Shown here: piece by piece, positions 1 to 64,000 of the stretch | How the letters are laid out: each line of letters opens with the position of its first letter | Position numbering within the stretch: position 1 is the first letter of the stretch | Origin: Pararhodobacter marinus | GTDB taxonomy: Bacteria; Pseudomonadota; Alphaproteobacteria; Rhodobacterales; Rhodobacteraceae | Assembly (NCBI RefSeq): GCF_003122215.1 | Contig: NZ_QEYD01000017.1 | Coordinates: 1-64,000, forward strand | Reading direction: 5' to 3' | DNA: 64,000 nucleotides | Position numbers and translations under genes: made by a program | The notes under the pieces: model-generated | Database searches by the model: none | The model's input: the letters and a program-made list of their open reading frames with translations, nothing else | What the model was told of the DNA's origin: nothing

Positions 1-249
1 CGGCTGGCCGAGAGCCGCGCGCATCGCGTCGATACCGGCGTTCGCCAGCATCGCGACCAGATCGGGCGTCAGCACCGCCTCGACACGCGAGCCGCCCGAG
101 GCGACCACCATGCGGACGATGCCGGTCTTGGGATCGCCGTAGAAGGTCGCGGCGCCTTCGAGCATGGCCGTGGGGAGATCGTCGGGCTTCGTGTTCCCGG
201 GGAACAGCGGTGCGAAAGAGCGCCGCGCCGTGGGGGCGTGGTTGGTCAT
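1..249 (-). CDS. Phage hypothetical protein, 3' end cut by window edge
   Basis: An open frame of 83 codons begins at ATG 249 and continues past position 1. It encodes MTNHAPTARRSFAPLFPGNT followed by a segment with Y-G-D-P-K-T-G and V-E-A-V-L-T-P-D-L-V. An AAGG-containing stretch lies upstream of the start. It is the next gene after the 216-residue tail protein in the leftward late operon, so a tail-tip or tail-assembly role is likely from position only. No family is recognised. Confidence 0.6.
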   Translation of the reverse strand, partial: MTNHAPTARRSFAPLFPGNTKPDDLPTAMLEGAATFYGDPKTGIVRMVVASGGSRVEAVLTPDLVAMLANAGIDAMRAALGQP

Positions 250-279
250 AAGAGAACCTTTCAAGGATGGTGCCGGGGA

Positions 280-930
280 TCAGCCCAGCGTTTGGACGAA
301 GTCGAGGGTGAGGCCCGACGTCGTCAGGATTTGCGAAATCGGCGCGATCGGCGGGAACAGAACTGCTTTGGTGAAGGGCCGCACCAGCGTCACGGCCGCG
401 CCGATCGCAGCGCCCGGCCGAATTGGGGGCGTGACTTCGATCTTGGGCGTCAGCCCCGCGCCGTCGGCCGTCGCCACCGTGACCGCCTGGTGCAGCGCGA
501 AGCGGGTCGGGTTGGACCCGTAGACAAACGACAGGAAGTCGCCGCCTGAAATAACGTATCCGGGCGGCAGGCCCTCGATGCGAAACTCGCGGCCGCCGTC
601 CTCGATGCTCTCGATTGTTGGCACGTAGCCGTCCAGGGCGGCCCCCGACGGGTCAATGATCGGCGCGAACAGCGGGCGCGGATGGACAAGGAAGGTGCGC
701 CCAGGCTCGCACAGAACCGAGACCAGGGCCGCGACCTGCGCCGCCTGGGCGTGGCGCATCAGGGGCAGCGTGATCTGCCCTTGCCACAGCCGTTCCGCGA
801 CGCGGGCCGTCTTGACCGCGCCGCCGCGCGTCCGGCTCACTGCGAGGGTGGCGGGCAGGTGGAACGTGCTGGTGCGCACAGGCAGGCCACCAAAGAAGGC
901 ATCCAGAGCGAGGGGAAAACTCAGGGCCAT
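280..930 (-). CDS. Phage minor tail protein downstream of the tape measure
   Basis: 216 residues, predicted soluble and beta-rich. The start ATG overlaps the tape-measure stop in a TGATG junction, so the two are translationally coupled. In lambda-like phages the slot after the tape measure is taken by distal-tail or tail-tip proteins (gpM/gpL region), which suggests a baseplate or tip component. I see no catalytic motif or membrane segment and assign the role from gene order only. Confidence 0.6.
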   Translation of the reverse strand: MALSFPLALDAFFGGLPVRTSTFHLPATLAVSRTRGGAVKTARVAERLWQGQITLPLMRHAQAAQVAALVSVLCEPGRTFLVHPRPLFAPIIDPSGAALDGYVPTIESIEDGGREFRIEGLPPGYVISGGDFLSFVYGSNPTRFALHQAVTVATADGAGLTPKIEVTPPIRPGAAIGAAVTLVRPFTKAVLFPPIAPISQILTTSGLTLDFVQTLG

Positions 931-3119
931 CAGCGACGCCTCGGGTGACGGTTGATCTCGCGCACCCGGTCCGGAAGCGCCTTGTTCATTTGCTGAAACC
1001 CTTGGGCCATCATCGCCCCGGTGTCGGACAAAACGCTGGCCCGGAAGCCCCCGATGGTATCGTCAAACCCGATCGACACATGCATCCGACCAGCGCCGCC
1101 GCCCTGTGCTGCCTCGCGCGCAAATCGTGCCGTTTCCAGCGCGGGCGTCACCTGCGCGCCTGTCGGCAGGTTGATCAGCTCGGGGCCTTCCTCGCCCACC
1201 AGCGACAGACCGCCGCGCCAGCTCTCCGTCCCGCGCGCGTTCTTTCCGAGGCCGAGACCAAGCGCCTGCAACAGACTGCCAAAGATCCCTCCGCTGGACG
1301 CCAGCCCCTGAAACGCGCGCATGGCCTGCATCCGAGCCAGCTCCATGATCAGCCTCGCGATCGCGGCGCGGCCTGCATCCGCCCCGTCCATAGCCGCCAT
1401 GAACACATCCGTCAGCGCAGAGGCCCCGCGTTCTCCGGCCTCGCGCTGACGCTCCAAGGCTTCCGTCAGTTCCTCGACCCGCAGACCGGCGGCGACATAG
1501 GCTTGCGCCATGGCGTCGATCTCGGCACGCAGCTCGGGCGTAACCTCGCGGCCTTCAGCCTGCGCCTCGGCCAGCATTTCCGCGCGGACGGCTGCATATT
1601 CGGCAGCGTTGCCATAGTCCTGCCCGGTCGCGGCAACTTCGGCCAGCGCCGCCGCTTCGGCCAAGAGCGCATCGGTGCGCGCGCGGATATCTTCCACGGC
1701 CCCCGCATAACCTTCCGGCGAGCTGCTTCCGCCGCCGCCCGAAGGTTCAGGGGGCAGGTCGAAGTCGATGTCGCGTGGGGCGCTCTCCGGTCGTGGTGAT
1801 GTCGTCGGTGCGAAACGGCTAAGGCTGAAGCGTTCCTCTTCCGTGTCCCAGAAGCTCTCTGCTTGCCGAACAGGGTTGGCGCCAGGCAACGCATCGCGGG
1901 CTTCAGCAGCGCGCTCGCCCAACCGACTCACCGCCCCCGTCAAGGTGTTGATGCGACCGATCAGTCCGGAAAGACTGACACCGTCCATGTCTTCGAAATC
2001 ACCGATCAACGCTTGGATGCGTGTCGCGAGTCGTTCTGTTTCGGTACGGAAGTCCTCCGCGCTGATGGTGTGGTCAGCCCACCGAGCCTCAAGCGAGTCC
2101 AGCTCGGCAACCAGATTGCGCAGGACCTGTTCCGCGCCGATCTCCCCGGACTGGCGCAGCGCCGTCAGGAAATAGTCAAGCTCGGGCCGCGCATCGGTGA
2201 TCGCATTCTGAACCTCGGCATAGGCGATCGCGATTTCGGTTAGGCTGTCGCGTGCCTCTTCGATCCTGTCCACGTCCTCGGGCGACACTGTCAGCGACTC
2301 GAAGAGATCGTCGCCAAGGATTGCGCGGGCGCGCTCAAGCGTGCCGAACATGTTTTCCAGCGCGTCAACCGAGGTTTCGATGCCACCCGCGAAGACCGTC
2401 ACTGCCATGGTCTGGAAAAACGTCCGGGCGCGATCGTTCAGTTCGTTGAACTTCTCGTTCACGATCGTGGCGCGGGTGATCACGTTCTGCTCGAGGACCA
2501 GGCCCAGGTCGCGGGCACGCTGCATCGTCTCGGTGATCGCGCCGGCGCCCTCGTCGATCAGCGCAACGAAGCGCTCACCGCCGGCACCGCCCAAGAGCTC
2601 GTCGAAGACGCGGATCCGCGCGGCACGATCGAGGCTGCGCGCGCGGCGAATGATTTCCAGCATCATGTCGGACGGATCTTGCAGCCGCCGGGCTACCTCT
2701 TCGGCGCTGAAACCCAGTCGCTCGAAGGCCTCGGCAGCTGCGCCGCCGCCGGTCACGGCGAACTCATCACCGCGCAGCGACATTTCCTTGAAGCCGTCGA
2801 TCATCGCGTCGACGGGGATCCGCGCCTGCGATGCGACATAGGTCCATTCCTGGAACTCTTCGACCGGCAGGCCCGCACGTCGCGCCTCGTCACCGATCTG
2901 GGCGACGTCGCGCATGGTGTTGCGCACGATGATGGCGCCGGCCGTGAGGGTGCCGAGCGCCGCCGAGGCACCCAGGATCGGCCCGGTGATCCCGCGCATG
3001 CCCTGCGCGATCGAGGCAGCAAAGCCCTGCGATTCCTGACGCGCGCCTCGAAGCTTGTTGCTGAACTCCGCAGAATCCAGCCCAAGCGTCGCGCGTAGCC
3101 GACCGACAAACCCGCTCAT
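930..3119 (-). CDS. Tail tape measure protein
   Basis: 729 residues. The N-terminus is typical of tape-measure proteins (G-L-D-S-A-E-F near residues 13-20, then long helical Ala/Arg/Glu-rich stretches). A hydrophobic glycine/alanine-rich patch lies near residues 40-65, low-complexity Pro/Ser/Gly around residue 430-450, and more helices follow to the C-terminus. It follows the G/GT tail chaperones, overlapping them by 4 bp. In this family the protein sets tail length and is threaded through the tail tube; at this size it is shorter than lambda gpH (853 residues), so a somewhat shorter tail is inferred. Confidence 0.87.
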   Translation of the reverse strand: MSGFVGRLRATLGLDSAEFSNKLRGARQESQGFAASIAQGMRGITGPILGASAALGTLTAGAIIVRNTMRDVAQIGDEARRAGLPVEEFQEWTYVASQARIPVDAMIDGFKEMSLRGDEFAVTGGGAAAEAFERLGFSAEEVARRLQDPSDMMLEIIRRARSLDRAARIRVFDELLGGAGGERFVALIDEGAGAITETMQRARDLGLVLEQNVITRATIVNEKFNELNDRARTFFQTMAVTVFAGGIETSVDALENMFGTLERARAILGDDLFESLTVSPEDVDRIEEARDSLTEIAIAYAEVQNAITDARPELDYFLTALRQSGEIGAEQVLRNLVAELDSLEARWADHTISAEDFRTETERLATRIQALIGDFEDMDGVSLSGLIGRINTLTGAVSRLGERAAEARDALPGANPVRQAESFWDTEEERFSLSRFAPTTSPRPESAPRDIDFDLPPEPSGGGGSSSPEGYAGAVEDIRARTDALLAEAAALAEVAATGQDYGNAAEYAAVRAEMLAEAQAEGREVTPELRAEIDAMAQAYVAAGLRVEELTEALERQREAGERGASALTDVFMAAMDGADAGRAAIARLIMELARMQAMRAFQGLASSGGIFGSLLQALGLGLGKNARGTESWRGGLSLVGEEGPELINLPTGAQVTPALETARFAREAAQGGGAGRMHVSIGFDDTIGGFRASVLSDTGAMMAQGFQQMNKALPDRVREINRHPRRR

Positions 3120-3466
3120 GCGTGCCCCCGCAACCGGGCCCGGTATTCTTCCATCGAAATCGTCCCCAGCTTTTGCTTCATGCTTTCAAGGGCGCGGCCC
3201 TGTGCCTCTGGCGGCAGAGGCACCTTTGGCCCGGTTTCAAGGCCGCCCAGGAAATCGCGCAGATCATCGTGATTGGCGTGCGCACCGATCCAGGCGGCCG
3301 TCGTGGCGTCGGACAGGGCCCGCAAACGCCGCTTCTGTGCCCCGCGCAGCGCGCGCTGCACACCGCGCGGTGTCTGCGCCCAGAATGCCCCCGGATCGAA
3401 CCCCGCAGCGATCCATTCGACCGCCATGCGTTCGGCCCATTCCCTCAGTCCGCCGGGGGCGTCGTC
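3116..3466 (-). CDS. Tail assembly chaperone T-domain, reached by -1 frameshift (GT product)
   Basis: This -1 frame is open from the slippery site to a stop at 3116-3118 and adds 116 residues to the 113 codons read from the upstream frame, giving a predicted 229-residue fusion. The extension starts with D-D-A-P-G-G-L-R-E-W-A-E-R-M and ends with E-E-Y-R-A-R-L-R-G-H-A, which resembles the small chaperone encoded beside rcc01693-type GTA genes. It has no well-placed start of its own near the overlap, although an ATG lies at the internal Met of E-R-M-A-V-E-W. It overlaps the tape-measure start by 4 bp. In lambda the GT protein recruits tail tube to tape measure. Confidence 0.75.
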   Translation of the reverse strand, partial: DDAPGGLREWAERMAVEWIAAGFDPGAFWAQTPRGVQRALRGAQKRRLRALSDATTAAWIGAHANHDDLRDFLGGLETGPKVPLPPEAQGRALESMKQKLGTISMEEYRARLRGHA

Positions 3467-3804
3467 TTTCCCGACGAGGGCTCGCCGTCTTCTTTCTCGG
3501 CCGAGCCGCGGTTCAGCGCTTCGGCCAGACCCTTGCGCAGAGCCTCGCCGTCGGTGCCGAGCAGATCTCCGACATGGCGAAGCGTCAGGCCCGGATGCTG
3601 ATCCTTGGCGAAAGCCCAGACGAGCGCCCGGACCGCCGACACGGTGCCGCTGATACCTGCGTTGAGAAACTTCATCTCCTGCGTGGGATTGAAGCCCGCG
3701 CGGGCCAATTCGGCTTCGCACTCGCACAGGGCGTTTACCCCGGCGACCAGGCGCAGTTCGGTGCCGTCGCGCAGCGGCACCGCGACCAGATCAGGATTGG
3801 TCAT
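3445..3804 (-). CDS. Tail assembly chaperone G (GTA-family, Phage_TAC type)
   Basis: 119 residues beginning MTNPDLVAVPLRDGTELRLV. This matches the gene-transfer-agent family of tail assembly chaperones (N-terminal beta strands, then a helix with A-L-C-E-C-E-A-E-L). The start overlaps the tail-tube stop (TGATG). Near its 3' end, in frame, lies G-GGA-AAG, the heptamer lambda uses to make gpGT. Most ribosomes should finish the 119-residue form and a minority should shift into the T frame. Confidence 0.82.
   Translation of the reverse strand: MTNPDLVAVPLRDGTELRLVAGVNALCECEAELARAGFNPTQEMKFLNAGISGTVSAVRALVWAFAKDQHPGLTLRHVGDLLGTDGEALRKGLAEALNRGSAEKEDGEPSSGKTTPPAD
3466..3472 (-). promoter_or_regulatory. 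Programmed -1 ribosomal frameshift slippery site GGGAAAG
   Basis: On the minus strand the bases read G GGA AAG, with GGA and AAG in the zero frame of the G chaperone, the canonical X-XXY-YYZ arrangement. Zero-frame termination comes seven codons later (TGA 3447-3445). The -1 frame continues for 116 residues. The heptamer is identical to the lambda G-GT site. Confidence 0.82.
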
Positions 3805-4253
3805 CAGGCAGCGTTCGCGACCGTCGCCATGCAGCGCCAGGTGGCCCGCATCAGGACATTGCCTTTGAGGTTTCCGACAGGCTTGTAATCCTTCAGGTAC
3901 GCGGTGCAGGTGATGGTCTTGCCGCCGACACCCACTTCGAGCAGGTGCAGCTCTTTCATGCCTGTGGTGCCGTCGCGCGCATTGAGTGCGGTAAGGGCGG
4001 TGTCACCCGCCGAGCCGTCATTCAGCAGCATATCGATCGAGAAGTCAGTCGCCGGCAGAAGCCCCGGGGCGTTTTCTTCTGCCAAGCCGGGGGAGCTCTG
4101 GTTCGTGATGTCGAGATCGCTGGGCATGCGATCCGGCCATTCGACGTTCTGCAGGCCGGTGATCGGGGTCCAGGTGGGCGTGTCGCCACGACCAACCCGG
4201 ATAGTGGCGCCGTGCGCCAGTTTCGGGGTGATCGAATATGCGGGAGCGGGCAT
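3804..4253 (-). CDS. Major tail tube protein (gpV-like)
   Basis: 149 residues. The N-terminus has a short tail-tube style beta pattern (I-R-V-G-R-G-D-T-P-T-W-T-P-I), and later G-K-T-I-T-C-T-A-Y-L-K-D-Y fits a tail-tube beta-sandwich. It lies directly upstream of the tail chaperones and downstream of the terminator protein, where lambda V sits. It should polymerise into the tail tube around the tape measure. Confidence 0.82.
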   Translation of the reverse strand: MPAPAYSITPKLAHGATIRVGRGDTPTWTPITGLQNVEWPDRMPSDLDITNQSSPGLAEENAPGLLPATDFSIDMLLNDGSAGDTALTALNARDGTTGMKELHLLEVGVGGKTITCTAYLKDYKPVGNLKGNVLMRATWRCMATVANAA

Positions 4254-4270
4254 CGTTCAGGTCCTTTCGC

Positions 4271-4714
4271 TCAGGGGATGTTGCGCGCGCGGGTGGTTGA
4301 CGCGCCGAAGGTCAGGGTCAGAGTGCCGACACGGGGCGAGCCCGAGTCGGAAATGTCGATCGCGGACGAGATCAGGGCCACGTCTCGCGTGTCGGTCATC
4401 AGCGCGTCTTCGATCGGGCCGATCAGCGCCTCGGCAGCGTCGTCGAGCGTGTCTTCGCCCTTGGAACTGTCGTCACCGGGGCAGGCGATCTTCACGACGA
4501 CGATGGCGCGGAACTCTTGCCCGTCGCTGTCCTGGGCGACCGCCTCGCGCAGTTCGGTCGGGACCGCGATGCCGATTACAGGAAGCGAAGTGGGATCAAG
4601 CGCCTGAGACCATGCCGAAATCAGGGGGCGCCCGACGAGCTGCGGAAAATCGTCGGCGGCTCTCCGGACCGCTGAGATCAGATCGCGGCGCAGGGTCTTG
4701 CGCTGAATGCTCAT
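4271..4714 (-). CDS. Tail terminator protein (gpU-like)
   Basis: 147 residues. An N-terminal helix (L-R-R-D-L-I-S-A-V-R-R-A) is followed by a mixed alpha/beta domain, as in gpU/minor-tail-U families that cap the completed tail. Position just before the tail-tube gene agrees. The start overlaps the preceding stop by 1 bp. Confidence 0.65.
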   Translation of the reverse strand: MSIQRKTLRRDLISAVRRAADDFPQLVGRPLISAWSQALDPTSLPVIGIAVPTELREAVAQDSDGQEFRAIVVVKIACPGDDSSKGEDTLDDAAEALIGPIEDALMTDTRDVALISSAIDISDSGSPRVGTLTLTFGASTTRARNIP

Positions 4715-5064
4715 CAGCGGTTCAGCAGAATGGCGACCAGACCGGTGCCGCCCGTGATCGCGATGTCGCCCTGCAGATAGGCGCTGATCGTGTCGAGCGG
4801 GATCGCCCGGACGGCGCCGGCGGCAATGGCGTCGACCGCGTAGCCGCCCGAGATGTCGATCGTCCCGACGCCGTCACGCGTGACGCTGTCCGCGCCGTCG
4901 CCATCGATCACGGGCGAGATCGCGCCGGCGGTCGGGTTCCGGAGGATCAGAACCTGGCGCGAGTTCTGCACATAGGTGAAAGTGTCGCCCGTGCCGGTCA
5001 GCGTGGTTTCGCTGACAAGACGCTGGCCCGGGCCCGACATTGACGTTGCGGCTATGATCGCCAT
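4714..5064 (-). CDS. Phage hypothetical protein between head-tail joining and tail terminator genes
   Basis: 116 residues, beta-rich and glycine/isoleucine-rich with repeated short strands (Q-V-L-I-L-R-N-P-T-A-G, V-G-T-I-D-I-S-G-G-Y). It occupies the slot of lambda Z but does not look like gpZ. The composition suggests a small structural or decoration-like protein; no family is recognised. Confidence 0.55.
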   Translation of the reverse strand: MAIIAATSMSGPGQRLVSETTLTGTGDTFTYVQNSRQVLILRNPTAGAISPVIDGDGADSVTRDGVGTIDISGGYAVDAIAAGAVRAIPLDTISAYLQGDIAITGGTGLVAILLNR

Positions 5065-5099
5065 TCAGTTCTCTCCTGTGAGGGGTTGGCCTCTGACGC

Positions 5100-5423
5100 T
5101 CACTCGGTCGTGTCTTCGAGTTCGCAGATCAGATGCGCGTCGGCAGCGGGTGAGCCCTGCGGCCAGACATTGAGGACGCGCAGCGTGCCCTGCGCATCTT
5201 CGACGAGATCCCCGCGCCTGAGCTCGGGCACGAGGTCCCGGCGCACGCGCCAGCTCGGCGAGGTGACCAGCACGTCGACACCGTCCGGGCCGATGGCGCG
5301 CACCGGCGTGCGCCGCAGGATCGACTGGACGGGGCGCGTTGCTCCGCCGGTTGGCGTGTAGGGAACAAGCGCACCGAACGTATCCGCAAGCGCGCTTGCC
5401 ATGCCGTCGAAGACAGCGGTCAT
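5100..5423 (-). CDS. Head-tail joining protein (gpFII-like)
   Basis: 107 residues, small beta-barrel pattern with R-R-G-D-L-V-E-D-A-Q-G-T-L-R-V near the C-terminal half, typical of FII-type head-tail attachment proteins that follow the capsid genes in lambdoid phages (lambda FII is 117 residues). It overlaps the coiled-coil gene upstream by 4 bp. Confidence 0.6.
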   Translation of the reverse strand: MTAVFDGMASALADTFGALVPYTPTGGATRPVQSILRRTPVRAIGPDGVDVLVTSPSWRVRRDLVPELRRGDLVEDAQGTLRVLNVWPQGSPAADAHLICELEDTTE

Positions 5424-5866
5424 TTTCTGGCTTTCTCGGCGGCGCGTTTTTCTGCCTCGACCTTGGCCGCTGCTTCGGCCTCTTCGCGCTCTGCCTCGGC
5501 CTTTGCGGTAGCTTCAGCTGCTATGCGCTCCGCTTCCGCCTTTGCAGCGGCTTCCGCCTCCTCCCGCTCTGCCTCGGCCTTTGCGGCGGCTTCAGAGGCT
5601 TCGCGCTCCGCTTCCGCCTTTGCAGCAGCTTCCGCCGCCTTCCGCTCTGCCTCGGCCTTTGCAGCGGCTTCCGCCGCTCGGCGCGCTGCTTCGGCGGCTG
5701 CAGCCGCCGGATCCTCGATGGCGTGCCCCTCGTAGATCAGCCTCGCCGCCTCGGGTGCCGGGAGTTCCGCCATGTCCCCAGGAAGCACCGGCGCCGCTGC
5801 GGGATCGAGGACAAGCGCGGTGCGGGCGATCACCCGCACCATGTTGTTATGAGATGTCCTGGCCAT
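5420..5866 (-). CDS. Ala/Glu/Lys repeat coiled-coil protein in the gpFI position
   Basis: 148 residues from MARTSHNN; the start was chosen because its ATG forms a TGATG junction with the capsid stop. The first ~50 residues look folded (R-V-I-A-R-T-A-L-V-L-D). The rest is a run of 13-residue units of the type E-A-A-A-K-A-E-A-E-R-x-x-A, predicted as one long charged helix. The gene lies between capsid E and FII, where lambda encodes the packaging helper FI. The functional analogy is from position only. Confidence 0.65.
   Translation of the reverse strand: MARTSHNNMVRVIARTALVLDPAAAPVLPGDMAELPAPEAARLIYEGHAIEDPAAAAAEAARRAAEAAAKAEAERKAAEAAAKAEAEREASEAAAKAEAEREEAEAAAKAEAERIAAEATAKAEAEREEAEAAAKVEAEKRAAEKARK
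5430..5690 (-). repeat. Tandem 39-bp repeats encoding 13-residue helical units
   Basis: About six imperfect copies of a 39-bp unit coding for E-A-A-A-K-A-E-A-E-R-x-x-A. Every unit keeps the reading frame, so copy-number change would lengthen or shorten the helix without breaking the protein. Confidence 0.7.
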
Positions 5867-6900
5867 CACCGCACCTGAACATACATCGCGGCGTTGACAC
5901 GCGAAGGAACCGGGAGGGGGGCCGAGGCGGATTCGATGAACACGCGGCTGGGATTGTGTACGCGGTACATCTTGGGCCACCAGCGCGCGGGGATCAGCGC
6001 CTCGTCGTCGAGGATAGCGCCGTAGGCCACCACGCCCTGCATCTGGCGCCGACTGCCCAGGATCACACCGTGCGGATGCATCATGTTCTTCGCCACCCCG
6101 CCCTCGGTGTAAGGCTGGGAATAAGTGAAGTAGTCGATATTGCCGACCGTGCCCTGATACGATCCCCAGGCATCGGTGCCTTTCGGCGATTGGAACAGAT
6201 TGATGTCGCCATCGTTCTGCCGACGGTTGTCGAGCCGGTCGCGGAAGGATTGTTCGGCCACAAGCAATTCGAACGCTTCGCCGCCCATGACGCAGGTGTC
6301 GACCACAGCACCGGAATTGGTCGCCACGGTCTGCGACCAGGTGCGCAGGTTCTGCGAGGGGGAGACCCCGGATTCACCCCAGCGGGCCGTCGTGGTCAGC
6401 GCCAGCGTCTGTCCCGCTTCCCGACCGAAGCTGATCGTCGAGGTGGGGAACTCGTCCGACTGGACGGTGATCGCACCCGTCGCCAGGATTGTCGAGGCCA
6501 TGGCTTCGACACGCCGCATGACCTGCGCCTCCTGGTCCAGGAGGATCTGGCTGATCCGGTCCGCACGCCGCTCAAGCGGGCTCATTTCGCCACCGACACG
6601 TTCGCCCGGGCGAATATCCAGCATGCTCGACGGGGTCAGCGGCGTGAGCGGTTTGAGATAAGCGGGCTCGAAGCTGTCGATCTTGAAGCCGCGCTCTGCC
6701 TGCGGAACCGCGACGCTTTCGGGATGGACGTATTTCGCCACCTCCCGGGCCATGTTCAGAACGTGGAAATCCACGCGCCGGGTGTCGAAGAGCCGAGCGC
6801 CCGGAAAAAACAGGTTCACCAGGAATTGCTGCGGCCGGTCGAGCGGGCGCACAACCTCGACGAGCTGGCGCGAGGAGTAGATGGGAGCAGTGTCGGGCAT
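5866..6900 (-). CDS. Major capsid protein (lambda gpE family)
   Basis: 344 residues, close to lambda gpE (341). It contains family-typical stretches such as L-F-F-P-G-A-R-L-F-D-T near the N-terminus, the R-P-G-E-R segment near residue 97, and C-V-M-G-G-E-A-F in the middle. It lies just after a gpD-like decoration protein and forms a TGATG junction with the next gene. It should build the icosahedral shell stabilised by the D-like protein. Confidence 0.92.
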   Translation of the reverse strand: MPDTAPIYSSRQLVEVVRPLDRPQQFLVNLFFPGARLFDTRRVDFHVLNMAREVAKYVHPESVAVPQAERGFKIDSFEPAYLKPLTPLTPSSMLDIRPGERVGGEMSPLERRADRISQILLDQEAQVMRRVEAMASTILATGAITVQSDEFPTSTISFGREAGQTLALTTTARWGESGVSPSQNLRTWSQTVATNSGAVVDTCVMGGEAFELLVAEQSFRDRLDNRRQNDGDINLFQSPKGTDAWGSYQGTVGNIDYFTYSQPYTEGGVAKNMMHPHGVILGSRRQMQGVVAYGAILDDEALIPARWWPKMYRVHNPSRVFIESASAPLPVPSRVNAAMYVQVR

Positions 6901-6910
6901 GGAAATCTCC

Positions 6911-7282
6911 TCAGGCCGGGTTGACGTTGCGAACGAACAGCGGCCGTCCGGCGGCGAGGAACGCCGCTTTTACGGTCGCTGCCGTGTGCCCCGCGCCGAA
7001 GTTGAGCTTGGCAGCGTCAACCTCGCCACTGTGCAGGATGAGCGCGTCGGCATCCGCCGAAGCGGCAGCGGCATCCGTCAGCAAGATCGCCGCCGGCTCT
7101 TCCGAGCCATCTTCTGCGGCGGCGATACTGAGGATGTACTTGCCGGTAGCCGTGATACGGCCCAACACGGCACCCCGCGTCAGGTCGGCGGCGGTGCCGA
7201 TGACGGCCGCATCGGTCATGACCGGGTACGGACCGACAATCAGCCCGTTCGGATCATAGGTCGTGGTTTCCTTGAGCGGCAT
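6911..7282 (-). CDS. Head decoration protein (gpD-like)
   Basis: 123 residues with an N-terminal extended arm, then A-V-L-G-R-I-T-A-T-G-K-Y and P-A-A-I-L-L-T-D, and a C-terminal L-F-V-R-N-V. This is the HDPD/gpD pattern of trimeric capsid-stabilising proteins. It sits immediately before the E-type capsid as in lambda. Confidence 0.85.
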   Translation of the reverse strand: MPLKETTTYDPNGLIVGPYPVMTDAAVIGTAADLTRGAVLGRITATGKYILSIAAAEDGSEEPAAILLTDAAAASADADALILHSGEVDAAKLNFGAGHTAATVKAAFLAAGRPLFVRNVNPA

Positions 7283-7283
7283 A

Positions 7284-7748
7284 TCAGCCTTCCTTGTTCA
7301 GGCGGCGCGCCTGCGCGGCGGCCAGTTCCGGGGGAAGTTTCCCTGCCTGCCGTCCGGCGGCAGGGGACGGCGCCGGCGCGCTTCCGCGCCCGCGCATTTT
7401 GGCGGCCAGCCCGCCCGAGCCTTGAGGAGCCACGGCCAGTGCTTTCTTCGCCTGGGCCGGCGTCATGTCGGTCTGCGTGGCGAAGTAGGCGGCTTGCGCA
7501 ACCGTTTCCGGCGTGGCCGACGAAAGGATCGTCGCAATACGGCCGCGCTCGGCAAGAATGGCACGCCGCGCTTCGTCCTGATCGGATTCAGCCGCGTCAT
7601 CTCCGTCCTCGCCTTCGGCCTGATCCTCTTCGTTCTCGGTTTCGGATTCCTCTTCGGTTTCCTCGGCCTTTTCCTGCTCGTCGTCTTCGGTCGCGGCGCG
7701 CGACCGCTGACCCCCGCCAAGCAAGTTGGCGAAGCTGAATTTGGTCAT
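7284..7748 (-). CDS. Acidic phage head protein, possible scaffold
   Basis: 154 residues with a very acidic Glu/Asp/Gln run at residues ~20-58, then a helical segment (R-G-R-I-A-T-I-L-S-S) and a Pro/Ala-rich tail. It lies between the S49 prohead protease and the decoration protein. In lambda the scaffold Nu3 is nested in C; here a separate acidic protein fills the slot, so a scaffold role is inferred from composition and position. Confidence 0.6.
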   Translation of the reverse strand: MTKFSFANLLGGGQRSRAATEDDEQEKAEETEEESETENEEDQAEGEDGDDAAESDQDEARRAILAERGRIATILSSATPETVAQAAYFATQTDMTPAQAKKALAVAPQGSGGLAAKMRGRGSAPAPSPAAGRQAGKLPPELAAAQARRLNKEG

Positions 7749-7764
7749 CGTCTTCTCCTTTGTG

Positions 7765-8664
7765 TCAGCCGGTAGCCCCGGCCAGGTGGGTGGCGAACAG
7801 GCCTAGAGCCTCTTGCGCCGGCAGAATTGCGTCGATCAGGCCTGCGCCGAGGGCATCCGCGACGCCTTTCGGACCATCGAAAGCGCGCGCCTCGGTCGCC
7901 AGGATGTCGGCAGCGCTGATTGCGCCCCGCCGCCCTGCGGCCACGCTGTCTGCAAAGACCGCTCGAATGGCTTGCAGCCGGGCCTCGATGTCCTTCCGGG
8001 CGGTATCCGACAATGGCAGGTAAGGGTGGCCATCGGCTTTGAGCGCTCCGGCCTGCATCACGGTAGCGGTGATCCCCTGCATCTTCAGCATTTCGGAAAT
8101 GTCGAAGTGAGTGGCGATCGTGCCGATATGCCCCACGCCCCCCATGCGCGGGGCGCTGATCTGATCCGCGGCGCTCGCGAGCCAGTAACCCGCCGAGTAA
8201 GCCATATCTTGCACGGCTGAGATCACGGGCTTTGTCTCTCGCGCCGCCATGATCGCACCATGCGCTTCGTCAACGCCGGAGACGTAGCCACCGGGACTGT
8301 CGACAAGCAGGGCGATCCCGCTAACCGTGCTATTCTCGGCTGCGTGCTCGACCTGCCAGCAGAGTTCCGCGCAGCCGGTAGCCCAAGACCAGTTGATGAT
8401 TTCAAGTTCGGGGACGATCAGGCCTCTGATCCCGATGAGCGCAACCCCGTCCACGATGGCATAGGGCGGCACTCCCTTTTCGGCTTCGGCCATCGCGGTC
8501 CAGATCCAGCGAGGACCTGCAAGTTGGGTGTTGCCCCGCGCCGCCAAGACCTTCGCGGCGCGCTCTTCTGCCCAAGCGAGGAAATCGCCTTGTGCGGCGG
8601 GTAGATGACCGAGCAACGCGCCCGGCGCAAGGCGCGCCAGCGCGGGAGCGGGGGACGTATCCAT
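7765..8664 (-). CDS. S49-family prohead protease (lambda gpC-like)
   Basis: 299 residues. The start at 8664 was chosen for its AAAGGAAT ribosome site and because longer readings only shadow the portal gene. It has the S49 core: A-L-L-V-D-S-P-G-G-Y followed by D-M-A-Y-S-A-G-Y-W-L-A with the candidate nucleophilic serine, and I-G-T-I-A-T-H. It would process the prohead scaffold and portal. It directly follows the portal gene. Confidence 0.88.
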   Translation of the reverse strand: MDTSPAPALARLAPGALLGHLPAAQGDFLAWAEERAAKVLAARGNTQLAGPRWIWTAMAEAEKGVPPYAIVDGVALIGIRGLIVPELEIINWSWATGCAELCWQVEHAAENSTVSGIALLVDSPGGYVSGVDEAHGAIMAARETKPVISAVQDMAYSAGYWLASAADQISAPRMGGVGHIGTIATHFDISEMLKMQGITATVMQAGALKADGHPYLPLSDTARKDIEARLQAIRAVFADSVAAGRRGAISAADILATEARAFDGPKGVADALGAGLIDAILPAQEALGLFATHLAGATG

Positions 8665-8680
8665 ATTCGTATTCCTTTGG

Positions 8681-10255
8681 TTATTCGTCCGCAGCCGGTC
8701 GCATGTCCGGTCCGGTGACACCCATGATCGTCGCGAATTTCTCCTGCGCGGGATGCATGACGCCGGCTGGCATCTGCTCGATTTCCCGCGCGATCTGCCC
8801 GAGATTGTCGCTGTAATCCGCGCCCGACAGCTCGGCCGCCTCGTCTTCCATCGTCGACAATCCGAGCGCGACACGGATTGCAGAAGCCTGAGCTTCCTTG
8901 ACAGGGTCGACGAAACCGCGCCCCGGGCCAATCCATTTGGCTCTCATCCAGGCACCTGGGGCTTCGTAGAGCGTGGGCGCTCCAGACGGGAGGCGGACCA
9001 ACCCGAGGTCTATTGCGTCCTCCATCACAGCAAGCCGGATCGGCTGGCAGAAGCGAGACGCGAACTCCTGACGCCTGGACATGAACCCGCGCCAGATCTC
9101 CACAAGAGCGGCTCGAGCCGAAGAATAGTTGACTTGGCTCCAGTCCATCGCGAGCTGCTCGTAGGACATTCCTAGCCCGGTCGCGATGCGGCGAAGAACG
9201 GCGGTTTCGAACATCGCATATTGTCCGGCAGGACGGGTGACGTTCACGCTCTCGATGCTGTCGCCGGGCGCGAGGACGGGCAGGCGGACCCCGCCAAAGG
9301 TAAGGCCGCGTTCCTTCATCAGCGATTGGCGAGCGTCGTCGAGTTCGGTGAACTGACCGTCGGAAATCAGTTCCTGGACAGCCTCGGGTGACAGCGGAGA
9401 AGAAATGAACAGGCCGAGGATAGCGCTCAGCACTGCCGCCTGGAGCTCGACGCGCGCGTGCTTATCCTGCATTTTCATCGCGTCCATCACTGGAGCGAGG
9501 CGACTGATGCCCCGCGTCTGGCCGTCGCGGTGACGCTCGAAGAAATGTGCGACCTGCGGTCGGTACCAGGGCAGTTCCCTTTCCCAGCGGTCCCAAACTT
9601 GGTTCTGGCCCCAGCCGAACATTGCCAGTTCGTGCTGCCGTCGAAAGTGATACGCGACAGGAGCTCCCCATGCGTCGAGCTCGACGCCTTGGCGCATCAG
9701 CGGCGTGTCGGGCGCGTTCTGCGGATTGGACAGCAGATCCGGGTCTACGATCCTGAGACAGGTTCGGAATGGTCCGGGTCCGCCTTCGCGCCAGTGAATC
9801 ACCGACAAGGCATCGCCGTCGATCATGCCGGTGCGGTAGGCCATGCCGACGAGGCCGCCCCAACCCTGAGTGCGCGTGACATCCGCGCCATGAAGCGGAT
9901 CGTCAGCCCAGGTGCGAAATGCGGCATCCATCTGTTCGCCGATCTCGCTTGCCTCTTCGCGGCTGATCCCCAATACGCGCCAGTCCGGTCGCGCAGAAGG
10001 ACGGAACTGCGCGCCGATAACGGCGTCCGTTTCACGCTGGATGCCGCCGGCGGCAAAGCCGTTATTGCGAGCGAGATCCCGAGCCCGTGCGGTGACAGGG
10101 TCGCGGGCGGCGCTGAGCTCGGAATCCGGATGCTCGCGGTGCGGCATCCACGCGCCGAGCTCTTGGCTCATAACGTCAGCAGCGTCATAGGCTTCGTGCC
10201 CGACCAGGGCGGCCAGCGCTCGCCGGTTGGACCGAAAAACGGGAGTAACGCTCAC
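8681..10255 (-). CDS. Portal protein (lambda gpB family)
   Basis: 524 residues, close to lambda gpB (533). Typical features include A-R-D-L-A-R-N-N at ~residue 60, the G-D-A-L-S-V-I-H-W wing segment, and F-E-R-H-R-D-G-Q-T-R-G-I-S with P-V-M-D-A-M-K in the middle. It forms the dodecameric ring for DNA entry and exit and contacts terminase A and head-tail protein W, which are encoded just upstream. It overlaps the W-like gene by 4 bp. Confidence 0.92.
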   Translation of the reverse strand: MSVTPVFRSNRRALAALVGHEAYDAADVMSQELGAWMPHREHPDSELSAARDPVTARARDLARNNGFAAGGIQRETDAVIGAQFRPSARPDWRVLGISREEASEIGEQMDAAFRTWADDPLHGADVTRTQGWGGLVGMAYRTGMIDGDALSVIHWREGGPGPFRTCLRIVDPDLLSNPQNAPDTPLMRQGVELDAWGAPVAYHFRRQHELAMFGWGQNQVWDRWERELPWYRPQVAHFFERHRDGQTRGISRLAPVMDAMKMQDKHARVELQAAVLSAILGLFISSPLSPEAVQELISDGQFTELDDARQSLMKERGLTFGGVRLPVLAPGDSIESVNVTRPAGQYAMFETAVLRRIATGLGMSYEQLAMDWSQVNYSSARAALVEIWRGFMSRRQEFASRFCQPIRLAVMEDAIDLGLVRLPSGAPTLYEAPGAWMRAKWIGPGRGFVDPVKEAQASAIRVALGLSTMEDEAAELSGADYSDNLGQIAREIEQMPAGVMHPAQEKFATIMGVTGPDMRPAADE

Positions 10256-10458
10256 CGGAAGCGGACTCCGATTGCGCGACGGCGGCCGGTTCCAGCCTGA
10301 GCTTTCAGATCCTCGATATGACGATCGAGTGCGGCCAGATCGGCGGGCTGGAACTTCAGCGATTCATCGCCTTGCCGCATCTCGGTGGGCGCGCGGCCGG
10401 AAATCAGATCGAGGCGGCGCTGCTCAGCGGCTTCGATCTGCTCTTGAAGGGTCGGCAT
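10252..10458 (-). CDS. Head-tail connector (gpW-like)
   Basis: 68 residues, the same length as lambda gpW, with an N-terminal helix M-P-T-L-Q-E-Q-I-E-A-A and a C-terminal basic tail. It lies between terminase A and portal B as in lambda. gpW stabilises the filled head and offers the docking site for the tail. Confidence 0.8.
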   Translation of the reverse strand: MPTLQEQIEAAEQRRLDLISGRAPTEMRQGDESLKFQPADLAALDRHIEDLKAQAGTGRRRAIGVRFR

Positions 10459-10459
10459 G

Positions 10460-12514
10460 TTACCTCCTGATCAGACGCGCGAAGGCATCTTTCGAGTTCG
10501 TTGGTTTGTCGTCTTCGCTACGCGTTGTCGTTTCGACGGGCAGACGTGGCATTGCTTGCTCAGACAGCGGGACATGCGGGTCGGCGGTAACGGCAGTGAC
10601 TGTGCTTGCTGGAAGATCGAACAGGTCCGGCTGCCCCTCAGGCGGCGCAATGCTCCGTTCCAATTCCAGTTGGCCCCATTGTTGATCTGTCATCGCGGCC
10701 CAACCCTTTTTGCGGGCGGCGGCCTCGGCATAATTCATGGCGTCGAGGCATTCGTTGCGCCGGGACGGTTCGACCAGTTCCCATTTCGACGTCATCGCGC
10801 CCGAGGACGCGCGCTTCAGCACCCGGACCTCGGACGTGATCTGCCGGAAGTACTCGTCGCCCAGCCCGGTCGCGAAGGCGACGTATCCGCGTCCTTCGGG
10901 ATCTTCCTTCGCAAGCCAGCCGTAGAAATCGGCCTTAAGCTGACTCACGTTCACGACCCAGCGGCGCTTTTGCCGTTTCGCGACCCGTCCGTTTTCTTTC
11001 CGGGTGGATTGCGGTTGCAGCACTGGCCCGTTCGCGCTGCTTGCCCCCTTCACCGTGATCACTCGGGTAAAGGGGTGCGACTTTGCCCAGTCGAGCACAT
11101 CCGCCGTGAACGAACCCTCGTCGACGGCCATCATGTCGAGCGGGAGCTCCAGCCCGAGCGTCGTCCTCCAGGTCGATTTCAGCAGCGCGTTGAGCGCCGC
11201 GCGGCCCTCTTCGTCGCCGATGTAATGTGGGATCACCCGATGCTCGACGACCCAGCGCCGCAGGTCCCGACCGAAGGCGACGATCGAGACCTCGATACGG
11301 TCCCCCTGGAAATCGACGCCGGCGGTCAAGAGGACCCCGGACGCTGGGACGCGACCCAGCGGCAGCACTGTCTCGGGCTCCGCATTCTCGACGCGGTCGC
11401 GCAGCTTTTCCCAATCCGGCCCCTTGCTCGCCTGCTCGTAGGGAAGGCCCAGCACATCGTTCCAGAAGGTCTGTTCGGTCTCGACCTCGACCTTGTCCCG
11501 GGCTTCCTCATCGGTCTCGACCCGGGCCTGCACCCCGGTCCAGCCCATGACTTGGGCGTATTCGACCGCGATCGACGCCCAGTCCCGCTGCGGGACATAG
11601 GCCCGCCACAGGTGGAAACCCGGATGATCGCCGTGCGGGTTGTGCGCAACCCAGTCTCCCGCCGCCACCATCACGCGCTTGTCGGCGTGGTTGATGACGG
11701 CGCCGCAGGAATCGCAGCTGAAGCACGCCGCCCCAAGGCGCTCGGGGTCGAGGTTCTTGCGAAAGTTCTCCCAGGTCAGGGGCGCGCGGTGCCCGCAATG
11801 CGGGCAAGGCACATGGTAGTGTCGCTGGTCCGAGCGTTTGAACGCCCGGGTCACGCGGCAGGTGCCCTGGATCTGCGGCGTCGAGATCCGCACGATCTTG
11901 GCTTCCTCGAAACCAGAGGCGCGGCTTTCGGCCAGCTTCTCCGGGTCGCCCTTCGGCGTCATTTCGAACTTCGCGACATCGTCCATCAGCACGAGGCGGC
12001 GCGTCGTGCCGGCAAGGTCGTCGGGCGATCCCGCGCTCACCACCTTCAGGGTCCCGTCGCGGCGCAGGGTTTCCTGGTTGTGCAGCGTGTCGGTCTGGTC
12101 CCCGCGCCCCTCGCCGAAGATCTCGACGAGGCTGGGAGCCTGCCGGCGAATCGGCATCCATTTCGTGCGGACCCATTCGGTCGCCGCCGAGCTGGTCGGG
12201 TGAACCACGAGGCTGTCGAGCGGGCCGTATTCGTGCCAGGCGGCCAGTGTCGGGATCAGGACCGAGACGGTCTTGCCCCATTGCGCCGACCCGCGCAGCG
12301 TGACCTCCCGCGAGGGATGCTCCGGGCTCAGAACCTCGTGCACCTCGCGCAGGAACGGAAACAGCGAAATATCGAACTTGCCGGGAAACGGCGAGCGCGC
12401 ATCGAACTCGATATTGTCGGTACACCAGCGGGTGATGTCTGGTGGCAACGGCGGTTGCATGGCCTGCGCCATCCCGCGGAGGATGGCGGCTTCGGCCGAT
12501 GACAGGAAACCCAT
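10460..12514 (-). CDS. Terminase large subunit (lambda gpA/GpA family)
   Basis: 684 residues (lambda gpA 641). The ATPase P-loop variant G-S-A-Q-W-G-K-T is at residues 75-82, and Walker B-like L-V-L-M-D-D-V is near residue 170. A zinc-ribbon insertion C-P-H-C-G-H ... C-D-S-C-G lies near residues 235-270, and a C-terminal nuclease half carries D-F-Q-G-D-R and V-D-E-G. It cuts and packages concatemeric DNA with the Nu1-like partner encoded immediately upstream, with which it overlaps by 1 bp. Confidence 0.93.
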   Translation of the reverse strand: MGFLSSAEAAILRGMAQAMQPPLPPDITRWCTDNIEFDARSPFPGKFDISLFPFLREVHEVLSPEHPSREVTLRGSAQWGKTVSVLIPTLAAWHEYGPLDSLVVHPTSSAATEWVRTKWMPIRRQAPSLVEIFGEGRGDQTDTLHNQETLRRDGTLKVVSAGSPDDLAGTTRRLVLMDDVAKFEMTPKGDPEKLAESRASGFEEAKIVRISTPQIQGTCRVTRAFKRSDQRHYHVPCPHCGHRAPLTWENFRKNLDPERLGAACFSCDSCGAVINHADKRVMVAAGDWVAHNPHGDHPGFHLWRAYVPQRDWASIAVEYAQVMGWTGVQARVETDEEARDKVEVETEQTFWNDVLGLPYEQASKGPDWEKLRDRVENAEPETVLPLGRVPASGVLLTAGVDFQGDRIEVSIVAFGRDLRRWVVEHRVIPHYIGDEEGRAALNALLKSTWRTTLGLELPLDMMAVDEGSFTADVLDWAKSHPFTRVITVKGASSANGPVLQPQSTRKENGRVAKRQKRRWVVNVSQLKADFYGWLAKEDPEGRGYVAFATGLGDEYFRQITSEVRVLKRASSGAMTSKWELVEPSRRNECLDAMNYAEAAARKKGWAAMTDQQWGQLELERSIAPPEGQPDLFDLPASTVTAVTADPHVPLSEQAMPRLPVETTTRSEDDKPTNSKDAFARLIRR

Positions 12515-13158
12515 CAGACCTGCTCGGCCTTCTCGGCATCGGTCATTCCCGCCGTCCCGGCCAGATCGTCCAGCTGCTCGGCCCGCGCGGTGCGGTGGGC
12601 GCGCCAGCGATCCATCATGACCTTGCGGGTTTCCCGGTAATCGACGCCCATCTGGTCTGCCACGGCCCGGGCCATTTCCCGGACCAGCGACTCGAACAGG
12701 GCCACTTCCTTCGCGAGCGCCTGTCCCGATTGCCGCTGGACCTCTTCGGCCAGAAGCCAGAGCCCTTCGTCGCGCGCATTGTCCCGGCGCGCTTTCCGGG
12801 CCTGCTCTTCCTTGATCTGGAGCGTTGCCAGCTCCAGGCGATCAGGATCGCGGTCACCGACGGGCCCATCGTAGCCCCGTGTGGGGTTGCGGCTCGCCTG
12901 CGCGTCGGGCTTTTCGTCACTGGTTCCTTCTTCGGAGACGGCCCTCAATGTCCGCCGGGTCTCGCGCCCGTTGCCCGTCATCTGGCCGAGGTCGAGCTTG
13001 CGCCCCAGTGCGTCGGCCACCTTGGCCAGGTCGAACCGGCGTGCGCGGCCCGTTCCCTCGTAGCAACCTTCCAGCTTTCCCTCGCTCACATACTGGCTGA
13101 TGCGAGGCTTCGAGAGCCCGAGCCGGGATGCAAGTTCGGTTGCGTTAAGGTTGGCCAT
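12514..13158 (-). CDS. Terminase small subunit (Nu1-like)
   Basis: 214 residues from ATG 13158, chosen for the GGAAAGG ribosome site rather than the upstream in-frame Met. A winged-helix N-terminus, MANLNATELASRLGLSKPRI, reads as a Nu1-type DNA-binding domain. A long helical region (L-Q-I-K-E-E-Q-A-R-K-A-R-R-D-N) forms the dimer/A-binding part. It would recognise the cos site. Its coupling to the GpA-like gene supports a cos packaging mode. Confidence 0.87.
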   Translation of the reverse strand: MANLNATELASRLGLSKPRISQYVSEGKLEGCYEGTGRARRFDLAKVADALGRKLDLGQMTGNGRETRRTLRAVSEEGTSDEKPDAQASRNPTRGYDGPVGDRDPDRLELATLQIKEEQARKARRDNARDEGLWLLAEEVQRQSGQALAKEVALFESLVREMARAVADQMGVDYRETRKVMMDRWRAHRTARAEQLDDLAGTAGMTDAEKAEQV

Positions 13159-13278
13159 GGCCCTTTCCGTTGTTAAGTTAAGGCTTTCCAGATCGTTAAG
13201 AGCGGCGACACCCACGGGGCGCGAATTACCCGCGTGCAGGGGTTGCCCGGGAAGGACCCGAAGGGGGCCGGGGCGAGG

Positions 13279-14007
13279 TCACCGCGAGGTCGCGAGCGCC
13301 CGGTCGAAGGCCCGGCGAAGATTGACGCCCAACCGATCGCGGTAGATCGCGGCGACGGTTCCTTCGAACTCCAGCACCGGCGTGTAGGTCGGCACTTTGT
13401 CCGAGAATTTCAGCACCCGCACCGGGATGTCGTCCGGAGCGTTGCGGCGATACACCCCCGGCGCCAGACCGTGCTTCGGGACGAAGTACCGCGCCCGGTT
13501 GCGCGCCCGGCGGGCCGAGCGCTGCGTGGTATTCGCGGCGCCGTCGCGTTGCGCCTGCAGCTGCGAGAGCACCTGGTTGCGTTCCCCGCGCGACCAGTTG
13601 CCGTAAGCATCGAGGCGGGCGCCTTCGAACGGCCCATCCGTCGCCGGGATTACCGTGCGCAGGATCTGCGCCGACACGACATGCTGATCGATCAGCTTCT
13701 CGATGCCTGTCTGCGGGCGACCGCCCCCTTGGTTCTGGACCTTCAGGTAATGGCGCCGGCCCACCGAGGGCTTTTCTTGCACCTTGGCGGTGCGGTCGGA
13801 TTTCGTGGCGCGCCAGACCTGGAATGCTCCGAGCGTCCAGCGTGTCGGGCGGTCGAACTGGACCTGCATTCTGTCCTTCAACGCGTCTAGTGCATCGTCC
13901 GCCGTCCAGTTCAGAGCCCAGACCTCGATCTGCGGCAGCTGGCGCTGCAAGAGATCGCCGGTGCGTTTCAGGAAGTCCGATGCGTCCAGGGCCATCTCAA
14001 AAGACAT
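13279..14007 (-). CDS. Phage structural hypothetical, possibly gpZ-like minor tail protein
   Basis: 242 residues, rich in Arg and Gln. An N-terminal helix (M-A-L-D-A-S-D-F-L-K-R-T-G-D-L-L) is followed by basic segments such as R-R-H-Y-L-K-V-Q-N-Q-G-G-G and R-S-A-R-R-A-R-N-R-A-R-Y-F-V-P-K. The overall plan recalls minor tail protein Z, but it sits upstream of the terminase genes and immediately after the terminator hairpin, an unusual place. The assignment is weak. Confidence 0.5.
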   Translation of the reverse strand: MSFEMALDASDFLKRTGDLLQRQLPQIEVWALNWTADDALDALKDRMQVQFDRPTRWTLGAFQVWRATKSDRTAKVQEKPSVGRRHYLKVQNQGGGRPQTGIEKLIDQHVVSAQILRTVIPATDGPFEGARLDAYGNWSRGERNQVLSQLQAQRDGAANTTQRSARRARNRARYFVPKHGLAPGVYRRNAPDDIPVRVLKFSDKVPTYTPVLEFEGTVAAIYRDRLGVNLRRAFDRALATSR

Positions 14008-14024
14008 GAGCCGCCTCCTAACGC

Positions 14025-14056
14025 AAAGCGCCCGCTCGGGTGTTCCCGGCGGGCGC
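14025..14056 (-). terminator. Intrinsic terminator-like hairpin before the late genes of prophage 1
   Basis: Perfect 8-bp arms GCGCCCGC and GCGGGCGC with an additional inner CGGG/CCCG stem. Reading leftward it is followed by TTTGCGTT. It separates the gene in the lambda Q position from the packaging/head/tail block, as a late terminator that must be overridden would. Confidence 0.6.
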
Positions 14057-14115
14057 AGCTTTAGATGATGACAAAGAGATACGATCCGGTTGAGGTAAGC
14101 GTCAAGCCCCTTTCT

Positions 14116-14883
14116 TCAGCGGAGCGCTGGGGCGGCGCGCGCCATCTGATCGAGCGAGCTGGCGAGGGCGGCCTGAGCCCGGTTGACCGAGTCACCATAA
14201 ACTGACCACGCGTGCGATTTCAGGACCTCGGTCAGGGTCAGCCCTTCGATGCAGACCATGTCGACCAGCGCGCGGGTCGTGATGCTGCGCCGCTTGCCGC
14301 CCCGGTTACGCGTGACCTCCAGTGCGTACCCCGTGCCAATGGCGGCCTCCATCCTGCGAATCGCATCACCCTCGGCCAGCACGGCGTCCATGTAGCTGCC
14401 GCCTCCGGACCCTTGGCTGCCCCGGTCCTGCGCCTCGACGGAGACGCATTTCAGGCCGACGGAGCTGTGCCGCTCGACCAGCGCGCCATAGCGCCGCCCG
14501 GCATCGACTTGCGACGGCGTGAAGGGTGCAGATCCGCCGCGCCGCTGGGCCTGCTGTTCCATCACGTCGAACACGTCGCTGGCCCGCGCTGCATCGCGCC
14601 CCGAGAAACCGACGTGTTGGGGTTCATAGCCGTTGGCGGTCGCGCGGACAGCCTGCGGCGCATAGGGCAGGGTGATCCCGCGCGCGGGCGCCACGGGGAT
14701 CTCCGGACCGCAGCTGCTCGGCGCGTGGGCCCTGACCTTCATCAGCTGCAGCCGATCTTTCTCTTTCGCCGGCGTGAGGACGATCTGACGTTCCCGGGCG
14801 ATCACCTTGAGCGCGCCTTGCCGATAGCCGATCAGCCGGTCTACCGCCGCGTCCAGATCGCTCTTTCTGATCATCTTTCCCAT
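14116..14883 (-). CDS. Hypothetical protein in the lambda Q position, candidate late regulator
   Basis: 255 residues. The N-terminus is helical (K-S-D-L-D-A-A-V-D-R-L-I-G-Y-R). The C-terminal ~80 residues read like a helix-turn-helix region (R-A-L-V-D-M-V-C-I-E-G-L-T-L-T-E-V-L). It is the last gene before a terminator hairpin and the late block, which is the place of lambda Q (207 residues). A weak likeness to D-A-G-R-R-Y type regulator domains (DUF6456) was noted but not relied on. The role is inferred from position only. Confidence 0.5.
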   Translation of the reverse strand: MGKMIRKSDLDAAVDRLIGYRQGALKVIARERQIVLTPAKEKDRLQLMKVRAHAPSSCGPEIPVAPARGITLPYAPQAVRATANGYEPQHVGFSGRDAARASDVFDVMEQQAQRRGGSAPFTPSQVDAGRRYGALVERHSSVGLKCVSVEAQDRGSQGSGGGSYMDAVLAEGDAIRRMEAAIGTGYALEVTRNRGGKRRSITTRALVDMVCIEGLTLTEVLKSHAWSVYGDSVNRAQAALASSLDQMARAAPALR

Positions 14884-15288
14884 ATCTTGTGCCTCACTTT
14901 CTGCTCTGAGCTAATGATTGATTCTCGTTGGTCTTGAATGGGTCGTCAGGGTCGTAAGACAAGAATGCTGGGTCGTTAGACGCTGAGAGACCTGAGAAAG
15001 GATATGCGGGGATAACAGGGAGTTACCGCGTATCTGGGTCGTCAGGGTCGTATGGGAGCTAAGGGCACGCACTACGTCTGAAACACCATTCCCCCGAACC
15101 CCTCAAACCGCGCTTCCCTATACACGCGCGCAGCAACGTCCCGAACGTCCCTGACGACCCGTCCCGTCGCATAAGCCCCTGAAACGCCGCGCGAACCCCC
15201 GAACCCCTCGGAAGAAGGCGACGACCCACAGGGGGCTTCTGGACGTCCCTGACGACCCATGGGACATCGAAGAAGGGGGTGCGGGGCG
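14884..15288. repeat. 405-bp non-coding region with repeated GGGTCGTCAGGG motifs
   Basis: Between two leftward genes. GGGTCGTCAGGGTCGTA occurs at 14940-14956 and 15036-15052. The same core lies inverted (TCCCTGACGACCC) at 15148-15160 and 15246-15258, and a near-copy GGGTCGTTAG sits close to 14970. CCCCCGAACCCCTC occurs at 15091-15104 and 15196-15209, so the right half is a degenerate ~100-bp tandem duplication. There is no convincing gene. It fits an origin/iteron or multi-operator region next to the primase-helicase. Confidence 0.7.
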
Positions 15289-17142
15289 TCAAAGCAGGTC
15301 ACCGTTCTGCCGGCGCAGTTCGGCGCGCTGTCGGTCGAGCTGGTGCTCTTCGAACCGCTCCCTGAAGGGGTGGATCAGCACGATGCCGTCGTAAAACGGG
15401 TCCGAGGATTTGCGGGCAGTGAAGGTCTGCCCTGTCACCGGGCTCTTCCACTTGCCCGCCTTTTCCTTCAGCCGCCTGAACCGCGTCCGGGGCGTCCAGA
15501 CGCCTTGACCGCCCTCATCGAGCCAGAACGCGAAGGCGTCCGACAGATCCTTCGACCGCATCGAGTGTTCGGGATTGCCGGTCACGCTGCAGCACGTCGT
15601 CAGGAATGTGGCGAGCGGGTCGCTGTCTTCCCGGTACTCGGCCGTGGCCGCGAGGACCTGTTCCGGTACCTGGAGCCCGTGCGCCAGGTAGTCGCGCAGG
15701 CCGTCGAGCAACCAGTTGAAGATGCCGTCGCGCTCTCCCCAGAGCTTGTCAGACAGGCCCGCGTCCCGTTCGTCGGGCGGGATCTGGACCTCGAAGGGCA
15801 CCAGCATCACCCGGCGCCAGATCCCGTCATCGCCGCCGCGGATCTCGGGCTTGTGGTTGCCCGAGATTGTCAGCTTGAAGATCGGATAGACCTCAAGGAA
15901 ATTCACCCCGTAGGGCGGGCGCACCAGGATCGGCTCGCCGCCGGTCAGTTCCTTCACCATGCCTTCCTGCAGGTTCTGCCCGTCGTCAGGTTCGGACATC
16001 CGCATGAAGCGCGCGCCCACCATCGGCATGAGGTCGGGCGTCGCATCGCCGCCGCCCCGTCGGTTCTTGCCTGTGATCGTCTCGATCTTGCCGCCGGCCG
16101 CATAGTCGCCCATGATCTTCGCGATCAGGTCGACCAGCACCGATTTGCCGTTGGCGCCCGTGCCGTAGAAGAACGCGAATTTCTGTTCCGAGGTCAGGCC
16201 GGTCATCGAATACCCGAACCATCGCTGCAGGAAGCGCCGCATCTCCGGGACCGGCTGGATGCGCTCGATGAACTCGATGAATTGTGGGCATTTGGCCTTC
16301 GGGTTCAACGCCACGGGCATGACCTTCGTCAGCAGCAGCGTCCGGTCGTGATCCTGCCGATCGACGATCACCACAGGCGGGGGCGGGTTCATCCCGCCGT
16401 CGTCTTCGCCGGGTTCGGTCCGGAACGTGAGAACGCCGCCCCGGGTGTTGATGGTCAGCGGATCCCGATCGAGATCTTCGAGGGGCCGGGCGATGATCGC
16501 CGCCGCCTCGGTCAGCAGGTTCTTGATCGAGTTCGAATTGCCGGCGTTCTTGGCATGCGTGAGGCGACGGCCAACGGATTTCGCGCGCTTGTCGCGGATC
16601 CGGTCGGCCTCCTTGCGCAGGGCCAGCAGGAAGGCGAGGCGCTTCTCCTGGACCGCGTCCCGATCCTTGCTCGCCATGTCCATGAGTTCGGTGACCTCGT
16701 CCTTGGTCTCATCGACCTCGCGCAGAACGGCTTCGTCCTCTTCATCGACGGGCAGAAACCAAACCTCCTGGCCGATCAGGTCAGTGAGCTTGTGCGCAAG
16801 CCGCCGGACCGCCACGCCGTCCGGATCCTTGATGAAGCGCATCTCATCCCAGACGAAGAAGCCAGCATTCGGCACGTAGACCAGGTCATGCCCGAAATGC
16901 GTGAGCAGCCGTTCCCCGTTGCCGTAATCATTCAAGGGAAAATCGACGCAGCGGGCGGCGGGCGGAAGATCTTCGCTTTCATCCGGGGTGCGGGGCGGCG
17001 GGGCGTCCTGGTCGTCATCGAAACCCGGGGTTTCCGGCGATGCCCCATCGTCTGCGGAATCCGGGACCACGACGTCATCGGGCAAGTCGACCTCGACCGC
17101 GCCAGCCATCAGCTCGCGCACCCCCTCGATTCCCTTCGGCAT
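15289..17142 (-). CDS. Phage primase-helicase (P4/D5 family DNA helicase)
   Basis: 617 residues. The N-terminal third is acidic and variable. The central-to-C-terminal part has the D5-type superfamily-3 helicase: P-loop Y-G-T-G-A-N-G-K-S near residue 325, downstream M-R-M-S-E-P-D, K-L-T-I-S-G-N-H-K-P and the R-R-V-M-L-V-P-F finger. It unwinds the origin in phages and plasmids of this type. The adjacent repeat region and the CHC2/Toprim primase gene make a replication module. It lies 2 bp from the small gene upstream. Confidence 0.88.
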   Translation of the reverse strand: MPKGIEGVRELMAGAVEVDLPDDVVVPDSADDGASPETPGFDDDQDAPPPRTPDESEDLPPAARCVDFPLNDYGNGERLLTHFGHDLVYVPNAGFFVWDEMRFIKDPDGVAVRRLAHKLTDLIGQEVWFLPVDEEDEAVLREVDETKDEVTELMDMASKDRDAVQEKRLAFLLALRKEADRIRDKRAKSVGRRLTHAKNAGNSNSIKNLLTEAAAIIARPLEDLDRDPLTINTRGGVLTFRTEPGEDDGGMNPPPPVVIVDRQDHDRTLLLTKVMPVALNPKAKCPQFIEFIERIQPVPEMRRFLQRWFGYSMTGLTSEQKFAFFYGTGANGKSVLVDLIAKIMGDYAAGGKIETITGKNRRGGGDATPDLMPMVGARFMRMSEPDDGQNLQEGMVKELTGGEPILVRPPYGVNFLEVYPIFKLTISGNHKPEIRGGDDGIWRRVMLVPFEVQIPPDERDAGLSDKLWGERDGIFNWLLDGLRDYLAHGLQVPEQVLAATAEYREDSDPLATFLTTCCSVTGNPEHSMRSKDLSDAFAFWLDEGGQGVWTPRTRFRRLKEKAGKWKSPVTGQTFTARKSSDPFYDGIVLIHPFRERFEEHQLDRQRAELRRQNGDLL

Positions 17143-17143
17143 G

Positions 17144-17386
17144 TCAGATGTCTCCCTTCAACTCGGTCAGCGCCGCGTCGAGCGCGCGCAGATCGGCCTC
17201 GTAGAACCGTGCCCATGGGCCCGGCCCGTTCTTCGTCCTGGACCCGCGCGCCCAGAGGCGCCGATAGAGATCGCGCCAGCGCGGCAGGTCGGTGATGTCT
17301 ATGCGCGTGGACCAGCTGTCCTTGCGCAGCTCGGCCGCGCCGGCGGCGCGATCGAGCGTGATGGTCAGGGCTGCGCCGGCGGGCAT
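17144..17386 (-). CDS. Small phage hypothetical between the two replication genes
   Basis: 80 residues with S-T-R-I-D-I-T-D-L-P-R-W-R-D-L-Y-R-R-L-W and a helical C-terminus (F-Y-E-A-D-L-R-A-L-D-A-A-L). It overlaps the primase gene by 22 bp and is followed at once by the helicase, so it is translated within the replication operon. No family is recognised. Confidence 0.6.
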   Translation of the reverse strand: MPAGAALTITLDRAAGAAELRKDSWSTRIDITDLPRWRDLYRRLWARGSRTKNGPGPWARFYEADLRALDAALTELKGDI

Positions 17387-18495
17387 GCTTCGCCCTCCAA
17401 AAGCACGTCGTTGAGATCGAGGCCGGGCGGGCAGGGCACGATCCGGGCCGTCAGGCCGGGGATCTTCGCCATGGCGCGGCGGGCGCCGGACATGAGCTTC
17501 GCGCGGGTCATCTTGGGATCGCTGTCGCCGTCTTCGATCAGCACCAGCTCGCGAACCCAGGGCGGCGGAACAAAGGCCGCATCATCGGTCATGTCGGGCA
17601 GTCCCGCGTAGCGCAGGCCCTTGCCCTGGCGCATCTTGCCGGCGATGTTGCCGAGATCGACGCCCGCCCAGAACGCGGCGCCCGGATGAAGGCCTGAGAC
17701 CATCGCCGTCAGCGTGGTCTCGATGCCTTCGGCCATGACAAGGGTGCCCTGCAGCACATTGGGCGTATGCAGCCTGATGGCCGCGCCCTTTTTCGAACCC
17801 CAGCTTTTCTTCACCTTCAGGGGCTGACCGTCATGCTCGATACGAAGCTTCCCGCGCGGCTGCGACAGATCGAACCAGGTGCGATGCACAGCCGTGCCGG
17901 TCGCGCCGGGTTGCTGGATCGCGGCCAGCATGGCGGGCCCCCGATGCGCCTCGACCCATTGCCCGCCCGACGACACCATGTAGGGCAGGGACGGATGGTA
18001 CCGCAGGCAGGGTGGCAGGATCGGTAAGCGATCCCGGGTAAAGCCGCGCAGTGCGAGGTAGTCGCGCACCGGCGAGTCCTCGGCCGGCAGGCCTTCATGC
18101 CAGATCCGACGCGCCTGCCGGATCGCCTCTTCACGGCGCCGGTTCGCGGCTTCCTCGAATTTCCTGCGCCCCTCGATGGCGCGGCGTTCGCGCTCGGCCA
18201 ACTCTTCGCGGCTGAGTTCCTGACGATCGCCGCAGAGCCAGGTCAGCGCCTCGGGCAGAGTGCATCCGCGCAGCCAGCGCACGAGCTGGATGCCGTCGCC
18301 GGCATTGCCGCAGCGCCGGCACTGAAACACGCCCTTCGAGACGTTGATCGCGAAGCGGTCGGTGCCGCCGCATTCGGGGCAGGGGCCAATCAGCTCGTGC
18401 CCCGCGCGCTTGAGCCCGTCGATCGACAGGACCATGGCGATCTCTTCGATCGAGCGCGCGCGGGCTTCGACAAGGCGGGGATCGTCTCGGGTCAC
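17365..18495 (-). CDS. DNA primase with CHC2 zinc finger and Toprim domain
   Basis: 376 residues. The zinc-binding site has C-P-E-C-G-G-T-D-R-F (near residue 38) and C-R-R-C-G-N-A-G-D (near residue 55), then A-L-T-W-L-C-G, typical of phage CHC2 primases. The middle has V-R-D-Y-L-A-L-R-G. The Toprim part shows V-M-A-E-G-I-E-T-T-L-T-A and L-V-L-I-E-D-G-D-S-D-P. It makes primers for the D5-type helicase encoded downstream. Confidence 0.88.
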   Translation of the reverse strand: MTRDDPRLVEARARSIEEIAMVLSIDGLKRAGHELIGPCPECGGTDRFAINVSKGVFQCRRCGNAGDGIQLVRWLRGCTLPEALTWLCGDRQELSREELAERERRAIEGRRKFEEAANRRREEAIRQARRIWHEGLPAEDSPVRDYLALRGFTRDRLPILPPCLRYHPSLPYMVSSGGQWVEAHRGPAMLAAIQQPGATGTAVHRTWFDLSQPRGKLRIEHDGQPLKVKKSWGSKKGAAIRLHTPNVLQGTLVMAEGIETTLTAMVSGLHPGAAFWAGVDLGNIAGKMRQGKGLRYAGLPDMTDDAAFVPPPWVRELVLIEDGDSDPKMTRAKLMSGARRAMAKIPGLTARIVPCPPGLDLNDVLLEGEACPPAQP

Positions 18496-19016
18496 GGCTG
18501 CAGCCCGCCATAGATATGAACCGGCAGGTTATGGGCGAGCGCGAACCGCAGATCGCGCCAGACCATCGGGCAGCGATCCCAGCCCGGGATGTCGGGAATG
18601 GCGATCAGCGCTGCGACGTTCAGGATCGGCTGCGACCAGGCATCCCAGAAGACCCGGTCCAGAGGGTCGGGCGTGTCATCGTTCAGCACCTTTGCATGCG
18701 CGGCCTCGGCGATCTGCACGGTGGGTGCGAGCGCGGTGCAGCCGCAGGCCGCAAGGCGCCCCACCTCATTCGCGGCCCGGATCGACATCAGCACCGAGCG
18801 CTCGACGCGCCAGGCGCCCCGGATCTGTGCTTCGGCGTGGTATGGCGCGGAAATGTAGACGATGCCCGCGCAGTTCCGGCTGACGCGGGCGGGCGACGAT
18901 CCCGCAACAACAAGCGCCGACCACGGCCCCCTAGGATTGAGCACGGGCGCCCAGTCGATCCGCTTCTGATCGGGCAGTCGCGGGCGCTGATCCGGTATCG
19001 TAGGCTGGATCGTCAC
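18492..19016 (-). CDS. DUF1937-family protein (nucleoside deoxyribosyltransferase-like fold)
   Basis: 174 residues. I-V-Y-I-S-A-P-Y near residue 52, a central helix ending G-C-T-A-L-A-P, and the C-terminal L-A-H-N-L-P-V-H-I-Y-G are the marks of DUF1937, a family resembling nucleoside 2-deoxyribosyltransferases. A nucleotide-metabolism role is only inferred. It overlaps genes on both sides by 4 bp in the early lytic operon. Confidence 0.7.
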   Translation of the reverse strand: MTIQPTIPDQRPRLPDQKRIDWAPVLNPRGPWSALVVAGSSPARVSRNCAGIVYISAPYHAEAQIRGAWRVERSVLMSIRAANEVGRLAACGCTALAPTVQIAEAAHAKVLNDDTPDPLDRVFWDAWSQPILNVAALIAIPDIPGWDRCPMVWRDLRFALAHNLPVHIYGGLQP

Positions 19017-20191
19017 GCAGGCACCCCACGTTCGATCTGCGCGCGCCGGCGCAGCACGGCCAGCAGCGCCGGCTGGCCGTCAGTCGTGATCCTGTTCTTC
19101 TGGTCGCGGATGACTTCGGTCAGCAGCTCGAAGCGGGCCTTGGCCTTAGCGGCATCCACGCCGAGATCCAGCGCCAGTTCACCGAGCTTCTGACCCGAGG
19201 CCAGACCTTCGACCAGGTCGAGGTCAAGGTCGGTACCGAAAATCGGATCGGCGGCCAGCGATCCCAGGTGAAACCAGACTTCGCGCTGCAGTCCTCTCAG
19301 ATCATCCGGGCAGGCCGTGCCCTTGTTCCGGGCGGCACCCTGCGGCGGGATCGAGGGGGAAGGAGTCACCACCGCCGCAGGGGCCGCTTTCTCGCCGGTC
19401 CGGGCCGAGGGAACGTCCCGGACCGGCGCGCGCTCCCGGGGGCCTGCATTCGCGGGCGCGCTCTTCGGCGCTTCCGCGACCCCGGAAGTCTTGGATTGGG
19501 TGTCCCCCGGCGCAGCCTCGGCCGACACGCCTTGCGGCGACCCGATGCACTCGTCGGCGGGCGTCTTGCCGGGGGACAGAGCGGGGGCGACATCGCTGCC
19601 GGAACGGCCCCCGGTTCGAATGGCTTTCGGCGCTGGCGCTTTGGGCTTCGTCAGCCCAAGGCTGCGGCCACGATAAGATACCGCCGGCACCGGGCGCCCG
19701 AGCGCCTCGGCGATCGCGGGCCAGCTGTCGCCCGCCGCGTGCATGCGTCGGATCGTGTCTTCCTCTTCCTTCAGCCAAGGGCCACGCAGCAGGCCGTCCT
19801 TGCCGATCTGGCGCTCGCCAAAGGGCAGGGGCGATGGCGCGGCCGAGACTGTGCTAGGCGCGGCCGAGGCAGGCGGCGCGGCCGAGACTGTGCTAGGCGC
19901 GGCCGAGGCAGGCGGCGCGGCGTCTTCGTCATTTGCGGCCTCAGCCTGAGGCACCGGCGCCGCTGGATAGGTCGCGGTCGCCGGCACGTCATCGATCTCG
20001 ACAACGGTGTCGACCGGCCCGGGTGTACCCCAGAGCGACGGAACACGCAGGGTCGTGTCGCGGTCGGTCAGCGACACGGTGACCTCCATGCCGGCGCGCT
20101 CCAGGACGCCGCCGGCATCGCACAGCTTGCCCATCGCGTCGCGCAGCTCGCGCGTTTCGGCCAGTGTCATCTGTTTCAGGCTCGGGTGCAT
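19013..20191 (-). CDS. SANT/GcrA-like HTH protein with low-complexity linkers
   Basis: 392 residues from ATG 20191, which has GGAGG upstream; the longer frame only shadows neighbours. Near residues 135-180 it has a Myb/SANT or GcrA-like DNA-binding motif (W-L-K-E-E-E-D-T-I-R-R-M ... S-W-P-A-I-A-E-A-L-G-R). This is flanked by long Ala/Pro/Ser-rich linkers, one made of an exact duplication. The C-terminal ~100 residues are folded (L-A-L-D-L-G-V-D-A-A-K-A-K). A regulatory role in early gene expression is plausible; no closer family is recognised. Confidence 0.6.
   Translation of the reverse strand: MHPSLKQMTLAETRELRDAMGKLCDAGGVLERAGMEVTVSLTDRDTTLRVPSLWGTPGPVDTVVEIDDVPATATYPAAPVPQAEAANDEDAAPPASAAPSTVSAAPPASAAPSTVSAAPSPLPFGERQIGKDGLLRGPWLKEEEDTIRRMHAAGDSWPAIAEALGRPVPAVSYRGRSLGLTKPKAPAPKAIRTGGRSGSDVAPALSPGKTPADECIGSPQGVSAEAAPGDTQSKTSGVAEAPKSAPANAGPRERAPVRDVPSARTGEKAAPAAVVTPSPSIPPQGAARNKGTACPDDLRGLQREVWFHLGSLAADPIFGTDLDLDLVEGLASGQKLGELALDLGVDAAKAKARFELLTEVIRDQKNRITTDGQPALLAVLRRRAQIERGVPA
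19837..19914 (-). repeat. Two exact 39-bp tandem repeats inside the SANT-like gene
   Basis: Units 19837-19875 and 19876-19914 are identical and each codes for a 13-residue Ala/Pro/Ser segment (A-P-P-A-S-A-A-P-S-T-V-S-A). A partial third unit follows. The exact identity points to a recent slippage duplication in an unstructured linker. Confidence 0.85.
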
Positions 20192-20502
20192 TCCACGTCC
20201 TCCGGGCGGGCGGGGGTTTCGGCGGCTGTCACGACGCGAGGCGCCCACCAGACAAGCTCGGTGCCGTGATCCATGATCATGTCGCGGTGCTGGGTCAGCC
20301 CGGCGGCATCGAGCCGGGCGAGGGTCGCCTCGATCTCGGGCACGGGCGCCGCGACCTCTTCCCAGATTTCGGCCAGCGTCTTCACGCCCCCATCGGCGCG
20401 CAGCCAGACGACGATCCGCACTGCGCACCGACCGCAACGGTTCGCGAGGCGCATGACCTGTTCGTCAGCCAGTTCACCGATAGGGCGGAAGGTTTCGGTC
20501 AT
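20176..20502 (-). CDS. Small early phage protein, winged-helix-like
   Basis: 108 residues from MTETFRPIGELADEQVMRLA, with C-G-R-C-A near residue 25 and a wHTH-like body (V-K-T-L-A-E-I-W-E-E-V-A-A-P-V, then L-A-R-L-D-A-A-G-L). It shares an ATGA-type junction with the conserved upstream gene and runs 16 bp into the SANT-like gene. The function is probably regulatory, by composition only. Confidence 0.6.
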   Translation of the reverse strand: MTETFRPIGELADEQVMRLANRCGRCAVRIVVWLRADGGVKTLAEIWEEVAAPVPEIEATLARLDAAGLTQHRDMIMDHGTELVWWAPRVVTAAETPARPEDVECTRA

Positions 20503-21011
20503 CAGCGAACGCCGCCGCGAAACGGAACGGTGGCCTGCGCAGGGCCTTCTGCGCGCAGCAAGAGTGAGGCACGGAACTGCATTGAGACCGCGACCAGCTG
20601 GTCGATCTCGCGGATCTGCTTGCGGGCCTCTTGCTGCGTGTAATCGTTGGGATCGCACGATGCGGCCGAGTGCGCCTGCGCATGCAGTGTCAGGACGTCG
20701 GAAAATTCCTGCGTGATCCGGTGCACATCGGCTGCCAGTGCGCCCTGTTCGATGATCGGCTGGAAGACACCGCCGGCGAGCGCAGCGAAATACTGGGCGA
20801 TCGGCGCCGCAGCCTCCGGCTTCACGCGCCCCAGCCGGTCGAGATAGTTCACGCCGAGCCCGCCCGGGCGAACGTCCTGGATCTCCGTCCCGTAAGACAC
20901 CGAGGACCCCGCGATGCCGAGATCTCCGGCGATCTTCTTCTGATCACCATAGGCGTCATAGCAGGCCTGAACAGCCTCTTGGATGGTTCCGGGGGTCGTG
21001 GCGCGGGTCAT
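20502..21011 (-). CDS. Conserved early phage protein shared by both prophages
   Basis: 169 residues starting MTRATTPGTIQEAVQACYDA. The N-terminal ~60 residues look like a DNA-binding region (K-K-I-A-G-D-L-G-I-A-G-S-S-V-S-Y). The rest is helical. It is almost identical to the protein at 46212-46724 in prophage 2, and the similarity extends upstream of the start. Both copies lie just downstream of a cro-like gene in the lytic operon, so a CII-like or early regulatory role is inferred. Confidence 0.75.
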   Translation of the reverse strand: MTRATTPGTIQEAVQACYDAYGDQKKIAGDLGIAGSSVSYGTEIQDVRPGGLGVNYLDRLGRVKPEAAAPIAQYFAALAGGVFQPIIEQGALAADVHRITQEFSDVLTLHAQAHSAASCDPNDYTQQEARKQIREIDQLVAVSMQFRASLLLRAEGPAQATVPFRGGVR

Positions 21012-21105
21012 GACGAGGATCCTGTGAATTGCGCGGTGCGGGTTTCGCGTGACGGTCGGGGCCCTTGCGCCCATGGTTCACGGGCGAAAGGAAAGATGCA
21101 TGTGT

Positions 21106-21315
21106 TCAGGAAGCGCTGCGCAGCGACGGGTAGAAATCCGACAGCTGGACGCCGAGGCCGAGTTCGTCGGATTTGGCGATGATCTCAGTCTTGGCTTCGT
21201 CAGGAACAGAACCTCGGACCATCCAGCTATGGACAGTCGACTTTGGCCGTCCGAGTGCTGCCGCCATCGGACGAACCCCGCCAAACTTCTCGATGATCTT
21301 CGATATGTGCTCCAT
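21106..21315 (-). CDS. Cro-like HTH regulator
   Basis: 69 residues from ATG 21315 (MEHISKIIEKFGGVRPMAAA). An N-terminal HTH of the Cro/YdaS sort is clear (A-A-A-L-G-R-P-K-S-T-V-H-S-W). It is divergent from the repressor and starts exactly where the operator ATATGCGGACATG sits. A -35 TTGAAA and -10 CTATAT precede the ATG by 6 bp, so a leaderless mRNA is likely. It is the first gene of the leftward lytic operon. Confidence 0.8.
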   Translation of the reverse strand: MEHISKIIEKFGGVRPMAAALGRPKSTVHSWMVRGSVPDEAKTEIIAKSDELGLGVQLSDFYPSLRSAS

Positions 21316-21403
21316 GTCCGCATATAGCGCACAAATGCGGACGCATTTCAAGCGCAGTTTGCGGACGGACGCGGGCGGGCTGTCTATGCAATATGCGGAC
21401 ATG
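21314..21403. promoter_or_regulatory. Divergent cro/repressor promoter region with four GCGGAC operators
   Basis: Sites: ATGTCCGCATAT at 21314-21325 (overlapping the cro ATG), AAATGCGGACGCATTT at 21333-21348 (7-bp inverted arms), GTTTGCGGACG at 21357-21367, and ATATGCGGACATG at 21391-21403 (overlapping the repressor ATG). The two outer sites are mirror images, each giving TAT-GCGGAC-ATG at its gene start. Confidence 0.8.
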
Positions 21404-22075
21404 CACAGTTCAGACGACATAACCGTTCAGGTTAAGGCACTTAGGGAGCGGGCCGGGCTGTCCGTTCGAAAGCTTGCGATGAGGATGGGGAAATCCTCGT
21501 CGGGCTATCTGCACTATGAAAGTCCCGATCGATACAAGGGCGGGCCGTTGCCGGTCGCTTTCGCCAAGGAGCTCGCCGCGGCGCTGGCCCCAGAGGGCAT
21601 ACCGTCAGAGGACGTTTTCCGCCTTACGGGTTTGCCGGCCGGGAAGGTTGAGCAGGATCCAGTCGACCTTGTTGATATCTACGATGTTCAGGCAAGCGCA
21701 GGCCACGGTGTCGTCGTCTACGACGAGGAAGCTGTTGCGCAGCTCGCATTCCCGCCAGGCTATCTTTCAAAACTCACGAGCGCCAAGCCGCAGGATCTGA
21801 AGATCATCTCGGTTAAAGGCGATTCCATGGTCCCGACGCTGGCAGAGGATGACGTGGTGATGCTCGATGTCACCAAGCGCGATCTGTCCTACGATGGGCT
21901 TTTCGTCATCAAAGACGGCGGCGATGCCTTGCTGGTAAAGCGCATTGGACGTGCTTCTCAGCGGGGCTTTGTGACAATCATCTCTGACAATCGGACAGTA
22001 TACCCGTCGGTTGAGAAGGCGTTGGCCGATATCGAGGTGGTCGGACGCGTTGTCTGGAAAGGCGGAAAGGTTTGA
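21401..22075 (+). CDS. CI-like phage repressor with S24/LexA-type C-terminus
   Basis: 224 residues from ATG 21401; the ATG at 21386 is a possible alternative. The N-terminal HTH is V-K-A-L-R-E-R-A-G-L-S-V-R-K-L-A. The C-terminal peptidase-like domain has K-G-D-S-M-V-P-T-L (serine) and A-L-L-V-K-R-I (lysine), so RecA-stimulated self-cleavage is expected. CAATAT-GCGGAC-ATG at the start mirrors the cro start and suggests a leaderless message. The downstream nuclease-like gene is 92 bp away. Confidence 0.88.
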   Translation: MHSSDDITVQVKALRERAGLSVRKLAMRMGKSSSGYLHYESPDRYKGGPLPVAFAKELAAALAPEGIPSEDVFRLTGLPAGKVEQDPVDLVDIYDVQASAGHGVVVYDEEAVAQLAFPPGYLSKLTSAKPQDLKIISVKGDSMVPTLAEDDVVMLDVTKRDLSYDGLFVIKDGGDALLVKRIGRASQRGFVTIISDNRTVYPSVEKALADIEVVGRVVWKGGKV

Positions 22076-22167
22076 CCGGAAACAGAGCGACCGGTTGAGC
22101 AATTTTCTTTTCATCAGCTGAGGCGCGAAATAGCATGTCCGTGTCGGGGAGACACAGGAGGTGTAAA

Positions 22168-23232
22168 GTGACTGGTTTTGCTGAAAAGATTGAGATCCTG
22201 AGCTCGCGTTCAAAAGTCGCGGAGCGGCAGGCCTTGACGGAAGAGGCGACGAAAACCTCTGTCATTCTGCCGTTCATTCAGGCACTCGGATTCGACGTAT
22301 TCAATCTTGATGAGGTGGTCCCAGAGTTCATCGCGGATGTCGGGGTGAAGAAGGGAGAAAAGGTTGATTTTGCTATCAAGATTGACGGCAAGATCGCGAT
22401 GCTCGTTGAGGCGAAGCCCGTCGGCGCGCGGCTTGGCGACACGCAGTTCAGTCAGCTTTTCCGGTACTTTACGGTGACTGAGGCACGCCTTGCGATCCTT
22501 ACCAACGGTCGAGAAGCGTGGTTCTTTTCAGACACCGACGAACCCAACAAGATGGACAAGAAGCCGTTCTTTACGTTCGACTTTCAGAAGTACGACAAGG
22601 CCCAGGTCGAAGAGCTGGCGCGATTTCAAAAAGGGCAGTTCGCGATAGATGCGATTATCGAAGCCGCTTCTAACCTGAAGTACACGCAGCAAGCTGCATC
22701 TTACCTGAAAAAACAGCTCGAAGAGCCCGATGATGACTTTGTGCGCCTCGTCGGGCGGCAGATTTATGAAGGTTCGATTACGAAGAACGTGGCCGAAGTC
22801 CTGCGCCCCGCTATCCAGGCGGCGCTCGATGAAATCATCAGGGACAGAATCCAAGACAAGCTGAGCATTACCTTCCGCCAAGAAAGCCCGGCTGCCGCGC
22901 AGGCGGCGCCCGAAATGGCGGCGGCAGAACCGGAGGACGGTATCGTTACGACAGACGAAGAGCGAGAGGCGTTCATGATCGTTCGCGCCATCGCCGCCAA
23001 GCATGTACCGATCGAGCGTATTACCCTTAGGGACGCCAAGAGCTACTGCGCGATCCTGATGGACGACAATAACCGGAAGCCGGTTTGCCGCCTCTACTTC
23101 AACTCTGCAACGACGAAGAATGTCGGGTTCTTCGATGCGAACAAGGCAGAGACAAAATCTAAGATTACAGTGCCCACCGATCTCTACTTGCATGTTGAAG
23201 CGATCGAAGCGGCGGTCAAAGCCTACTCTTAA
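22168..23232 (+). CDS. HsdR N-terminal-like nuclease (candidate prophage defence moron)
   Basis: 354 residues from GTG 22168, chosen because AGGAGG lies six bases upstream. Residues 1-150 resemble the type I restriction enzyme R-protein N-terminal domain: V-I-L-P-F-I-Q-A-L-G-F-D-V, then D67 and the E81-A-K83 pair in V-D-F-A-I-K-I-D-G-K-I-A-M-L-V-E-A-K. This is a PD-(D/E)XK core. There is no helicase domain. The C-terminal ~110 residues are folded and separate. It lies right after the repressor on the same strand, so it is probably expressed in lysogens. Base composition is less GC-rich than neighbours, suggesting transfer. Confidence 0.8.
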   Translation: MTGFAEKIEILSSRSKVAERQALTEEATKTSVILPFIQALGFDVFNLDEVVPEFIADVGVKKGEKVDFAIKIDGKIAMLVEAKPVGARLGDTQFSQLFRYFTVTEARLAILTNGREAWFFSDTDEPNKMDKKPFFTFDFQKYDKAQVEELARFQKGQFAIDAIIEAASNLKYTQQAASYLKKQLEEPDDDFVRLVGRQIYEGSITKNVAEVLRPAIQAALDEIIRDRIQDKLSITFRQESPAAAQAAPEMAAAEPEDGIVTTDEEREAFMIVRAIAAKHVPIERITLRDAKSYCAILMDDNNRKPVCRLYFNSATTKNVGFFDANKAETKSKITVPTDLYLHVEAIEAAVKAYS

Positions 23233-23259
23233 GTTCGTTTTGACATGCCGAGCACAAGA

Positions 23260-23283
23260 GCCCTGCCTATGGCGGGGCTTTCG
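23260..23283 (+). terminator. Intrinsic terminator after the HsdR-N-like gene
   Basis: GCCCTGCC-tat-GGCGGGGC followed by TTTC, 28 bp after the stop codon. It isolates the lysogenic repressor/nuclease unit from the operator-controlled operon that starts about 75 bp further on. Confidence 0.75.
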
Positions 23284-23326
23284 CGTCTGCACTCTACTGG
23301 CTGGATCAGCGTCCGATTCGGTGGGG

Positions 23327-23380
23327 TGTCCGCATATGTCCGCATAATGCGTTGACTGAATGTCCGCATTGTGCGATCAC
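23327..23380 (+). promoter_or_regulatory. Operator-covered pL-like promoter of the integrase-side operon
   Basis: TGTCCGCATA occurs twice in tandem (23327-23336, 23337-23346) and TGTCCGCATT at 23361-23370. The sequence matches the cro/repressor operators. A -35 TTGACT lies at 23352-23357 and a weak -10 GATCAC at 23375-23380, 17 bp apart with the third operator inside the spacer. Repressor binding should shut off the operon running to the integrase. Confidence 0.7.
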
Positions 23381-23442
23381 TCTCCCATCACCCGCCGAAG
23401 ACGCCACCCGGCAGATCGCGGATCACCTGATGGGAGAGGCCG

Positions 23443-23580
23443 ATGCACGACACCACCAACCTGATCGACCGGCTCGGACCCGGCGACGAACGCGCCCGCT
23501 GGATCCGCTGGCGCCTGCTCAAGCGCGAATACCGCGCCCGGAACTGCACTTTCCGCACCACGCGGAGGGCAGCGGCATGA
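23443..23580 (+). CDS. Small basic phage protein
   Basis: 45 residues, MHDTTNLIDRLGPGDERARW, ending in an Arg/Ala-rich tail. GGGAGAGG precedes the start. The stop overlaps the next start as ATGA. It is the first gene after the operator-covered promoter. No family is recognised. Confidence 0.6.
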   Translation: MHDTTNLIDRLGPGDERARWIRWRLLKREYRARNCTFRTTRRAAA

Positions 23581-23774
23581 CCGGGCAGAACCCCCCGATC
23601 CTCAGCCCAGCCGCCGTGACCAAAATCGTGGACGTTGCGATGATCTATTTCGACGACGGCGCGCTCTGGACTGCCGCCGCACGCCTCGAAGAGGCTGCGC
23701 GGGAAATCCGTAAATGCGCGCAGGCTAAGGATGATGCGCTTGGGCCCCTCCTTAAGCGGGAGGCGGCACAATGA
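23577..23774 (+). CDS. Small phage hypothetical protein
   Basis: 65 residues from MTGQNPPILSP; GGAGG lies upstream inside the previous gene. It is helical throughout (T-K-I-V-D-V-A-M-I-Y, R-L-E-E-A-A-R-E-I-R). ATGA overlaps on both sides tie it to its neighbours. The function is unknown. Confidence 0.65.
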   Translation: MTGQNPPILSPAAVTKIVDVAMIYFDDGALWTAAARLEEAAREIRKCAQAKDDALGPLLKREAAQ

Positions 23775-24097
23775 CCCACGACACCCTTGCCCGCTGCATC
23801 GCGCTGGTGGAACGCGAGGTCCCGCGCCTGCAGGGCCGTGTCACCGCGGATCTTGATCTCGCGGCGCATGACCTCGACAGCCTGGACGTCATGGCCTTCG
23901 CGGTCGAAGCCGAGGACGTGTTCCAGGTCCTGATCGACGACAGCGTTCTGGACACGATCACGTCGCCACGCACGCTGGCCGAAGCGGTCGACGCTGCCCT
24001 GCGCACCGCCCGCCCGCGCGGGCCGTCGGACAACCCGGCTCTCTACCGTGACGCAGACGCCGACGGCGAAGCCCAGGCCCCGGAGGACGCCGCATGA
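23771..24097 (+). CDS. Acyl-carrier-protein-like phage protein
   Basis: 108 residues. Residues ~5-80 follow the ACP pattern: an N-terminal helix, then D-L-D-L-A-A-H-D-L-D-S37-L-D-V-M-A with the DSL serine that carries phosphopantetheine in ACPs, an acidic recognition helix (A-V-E-A-E-D-V-F), and I-T-S-P-R-T-L-A-E-A-V-D as the last helix. The C-terminal ~25 residues are an acidic tail. It sits in a tight run of four small early genes. No synthase, ligase or phosphopantetheinyl transferase gene is beside it, so it would have to use host enzymes. The fold call is good; the role is unknown. Confidence 0.75.
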   Translation: MTHDTLARCIALVEREVPRLQGRVTADLDLAAHDLDSLDVMAFAVEAEDVFQVLIDDSVLDTITSPRTLAEAVDAALRTARPRGPSDNPALYRDADADGEAQAPEDAA

Positions 24098-24291
24098 GCA
24101 GCCCGCAAGCCCATGGCGTCTTCGCCCTCATGCCTCGCGTCGACCAGCTGATCGCCGCCCGTGCGCGCATCGATGATCCCAAAGCCACGCCCGAGGACCG
24201 GGCAGGGGCGGCGGAGATCATGATCGAGCTCGGCACCGCCTTCGACAAGGGTCGCGCACAGCGTTTCCTGCGCGACCAGCGCGCCGCCTGA
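24094..24291 (+). CDS. Small phage hypothetical protein
   Basis: 65 residues, helical (V-D-Q-L-I-A-A-R-A-R-I, G-A-A-E-I-M-I-E-L-G). ATGA overlap with the ACP-like gene; it is followed by a strong hairpin. No family is recognised. Confidence 0.6.
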   Translation: MSSPQAHGVFALMPRVDQLIAARARIDDPKATPEDRAGAAEIMIELGTAFDKGRAQRFLRDQRAA

Positions 24292-24338
24292 TCCGGGTTC
24301 CTGCCCCGCGCCGCTGAACGCCTCACCGGCGCGCACCT

Positions 24339-24374
24339 GCCCGGGCGGCGACTGTCCCGCCGCCCGGGCCTTTT
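24339..24374 (+). terminator. Strong intrinsic terminator-like hairpin before the ParB-like gene
   Basis: A perfect 12-bp stem, GCCCGGGCGGCG / CGCCGCCCGGGC, with a 7-nt loop and then CTTTTC. It lies between the small-gene cluster and the ParB-like gene, so expression of the ParB-integrase part would need read-through, antitermination or its own promoter. Confidence 0.8.
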
Positions 24375-24392
24375 CATTCCCCCGAGGTTTCC

Positions 24393-26240
24393 ATGTCCCA
24401 GACAGCCACAGCCCACGACGACAGCCCCGTCACCGTCCTGACGCCCCTGGCGGATTGCTATGTTCATTCGCTCAACACCCGGACCGAGCCGCCCTCGGCC
24501 GAGATCGAGACCCTGGCCGATTGCATCGCCGATCTCGGCTTGCTGCAGAACCTTGCCGGATGGTTCGACCCGGCCAAGCCCGGAAAAGTCGGCATTGTTG
24601 CCGGCGGGCGGCGCCTGCGGGCGATGATCTTGCTGGCCTCACGCGAAGGCCGGTCGCCCGACGAGACGCGCGTACCGGTCAAGCTCGCACCCGACGAGGG
24701 TACCGCGCGGATCTGGGCCTCGGCCGAGAACACGGCCAGAGCGGCACTGCACCCGGCTGACGAGGTCCGGGCCTATGGCCGCATGGCCGGGAGCGGGTAT
24801 GACGCAAACGCCATAGCTCGCTCTTTCGGGGTCAGCGAGCGGCATGTGCGCCAGCGCCTGAAGCTTGCCCAGCTGCCCCAGCCGGTGCTGGGCGCCCTGC
24901 GCGAGGGCAAGATCAGCCTCGACCAGGCCGGCGCCTTCACCGTCGCCACCAGCCCCGAAGCGGCCGAGGCTGAGCTGCAGCGTGTGCTGGCCTCGCAGTG
25001 GGGCAACGGCGCGGCTGAGATCCGGGGCCGGCTTTCGCGCGCCTCGATCGGGATGCACGATCCGCGCGCCAAGCTGGTGGGCCTCGATGCCTATCGCGCC
25101 GCCGGCGGGACGGTGCTGGAAGATCTCTTCACTGACCAGGTGCAGCTGCTCGATGAGGCGATCCTCGACGAGCTGGTGGAACGGCGCCTGTCCGATGCCG
25201 TCGATTTCAATCTCGCGCGTGGCTGGAAATGGGTCGAGGCGATCGAGGGTTCAGATCGCTTCGATGCCCAACGGAACATGGAGCGGATCTGGCCCCAGCC
25301 TATCGAATTGCCCGAGGCCGACGCGCTCGAACTGGCCGAGCTGCGGGATCGAGCGGGTGAGGAAGAGTTTACCGAAGCCGAGATCGAGCGCATGTATGAG
25401 CTCGAAGAGCGAGAGGCCGGAGACTATTCCGACGAAGATCGCGCCACATCGGGCCTATTCCTCTACGTGGGCCAGGACGGCAAAATCGAAACGCACGGTC
25501 CCTACCGGCGCCGGGAAGATGCCCCCGGCGCTGCGGATGCAGGCGAGAGCGGCGGCGGCGCGGTCAAGGTCGAGGCGAAGGCCTTGCCGAACAACCTGCT
25601 CGAGGACCTCGCGAAGATCCGTCTGGCTGCCCTGCAGCGCCGCGCAGCCGCGCAGACCGAGCTGATGCTTGATATTCTGGCATGGCAGCTGTCGGGCGGA
25701 GTGCGCCCCTACGAGCGGGTGCTGGGGATCTCCGTCGACCGACCGTCGATCGCCCCGGAGAAACCCGAAGGCTTCGAACTCCCCGGGTCGCTGGTGGATC
25801 CCGAGGCGAGCGTGGAAAGCGCCACGCCCGAGCGCTTCGCCGAATTCCGTGCCCTCGGCAAGAAGCAACGCAACGAGGTCCTCACGCGGGCGCTTGGCCG
25901 CTTGCTCATGCCGCACAGTGACATGGCGCCCTGGATCGCAGCGCAGCTGACGCCCGATCCCCGCCAGATCTGGACGCCCACGGCCGCCGGATATCTCGGT
26001 CGCCTGCCGGTGCCGGTGCTGGATCGGCTCTGGGCAGAGCTGGTCCCCGAAGATCGCCGCGAGGGGCTGGAGTTCGACGGCAAGAAGAAAGGCGAGAAGG
26101 CGAAGATCTTGGAGCGCCTGTTCAACGAAGCCGATTTCCGCGAAGCCCTAGGCCTCTCGCGCGACATGAACGCCCGGATCGACGCCTGGCTGCCCGAGCA
26201 GCTGCAATGGCCGAGCGTGGGGGATGAAGGCGATGACTGA
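24393..26240 (+). CDS. ParB/Spo0J-like nuclease-domain protein
   Basis: 615 residues. The N-terminal ParB domain runs from ~residue 15 to 110 with E-I-E-T-L-A-D-C-I-A-D-L-G-L-L-Q-N, G-G-R-R-L-R-A and the E-N-T-A-R box. A KorB-like HTH follows (I-A-R-S-F-G-V-S-E-R-H-V-R-Q-R-L-K). The remaining ~400 residues are helical and acidic. Large ParB-like proteins of this kind are common on alphaproteobacterial prophages and plasmids; there is no ParA beside it, so partition is not proven. Confidence 0.8.
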   Translation: MSQTATAHDDSPVTVLTPLADCYVHSLNTRTEPPSAEIETLADCIADLGLLQNLAGWFDPAKPGKVGIVAGGRRLRAMILLASREGRSPDETRVPVKLAPDEGTARIWASAENTARAALHPADEVRAYGRMAGSGYDANAIARSFGVSERHVRQRLKLAQLPQPVLGALREGKISLDQAGAFTVATSPEAAEAELQRVLASQWGNGAAEIRGRLSRASIGMHDPRAKLVGLDAYRAAGGTVLEDLFTDQVQLLDEAILDELVERRLSDAVDFNLARGWKWVEAIEGSDRFDAQRNMERIWPQPIELPEADALELAELRDRAGEEEFTEAEIERMYELEEREAGDYSDEDRATSGLFLYVGQDGKIETHGPYRRREDAPGAADAGESGGGAVKVEAKALPNNLLEDLAKIRLAALQRRAAAQTELMLDILAWQLSGGVRPYERVLGISVDRPSIAPEKPEGFELPGSLVDPEASVESATPERFAEFRALGKKQRNEVLTRALGRLLMPHSDMAPWIAAQLTPDPRQIWTPTAAGYLGRLPVPVLDRLWAELVPEDRREGLEFDGKKKGEKAKILERLFNEADFREALGLSRDMNARIDAWLPEQLQWPSVGDEGDD

Positions 26241-26511
26241 CGAAAAGCAACAAGTGGGCCGGCTGGCAATGCGCGTCGAAGGCGACTGGTGGGTTGCCTA
26301 TTATGCGTTGCCCGAAACCATGGAGGGCGCCTTGGAACTCGGGCGTATCCGGATGGCGATCGTCGAGGATTGGCAGGCCAAGGAATTGTTCATGTCTCTC
26401 ATGCGGGACGCGGTGACCGCGATCATCCGCGACCGCACCGGAGCCAAGGCCGAATGGCCCGAACCGCATGGGCGGCCGGCGCCGGAGCACGAGCGGGCAG
26501 GGAGGGGGTGA
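26233..26511 (+). CDS. Small phage hypothetical protein
   Basis: 92 residues from [20 protein letters not shown]; an ATG at 26224 would add three residues. It has W-V-A-Y-Y-A-L-P and a helical centre. The start overlaps the ParB-like stop and the end overlaps the zinc-ribbon gene by one base. A short antenna-like beta-hairpin protein is possible; no family is recognised. Confidence 0.6.
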
Positions 26512-26789
26512 TGCCCGAAGGCCTGACCTGCCCGCGCTGCCACGGCGCCACCACGGTGATCGACTCGCGCGGAACGGTGCTCGGAGATCTCCCGACCATC
26601 CGCCGCCGGCGCCGCTGCGCCAGTTGCGATCACCGTTTCACCACCTACGAGCTGCAGGATGCAGTCATCGCCGCCGTCGAGCAACGCCTTGAGGCGATCG
26701 ACACCCTACGGACGATGGCGCAGCGGCCTGTCACGCTGAAACCTCAGCCACCGCGCCTGCACCTGGCGCATGGACAGGAGGGCACCTGA
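26511..26789 (+). CDS. NrdR-like zinc-ribbon protein without ATP-cone
   Basis: 92 residues. The first ~50 match the NrdR zinc ribbon: C7-P-R-C10, V-I-D-S-R, I-R-R-R-R-R-C36-A-S-C39 and R-F-T-T-Y-E. NrdR's ATP-cone domain is absent; a short helical tail follows instead. NrdR represses ribonucleotide reductase genes, so a phage zinc ribbon could compete for those boxes, but this is inference. A GGAGGGGG ribosome site precedes the ATG. Confidence 0.75.
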
Positions 26790-26790
26790 C

Positions 26791-26967
26791 ATGGGCGCGC
26801 CGCGTCTCACCAAGGCTCAGATCGAGCGCGCACTCGCGGCCTGGAAGGAGCAGGTGGGCGCGGTAGGGGCCATGCAGGTCATGCCCGACGGTTCGATCCG
26901 CGTCGAGGCGCCGGTTGACCGTACCCCCGAACCAAAGCACGATCCGAGGGAGCCGGAACCGTGGTAG
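26791..26967 (+). CDS. Small integrase-adjacent protein (possible excisionase/recombination partner)
   Basis: 58 residues from MGAPRLTKAQIERALAAWKE. The pattern L-T-K-A-Q-I-E-R-A-L followed by G-S-I-R-V-E-A-P also appears in the small gene next to the prophage 2 integrase. It overlaps the integrase by 7 bp. The pairing with integrases suggests a directionality or regulatory factor, not shown. Confidence 0.55.
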   Translation: MGAPRLTKAQIERALAAWKEQVGAVGAMQVMPDGSIRVEAPVDRTPEPKHDPREPEPW

Positions 26968-28004
26968 ATGACATGCGCCTGAAATATGTGACGACTGAAC
27001 GCCTGCCATCGGGGGCGACGCGATACCGGTTCCGGCGCAACGGCAAGGTCACGACACTACGGGGCGAACCCGGCAGCCGGGAGTTCCATGAACACTACGC
27101 CGCGTTGATCGATGGTGTTCCGGTGGTGCCGATGAAAGCGGTGCGGGGATCCGTCGAATGGCTGGTCGGGCTTTTCCTGGAAGATCTGGAGCGAAAAGTT
27201 GCCGCGCGGCTGGCGTCACCCCTGACTCTGAAAGGCAAGCGGCATCATCTAGGGCGGCTCGTCGAGGAGTACGGCCCGAAGAGTGCAGAGATGCCGCGCT
27301 CGGCCGTCATCAAACTCGCGGACAAATACGCGGCCACCCCGGGCGCGGCCGACAATCTGATCAAGGGAATATCCGGGCTCTATATCTGGGCGATCCAGCG
27401 CGAATACGTCCAGTGCGACAACCCGGCGCGGGGTGTCAAACGTATGACCCGCAAGACCAAGGGATTTGCGCCCTGGACCGCTGAAGATATTGCGCAGTTT
27501 CTGGCTTTCCACGCCCCGGGCACCACGGCCAGGCGCACGCTGATGCTCGCGGCGTGCACGACGGCCCGGCGCGGGGACTTGTGTCAGATCGGGCGACAGC
27601 ACGAGGTCACGCGCGGGGGCAGGAAGTGGCTGCGCTGGGAACAGAACAAGGCCCCGCACGAGATCGTCGAGATGCCTATGTCCCGGGCGCTGCTGGCCGA
27701 CCTGGCCGGCCATGGCAACATGACGTACATCCTGACGAGCTACGGGGCACCCTACAGCGCGGCCGGCCTCGGGAACGCTTTCCGGAAGTGGGCCGACGAT
27801 GCCGGTCTGAAGGGTCGCAGCTTGCACGGCGTCAGGAAGGGCGTGGCCGCCATGCTGACCGCATCCGGCGCGACATCGGCCGAGATCGACGTGTTGCTCG
27901 GCCATGAAATGGGAAGTCCGGAGACGAAGGTTTACGTCCGCAGCGCTGCCCGCGCAGGCCTCGCTGAGACCGTCGTCGACCGCATCGATGCGATGCTCGG
28001 ATAG
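26961..28004 (+). CDS. Tyrosine recombinase integrase of prophage 1
   Basis: 347 residues from GTG 26961 (ATG 26973 is an alternative). The N-terminal arm domain is followed by a core-binding helix bundle and a catalytic domain with T-T-A-R-R-G-D-L (Arg I), L-H-G-V-R-K-G (His-x-x-Arg), L-G-H-E-M-G and the nucleophile in K-V-Y-V-R. All canonical residues are present, so it should be active. The gene ends 90 bp from the tRNA-Leu 3' end. Confidence 0.9.
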   Translation: MVDDMRLKYVTTERLPSGATRYRFRRNGKVTTLRGEPGSREFHEHYAALIDGVPVVPMKAVRGSVEWLVGLFLEDLERKVAARLASPLTLKGKRHHLGRLVEEYGPKSAEMPRSAVIKLADKYAATPGAADNLIKGISGLYIWAIQREYVQCDNPARGVKRMTRKTKGFAPWTAEDIAQFLAFHAPGTTARRTLMLAACTTARRGDLCQIGRQHEVTRGGRKWLRWEQNKAPHEIVEMPMSRALLADLAGHGNMTYILTSYGAPYSAAGLGNAFRKWADDAGLKGRSLHGVRKGVAAMLTASGATSAEIDVLLGHEMGSPETKVYVRSAARAGLAETVVDRIDAMLG

Positions 28005-28006
28005 CA

Positions 28007-28044
28007 AAAGTGTACCACGCCTGAGACGCAAAGTGTACCACGCC
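28007..28044. repeat. Direct repeats AAAGTGTACCACGCC between integrase and tRNA-Leu
   Basis: Exact copies at 28007-28021 and 28030-28044, 23 bp apart, in the 90-bp gap between the integrase stop and the attachment tRNA. Spacing and place fit integrase arm-type binding sites. Confidence 0.6.
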
Positions 28045-28094
28045 GAAAATTGCTCAATGAAACCAAGGCAAGTTCACTAAGCGTTCATGCAGGG

Positions 28095-28180
28095 TGGTAG
28101 CCGCTGTGGGACTCGAACCCACACGCCCATCCGGGCAACGGATTTTAAGTCCGGTCTGTCTACCATTCCAGCAAGCGGCC
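28095..28180 (-). tRNA. tRNA-Leu(UAA), prophage 1 attachment gene
   Basis: Minus strand. A 7-bp acceptor stem closes with a G-U pair, the anticodon loop has TAA, a class II long variable arm (CCC GGAT GGG) follows, then T-arm TGTGG-GTTCGAGT-CCACA, and an encoded CCA. The tRNA 3' end faces the integrase, so prophage 1 integrated at the tRNA 3' end and regenerated it. The second att copy must lie left of position 1. Confidence 0.93.
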
Positions 28181-28390
28181 TAACCGTTTTCTTTCAACAC
28201 TTCGGTGCCGAGGTTGCAAGGTGCAAGTTCCGGGTGGCGTGGGCGAAGTGCCGGGGCAGGCAGAAACGCAGGCCTTGAGACCCGTGGGGAGTGTGGACAG
28301 GTTGGAACGGGCGAACGGGGTATCGTCCCGGACCCCGCGTGTGCCGGATGGCTGGCCGTGGCACTTGGGGCGGATGCCTTCCGACGTGCC
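28181..28390. other. Intergenic region upstream of tRNA-Leu
   Basis: 210 bp between the tRNA-Leu 5' end and a small minus-strand ORF. The tRNA promoter should lie here on the minus strand; I find only weak -35/-10 resemblance and no gene. Confidence 0.5.
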
Positions 28391-28561
28391 TCAATCGGGG
28401 TCTGGAGGCGTCCCAGAAATCGCGGGCGGGTGTGTCGGGCGCCGGGGGATAAGGCGTTCGGGATAGGACGCGGTGGCAGGATCCGGCTTGGTGACCAGCG
28501 CCAGTTCGGCCTCCAGTCGCGCGGTCAGTTGCCGGGCGGCGATATCGTCGGATGAGGCCAT
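28391..28561 (-). CDS. Possible small hypothetical protein
   Basis: 56 residues from MASSDDIAARQLTARLEAEL, helical N-terminal half, then Pro/Thr-rich. The composition is consistent with a real alphaproteobacterial small protein, but there is no domain and only a moderate ribosome site. Confidence 0.35.
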   Translation of the reverse strand: MASSDDIAARQLTARLEAELALVTKPDPATASYPERLIPRRPTHPPAISGTPPDPD

Positions 28562-29042
28562 TGCGCAGCGTTCTCCTACCTCCTGGGGCGGGCCCGCAGG
28601 CCGCGCTGCGGCCAAGCGGCGTTTCGGACGAAACTCTCCGCCCGCTCGAAACTCAGGCCCCCTGTTGCCCGTGACCCGCCCGTTCCAGCGTCGGCGGTTC
28701 CAGCGTCAGCGCACGGGCCCGGAGGGCGGGACAACAGCGCCCGGATGGCGGATCGCTGCCTTCCGGATTATCCATAACTGAAATGTGGATTTCCGCTCTT
28801 GGCGAGTCAAGCATCCTCTCGTCCCGTCTCGGAAACGCCATTCTTCGCCGTTTCGGGCGGCCCTGCGCCCGAGGCCGACGAGGATGAAGAAACCCCTGCG
28901 CGGAAACGCGCGGACCGGCATTCCCGCAGTTCCCCAGACGCCCCGCGCGGCAGATCCTGCTGCGACGTGGCGTCCTGCCGCTGGTCTCTTGACCGCCCCG
29001 AAGCAGGGGTTAGGCATAGAGCAGACAAAGGGAGGACCCTCT
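28562..29042. other. 480-bp intergenic region before the acyl-CoA synthetase gene
   Basis: No supported gene; the open frames here are GC-rich shadows with poor codon use. A short direct repeat GTTCCAGCGTC occurs twice near 28683-28710. A GGGAGGAC ribosome site for the next gene lies at 29030-29037. Confidence 0.5.
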
Positions 29043-30686
29043 ATGCTTGGTCAGATGATGAGCCAGCCGCTGCTGATTTCCAGCCTGCTGGTGCATGCCG
29101 AACGCCACCACGGCAACCGCGAGATCGTCACGCGCCGCCCCGAGGGCGATATCCACCGCACGACCTGGAAGGGCGTCTCCAAGCGTTCGCGCCAGCTTGC
29201 CAATGCGCTCGAAGGAATGGGACTAAAGGCCACGCAGCGCGTCGGCACGCTGGCCTGGAATACCGACCGCCATCTCGAACTCTATTACGGGGCCTCGGGC
29301 GCGGGCATGGTGCTGCACACGCTCAACCCACGGCTGCATCCCGATCAGCTGGTCTGGATCGCCGACAATGCGGGCGACCAGGCGATGTTCTTCGACCTGC
29401 AATTCCTGCCGCTGATCGAGGCGACGGCGCATCGCTACGAATCGGTCAAGCATTTCATCCTGATGTCCGACCGCGCGCATATGCCGGCCGAGACGAAGAT
29501 CCCCAACCTTCAATGCTATGAAGAGCTGATCGAAAGCGCATCGGACACCTATGACTGGCCGCAATTCGACGAAAATCAGGCCTCGTCGTTGTGCTACACG
29601 TCGGGGACCACGGGCAACCCAAAGGGGGTGCTCTATTCCCACCGCTCGACAGTGCTGCATGCCTATGCGGCGGTCGCGCCCGACGCGCTGAACCTGTCGT
29701 CGCGCGACGCGGTCCTGCCGGTGGTGCCGATGTTCCACGTCAACGCCTGGGGCCTGCCCTATTCGGCGGCGATGGCGGGGGCGAAGCTGGTCTTCCCGGG
29801 GCCGGGCATGGACGGGAAATCGCTCTATGACCTGTTCGAGGCCGAGGGCGTCACCGTCTCGGCTGGCGTGCCGACCGTCTGGCAGGGGCTTCTGGCGCAT
29901 GTCGAGGCCGAGGGCGCGCGCTTCTCGACGATGAAACGCACGGTCATCGGCGGTTCGGCCTGTCCGCCCGCCATGCTGCGCGCTTTCGACGAGACATATG
30001 GCGTGCAGGTTCTCCATGCCTGGGGCATGACCGAGATGTCGCCCCTGGGCACGGTCTGCACGCTGAAAGGCGGGCAGGAGGATCTGGACGGCGACGCCCG
30101 TTTCGCCGTGCTGTCGAAACAGGGCCGGGCGATCTTCGGCGTCGACATGAAGATCGTCGGCCCCGATGGCGAGGAACTGCCCTGGGACGGCAAGACCTCG
30201 GGCGAGCTTCTGGTACGCGGGCCGTGGATCGTCGACAGCTATTACAACCGCCATGGCGACGATATCCTGCGCTTCGACAAGGCGGGGCTCGGCTGGTTCC
30301 CCACGGGCGACGTCTCGGTCATCGACCCCGACGGCTTCATGCAGATCACCGACCGCACCAAGGACGTGATCAAGTCGGGCGGGGAGTGGATCTCGTCCAT
30401 CGATCTGGAAAACATCGCGATGGGCCATCCCGGCGTCGCCATGGCCGCCTGCATCGCCGCCTATCATCCGAAATGGGACGAGCGCCCGCTTCTGGTGGTG
30501 ATGAAGAAACCCGGCGCCGAGGTGACGAAGGACGATATCCTCGGCTATCTCGAGGGCAAGATCGCCAAGTTCTGGACGCCCGACGACGTGGTCTTCGTCG
30601 ACCAGATCCCGCTGGGGGCGACCGGCAAGATGCAGAAGAACAAGCTGCGCGAAGAGTTCAAGGATTACAACCTGCCGACGATTTAG
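29043..30686 (+). CDS. Fatty-acyl-CoA synthetase (AMP-binding, FadD/AlkK-like)
   Basis: 547 residues from [20 protein letters not shown]; the start was chosen for GGGAGGAC upstream, and 258 bp of open frame further upstream lacks coding character. The AMP-binding signature [11 protein letters not shown] lies near residue 190. The A8 motif G-W-F-P-T-G-D-V and [13 protein letters not shown] are near 420-455, and C-terminal [10 protein letters not shown] holds the catalytic lysine. It activates medium/long-chain fatty acids to CoA thioesters in the cytoplasm. Confidence 0.9.
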
Positions 30687-30701
30687 GTTTCGGGCGGCGC
30701 G

Positions 30702-30856
30702 AGGGGGCTGTCTGCCCCCTCTTGGCCTGCGGCCAATTCACCCCCGAGGATATTTTCAGAACAAAGACGCGCAGGGTTAACAAAAGCTGAAGGCCCCGTC
30801 TTTGTTCCCTAAATATCCTCGGGGGGATCCAAGGGGGGCAGACAGCCCCCCTTGGC
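30702..30856. repeat. Long inverted repeat between convergent genes (bidirectional terminator, CCCCCGAGGATATTT type)
   Basis: Left arm 30702-30768 and right arm 30797-30856 share, inverted, GGGGCTGTCTGCCCCC, CCCCCGAGGATATTT and GAACAAAGACG in the same order. Each arm also contains its own GC hairpin. It lies between the convergent acyl-CoA synthetase and exonuclease genes and can serve as a terminator for both. The GAGGATATTT motif recurs in Rhodobacteraceae intergenic regions. Confidence 0.8.
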
Positions 30857-30881
30857 CGCGTTTCGCCACGGGCGCGCGGTT

Positions 30882-32501
30882 TCAGTCCGGGTGGCTGTCT
30901 TGCCAGTCTTCGAGCGCTGCACGCAGCCGTCGGATCAGCACGGCGCGGCGTTTTTCGTCGCCGGCGCCGGTCAGGGCCTCGTTCAGGTCGAGGAACAGGG
31001 TCGACACGTCGTTATGCCAATCAAGGCGCGCCACCGCGTCGGGGCGCAGCCGGGGCGGGGGGCGGCGCGGGTTGTCGGGCAGGGATTGAGGCCCGGCCGG
31101 CGTCAGGGTGAAGCCTTCGTCCAGCACCGGCCGCAGAACAGGCAGGGGCGACAGCGCGTCGGTTTCGGCCCGTGCCAGCGCCTCCATCGCCGGGGGCTCG
31201 CCATGGGTCAGGAACAGCGCCTGCCGGATCGGTCCCCTTGCGGCGATCCAGGCCTGCAGTTCCGGCCCGTCGGCATGGCCGGAATAGAGATCCATCGACC
31301 GGATCCGCGCCCGGACCTCAATCGGTTCGCCATGGATGCGCACGCGTGTCGCGCCGTCGAGCAGGATGCGTCCCAGCGTGCCCTGCGCCTGATAGCCCGC
31401 CATCATCACCGTTGCGGCCTCGGACCACAGCCAGCGTTTCAGCCGGTGGCGGATGCGCCCCGCCTCGCACATGCCCGAGGCGGCAATGACGATGTGAAAC
31501 CCTTCGACATCGTCGAGGCGTTTTGAGTCTTCGACATCCTGCGTGACATGCAGCCAGGGCGCGTGCACCGCGCGGCTCAGCGCGCGGCCATGATCCAGAA
31601 GCCCGTGGTGGCGGTCGAAGATCTCGGTCGCGCGCGCGGCCAGCGGACTGTCCAGATAGACCGGGACTTCGGGCAACGTGCCGTCCTCGAACAGCCGTGC
31701 CAGGTCGGCGATAAGCTCCTGCGCGCGTTCGACCGCGAAAGAGGGGATCAGCAGCACGCCATCGGGGCGCATCGCCGCGCGGATCTCTTCGCCCAGAAGC
31801 GCGCGGCGGACCTCGTCAGAGGCCGACAGCCGGTCGGTATCGCCATAGGTGCTTTCGCAGATCACGTAATCCAGCCCCGACGGCCCCTCGGGATCGGGAT
31901 GCAGAAGCTTGAAGGCCGGGCCGATATCGCCCGAGAACAACAGCCGCATCGGGTCGCGGTGGCCGGGGATCATCACCTCGATCTCGACCGAGGCCGAGCC
32001 CAGCATGTGCCCCGCGTTCCAGAACCGCGCGCGGGTGCCGGGCAGGACGGGGATCCAGTCGCCGTAATCGGCGCCGCGAAACTGCGCCAGCGTGCGCTCG
32101 ACATCCTCGCCGTCATAGATCGGTGTCACCGTCTCGCGGTTCCAGCGGGCGCGGCGGCGGTTCAACTGCTTCACTTCGAGCGCCTGAATATGGGCGGCAT
32201 CGGGCAGCATGACGCTGCACAGATCGGCGCTGGCACGGGTGGCGTGGATCGGCCCGGCGAAGCCCGCGCGCACCAGCTTCGGCAGCAGCCCGGAATGGTC
32301 GATATGGGCGTGCGTCAGCAGCACGGCGTCGATCTTCGTCGCGTCGAAGGGGAAGGGGCGGTAATTCAGCTCTTTCTCGGTCTTCGAACCCTGCACCATC
32401 CCGCAATCGATCAGCAGCGTGCCGGTCGCCGTTTCCAGCCGGAAGCACGAGCCGGTCACCGCGCGGGCGGCGCCGTGGAAGGTCAGGATGGGGAATGTCA
32501 T
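30882..32501 (-). CDS. Metallo-beta-lactamase fold RNA exonuclease (beta-CASP, KH-less)
   Basis: 539 residues from ATG 32501, with GGAGGTG upstream. The zinc-binding H-x-H-x-D-H is T-H-A-H-I-D-H (residues 63-69). It is followed by the beta-CASP part with S-T-Y-G-D-T and F-A-V-E-R-A-Q-E, and the RNA-specificity motifs A-A-S-G-M-C-E-A-G-R-I and S-G-H-A-D. It probably acts in RNA maturation or decay. A separate C-terminal ~75-residue helical tail is present. Confidence 0.9.
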   Translation of the reverse strand: MTFPILTFHGAARAVTGSCFRLETATGTLLIDCGMVQGSKTEKELNYRPFPFDATKIDAVLLTHAHIDHSGLLPKLVRAGFAGPIHATRASADLCSVMLPDAAHIQALEVKQLNRRRARWNRETVTPIYDGEDVERTLAQFRGADYGDWIPVLPGTRARFWNAGHMLGSASVEIEVMIPGHRDPMRLLFSGDIGPAFKLLHPDPEGPSGLDYVICESTYGDTDRLSASDEVRRALLGEEIRAAMRPDGVLLIPSFAVERAQELIADLARLFEDGTLPEVPVYLDSPLAARATEIFDRHHGLLDHGRALSRAVHAPWLHVTQDVEDSKRLDDVEGFHIVIAASGMCEAGRIRHRLKRWLWSEAATVMMAGYQAQGTLGRILLDGATRVRIHGEPIEVRARIRSMDLYSGHADGPELQAWIAARGPIRQALFLTHGEPPAMEALARAETDALSPLPVLRPVLDEGFTLTPAGPQSLPDNPRRPPPRLRPDAVARLDWHNDVSTLFLDLNEALTGAGDEKRRAVLIRRLRAALEDWQDSHPD

Positions 32502-32551
32502 GCGGGCACCTCCGGCCTGCATCCTCGCGCTCAAGCGCCCGCCGCGCAACG

Positions 32552-32575
32552 AAAAACCCCGGCGCGGGGCCGGGG
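32552..32575 (-). terminator. Intrinsic terminator after the phosphoribosyltransferase gene
   Basis: Leftward reading CCCCGG-ccccgcg-CCGGGG followed by TTTTT, 26 bp past the end of the upstream gene and before the exonuclease start. Confidence 0.85.
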
Positions 32576-32600
32576 TCTCAGACGATGGGGCAGGGGATGC

Positions 32601-33119
32601 TCAGTCGCGGCCGCGATAGGGCTCGACATATTGCAGCGCCATGTCCCACGGGAAGAAGATCCACGTGTCCTGGCTCACGCCTGTGATGAAGGTGTCGGTC
32701 TGCTTCTCGCCCTCGGGCTTGGCATAGACGCAGGCGAAATGCGCCTTCGGGTAAAGCTTGCGCACCAGTTCCAGCGTCTTGCCGGTATCCACCAGATCGT
32801 CGACGATCAGGATGCCTTCGCCGTCGCCCATCATCTCAGCATCGGGCGACTTGATGACCTGCGCTTCGCGGCGCATGTCTTCCTTGCCGCCGCCGGAATG
32901 ATAGGACTTCACGCTGATCGTATCGACCGTGCGGATGTCGAGCTCGCGCGAGACGATCATCGCGGGGGCCATGCCGCCACGGGTGATGGCGACGACGGCG
33001 CGCCAGTTGCCGTCTTCGGGGCCGCGGCCCTGCAGGCGCCAGGCCAGCGCGCGGGCGTCGCGATGGAGCTGGTCCCAGCTGACATGGAAGCCTTTTTCAT
33101 GCGGCAGGCGGTCGTTCAT
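32601..33119 (-). CDS. gpt: Xanthine-guanine phosphoribosyltransferase
   Basis: 172 residues from [20 protein letters not shown], with AAGGAGA upstream. The PRPP loop [14 protein letters not shown] and the I-T-R-G-G-M-A-P-A segment fit XGPRT, a cytoplasmic/peripheral enzyme that salvages xanthine and guanine. Enterobacterial Gpt is 152 residues; the alphaproteobacterial form is slightly longer. It lies 11 bp from the LysE-type gene. Confidence 0.9.
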
Positions 33120-33130
33120 CGATGTCTCCT

Positions 33131-33742
33131 TCAGCGGGATAGCAGCAGGCGCAGGCCCAGGGCGCCCAGAACCACGCCGGCAATGCGGTCGATCCAGAGC
33201 TTGGCGCGCAGATAGCCCGCGCGCGCGGCGGGATGCGAGAGGGTCAGGGCGATCAGGGCATAACCCAGAAGTTCCAGCAGGAAATGCGCGGCGATCACCA
33301 TCGCGCCGTCGCGCAGGCCCAGACCGGCGGGGAAGATCACCACCAGGACGGCGCCCGCGAACAGGACCGATTTCGGATTGCCCAGATTGACCAGCATTCC
33401 CGACACGAACGCCCGGCCCCAGCGACGGCGCCCGGCGCGGCCCTCGCCCAGGGGGGCGCCGGCGTCCCGCCAGAGATGGAAGGCGATCCAGATCAGGTAC
33501 AGCGCGCCCGCCAGTTTCATCGCCCCGAAGGCCCAGGGCGCCAGCGCGAAGAGCGCGCTGAGCCCCGTCAGGGCGGCCAGCGTCCAGCACGCGGCGATCA
33601 GTCCCAGCCCGGCGCCGGTGGCGATGCCCGCGCCCAGCCCGCCGGTCAGCGTGTTGCGCATGGCCAGAAGCATGGCGGGTCCCGGCACCGCGAAGGCGGC
33701 GCCGAGGGTCAGGACGAAGGTGAGAAGCTGGGCGCCGGTCAT
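33131..33742 (-). CDS. LysE/RhtB-family amino-acid exporter
   Basis: 203 residues from [20 protein letters not shown]. Six predicted membrane segments, with the family signature A-V-P-G-P-A-M-L-L near the N-terminus and N-P-K-S-V-L-F in the middle. It probably exports an amino acid or homoserine-like metabolite across the inner membrane; the substrate is unknown. It is close to fabI upstream and gpt downstream on the same strand. Confidence 0.85.
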
Positions 33743-33755
33743 CGCGGAGCGCCCG

Positions 33756-34574
33756 TTATTCGGGCTTCTTGCCCGCGTCGATATCGGGCGCATCGACGGC
33801 CTTCATGCCGACGACGTGATACCCCGCATCGACATGCAGCACCTCGCCCGTCGTCCCCGAGCCCAGATCGGACAGCAGGTAAAGCGCGGCCTTGCCGACC
33901 TCTTCCTGCGTCACGTTGCGGCGCAGGGGCGCGTTCAGCTCGTTCCACTTCATGATGTAGCGGAAATCGCCGATGCCCGAGGCGGCCAGCGTCTTGATCG
34001 GCCCGGCCGAGATCGCGTTGCAGCGGATGCCGTCGCGGCCCAGATCCTCGGCGATATACATGACCGAGGCTTCCAGCGCCGCCTTGGCCACGCCCATCAC
34101 GTTGTAATGCGGCATGACCTGTTCGGCGCCGTAATAGGTCAGCGTCAGGATCGAGCCGCCCTCGGGCATCATCGCGGCCGCGCGCTTGGCGACGGCGGTG
34201 AAGGAGTAGACGGAAATGTCCATCGTCTTCAGGAAGTTCGCGTGCGACGTGTCGACGTAGCGGCCGCGCAGCTCGTTCTTGTCGGAAAAGCCGATGGCAT
34301 GGACCACGAAGTCGATCTCGCTCCAGACGTCTTTCAGCGCGTCGAACATCGCGTCGACCGACTCCATCTGCGAGACGTCGCATTCGAAAAGACGCGGCAC
34401 GCCCAGTTGTTCGGCCAGCGGCACAACGCGCTTCTTCAGCGCTTCGCCCTGATAACTGAAGGCGAGTTCCGCACCCTGCGAGGCCAGCGCCTGGGCGATC
34501 CCCCAGGCAATGGATTTGTCGTTGGCGAGGCCCATAATAAGGCCCTTCTTGCCCGCCATTAGCCCTGCTGACAT
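33756..34574 (-). CDS. fabI: Enoyl-[acyl-carrier-protein] reductase (NADH)
   Basis: 272 residues. The Rossmann start G-L-I-M-G-L-A-N-D-K-S-I-A-W-G-I-A, the active-site Y-x6-K (Y-N-V-M-G-V-A-K) and R-C-N-A-I-S-A-G-P-I-K-T-L-A are characteristic of FabI. It catalyses the last reduction of each fatty-acid elongation cycle and is the triclosan target. GGAG lies 7 bases before the ATG. It is divergent from pdxH. Confidence 0.95.
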   Translation of the reverse strand: MSAGLMAGKKGLIMGLANDKSIAWGIAQALASQGAELAFSYQGEALKKRVVPLAEQLGVPRLFECDVSQMESVDAMFDALKDVWSEIDFVVHAIGFSDKNELRGRYVDTSHANFLKTMDISVYSFTAVAKRAAAMMPEGGSILTLTYYGAEQVMPHYNVMGVAKAALEASVMYIAEDLGRDGIRCNAISAGPIKTLAASGIGDFRYIMKWNELNAPLRRNVTQEEVGKAALYLLSDLGSGTTGEVLHVDAGYHVVGMKAVDAPDIDAGKKPE

Positions 34575-34715
34575 CGCGGTCTCCGGATCCTGAACTTACG
34601 TAAGGTGCAGCTATAGGCCGAAGGTCTTGGCGCATCAAGGGTTCGCGCTCTTGCCAGTGGATATGGAAAACTGCGAGTGTCGGCGCGGTTGCAAGACAAA
34701 GCCGGAGCCTGAGCC

Positions 34716-35399
34716 ATGAGCGACGCCACCCAGAACGACCGCCCGGAAGGGCCCGGAGCCGACGATCCGGCGGGCTCCGATGCCGCGCGCGGCGGTATCT
34801 TTTCCGGCGAAGATCCGTTTCTGATTGCGAAACGCTGGCTGGCCGAGGCCGAGGCCACCGAGCCGAACGACCCCAACGCGATTGCTCTCTCTACGGTTGA
34901 TTCGGAGGGTCTGCCGAACGTGCGGATGGTTCTGCTCAAGGACATCGAAAGCGCGGGCGCGGGGCAGGGGGCCTTCGTCTTCTATACCAATTACGAAAGC
35001 GTGAAGGCGCGCGAGATCGAGCAGGCGGGCAAGGCTGCTTTCGTGATGCATTGGAAATCCCTGCGCCGGCAGATCCGCGTCCGGGGTCTTGTGACGCGGG
35101 AAAATGGCGAAAAAGCAGATGCTTACTACCAAAGTCGGTCTTTGCAGTCGCGGCTTGGTGCCTGGGCCTCGCGGCAGTCTCAGCCGCTTGCGTCGCGGGG
35201 CGCGCTGATGGCCGAGGTCGCGAAGATGAGCCTGCGCCACGGAACAAATCCGCCGCGCCCGGATTTCTGGGGCGGGTTCCGGATCGCTCCGGTCGAAATC
35301 GAGTTCTGGGCCGATGGTGCCTTCCGGTTGCACGATCGCTTCCGCTTCACACGCGCCAGCGTCGGCGGACCTTGGCTCAGCCGGCGTCTCAACCCGTGA
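34716..35399 (+). CDS. pdxH: Pyridoxamine 5'-phosphate oxidase
   Basis: 227 residues. A variable acidic N-terminus is followed by the FMN-binding oxidase core: [35 protein letters not shown], and the C-terminal [10 protein letters not shown]. It oxidises PNP/PMP to PLP. It is divergent from fabI, with 141 bp between them. Confidence 0.93.
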
Positions 35400-35476
35400 A
35401 ATTCACGCTTCGTGAAACGTCCATGCCTTGTGTTCGGCGCATTTTGCGTGAATGCTGACCGCTGGTTGGTGATTGT

Positions 35477-36013
35477 ATGGTTGGGACTAACGGAATGGTT
35501 GAGGTTGAACGAGGACTTCCGCGTGTTCGCGGAAGCGTTAAATGGTTCGATCCCGGAAAAGGCTTCGGGTTCATCGTGGCGGATAGTGGCGGGCCGGATA
35601 TCCTGCTGCATGTGAACGCGCTGCGGAATTTCGGTCAGAGCTCGGTCTGTGATCGCGCCGGAATCGAAGTGACCGTGCAGCAGACGCAGCGGGGCCTGCA
35701 GGCCGTCGAGGTCTTCGAGATCACGCCGCCCGAGGATGCCACGCAAGATGCCGAAACCGTGGCCCCGGTCGATCCGGACGTGCCGCTGGAACCCGCGCGC
35801 ATCAAGTGGTTCGACAAGGTGAAGGGATTCGGCTTCGCCAATGTCTTCGGCCGGACCGAAGACGTGTTCATTCACATGGAAGTGCTGCGCAAGTCCGGCT
35901 TTGCCGAGTTACAACCGGGCGAAGCGGTCGGTTTGCGGATCGTCGATGGCGAACGGGGCCGGATGGCCGTGTCTATCGCGTCGTGGGAGACCGCGCTGCA
36001 CAAGAAGGGATGA
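35477..36013 (+). CDS. Double cold-shock-domain protein
   Basis: 178 residues with two CSD units. Domain 1 near residues 18-80 has G-S-V-K-W-F-D-P-G-K-G-F-G-F-I. Domain 2 near 105-175 has A-R-I-K-W-F-D-K-V-K-G-F-G-F-A-N and D-V-F-I-H. It binds single-stranded RNA/DNA. The start may be ATG 35477 or 35495. The 77-bp upstream region contains ATTCACGC...GCGTGAAT inverted repeats. The stop overlaps the next start by 4 bp. Confidence 0.88.
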   Translation: MVGTNGMVEVERGLPRVRGSVKWFDPGKGFGFIVADSGGPDILLHVNALRNFGQSSVCDRAGIEVTVQQTQRGLQAVEVFEITPPEDATQDAETVAPVDPDVPLEPARIKWFDKVKGFGFANVFGRTEDVFIHMEVLRKSGFAELQPGEAVGLRIVDGERGRMAVSIASWETALHKKG

Positions 36014-36519
36014 ACGCGATGCTGGGACGAACGGGGCAGGGAAGAACGGGAACGCGCGCCGCGCTGGCACTGGGGATCACTCTGGCGATGGCGGTTCCCG
36101 CTTTTGCCGAATGCCGTCCGGGCCAGGTTCAACTGCGCGGGGATTTCGGCACCGCCGCCTTCTCGGTCGAGATCGCCGATGACGACGGCGAACGCGCGCA
36201 GGGCCTGATGCATCGCGAAAGCATGGGGCGCTTCGCCGGCATGCTGTTCGTGTTCGAGCGCCCGCAACGCGCGGTGTTCTGGATGGAGAACACCCTCATC
36301 CCGCTGGACATGTTGTTCATCGACGCGTCGGGCGTGGTTCGCCATGTGCACGAAAACGCCGTGCCGATGGACCGCACGCCGATCGATGGCGGCACGGATA
36401 TCCAATACGTGCTCGAGATCAATGGCGGGATGGCCAGCCGCCTCGGGATCGAGGACGGCGCCGAGCTGCGCCATCCGGCGATTGCGGCCGACGGCGCGGC
36501 CTGGCCCTGCGACGAATAA
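36010..36519 (+). CDS. Secreted DUF192-family protein
   Basis: 169 residues with a clear signal peptide (basic N-terminus, then A-L-A-L-G-I-T-L-A-M-A-V-P-A-F-A) and the DUF192 core: E-R-A-Q-G-L-M-H-R, M-L-F-V-F, F-W-M-E-N-T-L-I-P-L-D-M-L-F-I and the Y-V-L-E-I-N-G-G. The function of DUF192 is not established. It is coupled to the cold-shock gene by an ATGA overlap. Confidence 0.85.
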   Translation: MNAMLGRTGQGRTGTRAALALGITLAMAVPAFAECRPGQVQLRGDFGTAAFSVEIADDDGERAQGLMHRESMGRFAGMLFVFERPQRAVFWMENTLIPLDMLFIDASGVVRHVHENAVPMDRTPIDGGTDIQYVLEINGGMASRLGIEDGAELRHPAIAADGAAWPCDE

Positions 36520-36606
36520 TCCCCGAGGCGTCGCCCTTTTCCTGCGATGGAGAGGGTGACGTTTCGCTCTTCCTTGTCGTCTTGCGGTGGTCTATGACGC
36601 GCCTGT

Positions 36607-36683
36607 CGGGGCGTGGCGCAGCTTGGTAGCGCGACGGTTTTGGGTACCGTAGGTCGTAGGTTCGAATCCTATCGCCCCGACCA
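36607..36683 (+). tRNA. tRNA-Pro(UGG), prophage 2 attachment gene
   Basis: 77 nt including encoded CCA. Acceptor CGGGGCG/CGCCCCG, D-loop, anticodon TGG in TTTTGGG, T-loop GTTCGAATC. The 3' end faces the integrase of prophage 2, which therefore integrated at the tRNA 3' end and left it intact. Confidence 0.95.
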
Positions 36684-36736
36684 GCACTTAGCCCGTTTCA
36701 GGGCGCCGCGTTTTACACGTCGGTTTACAAAGACGT

Positions 36737-37804
36737 TCACGTTTGCTTCCCGGCGCGAGTCAGTTTCTCGGCCAGACCGTCCGACATTTCTGGCGACAGG
36801 GCGGTGTAGCGCTCGATCACCTCGGACGCGTGTTTGATCGACCAGCCCATCGCCGTCGCGATTTCCTTCAGGCTGGCATCGGCCATGAGCAGCCGCGTTG
36901 CAGCGGTCCCGCGCGCATCGTAGAGGCGCAGGCCGGCGCGGATCTTCAGCTTGTCGCGCCACTGGCTGACCGCATCCCCCAGATAGTTCTCGTGCTGGTA
37001 CGGCTCGCCGCCCTTGTTGACGATGAAATGCGTCTGCCCCGGCGGCGTCTCTGCGATCAGCCGCGCCATCCGGGGTGTCACCGGGATCGAGGCCAACCGC
37101 TTGCGCTTGGCCGTCCAGATCACGATCCGCTGGCCCTTCGGCGTCGGGTGGATATGCGCGCGGCAGAGCCCGGCCAGGTCGCCAGGTCTGAGGCCGGTTT
37201 CGGTGGCGGCGATCAGGATCCGGCTGACATGGGCGGGGGCGCCCTTCTCGAAAGCGGCGATGTCGTCATCCGTCCAGAACATATCGGCTCGGTTCGAGCT
37301 GTAGAGGCTGCGGATCTTCTGCAGGTGATTGTGCCGCAGCATCGTGCGATCGACCGCCCATCCGACCAGGCGCTGCAGGTGCCGGATGCGATCATCCCCG
37401 ACCTTGCCGCCGATGCCGTCGCGCCATTTCAGGGCAATCCCCCGGATGCGCGGGTCGTCGAAGACAGCGCGGGGTCCGCCGCCGAACTTCGCGTCGATCC
37501 CGGTCTTCGGGTGGTAGAAGCTGGTCTTCATGTCGGATTGCGTGCGCTGTGCCAGGCGGGCGAAATCCTGAGACCGGGTGAACTCGATGATGATCTCGCG
37601 GAACAGCCCGCGCGCCTGTTCCGCGACCGGACGGCTTGCCGACAGCGCGGCCAGGTATTCGGGCGAGCCTTCGTCAAAGGCCATGGCGCTGTTCCAGAAC
37701 GGCACCGCCCCGCGCCCGCGCGAGGCATAGTGATAGACGCGGATCGTCCCGTCCGCGAGCTTACGCCGGACCCGGTGGACCCCTTTAACGCTGATCATTG
37801 TCAT
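36737..37804 (-). CDS. Tyrosine recombinase integrase of prophage 2
   Basis: 355 residues from ATG 37804 (ATG 37798 equally possible). The N-terminus G-V-H-R-V-R-R-K-L-A-D-G-T is an arm-binding domain. The catalytic part shows T-G-L-R-P-G-D-L (Arg I), L-Y-D-A-R-G-T-A (box II, with Tyr in place of the usual His) and V-I-E-R-Y-T (nucleophile). The box II change is seen in some alphaproteobacterial integrases. It lies 53 bp from the tRNA-Pro. Confidence 0.9.
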   Translation of the reverse strand: MTMISVKGVHRVRRKLADGTIRVYHYASRGRGAVPFWNSAMAFDEGSPEYLAALSASRPVAEQARGLFREIIIEFTRSQDFARLAQRTQSDMKTSFYHPKTGIDAKFGGGPRAVFDDPRIRGIALKWRDGIGGKVGDDRIRHLQRLVGWAVDRTMLRHNHLQKIRSLYSSNRADMFWTDDDIAAFEKGAPAHVSRILIAATETGLRPGDLAGLCRAHIHPTPKGQRIVIWTAKRKRLASIPVTPRMARLIAETPPGQTHFIVNKGGEPYQHENYLGDAVSQWRDKLKIRAGLRLYDARGTAATRLLMADASLKEIATAMGWSIKHASEVIERYTALSPEMSDGLAEKLTRAGKQT

Positions 37805-37976
37805 GTTCCCGGAACCACGCATCCACCGCCGACTCTTCGACTGGAGTGTGCGAGATGATCGCCGGATCGACAAATGCAATTCCGACAGGGGTCTGCACCG
37901 CAACCTTCCCGACCTTCTCGGCCGCCAGGATCGCGCGTGTCAGCTCGGCCTGTGTGAACCGCGCGCGCTCGGTCAT
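37785..37976 (-). CDS. Small integrase-adjacent protein
   Basis: 63 residues from MTERARFTQAELTRAILAAE. The arrangement F-T-Q-A-E-L-T-R-A-I followed by a G-I-A-F-V-D-P strand resembles the protein next to the prophage 1 integrase. It overlaps the integrase start. An excisionase or integrase-regulatory role is inferred from position only. Confidence 0.55.
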   Translation of the reverse strand: MTERARFTQAELTRAILAAEKVGKVAVQTPVGIAFVDPAIISHTPVEESAVDAWFREHDNDQR

Positions 37977-38146
37977 GGGTTTTGCCTCCGCCACTCTTTG
38001 CGCAAGTCCTCTAGGGCCTTCGATGTCATATCCTGCAACTGCCCGATGCGGGACTTCTTGTCCCGCCAACCGAGGCCGTTGATGATCTTCTCAGCCGCCG
38101 CCAAATGGTGGGTCAGGGCGTCGAGCTGCTCCTCGCGGTCGGTCAT
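37973..38146 (-). CDS. Small helical phage protein
   Basis: 57 residues starting MTDREEQLDALTHHLAAAEK, almost entirely helical and charged. ATGA overlaps with the genes on both sides show it belongs to the leftward operon. No family is recognised. Confidence 0.65.
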   Translation of the reverse strand: MTDREEQLDALTHHLAAAEKIINGLGWRDKKSRIGQLQDMTSKALEDLRKEWRRQNP

Positions 38147-38388
38147 CCCTCCGCCTCCCCGATAGCGCGCAGGGCAACCTGCCCATCAATGATCTCACCG
38201 ATCGGTTCCGGCTCTATCGCGTGGAAACCACCGTACTCTTCGACACCCAAGGCCCACAGGCAGTTGCCAGCGAGTCTTGTCGCCATCTTCGTCTGCGTCG
38301 GTAATAGCGAATGCTCTGCCAGCATCGTGAAGTTGGCGAAAGCTTGCGCGAGAACAGTTGCCATTTCGTCCGGTGATTTTCTCGCCAT
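38143..38388 (-). CDS. Small phage hypothetical protein
   Basis: 81 residues from MARKSPDEMATVLAQAFANF, helical N-terminal half with E-H-S-L-L-P-T-Q-T-K-M-A-T. Overlaps its neighbours by 4 and 1 bp. The function is unknown. Confidence 0.6.
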   Translation of the reverse strand: MARKSPDEMATVLAQAFANFTMLAEHSLLPTQTKMATRLAGNCLWALGVEEYGGFHAIEPEPIGEIIDGQVALRAIGEAEG

Positions 38389-39131
38389 CACCCTTTCCCC
38401 CGCTCGTCGGCTGGCTTCACGGCCTCCTTTGCATCGGCGGCGGCGAGGATCCACTGGCGCACTCCTGCCTCTTCCCAAAGGTCGCTGCCCTGGAACAGGC
38501 CTGCGGCTTCCCGCATCCCCTCGACCACCTTGACGCGGTCACGGGCTGCGAGGGCGCCGGTCTGGGGCTGGGTGGCGAGGGCGCGGATGGCGCGCTGTGC
38601 TGCCGAGATCGCTGCACCACAACAGTTCCCTTTGTCTTCCTCGGCCTCAAGCGCCTCACGGACCGCCTTGTCGGCCCTCCCCAACGTCGCCGCGATCAGC
38701 GCGTCACGCTCGGCCTGCGCGGCGGGGTTGGGTTCGAGGGCGGCGATGATGCGACGAACGGTTGCGCGCGCTTCACCCTCGGCAAAGCTGTTCCCGCCGT
38801 CCGTGTACTCTTGCACGTCCTGCCAGCCCGCGCTGTTTTCAGCAGCCCATATCATTGCGGACCAGACAGCACGCTCAGCAACACCGGGCTTCACCCTCAC
38901 CGCCCCTTCCATAGCGGCGGCAAGCTGGGCCTCGGCGGCGGTGGCGCGGGCCAGCGCAGACCCGATAGCCTCGGCGTCTCCGTGCTTCTCCGTGCCAAGG
39001 ACGCCTGCATGTTCCACCAGCGCACGGATCATCTCGGATGCGCCCTCGTCGTAGCTGTCCCACGCGGACGGATTGTTGACCATGTAAGCCGCTTCATTGA
39101 GAAGCTTGTAGTGCGTATGCTCGTCAGTCAT
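38388..39131 (-). CDS. Phage hypothetical protein, Ala/Glu-rich
   Basis: 247 residues from MTDEHTHYKLLNEAAYMVNN. Several helices rich in Ala and Glu, with C-C near residue 172 and A-R-D-R-V-K-V-V-E near 205. The composition recalls phage-encoded degenerate helical proteins found next to recombination operons; no family is recognised. Confidence 0.6.
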   Translation of the reverse strand: MTDEHTHYKLLNEAAYMVNNPSAWDSYDEGASEMIRALVEHAGVLGTEKHGDAEAIGSALARATAAEAQLAAAMEGAVRVKPGVAERAVWSAMIWAAENSAGWQDVQEYTDGGNSFAEGEARATVRRIIAALEPNPAAQAERDALIAATLGRADKAVREALEAEEDKGNCCGAAISAAQRAIRALATQPQTGALAARDRVKVVEGMREAAGLFQGSDLWEEAGVRQWILAAADAKEAVKPADERGKG

Positions 39132-39576
39132 TTGCCTTCCCCTCCTTCCGGGCGCGGTGGGCCACATAGAATGCAACCCATTCTGGGGTATCTTTCAGGC
39201 GTCCCCCGGTATTCTCTGCACGCCAAGTGCCGTGCTCAATGGCCCCCTTCACGCCCTCGACGATGGCGATCAGGCTGAACCCGCTCGCCAGAACTTTGGC
39301 CGCATCCGCCTTAGCCGCCGCGACTTCCTCCTGCGCCCGCTTCAAGCCAGCGTTTAGCGTCCGGATAGCCCGCTCCATCGCCCGGATGTCGTCGCGAAGA
39401 TCGCGCAGAAGCCGCTCGTTTGACGGGGCCGCGTCGATTTCCTCGTCAAGTTCCACCTTGCGCTCGTCGGGGGTGAAGTCGAGCGGGGCGTCGGTCAGGT
39501 CTTCGATGGCGTGCCGGGCGGCGGTGGCGAGGGGGTCGGTGCTGGCCCGGAGGCGGGTTTTCAGGTGGTCAAACAT
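39124..39576 (-). CDS. Phage hypothetical protein with coiled coil
   Basis: 150 residues from MFDHLKTRLRASTDPLATAA. A central charged coiled coil (D-L-R-D-D-I-R-A-M-E-R-A-I, K-R-A-Q-E-E-V-A-A-A-K) and a W-V-A-F-Y-V-A-H C-terminal part. It overlaps its neighbours by 8 bp. Confidence 0.6.
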   Translation of the reverse strand: MFDHLKTRLRASTDPLATAARHAIEDLTDAPLDFTPDERKVELDEEIDAAPSNERLLRDLRDDIRAMERAIRTLNAGLKRAQEEVAAAKADAAKVLASGFSLIAIVEGVKGAIEHGTWRAENTGGRLKDTPEWVAFYVAHRARKEGKAND

Positions 39577-39871
39577 GCTCCACCCCCAGCGCTTCCCGCG
39601 CTTCCTTCGCCATGCGCTTGCCGATGCTCGCCATGCCGGGTGTTCCCATGGCGGCGATGCGGGTGAGGGCTGCCTTGTAGTGGTCGCGCTGGGATGTGGC
39701 GATGTCGAAGGCGTGTTCTGCGCCGTCACGTTCGGCGTTTGCCTTGGCGCAAGCGTCCAGCCCTTGCCCGTATGCCTCGCCCACCATGTCAGCGAACATT
39801 CTCGCGTGGGCCACGGCGTTGCTCAGCGCCCCGCCCGAGATAAAGTCGGCCAGCTTCTCACGAAAGGTCAT
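39569..39871 (-). CDS. Phage hypothetical protein, helical
   Basis: 100 residues from MTFREKLADFISGGALSNAV. All-helical, with A-L-T-R-I-A-A-M-G-T-P near the end. Part of the leftward operon; no family is recognised. Confidence 0.6.
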   Translation of the reverse strand: MTFREKLADFISGGALSNAVAHARMFADMVGEAYGQGLDACAKANAERDGAEHAFDIATSQRDHYKAALTRIAAMGTPGMASIGKRMAKEAREALGVEHV

Positions 39872-40067
39872 TGCTCTTCTCCTTGTCACGGGCGTTGATC
39901 GCATCGCAGATGACGCTGGCGAGATTGGCCTGCACCTCCCTGTTGCGCAGGGTGTCGTCGTGGCACAGGAAGGCGATCTGCCCGACCATGCGGCCATCCG
40001 GGGCGATCAGGTGGACGCTGTTTCCGACAACGCTGGACCAGTGCCCGACTTCGGCTTTCAGCTTCAT
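39858..40067 (-). CDS. Small phage hypothetical protein
   Basis: 69 residues with V-G-N-S-V-H-L-I-A-P-D-G and a helical C-terminus. It abuts the next upstream gene by one base. The function is unknown. Confidence 0.6.
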   Translation of the reverse strand: MKLKAEVGHWSSVVGNSVHLIAPDGRMVGQIAFLCHDDTLRNREVQANLASVICDAINARDKEKSNDLS

Positions 40068-40261
40068 CAGATCAGCCCCTTCTCAGTTGCCAGCCATTCC
40101 GGCAGCACCACGGCCTCGATGCCGGGGATGCCGGTGTCGTGCAGCTCGACCTGCGAAAGCGGAAGCCAGACGGACTTCTCTTTGTCCCCAGTGTGGACCA
40201 GCACGGCTTTCTCGGTGCGGTGGGTCACTTCAACGTCGATCTCGGTAAGGTTGGATCTCAT
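40067..40261 (-). CDS. Small phage beta protein of recombination operons
   Basis: 64 residues with V-E-V-T-H-R-T-E-K-A-V-L-V and K-S-V-W-L-P-L-S-Q-V-E-L, a pattern seen in small unknown proteins near phage recombination and single-strand annealing genes. No function is assigned. Confidence 0.6.
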   Translation of the reverse strand: MRSNLTEIDVEVTHRTEKAVLVHTGDKEKSVWLPLSQVELHDTGIPGIEAVVLPEWLATEKGLI

Positions 40262-40265
40262 CGGC

Positions 40266-40625
40266 CTAGTCCTTCCAGCGGGGCACGGTGCCGCCGCCGA
40301 CTTTGCGTTTCAGGTGATGGTTGCGGCTTCCGGGGATGGGCCGGGTGGGCTTCGGTTTGGCGTTGATGTGCCCGCGCTGTACGCGCTTGGCCTTGGCAAT
40401 GCGGGGCACGTCCTCTTTCGCCGTCTTCGCCCCATGACAAGAGCGGCAGAGAACGGCGCAGTTATCGAGCGTCGGCTCTCCCCCGAGGGCGTCGGGAATG
40501 CGGTGATCGTACTCGGGGCCGTTGCCGGGGCGGATGGAGACGCCGCACTCTTCGCAGCAGCCCTTGGCGCGCTCGAAAGCGGCAGCGCGGATCTTGCCCG
40601 GAAACTCGGACCGGCGGCGGCTCAT
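40266..40625 (-). CDS. HNH endonuclease
   Basis: 119 residues. Two zinc/structural Cys pairs (C-C-E-E-C and C-R-S-C-H) frame the HNH core with Y-D-H-R-I-P-D-A-L-G-G and N-C-A-V-L. A basic tail follows. It probably nicks or cuts DNA during recombination or packaging; small HNH proteins are common in phages. Confidence 0.82.
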   Translation of the reverse strand: MSRRRSEFPGKIRAAAFERAKGCCEECGVSIRPGNGPEYDHRIPDALGGEPTLDNCAVLCRSCHGAKTAKEDVPRIAKAKRVQRGHINAKPKPTRPIPGSRNHHLKRKVGGGTVPRWKD

Positions 40626-40807
40626 GTGTCCAGCCCCCCGTTGGTGTGGTCCGGGTAGCGGTCGGCCATCTCGTCGGCGTAGATGCGGAGCCTCGTCGCA
40701 ATACCGGGAAGATATGCGCCCGCCTCGATGCATTTTTCCGTGAAGACCTGAACGGCACGCTCCAGTTCGTCCACCGCTTCCCTGACTTGTTGCATGTCGG
40801 TGCTCAT
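40622..40807 (-). CDS. Small helical phage protein
   Basis: 61 residues from MSTDMQQVREAVDELERAVQ, one long amphipathic helix and a shorter one. ATGA overlap with the HNH gene. No family is recognised. Confidence 0.6.
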   Translation of the reverse strand: MSTDMQQVREAVDELERAVQVFTEKCIEAGAYLPGIATRLRIYADEMADRYPDHTNGGLDT

Positions 40808-41145
40808 CCCGCCTCTCCGATGGCACGGCGGAAGGCGGCGAGGGCGGCATCGCGCTTGTGACGCCAGTCGATATCCTGACCACTCCCCCAGACCCACGGG
40901 CTGGATGCGTTGTCCAGCATTTCTGCCAATTCCCCAGCCGCCAACAGCGCGGCCTCAAGGTCGGGAACCCGGGCGATGCGGCGGGCTGTGCTTTCTTCAA
41001 AGGCCGGGCATGACTCGCATTTGATGATCGCAATCCAGTGGCGCTCGCTGAAAATTTGCAGGTTGCGCGTTCCCTCCAGAACGCGCCACTGGCCGGGTAG
41101 AATTCTGCGATCACGATCCGCTTTGATGTCGTCAATCAGGCTCAT
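40804..41145 (-). CDS. Phage hypothetical protein with C-terminal helical region
   Basis: 113 residues from MSLIDDIKADRDRRILPGQW. W-R-V-L-E-G-T-R-N-L-Q-I-F and A-L-L-A-A-G-E-L-A-E-M-L, the latter a frequent motif in small alphaproteobacterial phage proteins. The function is unknown. Confidence 0.6.
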   Translation of the reverse strand: MSLIDDIKADRDRRILPGQWRVLEGTRNLQIFSERHWIAIIKCESCPAFEESTARRIARVPDLEAALLAAGELAEMLDNASSPWVWGSGQDIDWRHKRDAALAAFRRAIGEAG

Positions 41146-41651
41146 GCTGCGTTCCTTTTCAGTTCCTCGGGCGCCACGCCGATCTTCGCGGCGATCCAGC
41201 CCAGAATGGCTTCCTTGCTCTCTTGGAACCGGGCCTTGCCCATGGCCCGATACGACTGGCTTTCCGGCGTCCAGATGCGCACCACGGGGCCGATTACCTG
41301 CCCGACCGCGTAGCCTTCGGCCTTGGTCTCGGCCCGGATCAGCTCGGCCCTGACGCGCTGCGCGGCGGCGTTCGAACCGCAATCGAGCGTGTAGAGCCGG
41401 TGGAACCCGGTCGCGATCAGCGCGTGTTTCCGAAGCGTCTCCGGGGTCTCAGCCCACGGCTGGAAGGCTTCGGCTTCCGGCAGGCTTGCCCACGCGTCCT
41501 TGACCCACGCGAACTGGTGCTTGTGGCTGTTCTCGCTGCGCACCCTCTCGATGCTGACAAAGACGGTCTCGCCCTCTGCCAGATCCGGCAGGTTGTTCGC
41601 GAGGATGCGAACCGTGGCGGGGCCGATGACGCGGGCGCGGTAGTCGCTCAT
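41142..41651 (-). CDS. Phage hypothetical, weakly NinB-like
   Basis: 169 residues with an N-terminal strand-rich part (V-R-I-L-A-N-N-L-P-D-L) and S-I-E-R-V-R-S-E-N-S-H-K-H-Q-F-A-W-V, which recalls the RSxxQN-type segment of NinB. The likeness is weak. It is encoded one gene away from the coiled-coil protein and the ERF annealing protein. Confidence 0.5.
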   Translation of the reverse strand: MSDYRARVIGPATVRILANNLPDLAEGETVFVSIERVRSENSHKHQFAWVKDAWASLPEAEAFQPWAETPETLRKHALIATGFHRLYTLDCGSNAAAQRVRAELIRAETKAEGYAVGQVIGPVVRIWTPESQSYRAMGKARFQESKEAILGWIAAKIGVAPEELKRNAA

Positions 41652-41845
41652 ACCGGCCCCGCGATTTGGAAGTCACGCGCCCAGACCTTCGCCACGGCCC
41701 TGAAAACAACCGCCGGGTCTGCCGCGACCTTCGCGTGAATCCAGCCCTCGGCAAAGGCGCAAGCCCGGGCCTCGTCGTCATAACCCCCGAGGTCTCGGGC
41801 GGTGCGGAGAGCGGTCAGGGCGCGGGCTTCAAGGGCGGCGGTCAT
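41648..41845 (-). CDS. Small phage hypothetical protein
   Basis: 65 residues, helical (A-L-E-A-R-A-L-T-A-L-R-T-A). ATGA overlaps on both sides. No family is recognised. Confidence 0.55.
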   Translation of the reverse strand: MTAALEARALTALRTARDLGGYDDEARACAFAEGWIHAKVAADPAVVFRAVAKVWARDFQIAGPV

Positions 41846-42792
41846 GCGGCAACCTTTCCCTTCCAGACCTTCACCCCGGCGATGGCGCGGTCCTTGTGGT
41901 GGGTGCGCACGTATTCCTCGATGAAGGCGGTCATCGCGGCCCGGTCATTCTGGGCGATCCAGTGAAGGGCGGCGCGGTGGTCTTCGATCTCGTACAGAGT
42001 GACGGTGCGCAGGCCCTTCACAGTGTCCTTGCTGGCGCGGGCGGCGGCCTTTTGCGCGGCCTCGGCCTCGGCTTGCAGGCGGTCGGCTTCACGCTGCGCC
42101 TCGATGTTCGCGGCATCGGCGGCGCGGGCGGCTTCCTGCGCGGCGCGCATCTTGGCTTCGGCTTCCTCGCGGGCCTTGCGCTCTGCCTCGGCCTTCTGCG
42201 CGGCCAGAGCGCGCTTGAAGCTGTCCACGAGGGCGACGAGGCCTTTCTCGATACGCTTGGCGTCCTCGATGGTCGGCGCCCACCGGGCTTTCTCGGCCTT
42301 CCAGGCATCGTGCAGCGGCGCGGCGGCGGACTTTTCGCCCGCCTCCAGCGCCATGCGCCACTCGCGGGCGCCTTTGCGCAGCTCGTCGACGGCCTTCATC
42401 TGGTCTTCGCTCTCGACGGGAGATCCGTCGAGCCAGTTCTCGGCCTCCTCGCGGATGGCTTCGTGAGCGGCGTTGATTTCGTCGATGGGGTCGGGCGGGT
42501 TGTTCCCGCCGATGCCGTGCCGGCTTCTGGAGAAGTGATCAGCGACAGCGATCATGCCCTCGTTCGCTGTCTTCCAGTCGGCAAGGTCCGCGCCGTCCAG
42601 CGGGGCGGGGCCGAGGATCGGCTTGCAGGCGAAATCCGGTTCTTCGACATCGACGGCATGAACGGTGACGGCTTTCCGCCCTTCGCGAGCATCGACCAGA
42701 ACGCGCTGACCGGGGGTAAGCGCTTCATCGCCGTCATAGGTGTAGGTGTAGGTGCGAATGTCGGTCGGCTGGAACTTTACGGAAACGAACAT
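41842..42792 (-). CDS. Coiled-coil phage protein next to ERF annealing gene
   Basis: 316 residues. The first ~55 residues are a beta domain (T-Y-T-Y-T-Y-D-G-D-E, L-T-P-G-Q-R-V-L-V-D) that faintly recalls the PriA N-terminal DNA-binding fold. Residues ~190-265 are a long Ala/Glu/Lys coiled coil, and a helical end follows. It is directly downstream of ERF, so a recombination-partner role is inferred. Confidence 0.6.
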   Translation of the reverse strand: MFVSVKFQPTDIRTYTYTYDGDEALTPGQRVLVDAREGRKAVTVHAVDVEEPDFACKPILGPAPLDGADLADWKTANEGMIAVADHFSRSRHGIGGNNPPDPIDEINAAHEAIREEAENWLDGSPVESEDQMKAVDELRKGAREWRMALEAGEKSAAAPLHDAWKAEKARWAPTIEDAKRIEKGLVALVDSFKRALAAQKAEAERKAREEAEAKMRAAQEAARAADAANIEAQREADRLQAEAEAAQKAAARASKDTVKGLRTVTLYEIEDHRAALHWIAQNDRAAMTAFIEEYVRTHHKDRAIAGVKVWKGKVAA

Positions 42793-42803
42793 GGGCTTGC
42801 TCC

Positions 42804-43436
42804 TCAGTAGGGGATTTCGTCATCTTCGATGGCGGTCTGGGACAGGGCGGCCTTGCGGCGCTCTTTGGCGTCGGCGCAGGCCTGAACCCGCTGCATGTCG
42901 CCACCAATCGCGCGCCAACGTTCGGCCAGCTGCTCCAGCGTCTCGGCCCCAGAGAGGGCAGCAACGGCAGCCGCGACCGGATCGAAGCCATCGTTCTCCC
43001 GTGTCGAAGCGCGCCGCTCGTCACGCTTCGGCGCAGCATTGGCGGCTGCATTGCCGTCATCATCTTCCGGCGCGATCCCCGCCATGCACATGAGGCCGTA
43101 GCGCCGTGCATAGGTGACGGCGGAGCCATAGCCCTGCATGTCATTCTTCGAGACGATCAGCGGGACGCGGCAGGTCAGCCGTTCGCCGCTGACGTGGATC
43201 AGAACCGTTTCGACAAAGCGTTCGTCGCCCTCGGCCCCGGCGGGCTGAATAAGGGCAATGCCATGCCGGTTCAGGGCCGGAAGGCATGCTTCCATCACGT
43301 TCCCGAGGTCCGCATACTTGCTGCGGAAATGCGGATTGTTCGCCTGCTTCAGCGCTTTGCCCATTTCTGCTTGCGCGGCGGCGAGGGCAGCAGCGATGCT
43401 GGCGTGGTCAGCCTTCGTTTCGGTCACGGCGTTCAT
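42804..43436 (-). CDS. ERF-family single-strand annealing protein
   Basis: 210 residues. N-terminal A-L-A-A-A-Q-A-E-M-G-K, then N-P-H-F-R-S-K-Y-A-D-L-G and the Q-G-Y-G-S-A-V-T-Y-A-R-R-Y-G signature of ERF/RecT-type annealers. A low-complexity linker and C-terminal helices follow. It pairs complementary single strands in phage recombination. Confidence 0.88.
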   Translation of the reverse strand: MNAVTETKADHASIAAALAAAQAEMGKALKQANNPHFRSKYADLGNVMEACLPALNRHGIALIQPAGAEGDERFVETVLIHVSGERLTCRVPLIVSKNDMQGYGSAVTYARRYGLMCMAGIAPEDDDGNAAANAAPKRDERRASTRENDGFDPVAAAVAALSGAETLEQLAERWRAIGGDMQRVQACADAKERRKAALSQTAIEDDEIPY

Positions 43437-43582
43437 TGTGGATACTCCATGTTGGCGGCGTCATGCTCGGCCTGAGCCAGAGCGCGGGGCAGGGCGTTGG
43501 CGAGGACGAGCATCCCGCCGAAGACAGCGACGGTGGCGAGGCCGGTGGTGAAGCCGCTGAGGATGCGGCGGAAGGTGGTCAT
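43433..43582 (-). CDS. Small membrane protein
   Basis: 49 residues starting MTTFRRILSGFTTGLATVAV, with one predicted transmembrane segment (about residues 8-30) and a short acidic tail. ATGA overlap with ERF. The role is unknown. Confidence 0.6.
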   Translation of the reverse strand: MTTFRRILSGFTTGLATVAVFGGMLVLANALPRALAQAEHDAANMEYPQ

Positions 43583-43914
43583 TCACGGCACCCGTTCACG
43601 GCAACCTGCGTGGCCAGATCCCCGAAGGACCGGACCTTCGCCGGGTCATTCCCGCCCATCATGCGGATCATCGCCGCGACCCGGGGCAGGGACACGGAAG
43701 GGCCATAGAGCGCGGGGCCGGTGCGGGTGCTGCGAAACACCGGCTCGCGCTCCTTGACGATGGCGCTCGGGCGCGGGTCGTGGTCGGGCTGCCACGGCTC
43801 CATGCCGGTGCGGTCAATGACGGCGGATTGTCCGGCGACCATGCGAGCGACGACGGTGGCGCGGGTCTCAGGCGACAGAAGGGCGGCGATGCCGTGGCGA
43901 ATGGCGCGGGTCAT
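43579..43914 (-). CDS. Phage hypothetical protein
   Basis: 111 residues from MTRAIRHGIAALLSPETRAT. The centre has D-H-D-P-R-P-S-A-I-V, and the C-terminal region R-V-A-A-M-I-R-M-M-G-G-N-D. The function is unknown. Confidence 0.55.
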   Translation of the reverse strand: MTRAIRHGIAALLSPETRATVVARMVAGQSAVIDRTGMEPWQPDHDPRPSAIVKEREPVFRSTRTGPALYGPSVSLPRVAAMIRMMGGNDPAKVRSFGDLATQVAVNGCRE

Positions 43915-44273
43915 GCGGCGTTCCACTCTTCGACGAGGCTTTCCGCGCAGGCCATGAAATCCATGGCGGTGTCGTCCAGCTGGTTGCGGTCTTCGGTGCG
44001 GTGGGTGACGGCCAGCGACATGGCCAAGCCCTCGCCCCGCGCCAGTTCATTCAGCAGGTTCTCGACCGCCGTGTTCCGGGCTGCGTGCGCTGCGTCCATG
44101 GCGATATGCAGGGCGATGGCCAGCGCGTTGCGGTTCACGGCGTCGGTGTGGCTGGCCAGGGTCGTCCCGTCAGGGGCGGGCGTCCGGAGCGCAGCAAGCG
44201 GGTACAGCGAGGCCTCGGCCACCATCGCGGCGACGGCGGCATGCGTGGCGGGGAAGCGGGCGGGTGCGTTCAT
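43911..44273 (-). CDS. First gene of the leftward early operon, hypothetical
   Basis: 120 residues from MNAPARFPATHAAVAAMVAE; GGGAGAGAC precedes the ATG. Helical and Ala-rich, with a D-R-N-Q-L-D-D-T-A-M-D segment. It is the first gene after the OL-like promoter, the slot of lambda N, but it has no N-like basic box and no antitermination function is assigned. Confidence 0.6.
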   Translation of the reverse strand: MNAPARFPATHAAVAAMVAEASLYPLAALRTPAPDGTTLASHTDAVNRNALAIALHIAMDAAHAARNTAVENLLNELARGEGLAMSLAVTHRTEDRNQLDDTAMDFMACAESLVEEWNAA

Positions 44274-44330
44274 CTGGTCTCTCCCATGTTCCGCGATCAG
44301 CCGGTGGCGTCTTCGGCGGGTGATGGGGAG

Positions 44331-44383
44331 ACTATGATGGGGGAACTTCCCCATGTCAATCAGAAATGGGGGAACTCCCCCAT
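44331..44383 (-). promoter_or_regulatory. pL-like promoter with two operators (OL)
   Basis: Leftward -35 TTGACA (44359-44354) and -10 CATAGT (44336-44331) flank a 17-bp spacer that is the operator ATGGGGGAACTTCCCCAT (44337-44354). A second palindrome, ATGGGGGAACTCCCCCAT, is at 44366-44383. Both match the operators at the repressor start. Confidence 0.85.
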
Positions 44384-44449
44384 ATTCGTCTTTGCGCAGT
44401 TACTGTGGGCTGCTATCTTGCCCCTACCGGCGCCGTGGTGGCGCGCATG

Positions 44450-44469
44450 AAAAAGCCCCGCACGGGGCG
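44450..44469 (-). terminator. Intrinsic terminator for the membrane-protein gene
   Basis: Leftward CCCCG-tg-CGGGG stem followed by CTTTTT, 34 bp after the stop of the leftward membrane-protein gene. Confidence 0.8.
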
Positions 44470-44502
44470 GGGCGAGCAAGGCGGGGGTGGTATGACTGAG
44501 CC

Positions 44503-45132
44503 TTATGTTTTGGCAGCGCTGTCTTCTATGGTTTCAGCCATTCTTATTGCGGTTGCGGCGTGGATTCTGAGCTCGTGCGTTCGGCGGATGGGCCGCATTG
44601 GCGCATCCCTCCGGGTTAGCGTGAGCCGGATTGAAAACTTGGGACCGGAAGAAAGCCGCCACTCCAAGGATCGCCAGAACACCTTAGCCAGCCATAGCCT
44701 CAGCGAAGATCCCCAAGATGATGCTTCTCGGCGCAGCGCCGATGCGTCTGGGTAGACAACGAGCGCAAGGGTTCCGCTCTTCATTGGCTCTATAACCCCC
44801 TGGAGGGGCGCTGTGTCTGCGCCCCAGCTTTCGTGCTTGGTATCTGGTCTCCCGTCAAACCAGCGCTCGACACGTTGAATTGGACCACGGACGCGAACCC
44901 TGTCGGCGATCATCGTCTTGCTCGTTTGATTTAAGACGTGGCAAATGACGCGAAAGCACCCATGATGTATCTCAAGCTCCCACTCGACGGTCAGCTTCTG
45001 GCGCCTGTCCAGCCAGTTTGTTAAGGCGGTATATCCGGTGAACATCGCCGTGAGAAGTGCGGCGACAGAGCCGACCAGCGTAATCCAATTGTATGCTGAT
45101 GGGGCTCCAACCCATTCGAAAAACTCAACCAT
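44503..45132 (-). CDS. Membrane-anchored lysogenic protein of unknown function (moron)
   Basis: 209 residues. One N-terminal membrane segment (about residues 15-41, I-T-L-V-G-S-V-A-A-L-L-T-A-M-F) and a cytoplasmic beta-rich domain. It lies just downstream of the repressor on the same strand, with its own terminator, so it should be expressed in the lysogen. A superinfection-exclusion role is plausible by place; no family is recognised. Confidence 0.65.
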   Translation of the reverse strand: MVEFFEWVGAPSAYNWITLVGSVAALLTAMFTGYTALTNWLDRRQKLTVEWELEIHHGCFRVICHVLNQTSKTMIADRVRVRGPIQRVERWFDGRPDTKHESWGADTAPLQGVIEPMKSGTLALVVYPDASALRREASSWGSSLRLWLAKVFWRSLEWRLSSGPKFSIRLTLTRRDAPMRPIRRTHELRIHAATAIRMAETIEDSAAKT

Positions 45133-45174
45133 CCCCCCCTCACATATCCAGCATCGTCCGGTAGACGCGGGCGA

Positions 45175-45831
45175 TCAGTCGATCCGCCTGACGTACTCGG
45201 GCGGCAAATTGATGCGCACCGGCGCGGCCCATCTGAGGCGGACCCCGTGCATATTCTCTGCTTCCGGGTTCAGTGAAATAAGGCTGAAGGTGCCCTCCTC
45301 GCGGCCAACGCGAACGATCTTCACCCAAGCCTTCCCGGCCTCATCCTCGCAAACGCAGATCCGGCCGATCGCCTCGGATGGCACGCCCAGTGCTTCGCGG
45401 CTGTAGAAGAGGATTTCGCCGGGTTGGTAGATCGGAGACATGCTGTCCCCCTCGACCTCCACCGCGACAATCCCACGCGGGCTGACCCCTTCGGGAACGG
45501 CCACGCGGAATAGGCCGTCACCCTTCTCGTAAGCGTCTACCAGATCTACCTGGGCCCCCGCACCAACTCGCCCGGCGACCGCCACGGAACCGGCAACTGC
45601 CTCGATCACCCCCTCGATGCCAATCTGAACGATCTCATCGACTGATCGACCAACCGCTTTTGCCAACGCAACTGCATTCGCAACCTTCGGCGACGACTCG
45701 TGCCTGAACAGGTCGCGCACGCCCGATTCACCCATGCCAGCAGCAAGGGACAGCGGTTTCATTTTCCACTGCTCGGCATCCATGATGATTTTGAGGCCTC
45801 GCACGAAGGCATCGCGGTGCTGTTCGGTCAT
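45175..45831 (-). CDS. CI-like phage repressor with S24-type C-terminus
   Basis: 218 residues from MTEQHRDAFVRGLKIIMDAE. N-terminal HTH (L-S-L-A-A-G-M-G-E-S-G-V-R-D-L-F), linker, then a LexA-like domain with V-E-G-D-S-M-S-P-I-Y (Ser) and A-W-V-K-I-V (Lys). Operators start one base upstream of its ATG, with no ribosome site between, as for leaderless lambda cI mRNA. Confidence 0.9.
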   Translation of the reverse strand: MTEQHRDAFVRGLKIIMDAEQWKMKPLSLAAGMGESGVRDLFRHESSPKVANAVALAKAVGRSVDEIVQIGIEGVIEAVAGSVAVAGRVGAGAQVDLVDAYEKGDGLFRVAVPEGVSPRGIVAVEVEGDSMSPIYQPGEILFYSREALGVPSEAIGRICVCEDEAGKAWVKIVRVGREEGTFSLISLNPEAENMHGVRLRWAAPVRINLPPEYVRRID

Positions 45832-45909
45832 ATGGGGAAAGTACCCCGCGCGAATTTTGCGCGCGATGGGGAAGTTCCCCTTGCCAAAGTGGGGGAGTTC
45901 CCCCATCAT
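45832..45909. promoter_or_regulatory. OR-like operator triple and pR-like promoter
   Basis: Three sites: ATGGGGAAAGTACCCC (45832-45847), ATGGGGAAGTTCCCC (45866-45880) and GTGGGGGAGTTCCCCCAT (45889-45906). A rightward -35 TTGCCA (45881-45886) and -10 CATCAT (45904-45909) flank a 17-bp spacer made of the third site. Predicted initiation is at about 45916-45917, i.e. on the ATG of the cro-like gene. Confidence 0.85.
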
Positions 45910-45916
45910 GCTCTGC

Positions 45917-46117
45917 ATGGAACAGCTCATCTCAGAAATCGAGCGCCACTGCGCTGAACGCCAGATCACCCCGCAGGCATTCCTCCGCGAGGCGATCAAC
46001 GCGAGCTGGCGTCAGTGGCAGGACTGGAAAGACGGCAAGGCCAGCCCCCGGCTCGAAACCGCTGACCGGATCCGCGCTTACATGCGGGACAACCCCCCGA
46101 TCCGCGCCGCCTCGTAA
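45917..46117 (+). CDS. Cro-like small HTH protein
   Basis: 66 residues from MEQLISEIERHCAERQITPQ, with an HTH-like pattern (A-F-L-R-E-A-I-N-A-S-W-R-Q-W). The start 45917 was chosen because the promoter's +1 falls there; ATG 45908 lies inside the -10 box. There is no ribosome site, so a leaderless mRNA is likely. It is divergent from the repressor. Confidence 0.75.
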   Translation: MEQLISEIERHCAERQITPQAFLREAINASWRQWQDWKDGKASPRLETADRIRAYMRDNPPIRAAS

Positions 46118-46211
46118 CCTCATATCAAACTCCTTTCGCCTGTGAAGCATGGGCGCGAGGACTGCGCCCGTCACGCGAAACCAGCACTGCGCAATTCACA
46201 GGACCCTCCCC

Positions 46212-46724
46212 ATGACCCGCGCCACGACCCCCGGAACCATCCAAGAGGCTGTTCAGGCCTGCTATGACGCCTATGGCGACCAAAAGAAGATCGCCGGGGA
46301 TCTCGGCATCGCCGGGTCCTCGGTGTCCTACGGGACCGAGATCCAGGACGTTCGCCCGGGAGGGCTCGGCGTGAACTATCTCGACCGGCTGGGGCGCGTG
46401 AAGCCGGAAGCCGCGGCGCCGATCGCTCAGTATTTCGCCGCACTCGCGGGCGGTGTCTTCCAGCCGATCATCGAAGAGGGTGCGCTGGCTGCCGATGTGC
46501 ACCGGATCACGCAGGAGTTTTCCGACGTCCTGACGATGCATGCGCAGGCGCACTCGGCCGCGTCGTGCGACCCCAACGATTACACGCCTCACGAGGCCCG
46601 CAAGCAGATCCGCGAGATCGACCAGCTGGTCGCGGTCTCGATGCAGTTCCGTGCCTCGCTCTTGTTGCGGGCCGAAGGCCCTGCGCAGACCACCATTCCG
46701 TTCCGTGGTGGGGTGCGCCGATGA
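46212..46724 (+). CDS. Conserved early phage protein shared by both prophages
   Basis: 170 residues; starts MTRATTPGTIQEAVQACYDA like the prophage 1 copy at 20502-21011. Only a handful of residues differ along the length (for example Q to E in P-I-I-E-(Q/E)-G-A-L). Upstream DNA is also alike for ~80 bp. It follows the cro-like gene, consistent with an early lytic regulator. Confidence 0.75.
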   Translation: MTRATTPGTIQEAVQACYDAYGDQKKIAGDLGIAGSSVSYGTEIQDVRPGGLGVNYLDRLGRVKPEAAAPIAQYFAALAGGVFQPIIEEGALAADVHRITQEFSDVLTMHAQAHSAASCDPNDYTPHEARKQIREIDQLVAVSMQFRASLLLRAEGPAQTTIPFRGGVRR

Positions 46725-46750
46725 CCGCCCGCCAAAGAGACGCTTGGGTC

Positions 46751-47065
46751 TCAGATATTGAAGTGAACGATGAATCGGTGCGCGCGATCATGCTCAGTAT
46801 CGCCGCTGAATGTCAGGAGGCTGCTGCTCTTCGTGGCGTCTCGCGCGAGGCGATTGAGCTGCAGCTGGGCGTCTGCCTTGGCGAACTCGACGGCGAGCTG
46901 GCCGGCCTCTTGAGCATTCGCCCAGTTCCCGCAGAGAACGCATCCGACCTCCTCGCGATCCGCATCGGGTTCAGCCCGGCGGGCTATCGGCGCCTCGCAG
47001 AAGCCGCAAAGGATCGGATAGCTCACATCGTTGATGGCGATGGTGATCGCGTCGTCGTCGGTCAT
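46751..47065 (-). CDS. Antisense-oriented small zinc-finger protein
   Basis: 104 residues from MTDDDAITIAINDVSYPILC. C20-x2-C23 and C42-x2-C45 form a likely zinc ribbon, then a helical half. GGGGAG lies upstream of the ATG. Codon third positions are strongly G/C-biased on this strand, unlike the overlapping plus-strand frame. It points opposite to the surrounding lytic operon. Confidence 0.6.
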   Translation of the reverse strand: MTDDDAITIAINDVSYPILCGFCEAPIARRAEPDADREEVGCVLCGNWANAQEAGQLAVEFAKADAQLQLNRLARDATKSSSLLTFSGDTEHDRAHRFIVHFNI

Positions 47066-47145
47066 GGCAACTCCCCCACTGGCACAGAACCGGGTCAATC
47101 CTGCGATGCACGGCCCGGTGGAGTCGAGTCGAAAGGTGACACCCA

Positions 47146-47358
47146 ATGACCGCCCGATCCATCAAAGCAGAGCGCATCGCATATCAGATCTGGGCGCTGA
47201 TCCAGCGCACGGGTGGCGATTGCACGCTTCACGACATGGCCGAGGCGACGGGCGAAAGCTGGCAAACCTGCCGGGCCATTTCCGGCTCGCGCGGATGGAC
47301 CACACATTACCGCAAGATCACCACCGACATCGAGTTTCGGGAGGTAGACGCGGCATGA
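47146..47358 (+). CDS. Small winged-HTH protein
   Basis: 70 residues, MTARSIKAERIAYQIWALIQ then D-M-A-E-A-T-G-E-S-W-Q-T-C-R, an HTH-like pattern. It could regulate early genes. No closer family is recognised. Confidence 0.6.
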   Translation: MTARSIKAERIAYQIWALIQRTGGDCTLHDMAEATGESWQTCRAISGSRGWTTHYRKITTDIEFREVDAA

Positions 47359-47410
47359 GCGCCTATTCCACCCATACCGCGCGCAACCGTCCAGCCGCTG
47401 CGCACGGCCA

Positions 47411-47457
47411 CGCCAGCCCGGCATCGGCAGCGCCCCAAAGGGGGAGCCGGGCTGGCG
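47411..47457 (+). other. GC-rich hairpin before micro-ORF 47482
   Basis: Perfect 12-bp inverted repeat CGCCAGCCCGGC / GCCGGGCTGGCG with a 23-nt loop. No U-run follows. It is the clearest of a series of hairpins that each precede a small ORF in 47.4-48.6 kb. Confidence 0.65.
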
Positions 47458-47481
47458 CCATCTTCAACAACGAGGCTCCAC

Positions 47482-47700
47482 ATGTTCAAGCACTACGCGG
47501 CATTGCTTTCGTACATCTTCGGCCCGGCTCAGGCCATGGCTCCGGAACAGGCTATTCTCTGGTCGCCATCCGGACCGCAGCACGAACCGACCGCGCCCGC
47601 GCGCAAGCGGTCCGGTCGATCGATGACCGTCGCGCAGCAAAAGCGCGTCTCGGCCAAGCGCCGGGCTGTGCGCCGTGCGCGCAAGCTCGGGCACGCCTGA
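47482..47700 (+). CDS. Small basic phage protein
   Basis: 72 residues, MFKHYAALLSYIFGPAQAMA, with an Arg/Lys-rich C-terminal third (K-R-R-A-V-R-R-A-R-K-L). GAGG precedes the ATG. It may bind nucleic acid; no family is recognised. Confidence 0.5.
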   Translation: MFKHYAALLSYIFGPAQAMAPEQAILWSPSGPQHEPTAPARKRSGRSMTVAQQKRVSAKRRAVRRARKLGHA

Positions 47701-47806
47701 CCCCCCATTCGACGGCAGAGCGTTGTCCCCGCGACGGGCGCTCGTGGTGCGCTATCCGGGGCGGCGCTGCCGTTGAAGCCCCGGCTTTACACGAAAGGGC
47801 CTCTGC

Positions 47807-47941
47807 ATGTGGGGAATTGCCTTCAGCCTCAACCCGCGCGCGTGGCGTCTCGGGAAACAGGATGCGCTCGAAGATGACGGGCGCGTCGTCGGCGTGTGGT
47901 GGTGCTTCGGCCCCATCGCGCTTTGCTACGACTACGAGTGA
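47807..47941 (+). CDS. Micro-ORF (44 residues)
   Basis: MWGIAFSLNPRAWRLGKQDA then D-G-R-V-V-G-V-W-W-C-F-G. AAAGGG lies upstream, and a 7-bp CCGGGGC/GCCCCGG hairpin ends shortly before it. The real-looking codon use and Trp-rich core support a small protein of unknown role. Confidence 0.5.
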   Translation: MWGIAFSLNPRAWRLGKQDALEDDGRVVGVWWCFGPIALCYDYE

Positions 47942-48105
47942 ATCCACGGGTTGGGAAGCCTCGGATGCCCGGCGCGAGGGCGGTTTCGCGCAATCCTCCC
48001 TGTTCAACTCTGGGGCGGCTCAGGTCGCCTCAGCTTTTCCCCAGCCGCTTTCCTGCGAGCGCCTTTCGGGCGCTGGCACGAGCGCAGCCAGCAAGGACCA
48101 GCCCC

Positions 48106-48276
48106 ATGCTTCTGATCGCAGCCTTTCTCTGGTGGCCGATGCCACCGCCCGAATTTCGCCCCGTGCGCTGGCCCCCATGCCCGGCGCGCGTGATGCGGGG
48201 TCCGCATGGATCACCCCGGCATTCGCCGCAACCGCCGGTTCTGGGGATCGGTATGGGGCCGCGTATGAGCGGATAG
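48106..48276 (+). CDS. Micro-ORF (56 residues)
   Basis: MLLIAAFLWWPMPPPEFRPV, hydrophobic start then Pro/Arg-rich. Preceded by an AGCGCC/GGCGCT hairpin and weak AAGGA. The function is unknown. Confidence 0.4.
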   Translation: MLLIAAFLWWPMPPPEFRPVRWPPCPARVMRGPHGSPRHSPQPPVLGIGMGPRMSG

Positions 48277-48285
48277 TTATTCAGC

Positions 48286-48309
48286 GCCGGGGCACCGCAT
48301 CGCCCCGGC
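48286..48309 (+). other. GC-rich hairpin GCCGGGGC/GCCCCGGC before micro-ORF 48343
   Basis: Perfect 8-bp stem with an 8-nt loop, 33 bp upstream of the next small ORF. Same layout as the hairpins before the 47482 and 47807 ORFs. Confidence 0.6.
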
Positions 48310-48342
48310 TAGTTCCGCCGCTTTCCGAAGGGCAGCTTCGCC

Positions 48343-48447
48343 ATGGCCGTGCACAGCCGTGGTCTCGCGATATGCGGGCTGTCCTTCCGAGCGCGGCACC
48401 CCATCAACCCCCCACCGCATCTGGACTGGTCGGCGCGGGCGGTTTGA
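48343..48447 (+). CDS. Possible micro-ORF (34 residues)
   Basis: MAVHSRGLAICGLSFRARHP; AAGGGC upstream. Supported only by its place in the hairpin-spaced series. The ~200 bp after it (48448-48648) has more hairpin-like GC repeats and no supported gene. Confidence 0.3.
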   Translation: MAVHSRGLAICGLSFRARHPINPPPHLDWSARAV

Positions 48448-48648
48448 TTGGTCGGCGCTACCAGTGCGCCACACCCGGCGCCGGTGCTGCGCTCTTTCCA
48501 TCCGGCGCTGTTGCCGGATCTGCGACCCATGACGGGCGCAGGCAAACCACCATGATGGTGAAACAGGACTGGCGCAACGACGGCGGTCTGTCCCTTTGTC
48601 CACTCGTCGGGGCCAGCGCGGTCCCGGCGCTTTTCCCGGAGAAACTCG

Positions 48649-48876
48649 ATGCCGCTTAGCTACGCGAAAGCCGTTGACGCTCTGAAGGGCGGCGACCGGA
48701 TCTTCGTCACCAACCCTGACCCGATGAAGTCGGACGACCGCCAACGGTTCCAGCTTATCGCCGCCGGGAAGTCTATCACGCGGACTCAATTCCTCAAGCT
48801 CACCGACAACCTCGAACCTATCCCGGATGGCCTCTTTGGCGCGGAAACCGCACAGACCTATCGCTGGAAGGACTGA
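48649..48876 (+). CDS. Small phage hypothetical protein
   Basis: 75 residues, MPLSYAKAVDALKGGDRIFV; GGAGAAA precedes the ATG. The codon pattern is good. No family is recognised. Confidence 0.6.
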   Translation: MPLSYAKAVDALKGGDRIFVTNPDPMKSDDRQRFQLIAAGKSITRTQFLKLTDNLEPIPDGLFGAETAQTYRWKD

Positions 48877-48881
48877 CCGGC

Positions 48882-49163
48882 ATGTCCATGTCGTTCATGT
48901 CTGCGCCCATGAAGGCTGCGAGCGCTTTGGCGCGTTCGGCTTTCGCGAGCCGGGGCACTCAGCAGACCGCAGAAGCACCTTCACAGCATGGGCCTGCGCT
49001 GAGCATCGCGCCGAAGTCGAAACCCGCTGGCAAGGCTGGATCGACAGTCGGAAAGCTCGAAACCCGGGAAGCCCTCGCAGCCCGCTACGCCCAGACCAAG
49101 AGCTACACGGACCTGCACAAGCTGAGACAGGCGACCATGGCGTGCTTGAGCAGGGGAGCCTGA
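48882..49163 (+). CDS. Small phage hypothetical protein with overlapping alternative frame
   Basis: 93 residues; AAGGA upstream. The last ~36 residues (R-E-A-L-A-A-R-Y-A-Q-T-K-S-Y-T-D) look like genuine protein. The first half overlaps another frame (open 48827-49171) that reads C-A-H-E-G-C ... W-A-C-A-E-H-R, a zinc-finger-like pattern. Either two genes overlap, or one old gene has a frameshift. Confidence 0.5.
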   Translation: MSMSFMSAPMKAASALARSAFASRGTQQTAEAPSQHGPALSIAPKSKPAGKAGSTVGKLETREALAARYAQTKSYTDLHKLRQATMACLSRGA

Positions 49164-49167
49164 CGCT

Positions 49168-49590
49168 ATGACCAGCGTGCAGTTCACCATTCCCGGCAAG
49201 CCCTTCGGCAAGCAGCGCGCCCGCGCCACGGCCCGAGGCGGCTTCGCCCGCATGTACACGCCCAAGGAAACCGTATCCTTTGAACGCAGCGTAGGCACGA
49301 TTGCCGCGCCGCTGTTCGCCCGCCCCATCACCGGTCCGGTGCGCCTGCGCATTATCGCCGTCTTCGAGCCTGCCGCAAGCTGGTCGAAGAAAAAGCGCGC
49401 CACCCATCTTCACCGCCCCCACACCCAGAAGCCCGACTTGGACAACGTGGCCAAGGCCATCAAGGACGGCCTCAACCGCATTGCCTGGGCCGATGACAGC
49501 CAGGTCGCGGACCTTCACGTCGCGAAGCTCTGGGGGATCGCCGCATGCACGCAGGTCTGGGTCGAGCCCATGACCGAACAGAAGGACTGA
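49168..49590 (+). CDS. RusA-family Holliday junction resolvase
   Basis: 140 residues. N-terminal F-T-I-P-G-K-P-F-G-K-Q-R-A-R, K-P-D-L-D-N-V-A-K-A-I-K-D-G-L-N and W-A-D-D-S-Q-V are the RusA hallmarks, with the conserved Asp cluster. It cuts four-way junctions in phage recombination and before packaging. Confidence 0.9.
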   Translation: MTSVQFTIPGKPFGKQRARATARGGFARMYTPKETVSFERSVGTIAAPLFARPITGPVRLRIIAVFEPAASWSKKKRATHLHRPHTQKPDLDNVAKAIKDGLNRIAWADDSQVADLHVAKLWGIAACTQVWVEPMTEQKD

Positions 49591-49594
49591 CCCC

Positions 49595-49846
49595 ATGCCC
49601 GCCGAAACCGCCTATGACGTGACCGCCGACGAGCTGCGCGCTTTTGTCGAGCGCTACGAGCATCTCGAAGCCGAGAAAAAGGACATCGCGGACCAGCAGA
49701 AGGAAGTGATGGCCGAAGCGAAGGGCCGGGGCTACTCGGTCAAGGCCCTGCGCCGGGTCATCGCTGACCGGAAGAAGCGCGCCGACGAACTGGCCGAGGA
49801 AGAGGCCGTCGTTGACCTCTACAAAGCCGCGCTGGGGATGCAGTGA
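49595..49846 (+). CDS. GapR-like nucleoid-associated protein (DUF2312)
   Basis: 83 residues matching the length and pattern of Caulobacter GapR: D-E-L-R-A-F-V-E-R-Y, E-A-E-K-K-D-I-A-D, V-M-A-E-A-K-G-R-G-Y-S-V-K-A-L-R and V-D-L-Y-K-A-A-L-G at the end. GapR encircles overtwisted DNA ahead of replication forks. Encoded between RusA and the DnaB helicase, it likely helps phage replication. Confidence 0.85.
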   Translation: MPAETAYDVTADELRAFVERYEHLEAEKKDIADQQKEVMAEAKGRGYSVKALRRVIADRKKRADELAEEEAVVDLYKAALGMQ

Positions 49847-50025
49847 CCTGGCAATCCATCGGACAGATCGCCCGCAGGCTCGTGGAGGCACAAAGTGACG
49901 CAAATCGTGCAGTTCCGGCAGGAAGAACAGATCCCGCACTCGGTTCCGGCGGAACAGCAGATCCTCGGCGCGATGCTGTGCCGGCAGGATCTGATCCCGT
50001 CCATCATGGCGCGGGGCGGGGCTGA
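49843..50025 (+). CDS. Possible short protein overlapping the dnaB start
   Basis: GTG start coupled to the GapR-like stop. The first ~17 residues (T-W-Q-S-I-G-Q-I-A-R-R-L-V-E-A) look genuine, but the rest overlaps the helicase frame. It may be a translational coupler for dnaB. Confidence 0.3.
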   Translation: MTWQSIGQIARRLVEAQSDANRAVPAGRTDPALGSGGTADPRRDAVPAGSDPVHHGAGRG

Positions 50026-51279
50026 CCTTTTCGCGGACCCCGTTCACGCCGCCATTTTCGAGGCAGCACGGGCCAAGGACGCTCGAGGCGAACTCGCATC
50101 GCCGGTCACGCTGGCGCCGCAGCTGGCAGAGCATCTTTCCGAGCTTGGCGGCTCGCGATACCTCGCCCGCCTTGCTGGCGCCGCAGCGGGCCGCACGGCT
50201 GCGAAGGCATACATCGACCAGCTGGCGGACCTTCGCGACAAGCGGCGCATCGTGGCGGCGCTGAGCGAGGCGAGGGCGGCGATGGTCGAAAGCAGCGCGG
50301 CCACCGTCGCGGCGCAGCTGGAGGCCGCTCTGGCGGTCATCCAGCCTGCCGTCGGCGAGAATGGCCCTGTCTCGATGATGTCCGCCACCATGAAGGCCAT
50401 GGAGCAGATCAGCGCCGCCTATGCCGGTGAGGATGACGGGTCGGTGAAGTCGGGAATCGGCGCGCTCGACACGTTGATTTCCGGCTTCTATCCCGGCGAA
50501 TTGACGCTGATTGGCGGCCGCCCGTCGATGGGGAAAACTGCCGTCGCACTGCAAGCCGCTCTGCACGTTGCCCGGGCCGGTCACGGCGTCTGCATCGCCT
50601 CGCTCGAGATGAACCCCGAAGCCATGGCCGTGCGGGCGCTGTCCGAGGCCACGGCCAATGCCGGGAACGGGGTGAACTACTCGAGCATGCGCCGCGGTGA
50701 AATGGCGGAGCATCAGGTCGACACCCTGCGCAAGGTCGCGACCCCGGTTGCCGATCTGCCGATCATGTTCCTGTCGCGCCAGCATTCCGACCTTGGCGCG
50801 CTCTATGCCGGAGCGAAGCAGGCAAAGCGGATGATGGGCGACAATCTCCGCCTGTTGGTGGTCGATTATGCCCAGCTTCTCAGGTCCAAGGCCAGCACGC
50901 GCTACGAGCAGATCACCGAGATCAGCATCGCGCTGAAGGCCCTTGCGGGTCAACTGAATGTCCCTGTCATCGCGCTGTCCCAGTTGTCTCGATCGCTCGA
51001 GAGCCGGGAAGACAAGCGCCCCCAGCTTTCCGACCTTCGCGAAAGCGGCCAGCTCGAGCAGGACGCGGACTGCATCATCTTCTGCTACCGCGACGAATAT
51101 TACCTCGAGCGCGAGCGCCCGGACGCTGACGATATCGAGGATTTCACGCTCTGGCAGCAGGCGATGGACAAGCAGCGGAACCGGCTCGAGCTGATCGTAG
51201 CCAAGCAGCGGCAGGGAAGCATCGGCACCGCGCGCCTCAAGTTCAACCCGGCACTGAACACTATCTGGGAGGACGAGTG

Positions 51280-51283
<4 letters not shown>
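49895..51283 (+). CDS. Replicative DNA helicase (DnaB-like)
   Basis: 462 residues from GTG 49895, with GGAGG six bases before. N-terminal domain with S-V-P-A-E-Q-Q-I-L-G-A-M-L. The RecA-like C-terminal domain has Walker A G-G-R-P-S-M-G-K-T (residues 207-215), B L-L-V-V-D-Y-A-Q-L-L and L-R-E-S-G-Q-L-E-Q-D-A-D. Prophage 2 thus replicates with its own helicase and the DUF1376 partner. Confidence 0.92.
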
Positions 51284-52065
<782 letters not shown>

Positions 52066-52069
52066 AACG

Positions 52070-52447
52070 ATGACCCAGCACCCCCGCACCCTTGCAGAAG
52101 CCGCCGCGCTCGAGGTCGAAGCCGCCCGCCGGAACGGCCTGTACGGCGCCACATGGGACACCAAGGCCAGGAGCCAGAACAACGCCGCCCAAGAGGACCG
52201 GCGCAAGGCCAAGCGCCACGCGGCCTGCCGACTGTACCTCGGCGCCTTGGCTGATGGGGATCTGACCATCGCGGGGCTTGCGCGGGCCATTGGTCGCACG
52301 CCCTCGGCGGCATCGCAGCAATCCAAGATCATAGAGGCCGAGGGGCTGTTGCGTCGCTATTCACTCGGAGACCGCAGCTGGGCCGCCATCACCCCCGCCG
52401 GCAGGGCATGGCTCGCAGAGCATGACAGCGCGGGAGGCGAGGCATGA
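52070..52447 (+). CDS. Phage winged-HTH protein
   Basis: 125 residues. Residues ~60-110 read as a MarR-like wHTH (T-I-A-G-L-A-R-A-I-G-R-T-P-S-A-A-S-Q-Q). The N-terminal half is charged and helical. It may regulate the late operon; unproven. Confidence 0.6.
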   Translation: MTQHPRTLAEAAALEVEAARRNGLYGATWDTKARSQNNAAQEDRRKAKRHAACRLYLGALADGDLTIAGLARAIGRTPSAASQQSKIIEAEGLLRRYSLGDRSWAAITPAGRAWLAEHDSAGGEA

Positions 52448-52686
52448 CCGAACACTACCGCATCAAGTGGGCGCGCGTCACCGTTTGCAACAGGTATGGA
52501 TGCTGGAAAGAGCGCCGCTGCATTGCACAGCGCCGCGTGTCGATTCTGGGCTTCATCCGCTTTTGGTGGCCGCTGGAGGACGGCGACTGGCGGATCGATG
52601 AAAGCCGATGCTACGCCGATATCGAGAACGACATGGCGGTGCGCGCTCCCCTGCCGGAGCCGCAACGGGTGAGGCCCGAAGCATGA
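52444..52686 (+). CDS. Small phage hypothetical protein
   Basis: 80 residues with V-C-N-R-Y-G-C-W and G-F-I-R-F-W-W-P-L-E-D-G-D-W. ATGA overlaps on both sides. The function is unknown. Confidence 0.55.
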   Translation: MTEHYRIKWARVTVCNRYGCWKERRCIAQRRVSILGFIRFWWPLEDGDWRIDESRCYADIENDMAVRAPLPEPQRVRPEA

Positions 52687-52838
52687 AGCGCGCCATGGAC
52701 GAGATCCGCCTCTTGCTCTCCGACAAGCTGCTGCTCTGGGCGCTGGCCATCGCTCCCGCTGATCACCCCGAGACCGAGGAACTGGCCTCATCGCTGCACT
52801 GGCTGTTCGCCAAGAAGCTCCGCCGGTTCACCCGATAA
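52683..52838 (+). CDS. Small helical phage protein
   Basis: 51 residues, MKRAMDEIRLLLSDKLLLWA, one amphipathic helix and a basic end. It lies directly before the NusG-like gene. The role is unknown. Confidence 0.55.
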   Translation: MKRAMDEIRLLLSDKLLLWALAIAPADHPETEELASSLHWLFAKKLRRFTR

Positions 52839-52864
52839 TCACACGCGCACAAAGCGAGGGACAC

Positions 52865-53455
52865 ATGACCATGCACAGCAGCTATTTCATCGGGCAGGTG
52901 ATCCAGCCGGAACCCACACGCCCGATCCAAGTCGGGGACATCGGCACGCCCACGTGGTACGCATTCCTTACCACGCCCCAGAAGGAAGGCTCGGCCAAAG
53001 CGTGGCTGGAAAAGAAGGGCGTCGAGGCGTGGTATCCGACCGAAACCCGCTGGCGCAAGATCGCCAAAGGGAAGATCAAGCGGAAGGAATACGAGGCGGT
53101 CCTTGTCCCTCGGTACATCTTCGCCCGGTTCACTGGCCGGCCGCAATGGGACCTGCTGAAAGCCAGCCGGTGGCTGACCGGCGTTGTCGGAATCGACGGC
53201 GTTCCCCTTCCGATCACCGACGAAACCCTGGCCGCAATGGAGCAGGTGCCCGCTCGACTGGCAGAGATCCGCGCCCGTGAGGAGGAGCGGCGCACGATCC
53301 GCCCCGGCGATCGGGTGCGCATCCGTGATGGAGCGATGGAGGGGTGGGTGGTCGAGGTTCGCAGCATCCACGCTGGTATTGCCCGCTTCATCGTCCCTTT
53401 GATGGGTGACCGCGAGACCGAGATGCAGGTTGATCGTCTTTCGAAGCAACAATGA
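52865..53455 (+). CDS. NusG/RfaH-like antitermination protein (NGN + KOW)
   Basis: 196 residues. An N-terminal ~30-residue extension is followed by the NGN domain: W-Y-A-F-L-T-T-P-Q-K-E, Y-P-T-E-T-R-W, L-V-P-R-Y-I-F-A-R-F and G-V-V-G-I. A helical linker leads to a KOW domain near residues 145-190 (R-P-G-D-R-V-R-I-R-D-G-A-M-E-G-W-V-V-E-V). It is the last gene before the late promoter/leader/terminator, the place of lambda Q, so an antiterminator or processivity factor for late transcription is inferred. Confidence 0.88.
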   Translation: MTMHSSYFIGQVIQPEPTRPIQVGDIGTPTWYAFLTTPQKEGSAKAWLEKKGVEAWYPTETRWRKIAKGKIKRKEYEAVLVPRYIFARFTGRPQWDLLKASRWLTGVVGIDGVPLPITDETLAAMEQVPARLAEIRAREEERRTIRPGDRVRIRDGAMEGWVVEVRSIHAGIARFIVPLMGDRETEMQVDRLSKQQ

Positions 53456-53456
53456 C

Positions 53457-53484
53457 TTGCGCGATGGTCAACCTATGGTATCTT
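53457..53484 (+). promoter_or_regulatory. Candidate late promoter (pR'-like)
   Basis: -35 TTGCGC (53457-53462) and -10 TATCTT (53479-53484), 16 bp apart, just after the NusG-like stop. The transcript would start near 53491 and run through a structured leader. Confidence 0.5.
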
Positions 53485-53620
53485 GGGCGCACCCGGTGAC
53501 GGTCGGTAGCCGGGGCGCCCTCGATATACGAGGCAGCGTTGCGGCACCGAGGGACAAAGCCGAGGCCCTGCATCATGCAACGCCACAACGGAGAAATTGC
53601 GCCCAGCCGATAGATTGACA
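53485..53620 (+). ncRNA. Structured late leader RNA (hypothetical)
   Basis: GGGCGC (53485-53490) pairs with GCGCCC (53515-53520) around a GC-rich loop; CCTCG-atata-CGAGG at 53519-53533 is a second hairpin sharing two bases with the first. No ORF fits. The layout, leader then terminator, resembles leaders where antiterminators load. Confidence 0.45.
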
Positions 53621-53623
53621 CGC

Positions 53624-53654
53624 TCCCGCCCGGTACGCCGCGCGGGGTTTTGTT
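53624..53654 (+). terminator. Intrinsic terminator-like hairpin before the terminase genes
   Basis: TCCCGC/GCGGGG stem (one G-U pair) with a 12-nt loop and TTTTGTTT. It would stop unmodified late transcripts ~165 nt from the promoter. Confidence 0.65.
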
Positions 53655-53655
53655 T

Positions 53656-53823
53656 CTACTCCCTCACATCCTCGGTTCCTTCGAGTATCTCCAGAACACG
53701 GACGATCAGCGCAGCGGCGGTGTGCCTATCCACCCCGCAGTCGATGGCCGCTTTCCCGATAGCGTGCGCTACCTCGTCATACCCAGCCCGAGGGGTGGGG
53801 TCGGGTAGCCCGGTATCTGGCAT
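53656..53823 (-). CDS. Small antisense-oriented protein before the terminase
   Basis: 55 residues, MPDTGLPDPTPRAGYDEVAH, helical C-terminal part; AGGAGG precedes the ATG. It points against the late genes and lies between the terminator and TerS. The function is unknown. Confidence 0.6.
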   Translation of the reverse strand: MPDTGLPDPTPRAGYDEVAHAIGKAAIDCGVDRHTAAALIVRVLEILEGTEDVRE

Positions 53824-53921
53824 TTCATGGTCCTCCTGCCGAGAAGGCACGATTTTTGCCATGCAGAAGGTGATTCTGGAAGCTTGTTCAACACCTTGGA
53901 AAAGCCAAACTGGAGAACGAC

Positions 53922-54425
53922 ATGGCCGACCCCGCCAAAGGGCCGGGCGGCAAGCTGACGCCGAAGCAAGAAGCCTTCGCCCTCGCATTCTTTGAGACCG
54001 GCAACGCCGCTGAGGCCTACCGTCGCGCCTATGACGTGAGCGAGAATGCCCGCGATCATTGGATCTACGTCGAGGCCGGACAGCTCCTCGACCACCCTGA
54101 GGTTACCCTGAGGCTCCAAGAGCTTCGTGAGCACGCCGAGCGGCATGCCATCTACACCCGGCAGAAGGCCATGGAAGAGCTGGAGGAAGCCCGCGAAACG
54201 GCAAGGGTGAACGCCCAGGCCGCCGCTATGGTCAGCGCCACATCGGCCAAGATCAAGCTGCTGGGCCTCGATAAGCCCGCGCGGCTGGAGGTCACGAGCC
54301 CGGACGGCAGCATGAGCCCCAAGCCTGCCGTCCTGCTGGCCAACCTGTCGGACGAGGAGCTCGCCCAGCTTGAACGCCTTACCGACAAAGCGCGACATTC
54401 AGAGGGAGTGGGCGAGAAGGAATAG
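53922..54425 (+). CDS. Terminase small subunit (Terminase_2/TerS)
   Basis: 167 residues. N-terminal L-T-P-K-Q-E-A-F-A-L-A-F-F-E-T-G-N-A-A-E-A-Y-R is the TerS HTH signature; helical oligomerisation and C-terminal regions follow. It recognises the packaging site for the TerL encoded next. Confidence 0.87.
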   Translation: MADPAKGPGGKLTPKQEAFALAFFETGNAAEAYRRAYDVSENARDHWIYVEAGQLLDHPEVTLRLQELREHAERHAIYTRQKAMEELEEARETARVNAQAAAMVSATSAKIKLLGLDKPARLEVTSPDGSMSPKPAVLLANLSDEELAQLERLTDKARHSEGVGEKE

Positions 54426-55830
54426 CCTCGGCTTCGCCCGGTTCTTCTTCCCGGCCCGAGAGGGCATGGACCTGATCGAGGGGCCTCACCATCGGGTGAT
54501 CGGCGCCACGCTTGACCGCGTGCTGGCCGGGGAAATTACGCGGCTGCTGATCACGCTCCCGCCCGGCTACACCAAGACCGAAATGGCGGTGGTAAACTTC
54601 ATCGCCAGGGGCTTTGCCATCAACCCGGCGGCGCGGTTTATCCACGCGACCTTTTCAGACGACCTCGCCCGGGAGAACAGCGACAAGATCAAGAGCCTGA
54701 TCGAGCTTCCCGAGTTCAGCGAAATTCAGCGGGTTACCATCCGGTCAGACACAAGCGCAAAGGATCGCTGGAAGACCAATGAGGGCGGCGGGATGCTCGC
54801 CAAGGCCGCAGGCGGTCCGATCACCGGCTTTCGGGCCGGGTACATGGACAAGGCGGTGTTCACCGGTGCGCTCGTGGTGGACGATCCGCTCAAGCCCGAC
54901 GACGCATTCAGCCCAGCGAAGCGCGCCGCGGTCAACAAGAGGGCGACCAACACCTTCCGCAGCCGACTTGCGCACGAGGGCGTGCCCATCGTGGTCATCA
55001 TGCAGCGCCTGCACGGCGACGATTTCGCTGGGCACCTTCTGAAAGGCGGAACCGGCGAGGTCTGGGATCACCTCGATCTGCCGGTGCTGATCGACCGCAG
55101 CGCGGAATACCCGAAGGAATGGACACACGGGCGCCCTGTGCCGCACGACCTACCGGATGGCCCGCTCTGGCCGGAAAAGCATTCCGAGGCAGAGATCGAG
55201 GTCTTGAAGGCCGACGCCTATACCTTTGCCAGCCAGTACATGCAGCGCCCTGTCGGTATCGAGGGCGCGCTGTTCAACATGGACGGCTTCGAATGGTGGT
55301 CCGAACTGCCTGAGTTCGAGTGGACGTGCATGTTCGCGGACACCGCGATGAAGACCGGCGAGCGGAACGACTATTCCGTGATTCAGCTATGGGGGAAGGC
55401 AGCGCGCGGGATTTACCTGATCGACCAGGTGCGCGGCAAATGGGAAGCGCCAGAGCTAGAGCGCACCGCGCTGGCGTTCTGGGCCAAGGCAAAGGCTGGG
55501 GGCTATCACCCGCGCGGCCTGCGCGTCGAGGACAAGGCATCTGGAACGGGCCTTATCCAGTCCATTCGTCGGCAGGGGAACATCCCCATCACCGGTATCA
55601 AGCGGGAGCGGGACAAGTTCACGCGCGGGCTGGACGCATCGCCTTGGATTGCCAGCGGCCAGGTCTTTCTGCCGGCCAACGCGCAATGGACCCCCGCGCT
55701 GCGCCATGAGCTGCAGATCTTCGACGGCCTCGGCGCGGGGCATGACGACCAGGTGGATCCGCTGATGGATGCCATCAATGAAATGCTGGACGGCCGGAAG
55801 GTCGGCTACACCTATTCCATCGCGCTCTAA
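54370..55830 (+). CDS. Terminase large subunit (TerL)
   Basis: 486 residues, read here from TTG 54370; it overlaps TerS by 56 bp, so the true start is uncertain. ATPase: P-P-G-Y-T-K-T P-loop (near residue 63), Walker B A-L-V-V-D-D-P. The RNase-H-like nuclease has F-A-D-T-A-M-K and G-H-D-D-Q-V-D. Packages DNA through the DUF1073 portal encoded downstream. Confidence 0.9.
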   Translation: MNALPTKRDIQREWARRNSLGFARFFFPAREGMDLIEGPHHRVIGATLDRVLAGEITRLLITLPPGYTKTEMAVVNFIARGFAINPAARFIHATFSDDLARENSDKIKSLIELPEFSEIQRVTIRSDTSAKDRWKTNEGGGMLAKAAGGPITGFRAGYMDKAVFTGALVVDDPLKPDDAFSPAKRAAVNKRATNTFRSRLAHEGVPIVVIMQRLHGDDFAGHLLKGGTGEVWDHLDLPVLIDRSAEYPKEWTHGRPVPHDLPDGPLWPEKHSEAEIEVLKADAYTFASQYMQRPVGIEGALFNMDGFEWWSELPEFEWTCMFADTAMKTGERNDYSVIQLWGKAARGIYLIDQVRGKWEAPELERTALAFWAKAKAGGYHPRGLRVEDKASGTGLIQSIRRQGNIPITGIKRERDKFTRGLDASPWIASGQVFLPANAQWTPALRHELQIFDGLGAGHDDQVDPLMDAINEMLDGRKVGYTYSIAL

Positions 55831-55839
55831 GGGGGCGGC

Positions 55840-57714
55840 ATGACCAAACCGCACTACCGCCGCACCGCCGATGGCCGCACCGTCATGTTGCACGATGGGT
55901 ATCGCAATCTTGTCGCCAATCTCGGCACCGATCGCGACAAGGCCTATCACGGCAGCTATGTGCTGAACCTGCTGGACGCGCATTCCCTGCTGACGATCTA
56001 CCGATCCGCATGGTTGCCTCAGGCCATCGTGGACATCCCGGCCCTGGACGCGGTGCGCAACTGGCGCTCGTGGCAAGCAAAGCCGGATCAGATCACGCAG
56101 CTGGAAGCCGAGGAAAGGCGGCTTGGCCTGCGCGAGAAGACGCGCGATGCCCTCAAGGCCGCTCGTCTCTACGGCGGTGCCGGCATCCTCATGCTGGACG
56201 GCTCGTCTGACCCGACGAAGCCGTTGAACCCCGAGCGGATCAGGAAAGGCGGCCTGAAGGGGCTTGTCGTCGTGACGCCCATGCAGATCTCGCCGGGCGA
56301 GATCGAGCGCGACCCCGAGAGCCCATTCTATGGGCGCCCTGCCTATTACAGCCTGTCCACCGGCACCAAGGCGGCAGAGCAAATCCACCCCTCCCGTCTT
56401 GCTGTCTTCGATGGTGTCCCGGTGCCCGATGCGGCGACCGTGTCGACGGGGTGGGGCGACAGCGTTCTGCTCGCCGCGATGGACGCGATCAATCACGCCG
56501 ATGGCTTTGTGGCGAATGTCGCGGCACTGGCGCACGAGGCCAAGATTGACGTGATCCACATCCCGCGCCTCATGGAAATGCTGGCGTCGGGGCAGGAGGC
56601 TGCAATCACCGAGCGCTTGATGCTCGGCATGAGGAACAAGGGGACGAATGGCGCCCTGGTGTTGGACGGGGGCGGCACCATTCCCGGCTCGTCCGAGGTG
56701 CGCGGCAAGGAGGAATACGAGCAGAAATCCGCGAGCTTCAGCGGCCTCGATGCGCTCTGGGATCGCTTCATGATGGTGGTCTCGGGCGCAACGAAGCTTC
56801 CGATCCCGGTGTCACGGATCTTCGGTCGCTCCGCTGCAGGGATGAATGCCACCGGCGACGGTGACGAGCGGGTTTACTTCGATGGCGTCAAGGCCATGCA
56901 GGAGCTGGAAGTGGGCCCGGCCATGGCAGCGCTGGACGAATGCCTGATCCGCTCCGCGCTTGGGGCGAGGCCTGCAGAAATCTTCTACGCATGGCGCCCG
57001 CTGCGCCAGGAAACCGAGGAAACTAAGGCCAAGGTCTTCAAGATGGTGGCCGATGCTGCGCGGGTTCTGGCCGGCCCGAACGGGATGATCCTGCCCGAGG
57101 AAGCCATTTCGGAGGCCGTCGCCAATCGCCTGATCGAAGACGGCTCGCTGCCCGGCCTTGAGGCGGCAATGGAGAAATACAACTGGCTGCCGGATGACAG
57201 CGATGGTTCGCCGGGCCAAAGTCCCGATGGCTCAGACAGCGCCGTGGTGACGGACAGCGCGCCCCGCACGCTCTACGTCAGCCGCAAGGTTCTTAATGCC
57301 GGGGAAATCATCCGCTGGGCCAAGTCGCAGGGCTTTGGCAAGACGCTCAACGCGTCCGATCTGCATGTGACGGTCGCGTTTAGCCGGACGCCGGTTGACT
57401 GGATGGAATGTGGCGAAAGCTGGCAGGGCCGGGTCGAGGTAGAGGCAGGCGGGCCGAGGCAAATGGAGCGCTTCGGCGAGGCGCGTGTCCTGCTGTTTGC
57501 CAGCAACGACCTGCATTGGCGACATGAGCGCTTCAAGGAAGCAGGAGCTTCGTGGGATCACCCACAATACCAGCCTCACATCACCATCAGCTACGACCCG
57601 GAGGCGCCGAGCATCGACGATATCGAGCCTTACCAGGGGCCGATCATCCTCGGGCCGGAGATCTTCGCGGAGGTCCAAGAAGACTGGGCCGCGCGCATCG
57701 AGGAAACAGAATGA
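55840..57714 (+). CDS. DUF1073 portal protein fused to a C-terminal 2H (Acb1-like) domain
   Basis: 624 residues. Residues ~1-440 are a DUF1073 portal (R-S-A-W-L-P-Q-A-I-V-D-I-P, A-R-L-Y-G-G-A-G-I-L, S-G-A-T-K-L-P-I-P-V). After a Ser/Asp/Gly linker, residues ~475-620 form a 2H phosphoesterase with two H-x-T motifs, H509-V-T511 and H580-I-T582, 71 residues apart, as in the anti-CBASS nuclease Acb1 (two H-x-T motifs). Such domains cleave 2'-5'/3'-5' cyclic oligonucleotide signals. Confidence 0.87.
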   Translation: MTKPHYRRTADGRTVMLHDGYRNLVANLGTDRDKAYHGSYVLNLLDAHSLLTIYRSAWLPQAIVDIPALDAVRNWRSWQAKPDQITQLEAEERRLGLREKTRDALKAARLYGGAGILMLDGSSDPTKPLNPERIRKGGLKGLVVVTPMQISPGEIERDPESPFYGRPAYYSLSTGTKAAEQIHPSRLAVFDGVPVPDAATVSTGWGDSVLLAAMDAINHADGFVANVAALAHEAKIDVIHIPRLMEMLASGQEAAITERLMLGMRNKGTNGALVLDGGGTIPGSSEVRGKEEYEQKSASFSGLDALWDRFMMVVSGATKLPIPVSRIFGRSAAGMNATGDGDERVYFDGVKAMQELEVGPAMAALDECLIRSALGARPAEIFYAWRPLRQETEETKAKVFKMVADAARVLAGPNGMILPEEAISEAVANRLIEDGSLPGLEAAMEKYNWLPDDSDGSPGQSPDGSDSAVVTDSAPRTLYVSRKVLNAGEIIRWAKSQGFGKTLNASDLHVTVAFSRTPVDWMECGESWQGRVEVEAGGPRQMERFGEARVLLFASNDLHWRHERFKEAGASWDHPQYQPHITISYDPEAPSIDDIEPYQGPIILGPEIFAEVQEDWAARIEETE

Positions 57715-58868
57715 CCACGCACCGCTTCAGAGACAGCATGTTCACGGATGGCGAGATGCGCCAGACCGATGACGGCTGGGTCGTGCAGGCCCGTGTCGCC
57801 CGGGGCGGCAATGTGCAGGCCTATCGCGGCTCCGAGATGGGGCTGATGGATCGCGATATCGTCCGCGTCTATCGCCCCGCCGCTGAGGTTTTCGACCGCA
57901 AGGCCTTTCAGACCTATGCTCGGAAACCGATCACCATCGGGCACCCGGCAGAGGGCGTCACCCCGGAGACGTGGAAAGACCTCGCGGTCGGGGAAATCGA
58001 CAGGGATGTCGTCCGCGACGGCGAGTTCGTCAGCGTTCCTCTTCTGTTCCGGGATGCAAAGGCCGTGGCCCTGCTGAACAGCGGCGGGCCGCGCGAGCTC
58101 TCCATGGGCTATGACGCCTCGGTCGAGTTTCGTGACGGGGTCACGCCGGATGGCGAGCCCTACGACGCGGTGATGTCTGATTTCCGCATGAACCATGTTG
58201 CCGTCGTGTCGAATGCGCGCGGCGGCTCAGAACTCCGCATCGGTGACGGTGCGGCCAAGTGGGGCGCCAGCCCCGTCCATGACGCAGGAAAGGAGGTCCC
58301 CATGACCCTGCGCAAGATCATGGTGGATGGGCTCGAGGTCGAGACGACCGACGCGGGCGCCGCCGCCATCAACAAGCTGACCACCGATGCCGAGAAGGCG
58401 AAGGCCATTGCCGACAAGGCGCTGGCCGATGCCGTGGCGGACCACCAGAAGCAGATCGCGGCGAAGGATGCCGAGATCGCCAAGGTGGAAGCCGAGCGCG
58501 ACGACCTGAAGGCGAAGGTGGTTTCGGACGCCGATCTCGACAAGCTGGTCGCGGCCCGGGCCGATCTGATTGGCACCGCCAAGGCCATCGCGGACGCCGA
58601 TTACACCGGCAAGTCCGAGGCGGAAATCCGCAAGGCGGCCGTCGCGGCGAAGCTGGGCGATGCGGCGGTGGCGGACAAGTCCGATGCCTATATCGAGGCC
58701 CGTTTCGATATCCTGGCCGAAGACGCCGCTCCGGCCGACCCGCTGCGTGGCGCGCTAAAGGACGCCAAACCCGTCAAGGCCGCCCGCGCCCTCGCCGATG
58801 AGGCGCGCGCCGCCCGTCACAAATCGCTGACCGAGGGCTGGAATGCCCCGGTCGATGTGAAGCACTGA
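57711..58868 (+). CDS. DUF2213 prohead maturation protease with scaffold region
   Basis: 385 residues. The N-terminal ~190 residues are the DUF2213 protease (R-K-P-I-T-I-G-H-P, E-L-S-M-G-Y-D-A, M-N-H-V-A-V-V). The rest is a long coiled coil (A-E-I-A-K-V-E-A-E-R-D-D) like a scaffold. ATGA overlap with the portal gene. An internal start near residue 198 probably yields the scaffold alone. Confidence 0.85.
   Translation: MTTHRFRDSMFTDGEMRQTDDGWVVQARVARGGNVQAYRGSEMGLMDRDIVRVYRPAAEVFDRKAFQTYARKPITIGHPAEGVTPETWKDLAVGEIDRDVVRDGEFVSVPLLFRDAKAVALLNSGGPRELSMGYDASVEFRDGVTPDGEPYDAVMSDFRMNHVAVVSNARGGSELRIGDGAAKWGASPVHDAGKEVPMTLRKIMVDGLEVETTDAGAAAINKLTTDAEKAKAIADKALADAVADHQKQIAAKDAEIAKVEAERDDLKAKVVSDADLDKLVAARADLIGTAKAIADADYTGKSEAEIRKAAVAAKLGDAAVADKSDAYIEARFDILAEDAAPADPLRGALKDAKPVKAARALADEARAARHKSLTEGWNAPVDVKH
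58302..58868 (+). CDS. Nested in-frame scaffold protein start
   Basis: 188 residues from ATG 58302 (MTLRKIMVDGLEVETT). AAAGGAGG lies at 58289-58296, 5 bases before, a near-perfect ribosome site inside the protease gene. The product would be the coiled-coil scaffold part alone, like lambda Nu3 within C. Confidence 0.65.
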   Translation: MTLRKIMVDGLEVETTDAGAAAINKLTTDAEKAKAIADKALADAVADHQKQIAAKDAEIAKVEAERDDLKAKVVSDADLDKLVAARADLIGTAKAIADADYTGKSEAEIRKAAVAAKLGDAAVADKSDAYIEARFDILAEDAAPADPLRGALKDAKPVKAARALADEARAARHKSLTEGWNAPVDVKH

Positions 58869-58881
58869 GGAGGCCCTGAAC

Positions 58882-59352
58882 ATGGCTGTTGTGCAAAGCA
58901 CCTACTCGGACGATTATGCCAAGGGCTACGCCGGTATGATCGCCAACGGCGAGACCTCGAACCGCATCTCGCGCACCGTCGAGGACGCCACCGCCATCGG
59001 CTTCGGCAAGGCGGTTTTCCGTGGAACCGGCGATCACGGCGTGACTGCCACCCCGTCGGCCAACCTGATCGGCATCACCATCGCCAACTATGCCGCCCCG
59101 CCCGTGCAGGCGACCGGCGCGCAGGCGGACAGCTATCCGCAGTATTCCACGGCTGGCATCCTGACGCAGGGCGTCATCTGGGTGGTCGCGGGTGCTGACG
59201 TGACCGATGGCGCCGCCGTCTATGTCGGCGATGGCGACCCCCTCACCGCCGGGGCATTCACCGACGACGCGACGGGCAACGTGGCGCTGGCGGGCTGGGT
59301 GTTCCAAGACACCGTTTCGAGCGGCGCCCTCGTGCGCATCGCCAAGCGCTAA
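58882..59352 (+). CDS. Capsid decoration/cement protein
   Basis: 156 residues, beta-rich, with T-V-E-D-A-T-A-I-G-F-G-K and Y-V-G-D-G-D-P-L. This is the type of structural cement protein that precedes DUF2184 capsids. The family name is tentative. Confidence 0.7.
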   Translation: MAVVQSTYSDDYAKGYAGMIANGETSNRISRTVEDATAIGFGKAVFRGTGDHGVTATPSANLIGITIANYAAPPVQATGAQADSYPQYSTAGILTQGVIWVVAGADVTDGAAVYVGDGDPLTAGAFTDDATGNVALAGWVFQDTVSSGALVRIAKR

Positions 59353-59364
59353 GGAGGCGCTGCC

Positions 59365-60330
59365 ATGAAACACGCCAACATTGATTTCAACGACGCGCAG
59401 CAGGTCGCCACCGGCTTCCTGATGCCCGCATACTACAACGTCGAGGCCACGGTCTATCAGACCAAGTACCAAGCCTTCGACTATGCCCGGTATCTGCCGG
59501 TCATCACCGAGGGCAGCGAATGGGCGCGCGGCGTGCTGTTCCGCTCGTCGGATATCGCCGGCAAGGCCGAGTTCCTGTCGGGCAAGGGCTTCGACATGCC
59601 CTATGCAGACGTGTCGCGCGATCAGCACCTGAAGGGCTTCGAGCTGGCCGGCATCGGCTATGAATGGAGCCTCGAAGAGGTGCAAACGGCGGCGCTTGAA
59701 GGGCGTCAACTCGGCAACGAAAAGGCCATGGCTGCCCGGAAGGTCGCGGAAAAGCGCCTCTGGGATATCGCGCTGACCGGCGCGACCGAGAAGAACTGGA
59801 CCGGCCTGATCAATGACGGCAACGTGCCGGCGGCGGATGTCGCGGCGAACGGCACGGGTTCGGCGACCTTCTGGGCCACCAAGACCCCGGACCAGATCCT
59901 TGCCGACATCAACTCGGCGATCACCGGCATCTACACCGAGACCAAGGGCACCGAGATCGCGGACACGCTTCTCCTGCCCTCGGGCGTCATGGACCTGCTG
60001 TCCTCGACGCGTCTCACCGACACCGGTATGACCACGCTGGCCTTCCTGCGGCAGAACAACGCCTATACCGCGCGCACCGGCCAGCCGCTGCTGATCACCG
60101 AGATGTTCGAACTGAACACCGCCGACCCCGGCGGCGATGGTCGGGCCGTGGTCTACGCCCGCAGCCCCGACGTGCTGCGCTTCCATCTGCCTATGCCACA
60201 TAAGTTCCTGCCGCCGTTCCAGAAGTCGAGCATGACCTGGGAAGTCGCCGGGATCATGCGCACCGGCGGCACGGAAATCCGCCTCCCGAAGGCGGTTCGC
60301 TACATGGACGGTCTGATCGACAACTCGTGA
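59365..60330 (+). CDS. Major capsid protein (DUF2184 family)
   Basis: 321 residues. G-I-G-Y-E-W-S-L-E-E-V and D-T-L-L-L-P-S-G-V-M-D-L-L, with R-Y-M-D-G-L near the C-terminus, fit DUF2184 capsids (an HK97-fold family). Placed after the cement protein and before connectors. Confidence 0.85.
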   Translation: MKHANIDFNDAQQVATGFLMPAYYNVEATVYQTKYQAFDYARYLPVITEGSEWARGVLFRSSDIAGKAEFLSGKGFDMPYADVSRDQHLKGFELAGIGYEWSLEEVQTAALEGRQLGNEKAMAARKVAEKRLWDIALTGATEKNWTGLINDGNVPAADVAANGTGSATFWATKTPDQILADINSAITGIYTETKGTEIADTLLLPSGVMDLLSSTRLTDTGMTTLAFLRQNNAYTARTGQPLLITEMFELNTADPGGDGRAVVYARSPDVLRFHLPMPHKFLPPFQKSSMTWEVAGIMRTGGTEIRLPKAVRYMDGLIDNS

Positions 60331-60387
60331 TGACACCCGCCCGGTCCTGTGATGGGGCCGGGCTCCCCATTCTGAAGGTATGACGCC

Positions 60388-60678
60388 ATGAAAATCACCA
60401 ACATGCAAAAGGGCCCGCGCGGGTTCTGGCACAACGGAAAGCTGATCATGCTGGAGGCCGGCCAGTCGATCGAGCGCGACCTGAGCGAGGCGGACGGGAA
60501 GGCGGCCGAAAGCACCGGCTTCTTTGCGTTCGACGACGAGGAAGCTGCCAAGGGCGCGCCCGACGACCTCGACGCGCTCAAGGCCCGTGCCGACGAGCTG
60601 GGCGTTGAATACGGCCCGCGTATCGGCGCTGAAACCCTGCGCGAGCGCATCGCCGAAGCCGAGAAGAGCGCGGCTTGA
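60388..60678 (+). CDS. Small head protein with SAP/HeH-like C-terminus
   Basis: 96 residues. N-terminal beta part (K-G-P-R-G-F-W-H-N-G), C-terminal helix-extension-helix motif (L-K-A-R-A-D-E-L-G-V-E-Y, L-R-E-R-I-A). It may bind DNA at the head; tentative. Confidence 0.6.
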   Translation: MKITNMQKGPRGFWHNGKLIMLEAGQSIERDLSEADGKAAESTGFFAFDDEEAAKGAPDDLDALKARADELGVEYGPRIGAETLRERIAEAEKSAA

Positions 60679-60681
60679 GCC

Positions 60682-61164
60682 ATGGCCGCCTACGGGACTG
60701 ATCAAGGCCTGACCGATTGGGGTGCGGCCAACGGTTACACGCTGACCGGCAGCATCACCAATACTGTCCTGCGGGAGCGTGGCAGCGCCTATGTCGACGC
60801 GCTCTATGGGCCGCGCTTCATCGGGAAGCCGGTGGCATGGGATCAGGACCGGGCGTGGCCGCGCACCGGCGCCAGCGTGTGGGGCCTTGCGATCCCAGAG
60901 GACGAAACCCCGCAGGCGGTCATCAATGCGTCCTATGCCGCAGCGTTTGCTGAGGATGGATCGCCGGGGTTGCTTTCCGTGACCCACACGCCGGGTAAAG
61001 CGAAGGTGCTGACCAAGGTCGGGTCTCTGAGTTGGACTCCCGTCCAGGGAAACGGCTCAGCCGCCTCGGCTTGGATGCCGGTTCTCACCGTCGCAGATGG
61101 CCTTCTCGCCCCGTTTCTGATCGGCGGACTGCATGGCAACGGCGTTGCCGCGATGGTGGTTTGA
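60682..61164 (+). CDS. Head-tail connector (DnaT-like phage protein)
   Basis: 160 residues with R-G-S-A-Y-V-D-A-L-Y-G and W-P-R-T-G-A, as in proteins often named putative DnaT-like. In this position they act as head-tail adaptors. Confidence 0.65.
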   Translation: MAAYGTDQGLTDWGAANGYTLTGSITNTVLRERGSAYVDALYGPRFIGKPVAWDQDRAWPRTGASVWGLAIPEDETPQAVINASYAAAFAEDGSPGLLSVTHTPGKAKVLTKVGSLSWTPVQGNGSAASAWMPVLTVADGLLAPFLIGGLHGNGVAAMVV

Positions 61165-61165
61165 T

Positions 61166-61534
61166 ATGTCAGGCGCCGAGATCGCGGCCGAGGTCGCCGC
61201 AGCCCTTGCCGAGGCGGGGGCAGAGGTGGGAAACGGGCCCCTTGTCGCTACCCTCACCAAGACGCCCCGCAAGACGAACCCCGGAGACCCGGACCCGGGC
61301 CCGCCTGTGCCCTATCAGCTCACCGTGGTGGTCACGGAATACGACCTGCGCCACGTTGACGGCACGCAGATCCAGGCGCAGGATCGCCGGGTTCTGATGG
61401 AGGCCGCTGGCGTGGCCCCGCTGCCGGGCGACACGCTGACGGTCGGGGCGCAGGTCTACAACGTGATCCGCGCGATGCCGCTGGACCCTGGCGGGGTCGC
61501 TCTGATGTATGAGGTGCAGGCGCGGCGGGCTTGA
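61166..61534 (+). CDS. Head closure/minor head protein
   Basis: 122 residues from MSGAEIAAEVAAALAEAGAE, helical start and beta barrel (D-T-L-T-V-G-A-Q-V-Y-N-V). Position and fold pattern fit a head-closure protein. Confidence 0.55.
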   Translation: MSGAEIAAEVAAALAEAGAEVGNGPLVATLTKTPRKTNPGDPDPGPPVPYQLTVVVTEYDLRHVDGTQIQAQDRRVLMEAAGVAPLPGDTLTVGAQVYNVIRAMPLDPGGVALMYEVQARRA

Positions 61535-61597
61535 CCCCGGCGCCAGCACGGTCACAGTGGCCGGATGTTCCGGTCCTTTCACCTCTGGCGCTTTGTC

Positions 61598-61744
61598 ATG
61601 CACGCTGAGCAGGGAAACTTGCTGATGGCTATGGATGCTCTGCGAACGTCAGATGAACGGTTCAGCCTCTTCGACGCGATCGTGCTGATCGCGTGGGTGG
61701 AGGGCGCAAAGGACGGCAGGAATGAGAAATCCCACCGCCGCTGA
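61598..61744 (+). CDS. Small phage hypothetical protein
   Basis: 48 residues, MHAEQGNLLMAMDALRTSDE, helical. It runs 23 bp into the Mu-F-like gene. The ribosome site is weak. Confidence 0.45.
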   Translation: MHAEQGNLLMAMDALRTSDERFSLFDAIVLIAWVEGAKDGRNEKSHRR

Positions 61745-62723
61745 GCGCGCCGCGCTTCGCGCCTTCCTCGATCGGCACTTGCCCGAGATCATCGCGGCGT
61801 TCGAGCGGGCGGTCTATACGACCCGCGCCCGTGCCGATCTGGCAGAAGTCGAGCGCCTGTTGCAGTTGGGCGATATCGAAGCGCTGGTCGATCTGCTGCA
61901 CATCGACGGTCCGATGCTGAACGCGCTGGAGGAGGCGGTGCGCAGTACGTACATCGCAGGCGGGCAAAGCGCCGTTGCCGGGATGCAGCAAGGACTGGTC
62001 GCGACCTTCGGTTTCAACGGGGGTGACGTGGTTGCCCGGTCTTGGATCGAGCGCAACGGTGCCAATCTCGTCCAGGGGATCGTTGACGACAGTCGGGATG
62101 CGATCCGGCGTTTCGTTACGGTTGCGCTATCCGAAGAGGGCCGGGCAACCCGTTCCGTGGCGCTCGATATCGTCGGCCGCATCGGGCTTCAGCGCGTCAG
62201 GACCGGCGGGATCATCGGCCTGACGGCGGAGCAGACCGAATACGCGATCCGGGCGAGGGAAGAACTGACGCGGCTGGACCCGCACTATTTCACTCGGACG
62301 CGCCGGGACGCACGGTTCGACAGCTTGGTGCGCCGTGCCATGCGCGAAGGGCGGCGTCTGTCCGTCGCGGAGATCGATCGCATCGTGGGCAGATACAAAG
62401 ACCGGCTGCTGCAGCGTCGGGGCGAGACCATCGCCCGGGATCAGGTCAACACCGCGCGCGCGGCCAGCCGCCGCGAGGCTATGCGCCAGATCCTCGAACG
62501 CCCGGACGTCGAGACCATCACCAAGCGCTGGCAGCTCGGGTTCCCGAAGGAGCACAGGCCCAACCACGTCGCGTTGAACGGGCAGGTCAAGAATTACGAC
62601 GAGGACTTTGACTTCGGGGGCGGCATCACGGCACACGGCCCCCATGATGACAGCCTCCCGGCCAGCGAGAAGCTCGGCTGCCAATGCACCATCGTCTACC
62701 GAGTGAAGCTGAAGAAGAGTTAG
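61722..62723 (+). CDS. Mu F-like minor head protein
   Basis: 333 residues. N-terminal helical half; C-terminal third has the Mu-F/SPP1 gp7 pattern: R-D-Q-V-N-T-A-R, H-V-A-L-N-G-Q, G-P-H-D-D-S-L-P-A-S-E-K-L-G-C-Q-C. It is a head morphogenesis protein attached to the portal. Confidence 0.82.
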   Translation: MRNPTAAERAALRAFLDRHLPEIIAAFERAVYTTRARADLAEVERLLQLGDIEALVDLLHIDGPMLNALEEAVRSTYIAGGQSAVAGMQQGLVATFGFNGGDVVARSWIERNGANLVQGIVDDSRDAIRRFVTVALSEEGRATRSVALDIVGRIGLQRVRTGGIIGLTAEQTEYAIRAREELTRLDPHYFTRTRRDARFDSLVRRAMREGRRLSVAEIDRIVGRYKDRLLQRRGETIARDQVNTARAASRREAMRQILERPDVETITKRWQLGFPKEHRPNHVALNGQVKNYDEDFDFGGGITAHGPHDDSLPASEKLGCQCTIVYRVKLKKS

Positions 62724-63013
62724 GAAAGAGAAAGGCAGTAGGCTGAGAGGGCGCTCGCTAGCGCCTGCAACCCCTCGGCTCGGCTCTGGCGAAGATCTTC
62801 TGCGGCTTGGCGCGCTGCGATATTCTCTGGCGAGCTGTCTCGACTGCTAAGGCGAAGCAAGGTTCTGTCAGCTACAGACAGGTCGTCCTCAACCTCAGTC
62901 TGAACATCCCTGAGAATATTGAGGCATTGCAACTGAGTGAGCTGACCGCTGGCAGGGGTCGATGCACAAACAGTCAAGGCTGAAATTGTGACGCTGAGAA
63001 GCGGGTGAGGCAT
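62720..63013 (-). CDS. Small secreted protein (moron)
   Basis: 97 residues from MPHPLLSVTISALTVCASTP, a signal-peptide-like start; GGAGGAAGT precedes the ATG. The mature part is charged and helical (V-E-D-D-L-S-V-A-D). It points against the late genes, so independent lysogenic expression is likely. No family is recognised. Confidence 0.6.
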   Translation of the reverse strand: MPHPLLSVTISALTVCASTPASGQLTQLQCLNILRDVQTEVEDDLSVADRTLLRLSSRDSSPENIAARQAAEDLRQSRAEGLQALASALSAYCLSLS

Positions 63014-63079
63014 ACTTCCTCCAGAAATGGATAGGATCAGACCTTCGTCTGCACGCTGGACGTGAGTCAAGCGCTCAGG

Positions 63080-63379
63080 TCAGTCGTCGGAGGGGGGTGG
63101 TGGAAACAGCACTTTCTCGATTTCGTCGGAAACGCGCTTGATGACAAGGTCATAGACTTCTCGTTGCTTGTCGGTTCGCGCACCCCCCCTGAGGCGCTGA
63201 GCTTGCTCCAGCAGCGCTATTAAGCGCTCAAAATCTTCGTCCGGCGCAGGGTATCTCTCTTCGAGAACCTGCACGATCAGTGAGTTAACAGAAGCTTCCC
63301 CTGCAGCCTCTTTCACACGCTCATAGAGCGGCGTAGGCAGCCGAATCGTGTAGCGGGTGTAGTCGTCTTGCTTGGCCAT
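63080..63379 (-). CDS. Arc-like ribbon-helix-helix regulator
   Basis: 99 residues from MAKQDDYTRYTIRLPTPLYE, an RHH start (R-Y-T-I-R-L-P strand), then K-E-A-A-G-E-A-S-V-N-S-L-I-V, and a C-terminal helix. It is divergent from another RHH gene; three operators lie between. Resembles P22 Arc/Mnt. Confidence 0.8.
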   Translation of the reverse strand: MAKQDDYTRYTIRLPTPLYERVKEAAGEASVNSLIVQVLEERYPAPDEDFERLIALLEQAQRLRGGARTDKQREVYDLVIKRVSDEIEKVLFPPPPSDD

Positions 63380-63393
63380 GGCGGAAGGTGTGG

Positions 63394-63469
63394 CACTAAA
63401 ATGGTGAAGGCCACAAGAAAAGACTTGCGCACCAAATTGGTGAAATGTATCGTTCACTAAATTGGTGAA
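63394..63469. promoter_or_regulatory. Three CACYAAAWTGGTGAA operators (immI-like)
   Basis: Copies at 63394-63408, 63430-63444 and 63455-63469, each a 13-bp palindrome CACCAA-A-TTGGTG with variants, between divergent RHH genes. Confidence 0.8.
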
Positions 63470-63478
63470 GGGAGCGAC

Positions 63479-63652
63479 ATGACAGGCCAAGACGAAGAAA
63501 TGGTGCGACTGACCATCTCGGTGCCCGCAAGCCTGCGGAAAATGCTAAAGGTGAGCGCTGCACAGAACGACCGGAGCTTCAGCGGGGAGATCATCCACTG
63601 TCTGAAGCGCGGATCCGGCTGGAGCGAAGAGGCCCAGCCCGCGCAAAAGTAA
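63479..63652 (+). CDS. Second Arc/Mnt-like ribbon-helix-helix protein
   Basis: 57 residues from MTGQDEEMVRLTISVPASLR; R-L-T-I-S-V-P strand and S-F-S-G-E-I-I-H helix give the RHH fold. GGGAG lies upstream. Divergent partner of the gene at 63080. Confidence 0.78.
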   Translation: MTGQDEEMVRLTISVPASLRKMLKVSAAQNDRSFSGEIIHCLKRGSGWSEEAQPAQK

Positions 63653-63684
63653 AGGCCACCAGGGCGGCAACCCCGATGGCCTTT
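63651..63684 (+). terminator. Hairpin after the second RHH gene
   Basis: AAAGGCCA / TGGCCTTT stem, starting in the stop codon; it could end or attenuate the RHH transcript before the next gene. Confidence 0.5.
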
Positions 63685-63718
63685 GATGAAACCCAACAGT
63701 CTACGAAAGGTTCTGTGC

Positions 63719-64000
63719 ATGAATATGCCAGTTCAGAGCGCCCATTTCAATGGGCACAACGCTACACAGGCGAAACTGTCTCGCCGCCGGCTTCTGACTG
63801 CCGCGCCCGCTGCTGGGCTCGCCGCCATGATGGCTGGGGCTACGCCAGTCGAAGCGGACAACCAGTCGCCTCTGCGCGAGATCTATTGGCAGTGGCAGGA
63901 GGCCAAGGCCACCTTCAACGCACTGCCTGACGATATCAGCGATGGGGCGGAAGGTGACGCGGCGTACCAGCGTATCGTCCACTTCGAGGAACAGGCCTCG
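63719..64000 (+). CDS. Phage protein with twin-arginine-like start, cut by window edge
   Basis: At least 94 residues. S-R-R-R-L-L-T-A-A-P-A-A-G-L near residues 20-35 looks like a Tat signal. The mature part has W-Q-W-Q-E-A-K-A-T-F-N-A-L-P. AAAGG precedes the ATG. In P22 the antirepressor lies in this slot, but no Ant domain is visible here. Confidence 0.6.
   Translation, partial: MNMPVQSAHFNGHNATQAKLSRRRLLTAAPAAGLAAMMAGATPVEADNQSPLREIYWQWQEAKATFNALPDDISDGAEGDAAYQRIVHFEEQAS

Follow-up and report, generated by a model that had tools for sequence, protein, structure and literature searches.

We analyzed a stretch of 64,000 nucleotides from Pararhodobacter marinus, referred to below as the window, and concentrated on a prophage gene for a NusG paralogue that lies between early and late genes. 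This plus-strand gene (52865–53455) encodes a 196-aa protein with NGN and KOW domains and occupies the position that Q holds in lambda. Upstream of it is an early replication block with a DnaB-type helicase gene (49895–51283, +) and a DUF1376/primosomal gene (51277–52065), and an S24-type repressor gene is found farther upstream. On the other side lie the first late gene, which encodes the terminase small subunit TerS (53922–54425, +), the gene for the phrog_38 terminase large subunit (54370–55830, +), and portal and capsid genes. The layout is of the lambda Q type: replication genes, an antiterminator gene, a leader and a terminator, and then the late genes. The lambda Q slot proposed in the initial annotation is thus borne out by the replication genes upstream and the terminases downstream, although TerS starts only at 53922, behind a 266-nt gap that follows the terminator and contains a minus-strand ORF of unassigned family (53656–53988). 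TerS may conceivably have a separate promoter in this gap. The portal protein gene (55840–57714, +) is an apparent portal-Acb1 fusion; C-terminal residues 476–618 of its product match the anti-CBASS protein Acb1 (Pfam PF23474, 1.5e-44).

Several lines of comparison agree with the earlier description of the 52865 product as an NGN+KOW protein. Its NGN domain scored 49.2 bits against PF02357 (cut-off 22.2), the Pfam NusG match (7.7e-13) covers residues 30–125, and PHROG 6386, "transcription antiterminator", was matched over residues 25–181 (1.5e-14). A profile built from the product and 13 relatives matched NusG chains in the PDB, and the best-matching stretches extended across the KOW domain. 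The AlphaFold model is of modest confidence (pLDDT 69.7, pTM 0.52) and, at that confidence, consists of an NGN part and a beta-type C-terminal domain; the top Foldseek matches for this model were NusG, with low whole-chain TM-scores of about 0.35. The KOW assignment comes from the PDB profile alignment together with the modelled beta domain, since Pfam KOW4_SPT5 alone reached 14.7 bits, below its cut-off of 27. At E values up to 0.1, Pfam returned NusG and the SPT5 KOW domain, PHROGs returned phrog_6386 only, and no Q protein family was matched in either collection. The product missed the family cut-offs for RfaH (TIGR01955; 45.4 vs 144.5 bits), UpxY (NF033644; 62.7 vs 100 bits) and LoaP (NF033641; 14.7 vs 125 bits), the three families with which a structural comparison had been suggested, as well as that for housekeeping NusG (NCBIfam TIGR00922; 24.3 vs 135.7 bits). 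The source genome contains one other NusG-family match, which is much stronger (E 4.5e-25) and is taken as the housekeeping gene. PHROG 6386 was discarded as a search family, as it matched 372 of 394 genomes and did not separate the phage paralogues from housekeeping NusG.

Behind the NusG gene, an intrinsic terminator is predicted at 53625–53655 (+). It comprises an 8-bp hairpin with one mismatch and a UACG loop (53625–53646; CCCGC-C-CGG-UACG-CCG-C-GCGGG) and a U-tract at 53648–53655. In our own terminator scan, it was the strongest plus-strand site in the region from 39 to 64 kb. With both strands counted, two sites were at least as strong, compared with an average of 0.15 per sequence in 20 Markov-randomised sequences. 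The terminator-like hairpin first noted at 53624–53654 therefore stands above chance. A consensus terminator tool did not list the site, probably because of the internal mismatch. Folding of the leader predicted two plus-strand hairpins, a long interrupted stem at 53503–53550 and a shorter one at 53564–53584 (GGC-CC-UGCA-UCA-UGCA-AC-GCC). The first 95 nt of the leader folded better than 198 of 200 shuffles (z −2.4), while the whole 170 nt was not exceptional (z −1.4; 19 of 200 shuffles as good), so that the two-hairpin leader originally described is supported in its first part and unremarkable at full length. The window leader had no match in Rfam 15 up to an E value of 1. The promoter is the weak point of the switch. 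The pair originally placed at 53457–53484, TTGCGC (53457–53462) and TATCTT (53479–53484) with a 16-nt spacer, could not be confirmed on its own: no promoter between 51000 and 55000 passed 9 of 12 consensus positions, and the hexamers can also be read as ATGACT (53452–53457) and TATGGT (53474–53479), again 16 nt apart on the plus strand. The latter reading overlaps the NusG stop codon, as in relatives, and the choice of hexamers is uncertain.

The NusG gene, leader and terminator recur together in a second prophage whose immediate flanks are unlike those in the window. An 814-bp block (52838–53651, +), which runs from 27 nt before the NusG start codon into the U-tract, has a counterpart of 95% identity in a prophage of Rhodobacter sp. 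NTK016B, and the proteins flanking the block gave no blastp match between the two prophages. Within the gene, 29 of 32 differences are at third positions and a single amino acid is changed. The leader differs by 4 substitutions and one indel in 196 nt, a slower change than that at the fourfold sites of the gene (4/196 vs 20/105; Fisher 5e-7). An extended comparison of 18 kb of NTK016B with the whole window detected five stretches of 42–88 nt and 92–98% identity outside the block (window 45129–45170 and 47704–48541), and no similarity from 48.5 kb to the block or behind it. The two prophages have these further mosaic pieces in common upstream; the five stretches are embedded in otherwise unmatched sequence ahead of the replication genes. 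The region behind the block in NTK016B has no similarity to the minus-strand ORF at 53656–53988.

Among 18 genomes of the genus, the block was present in two, the source genome and one (G653) in which it occupies the same contig place as in NTK016B. A 31-nt match to the terminator in a further genome (G660) was rejected as a copy of the block, as it lies inside a 587-aa ORF with no NusG gene nearby. Searching 390 genomes of the order with the window leader by blastn yielded seven genomes besides its own, all of which we judged from the ORF lists by eye to be unrelated coding sequence. The leader had no match in phages, the whole block had none in plasmids, and tblastn of four NusG paralogues found none in 50,697 phage records. 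The leader type of the window is thus known in two copies, too few for a covariation test, and the case for the window itself is built on the block common to both prophages, on the slower divergence of the leader, on the terminator and on a layout like that of relatives.

Relatives were more numerous in a sister clade of phage NusG paralogues, where a different, covarying leader RNA lies behind the NusG gene. When viral contigs were scanned with an alignment, 19 loci came up, the window's own contig among them, and the conserved leader was recognized by reading the sequence behind the NusG paralogues of such loci. RNAalifold predicted 31 pairs from 16 leaders, 15 of them with changes on both sides. 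A model built from this 16-leader alignment, termed R1, matched 26 places in the 35 sources given to it. A wider protein scan brought the sister clade to 42 loci, and 36 of these carry the R1 leader: 17 contigs have a leader that is in the model or identical to one in it, 18 are new, and one of the 36 (L162) is a contig first found by pattern. Thirty-five loci scored at least 44 bits. The remaining match, in L166, is weak (23.9 bits), as weak as R1 matches that we dismissed elsewhere. The six loci without R1 are L156, where the contig ends, and the divergent L168–L172. In 34 of the 36 loci, no more than 40 nt separate the leader from the NusG stop codon; in the other two, the leader is found 1.3 and 3.0 kb downstream. 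A scan with the core pattern of these leaders returned 13 contigs, nine with the leader (L097 and eight on contigs already found by protein) and four that were chance matches.

The R1 alignment contains 44 matches in 37 distinct rows, partial second copies in L134 and L135 included. In the 37-row alignment, 94.8% of cells are paired, and the covariation score is 0.490, as compared to 0.184 (sd 0.010) in shuffles and 0.043–0.087 when the alignment was slid. Fitting to the structure biases this alignment in its favour; an alignment made without structure (A2) gave covariation before R1 fitting. The leader is organized as a P1 helix around P2, a P3 helix with a nearly invariant GGUU...AACGC loop, and a P4 helix that is the terminator. 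When 16 loci, including that of NTK016B and sister-clade ones, were compared with Rfam, nothing reached the gathering score except one tRNA, and one sister-clade leader searched up to an E value of 1 gave a single antisense match (E 0.8) far below the gathering score. Judged from its sequence covariation, the sister-clade leader is a well-supported structured RNA outside Rfam 15.

Some loci depart from the common arrangement. In L134 and L135 (the contigs also listed as L077 and L078), a 186-aa ORF starts in or directly behind the leader, and a second, partial leader match of 31.7 bits follows about 630 nt after the first, as if the leader had been split or duplicated by an insertion. The Rfam tRNA lies in L080 (3732–3803), directly behind the leader terminator, and the sequence behind the leader in L006 resembles that of L080 by eye.

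The association with NusG was also seen when R1 was run with the protein ignored. In 292 genomes of the order there were five matches, and the three strong ones (L113, 168.6 bits; L114, 54.2 bits; L115, 44.2 bits) were all directly behind a NusG paralogue, whereas the two weak ones (25.3 and 23.2 bits) were not preceded by one. L114 is a new locus; L113 and L115 are probably the same phages as L083 (whose leader is in the model) and L167, respectively, because their R1 scores are exactly equal. In 230 genomes of the class, a single weak match was obtained (L263, 26.2 bits), again without NusG. Because of the stricter filters applied in both scans, divergent copies may have escaped detection. 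The weak matches L117 and L263, which lack NusG, were read as plain terminators. The weak match L116 was likewise set aside: it covers the terminator half only and stands before a late operon related to sister-clade ones, with a TTGACA promoter of its own, and the remainder of the leader and a NusG paralogue were both absent from the 3.1 kb covered.

We then compared the distribution of leader types with a tree of 56 proteins. The tree included 28 of the 36 R1 loci, and these fall into one clade (support 0.995), which also contains L168, a member without R1. Nine window-type proteins form a second clade (support 0.988), which does not include L124, L125, L128 and L129, although these had been retrieved by means of the window's alignment. 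The remaining NusG-family proteins in the tree branch apart from both clades. R1 had no match in any of the window-clade loci given to it, scored at best 3.4 bits on the window leader itself, and, under the stricter filters, was absent from the source genome. Five window-clade relatives (L107, L109, L110, L120 and L121) have another leader type with an invariant GTGAGTA at an early place (5/5), while L119, whose protein is 49% identical to that of the window, has no GTGAGTA. L107 and L110 have a conserved stretch of leader where the HNH gene starts, 3.8 and 4.5 kb away from NusG. The helices of the GTGAGTA leaders look compensated by eye only. The resemblance of these leaders to the window leader is not convincing, as fragments that are alike by eye were not significant against shuffles (p 0.03–0.37 per pair, uncorrected). 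A scan with a GTGAGTA-type motif gave 77 matches on 76 contigs, one with both GTGAGTA and NusG; a longer motif gave eight contigs, one with NusG; a pattern scan of 394 genomes gave a single match, beside the NusG of L109; a 22-nt piece gave one contig.

The terminases behind the switch belong to several PHROG families (phrog_9, 15, 38 and 10250), and late genes can be similar behind different leaders. The GTGAGTA leader of L121 precedes a gene for a TerL that shares 51% identity with the TerL of L139, and the latter is found behind a sister-clade leader. Similarly, NTK016B has a TerL 46–48% identical to that of L163, a phage with the sister-clade switch, and an HNH/AAA-type protein 46% identical to one in L138. 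By these sequence comparisons, a change of NusG type goes with a change of leader type, while the terminases vary and late genes are sometimes related across types.

In contrast to the window, the sister clade has a clear promoter. Among 34 of the 36 R1 loci (31 distinct; two contigs with copies of others were excluded), TTGAC is at the expected place in all 34. The hexamer is TTGACA in 24 of the 31 distinct leaders, and TAnnnT follows exactly 18 nt after the TTGACN hexamer in 29 of them. In 31 of the 36 loci, the NusG gene ends with the TGA that forms part of the −35 element. This promoter precedes the terminator and has the same place as the window candidate ATGACT-16-TATGGT. Beyond the terminator, the distance to the next ORF of at least 60 codons was measurable in 32 of the 36 loci: this ORF begins 10–27 nt after the hairpin in 23, 44–62 nt after it in seven, and 152 nt after it in two (L137 and L138), L137 being the contig of L080, where the tRNA comes after the leader. 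At 10–27 nt, a separate promoter would overlap the terminator, so that transcription entering from ahead of the terminator is the simplest way to express the late genes of those 23 loci. L154 and L160 carry inserted ORFs between NusG and the leader and still have the leader, with a TTGACA-18-TATGTT promoter, in front of their late genes. Insertions at this spot, behind phage NusG and before the late leader, are seen in L154 (4628–5890), L160 (4628–7648), L107 and L110; the insertion in L160 carries an AAA_21-type ATPase gene with a Pfam "putative AbiEii toxin" domain.

Taken together, the shared block, the covarying leader of the sister clade, the promoter before the terminator and the closely spaced next ORFs support the late antitermination switch suggested at the outset. 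The locus in the window is probably the late-gene switch of a lambdoid-type prophage, in which a NusG paralogue and the leader that belongs to it would bring about lambda-Q-like processive antitermination. The early operon would end with the NusG paralogue gene. RNA polymerase would start just behind this gene, make a short leader and normally stop at 53625–53655. Once sufficient phage NusG has accumulated, the protein may join the polymerase during leader transcription, guided by the leader, and the loaded polymerase would resist this terminator and later ones, leading to expression of terminase, head and tail genes. We infer the role of phage NusG as the cause of read-through, its loading through the leader and the order of these events in time; whether it would recognize RNA or non-template DNA is likewise a matter of inference.

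The latter point bears on the strongest alternative, which we regard as unlikely. The same switch could operate with loading through a non-template-strand DNA element at a promoter-proximal pause, as for RfaH at ops, with the RNA structure serving only to time pausing. Early in the window leader, GGTCGGTAGCC (53501–53511) looks ops-like by eye, and the GTGAGTA of the five window-clade relatives has a similarly early place. However, ops-like sites with up to two mismatches are no commoner in the window than chance predicts (75 vs 73 expected, with one plus-strand site early in the leader at 53502–53513), and the compensated helices of the sister clade point to RNA.

We consider it distinctly improbable that the leader RNA alone makes polymerase terminator-resistant, as the put RNA of phage HK022 does, with the NusG paralogue adding processivity or protection from Rho. 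The highly structured and conserved sister-clade leader would suit such a role, but leader class and NusG clade change together, and the leader itself ends in a terminator. Still less probable is that the early operon simply ends at the hairpin, with the leader as its 3′ UTR and the NusG paralogue acting elsewhere. The start of the leader within 40 nt of the NusG stop in most sister-clade loci fits this explanation. It is opposed by L154 and L160, where ORFs intervene and promoter and leader have stayed with the late genes, by L107 and L110 with their leader stretch kilobases away from NusG, and by the 23 loci, out of 32 measurable, in which the hairpin and the following ORF are too close together to accommodate a promoter. 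Finally, a free-standing small RNA with its own target, placed before the late genes incidentally, would agree with the leader's size of about 130 nt and with its having a promoter and a terminator, and has a parallel in the similar 6S RNA made by lambda, but it is highly improbable given that strong R1 matches come after a NusG paralogue and that the late genes of most measurable loci have no room for another promoter.

In lambda, the promoter pR′ lies right behind the antiterminator gene Q, and a short leader with the terminator tR′ (the source of 6S RNA) precedes the late genes. The proposed switch in the window resembles this system in gene position, in the candidate promoter behind the antiterminator gene, in the leader and terminator before late genes, and in being a module of gene and site. 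It differs in that the protein is a NusG paralogue rather than a member of the Q family, and the sister clade differs further in that its leader is a conserved structured RNA. The put RNA of HK022 is also a structured leader tied to phage antitermination, but it acts without a phage protein, whereas here leader class and NusG clade go together. NusG paralogues such as RfaH, LoaP and UpxY are known for serving long host operons. LoaP uses a leader hairpin in the dfn and mln leaders of Bacillus, according to the sections of PMC12691694 consulted, and thus has in common with the window a NusG paralogue, a leader hairpin and read-through of an intrinsic terminator, the last being predicted for the window. 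LoaP acts on antibiotic operons rather than phage late genes, its family model is missed by the window protein, and no dfn-type hairpin was identified in the window, where a UACG loop is present but within the terminator hairpin itself, closed by G-C. RfaH is likewise a specialized NusG paralogue, with processive antitermination also likely in the window; there, however, the equivalog score is missed, ops-like sites are at chance and the C-terminal domain is modelled as beta with modest confidence. The portions of Wang et al. (2020; PMC7593976) available to us mention rfaH-like genes on prophages. GafZ, the late antiterminator of the Caulobacter gene transfer agent, works with host NusA, NusG and NusE and, like the window switch, places an alphaproteobacterial phage-like late cluster under antitermination control; in the parts of PMC11150451 considered here it is not described as a NusG paralogue. 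The corresponding parts of a NusG review (PMC7819879) describe no phage late switch, and the literature searched, to which this statement is confined, yielded no report of a phage late switch of the NusG type.

Late processive antitermination is thus known in kind, and we rate as new the NusG paralogue in the place of Q together with a leader RNA. With dozens of related phage sequences carrying such pairs, this looks like an undescribed late-gene switch. More tentatively, and at somewhat less than even confidence, phages of Rhodobacter relatives may use several unrelated leader RNAs, each with its own NusG clade, as an exchangeable, RNA-addressed system replacing Q, with the P3 apical loop (GGUU...AACGC in a covarying stem) as the docking site in the large clade. 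NusG paralogues here stand in the place of a phage late regulator, accompanied by a compact leader and terminator, and their natural pairs and swaps would allow the target choice of NusG paralogues, and the use of RNA as opposed to non-template DNA, to be tested with a leader reporter of about 200 nt.
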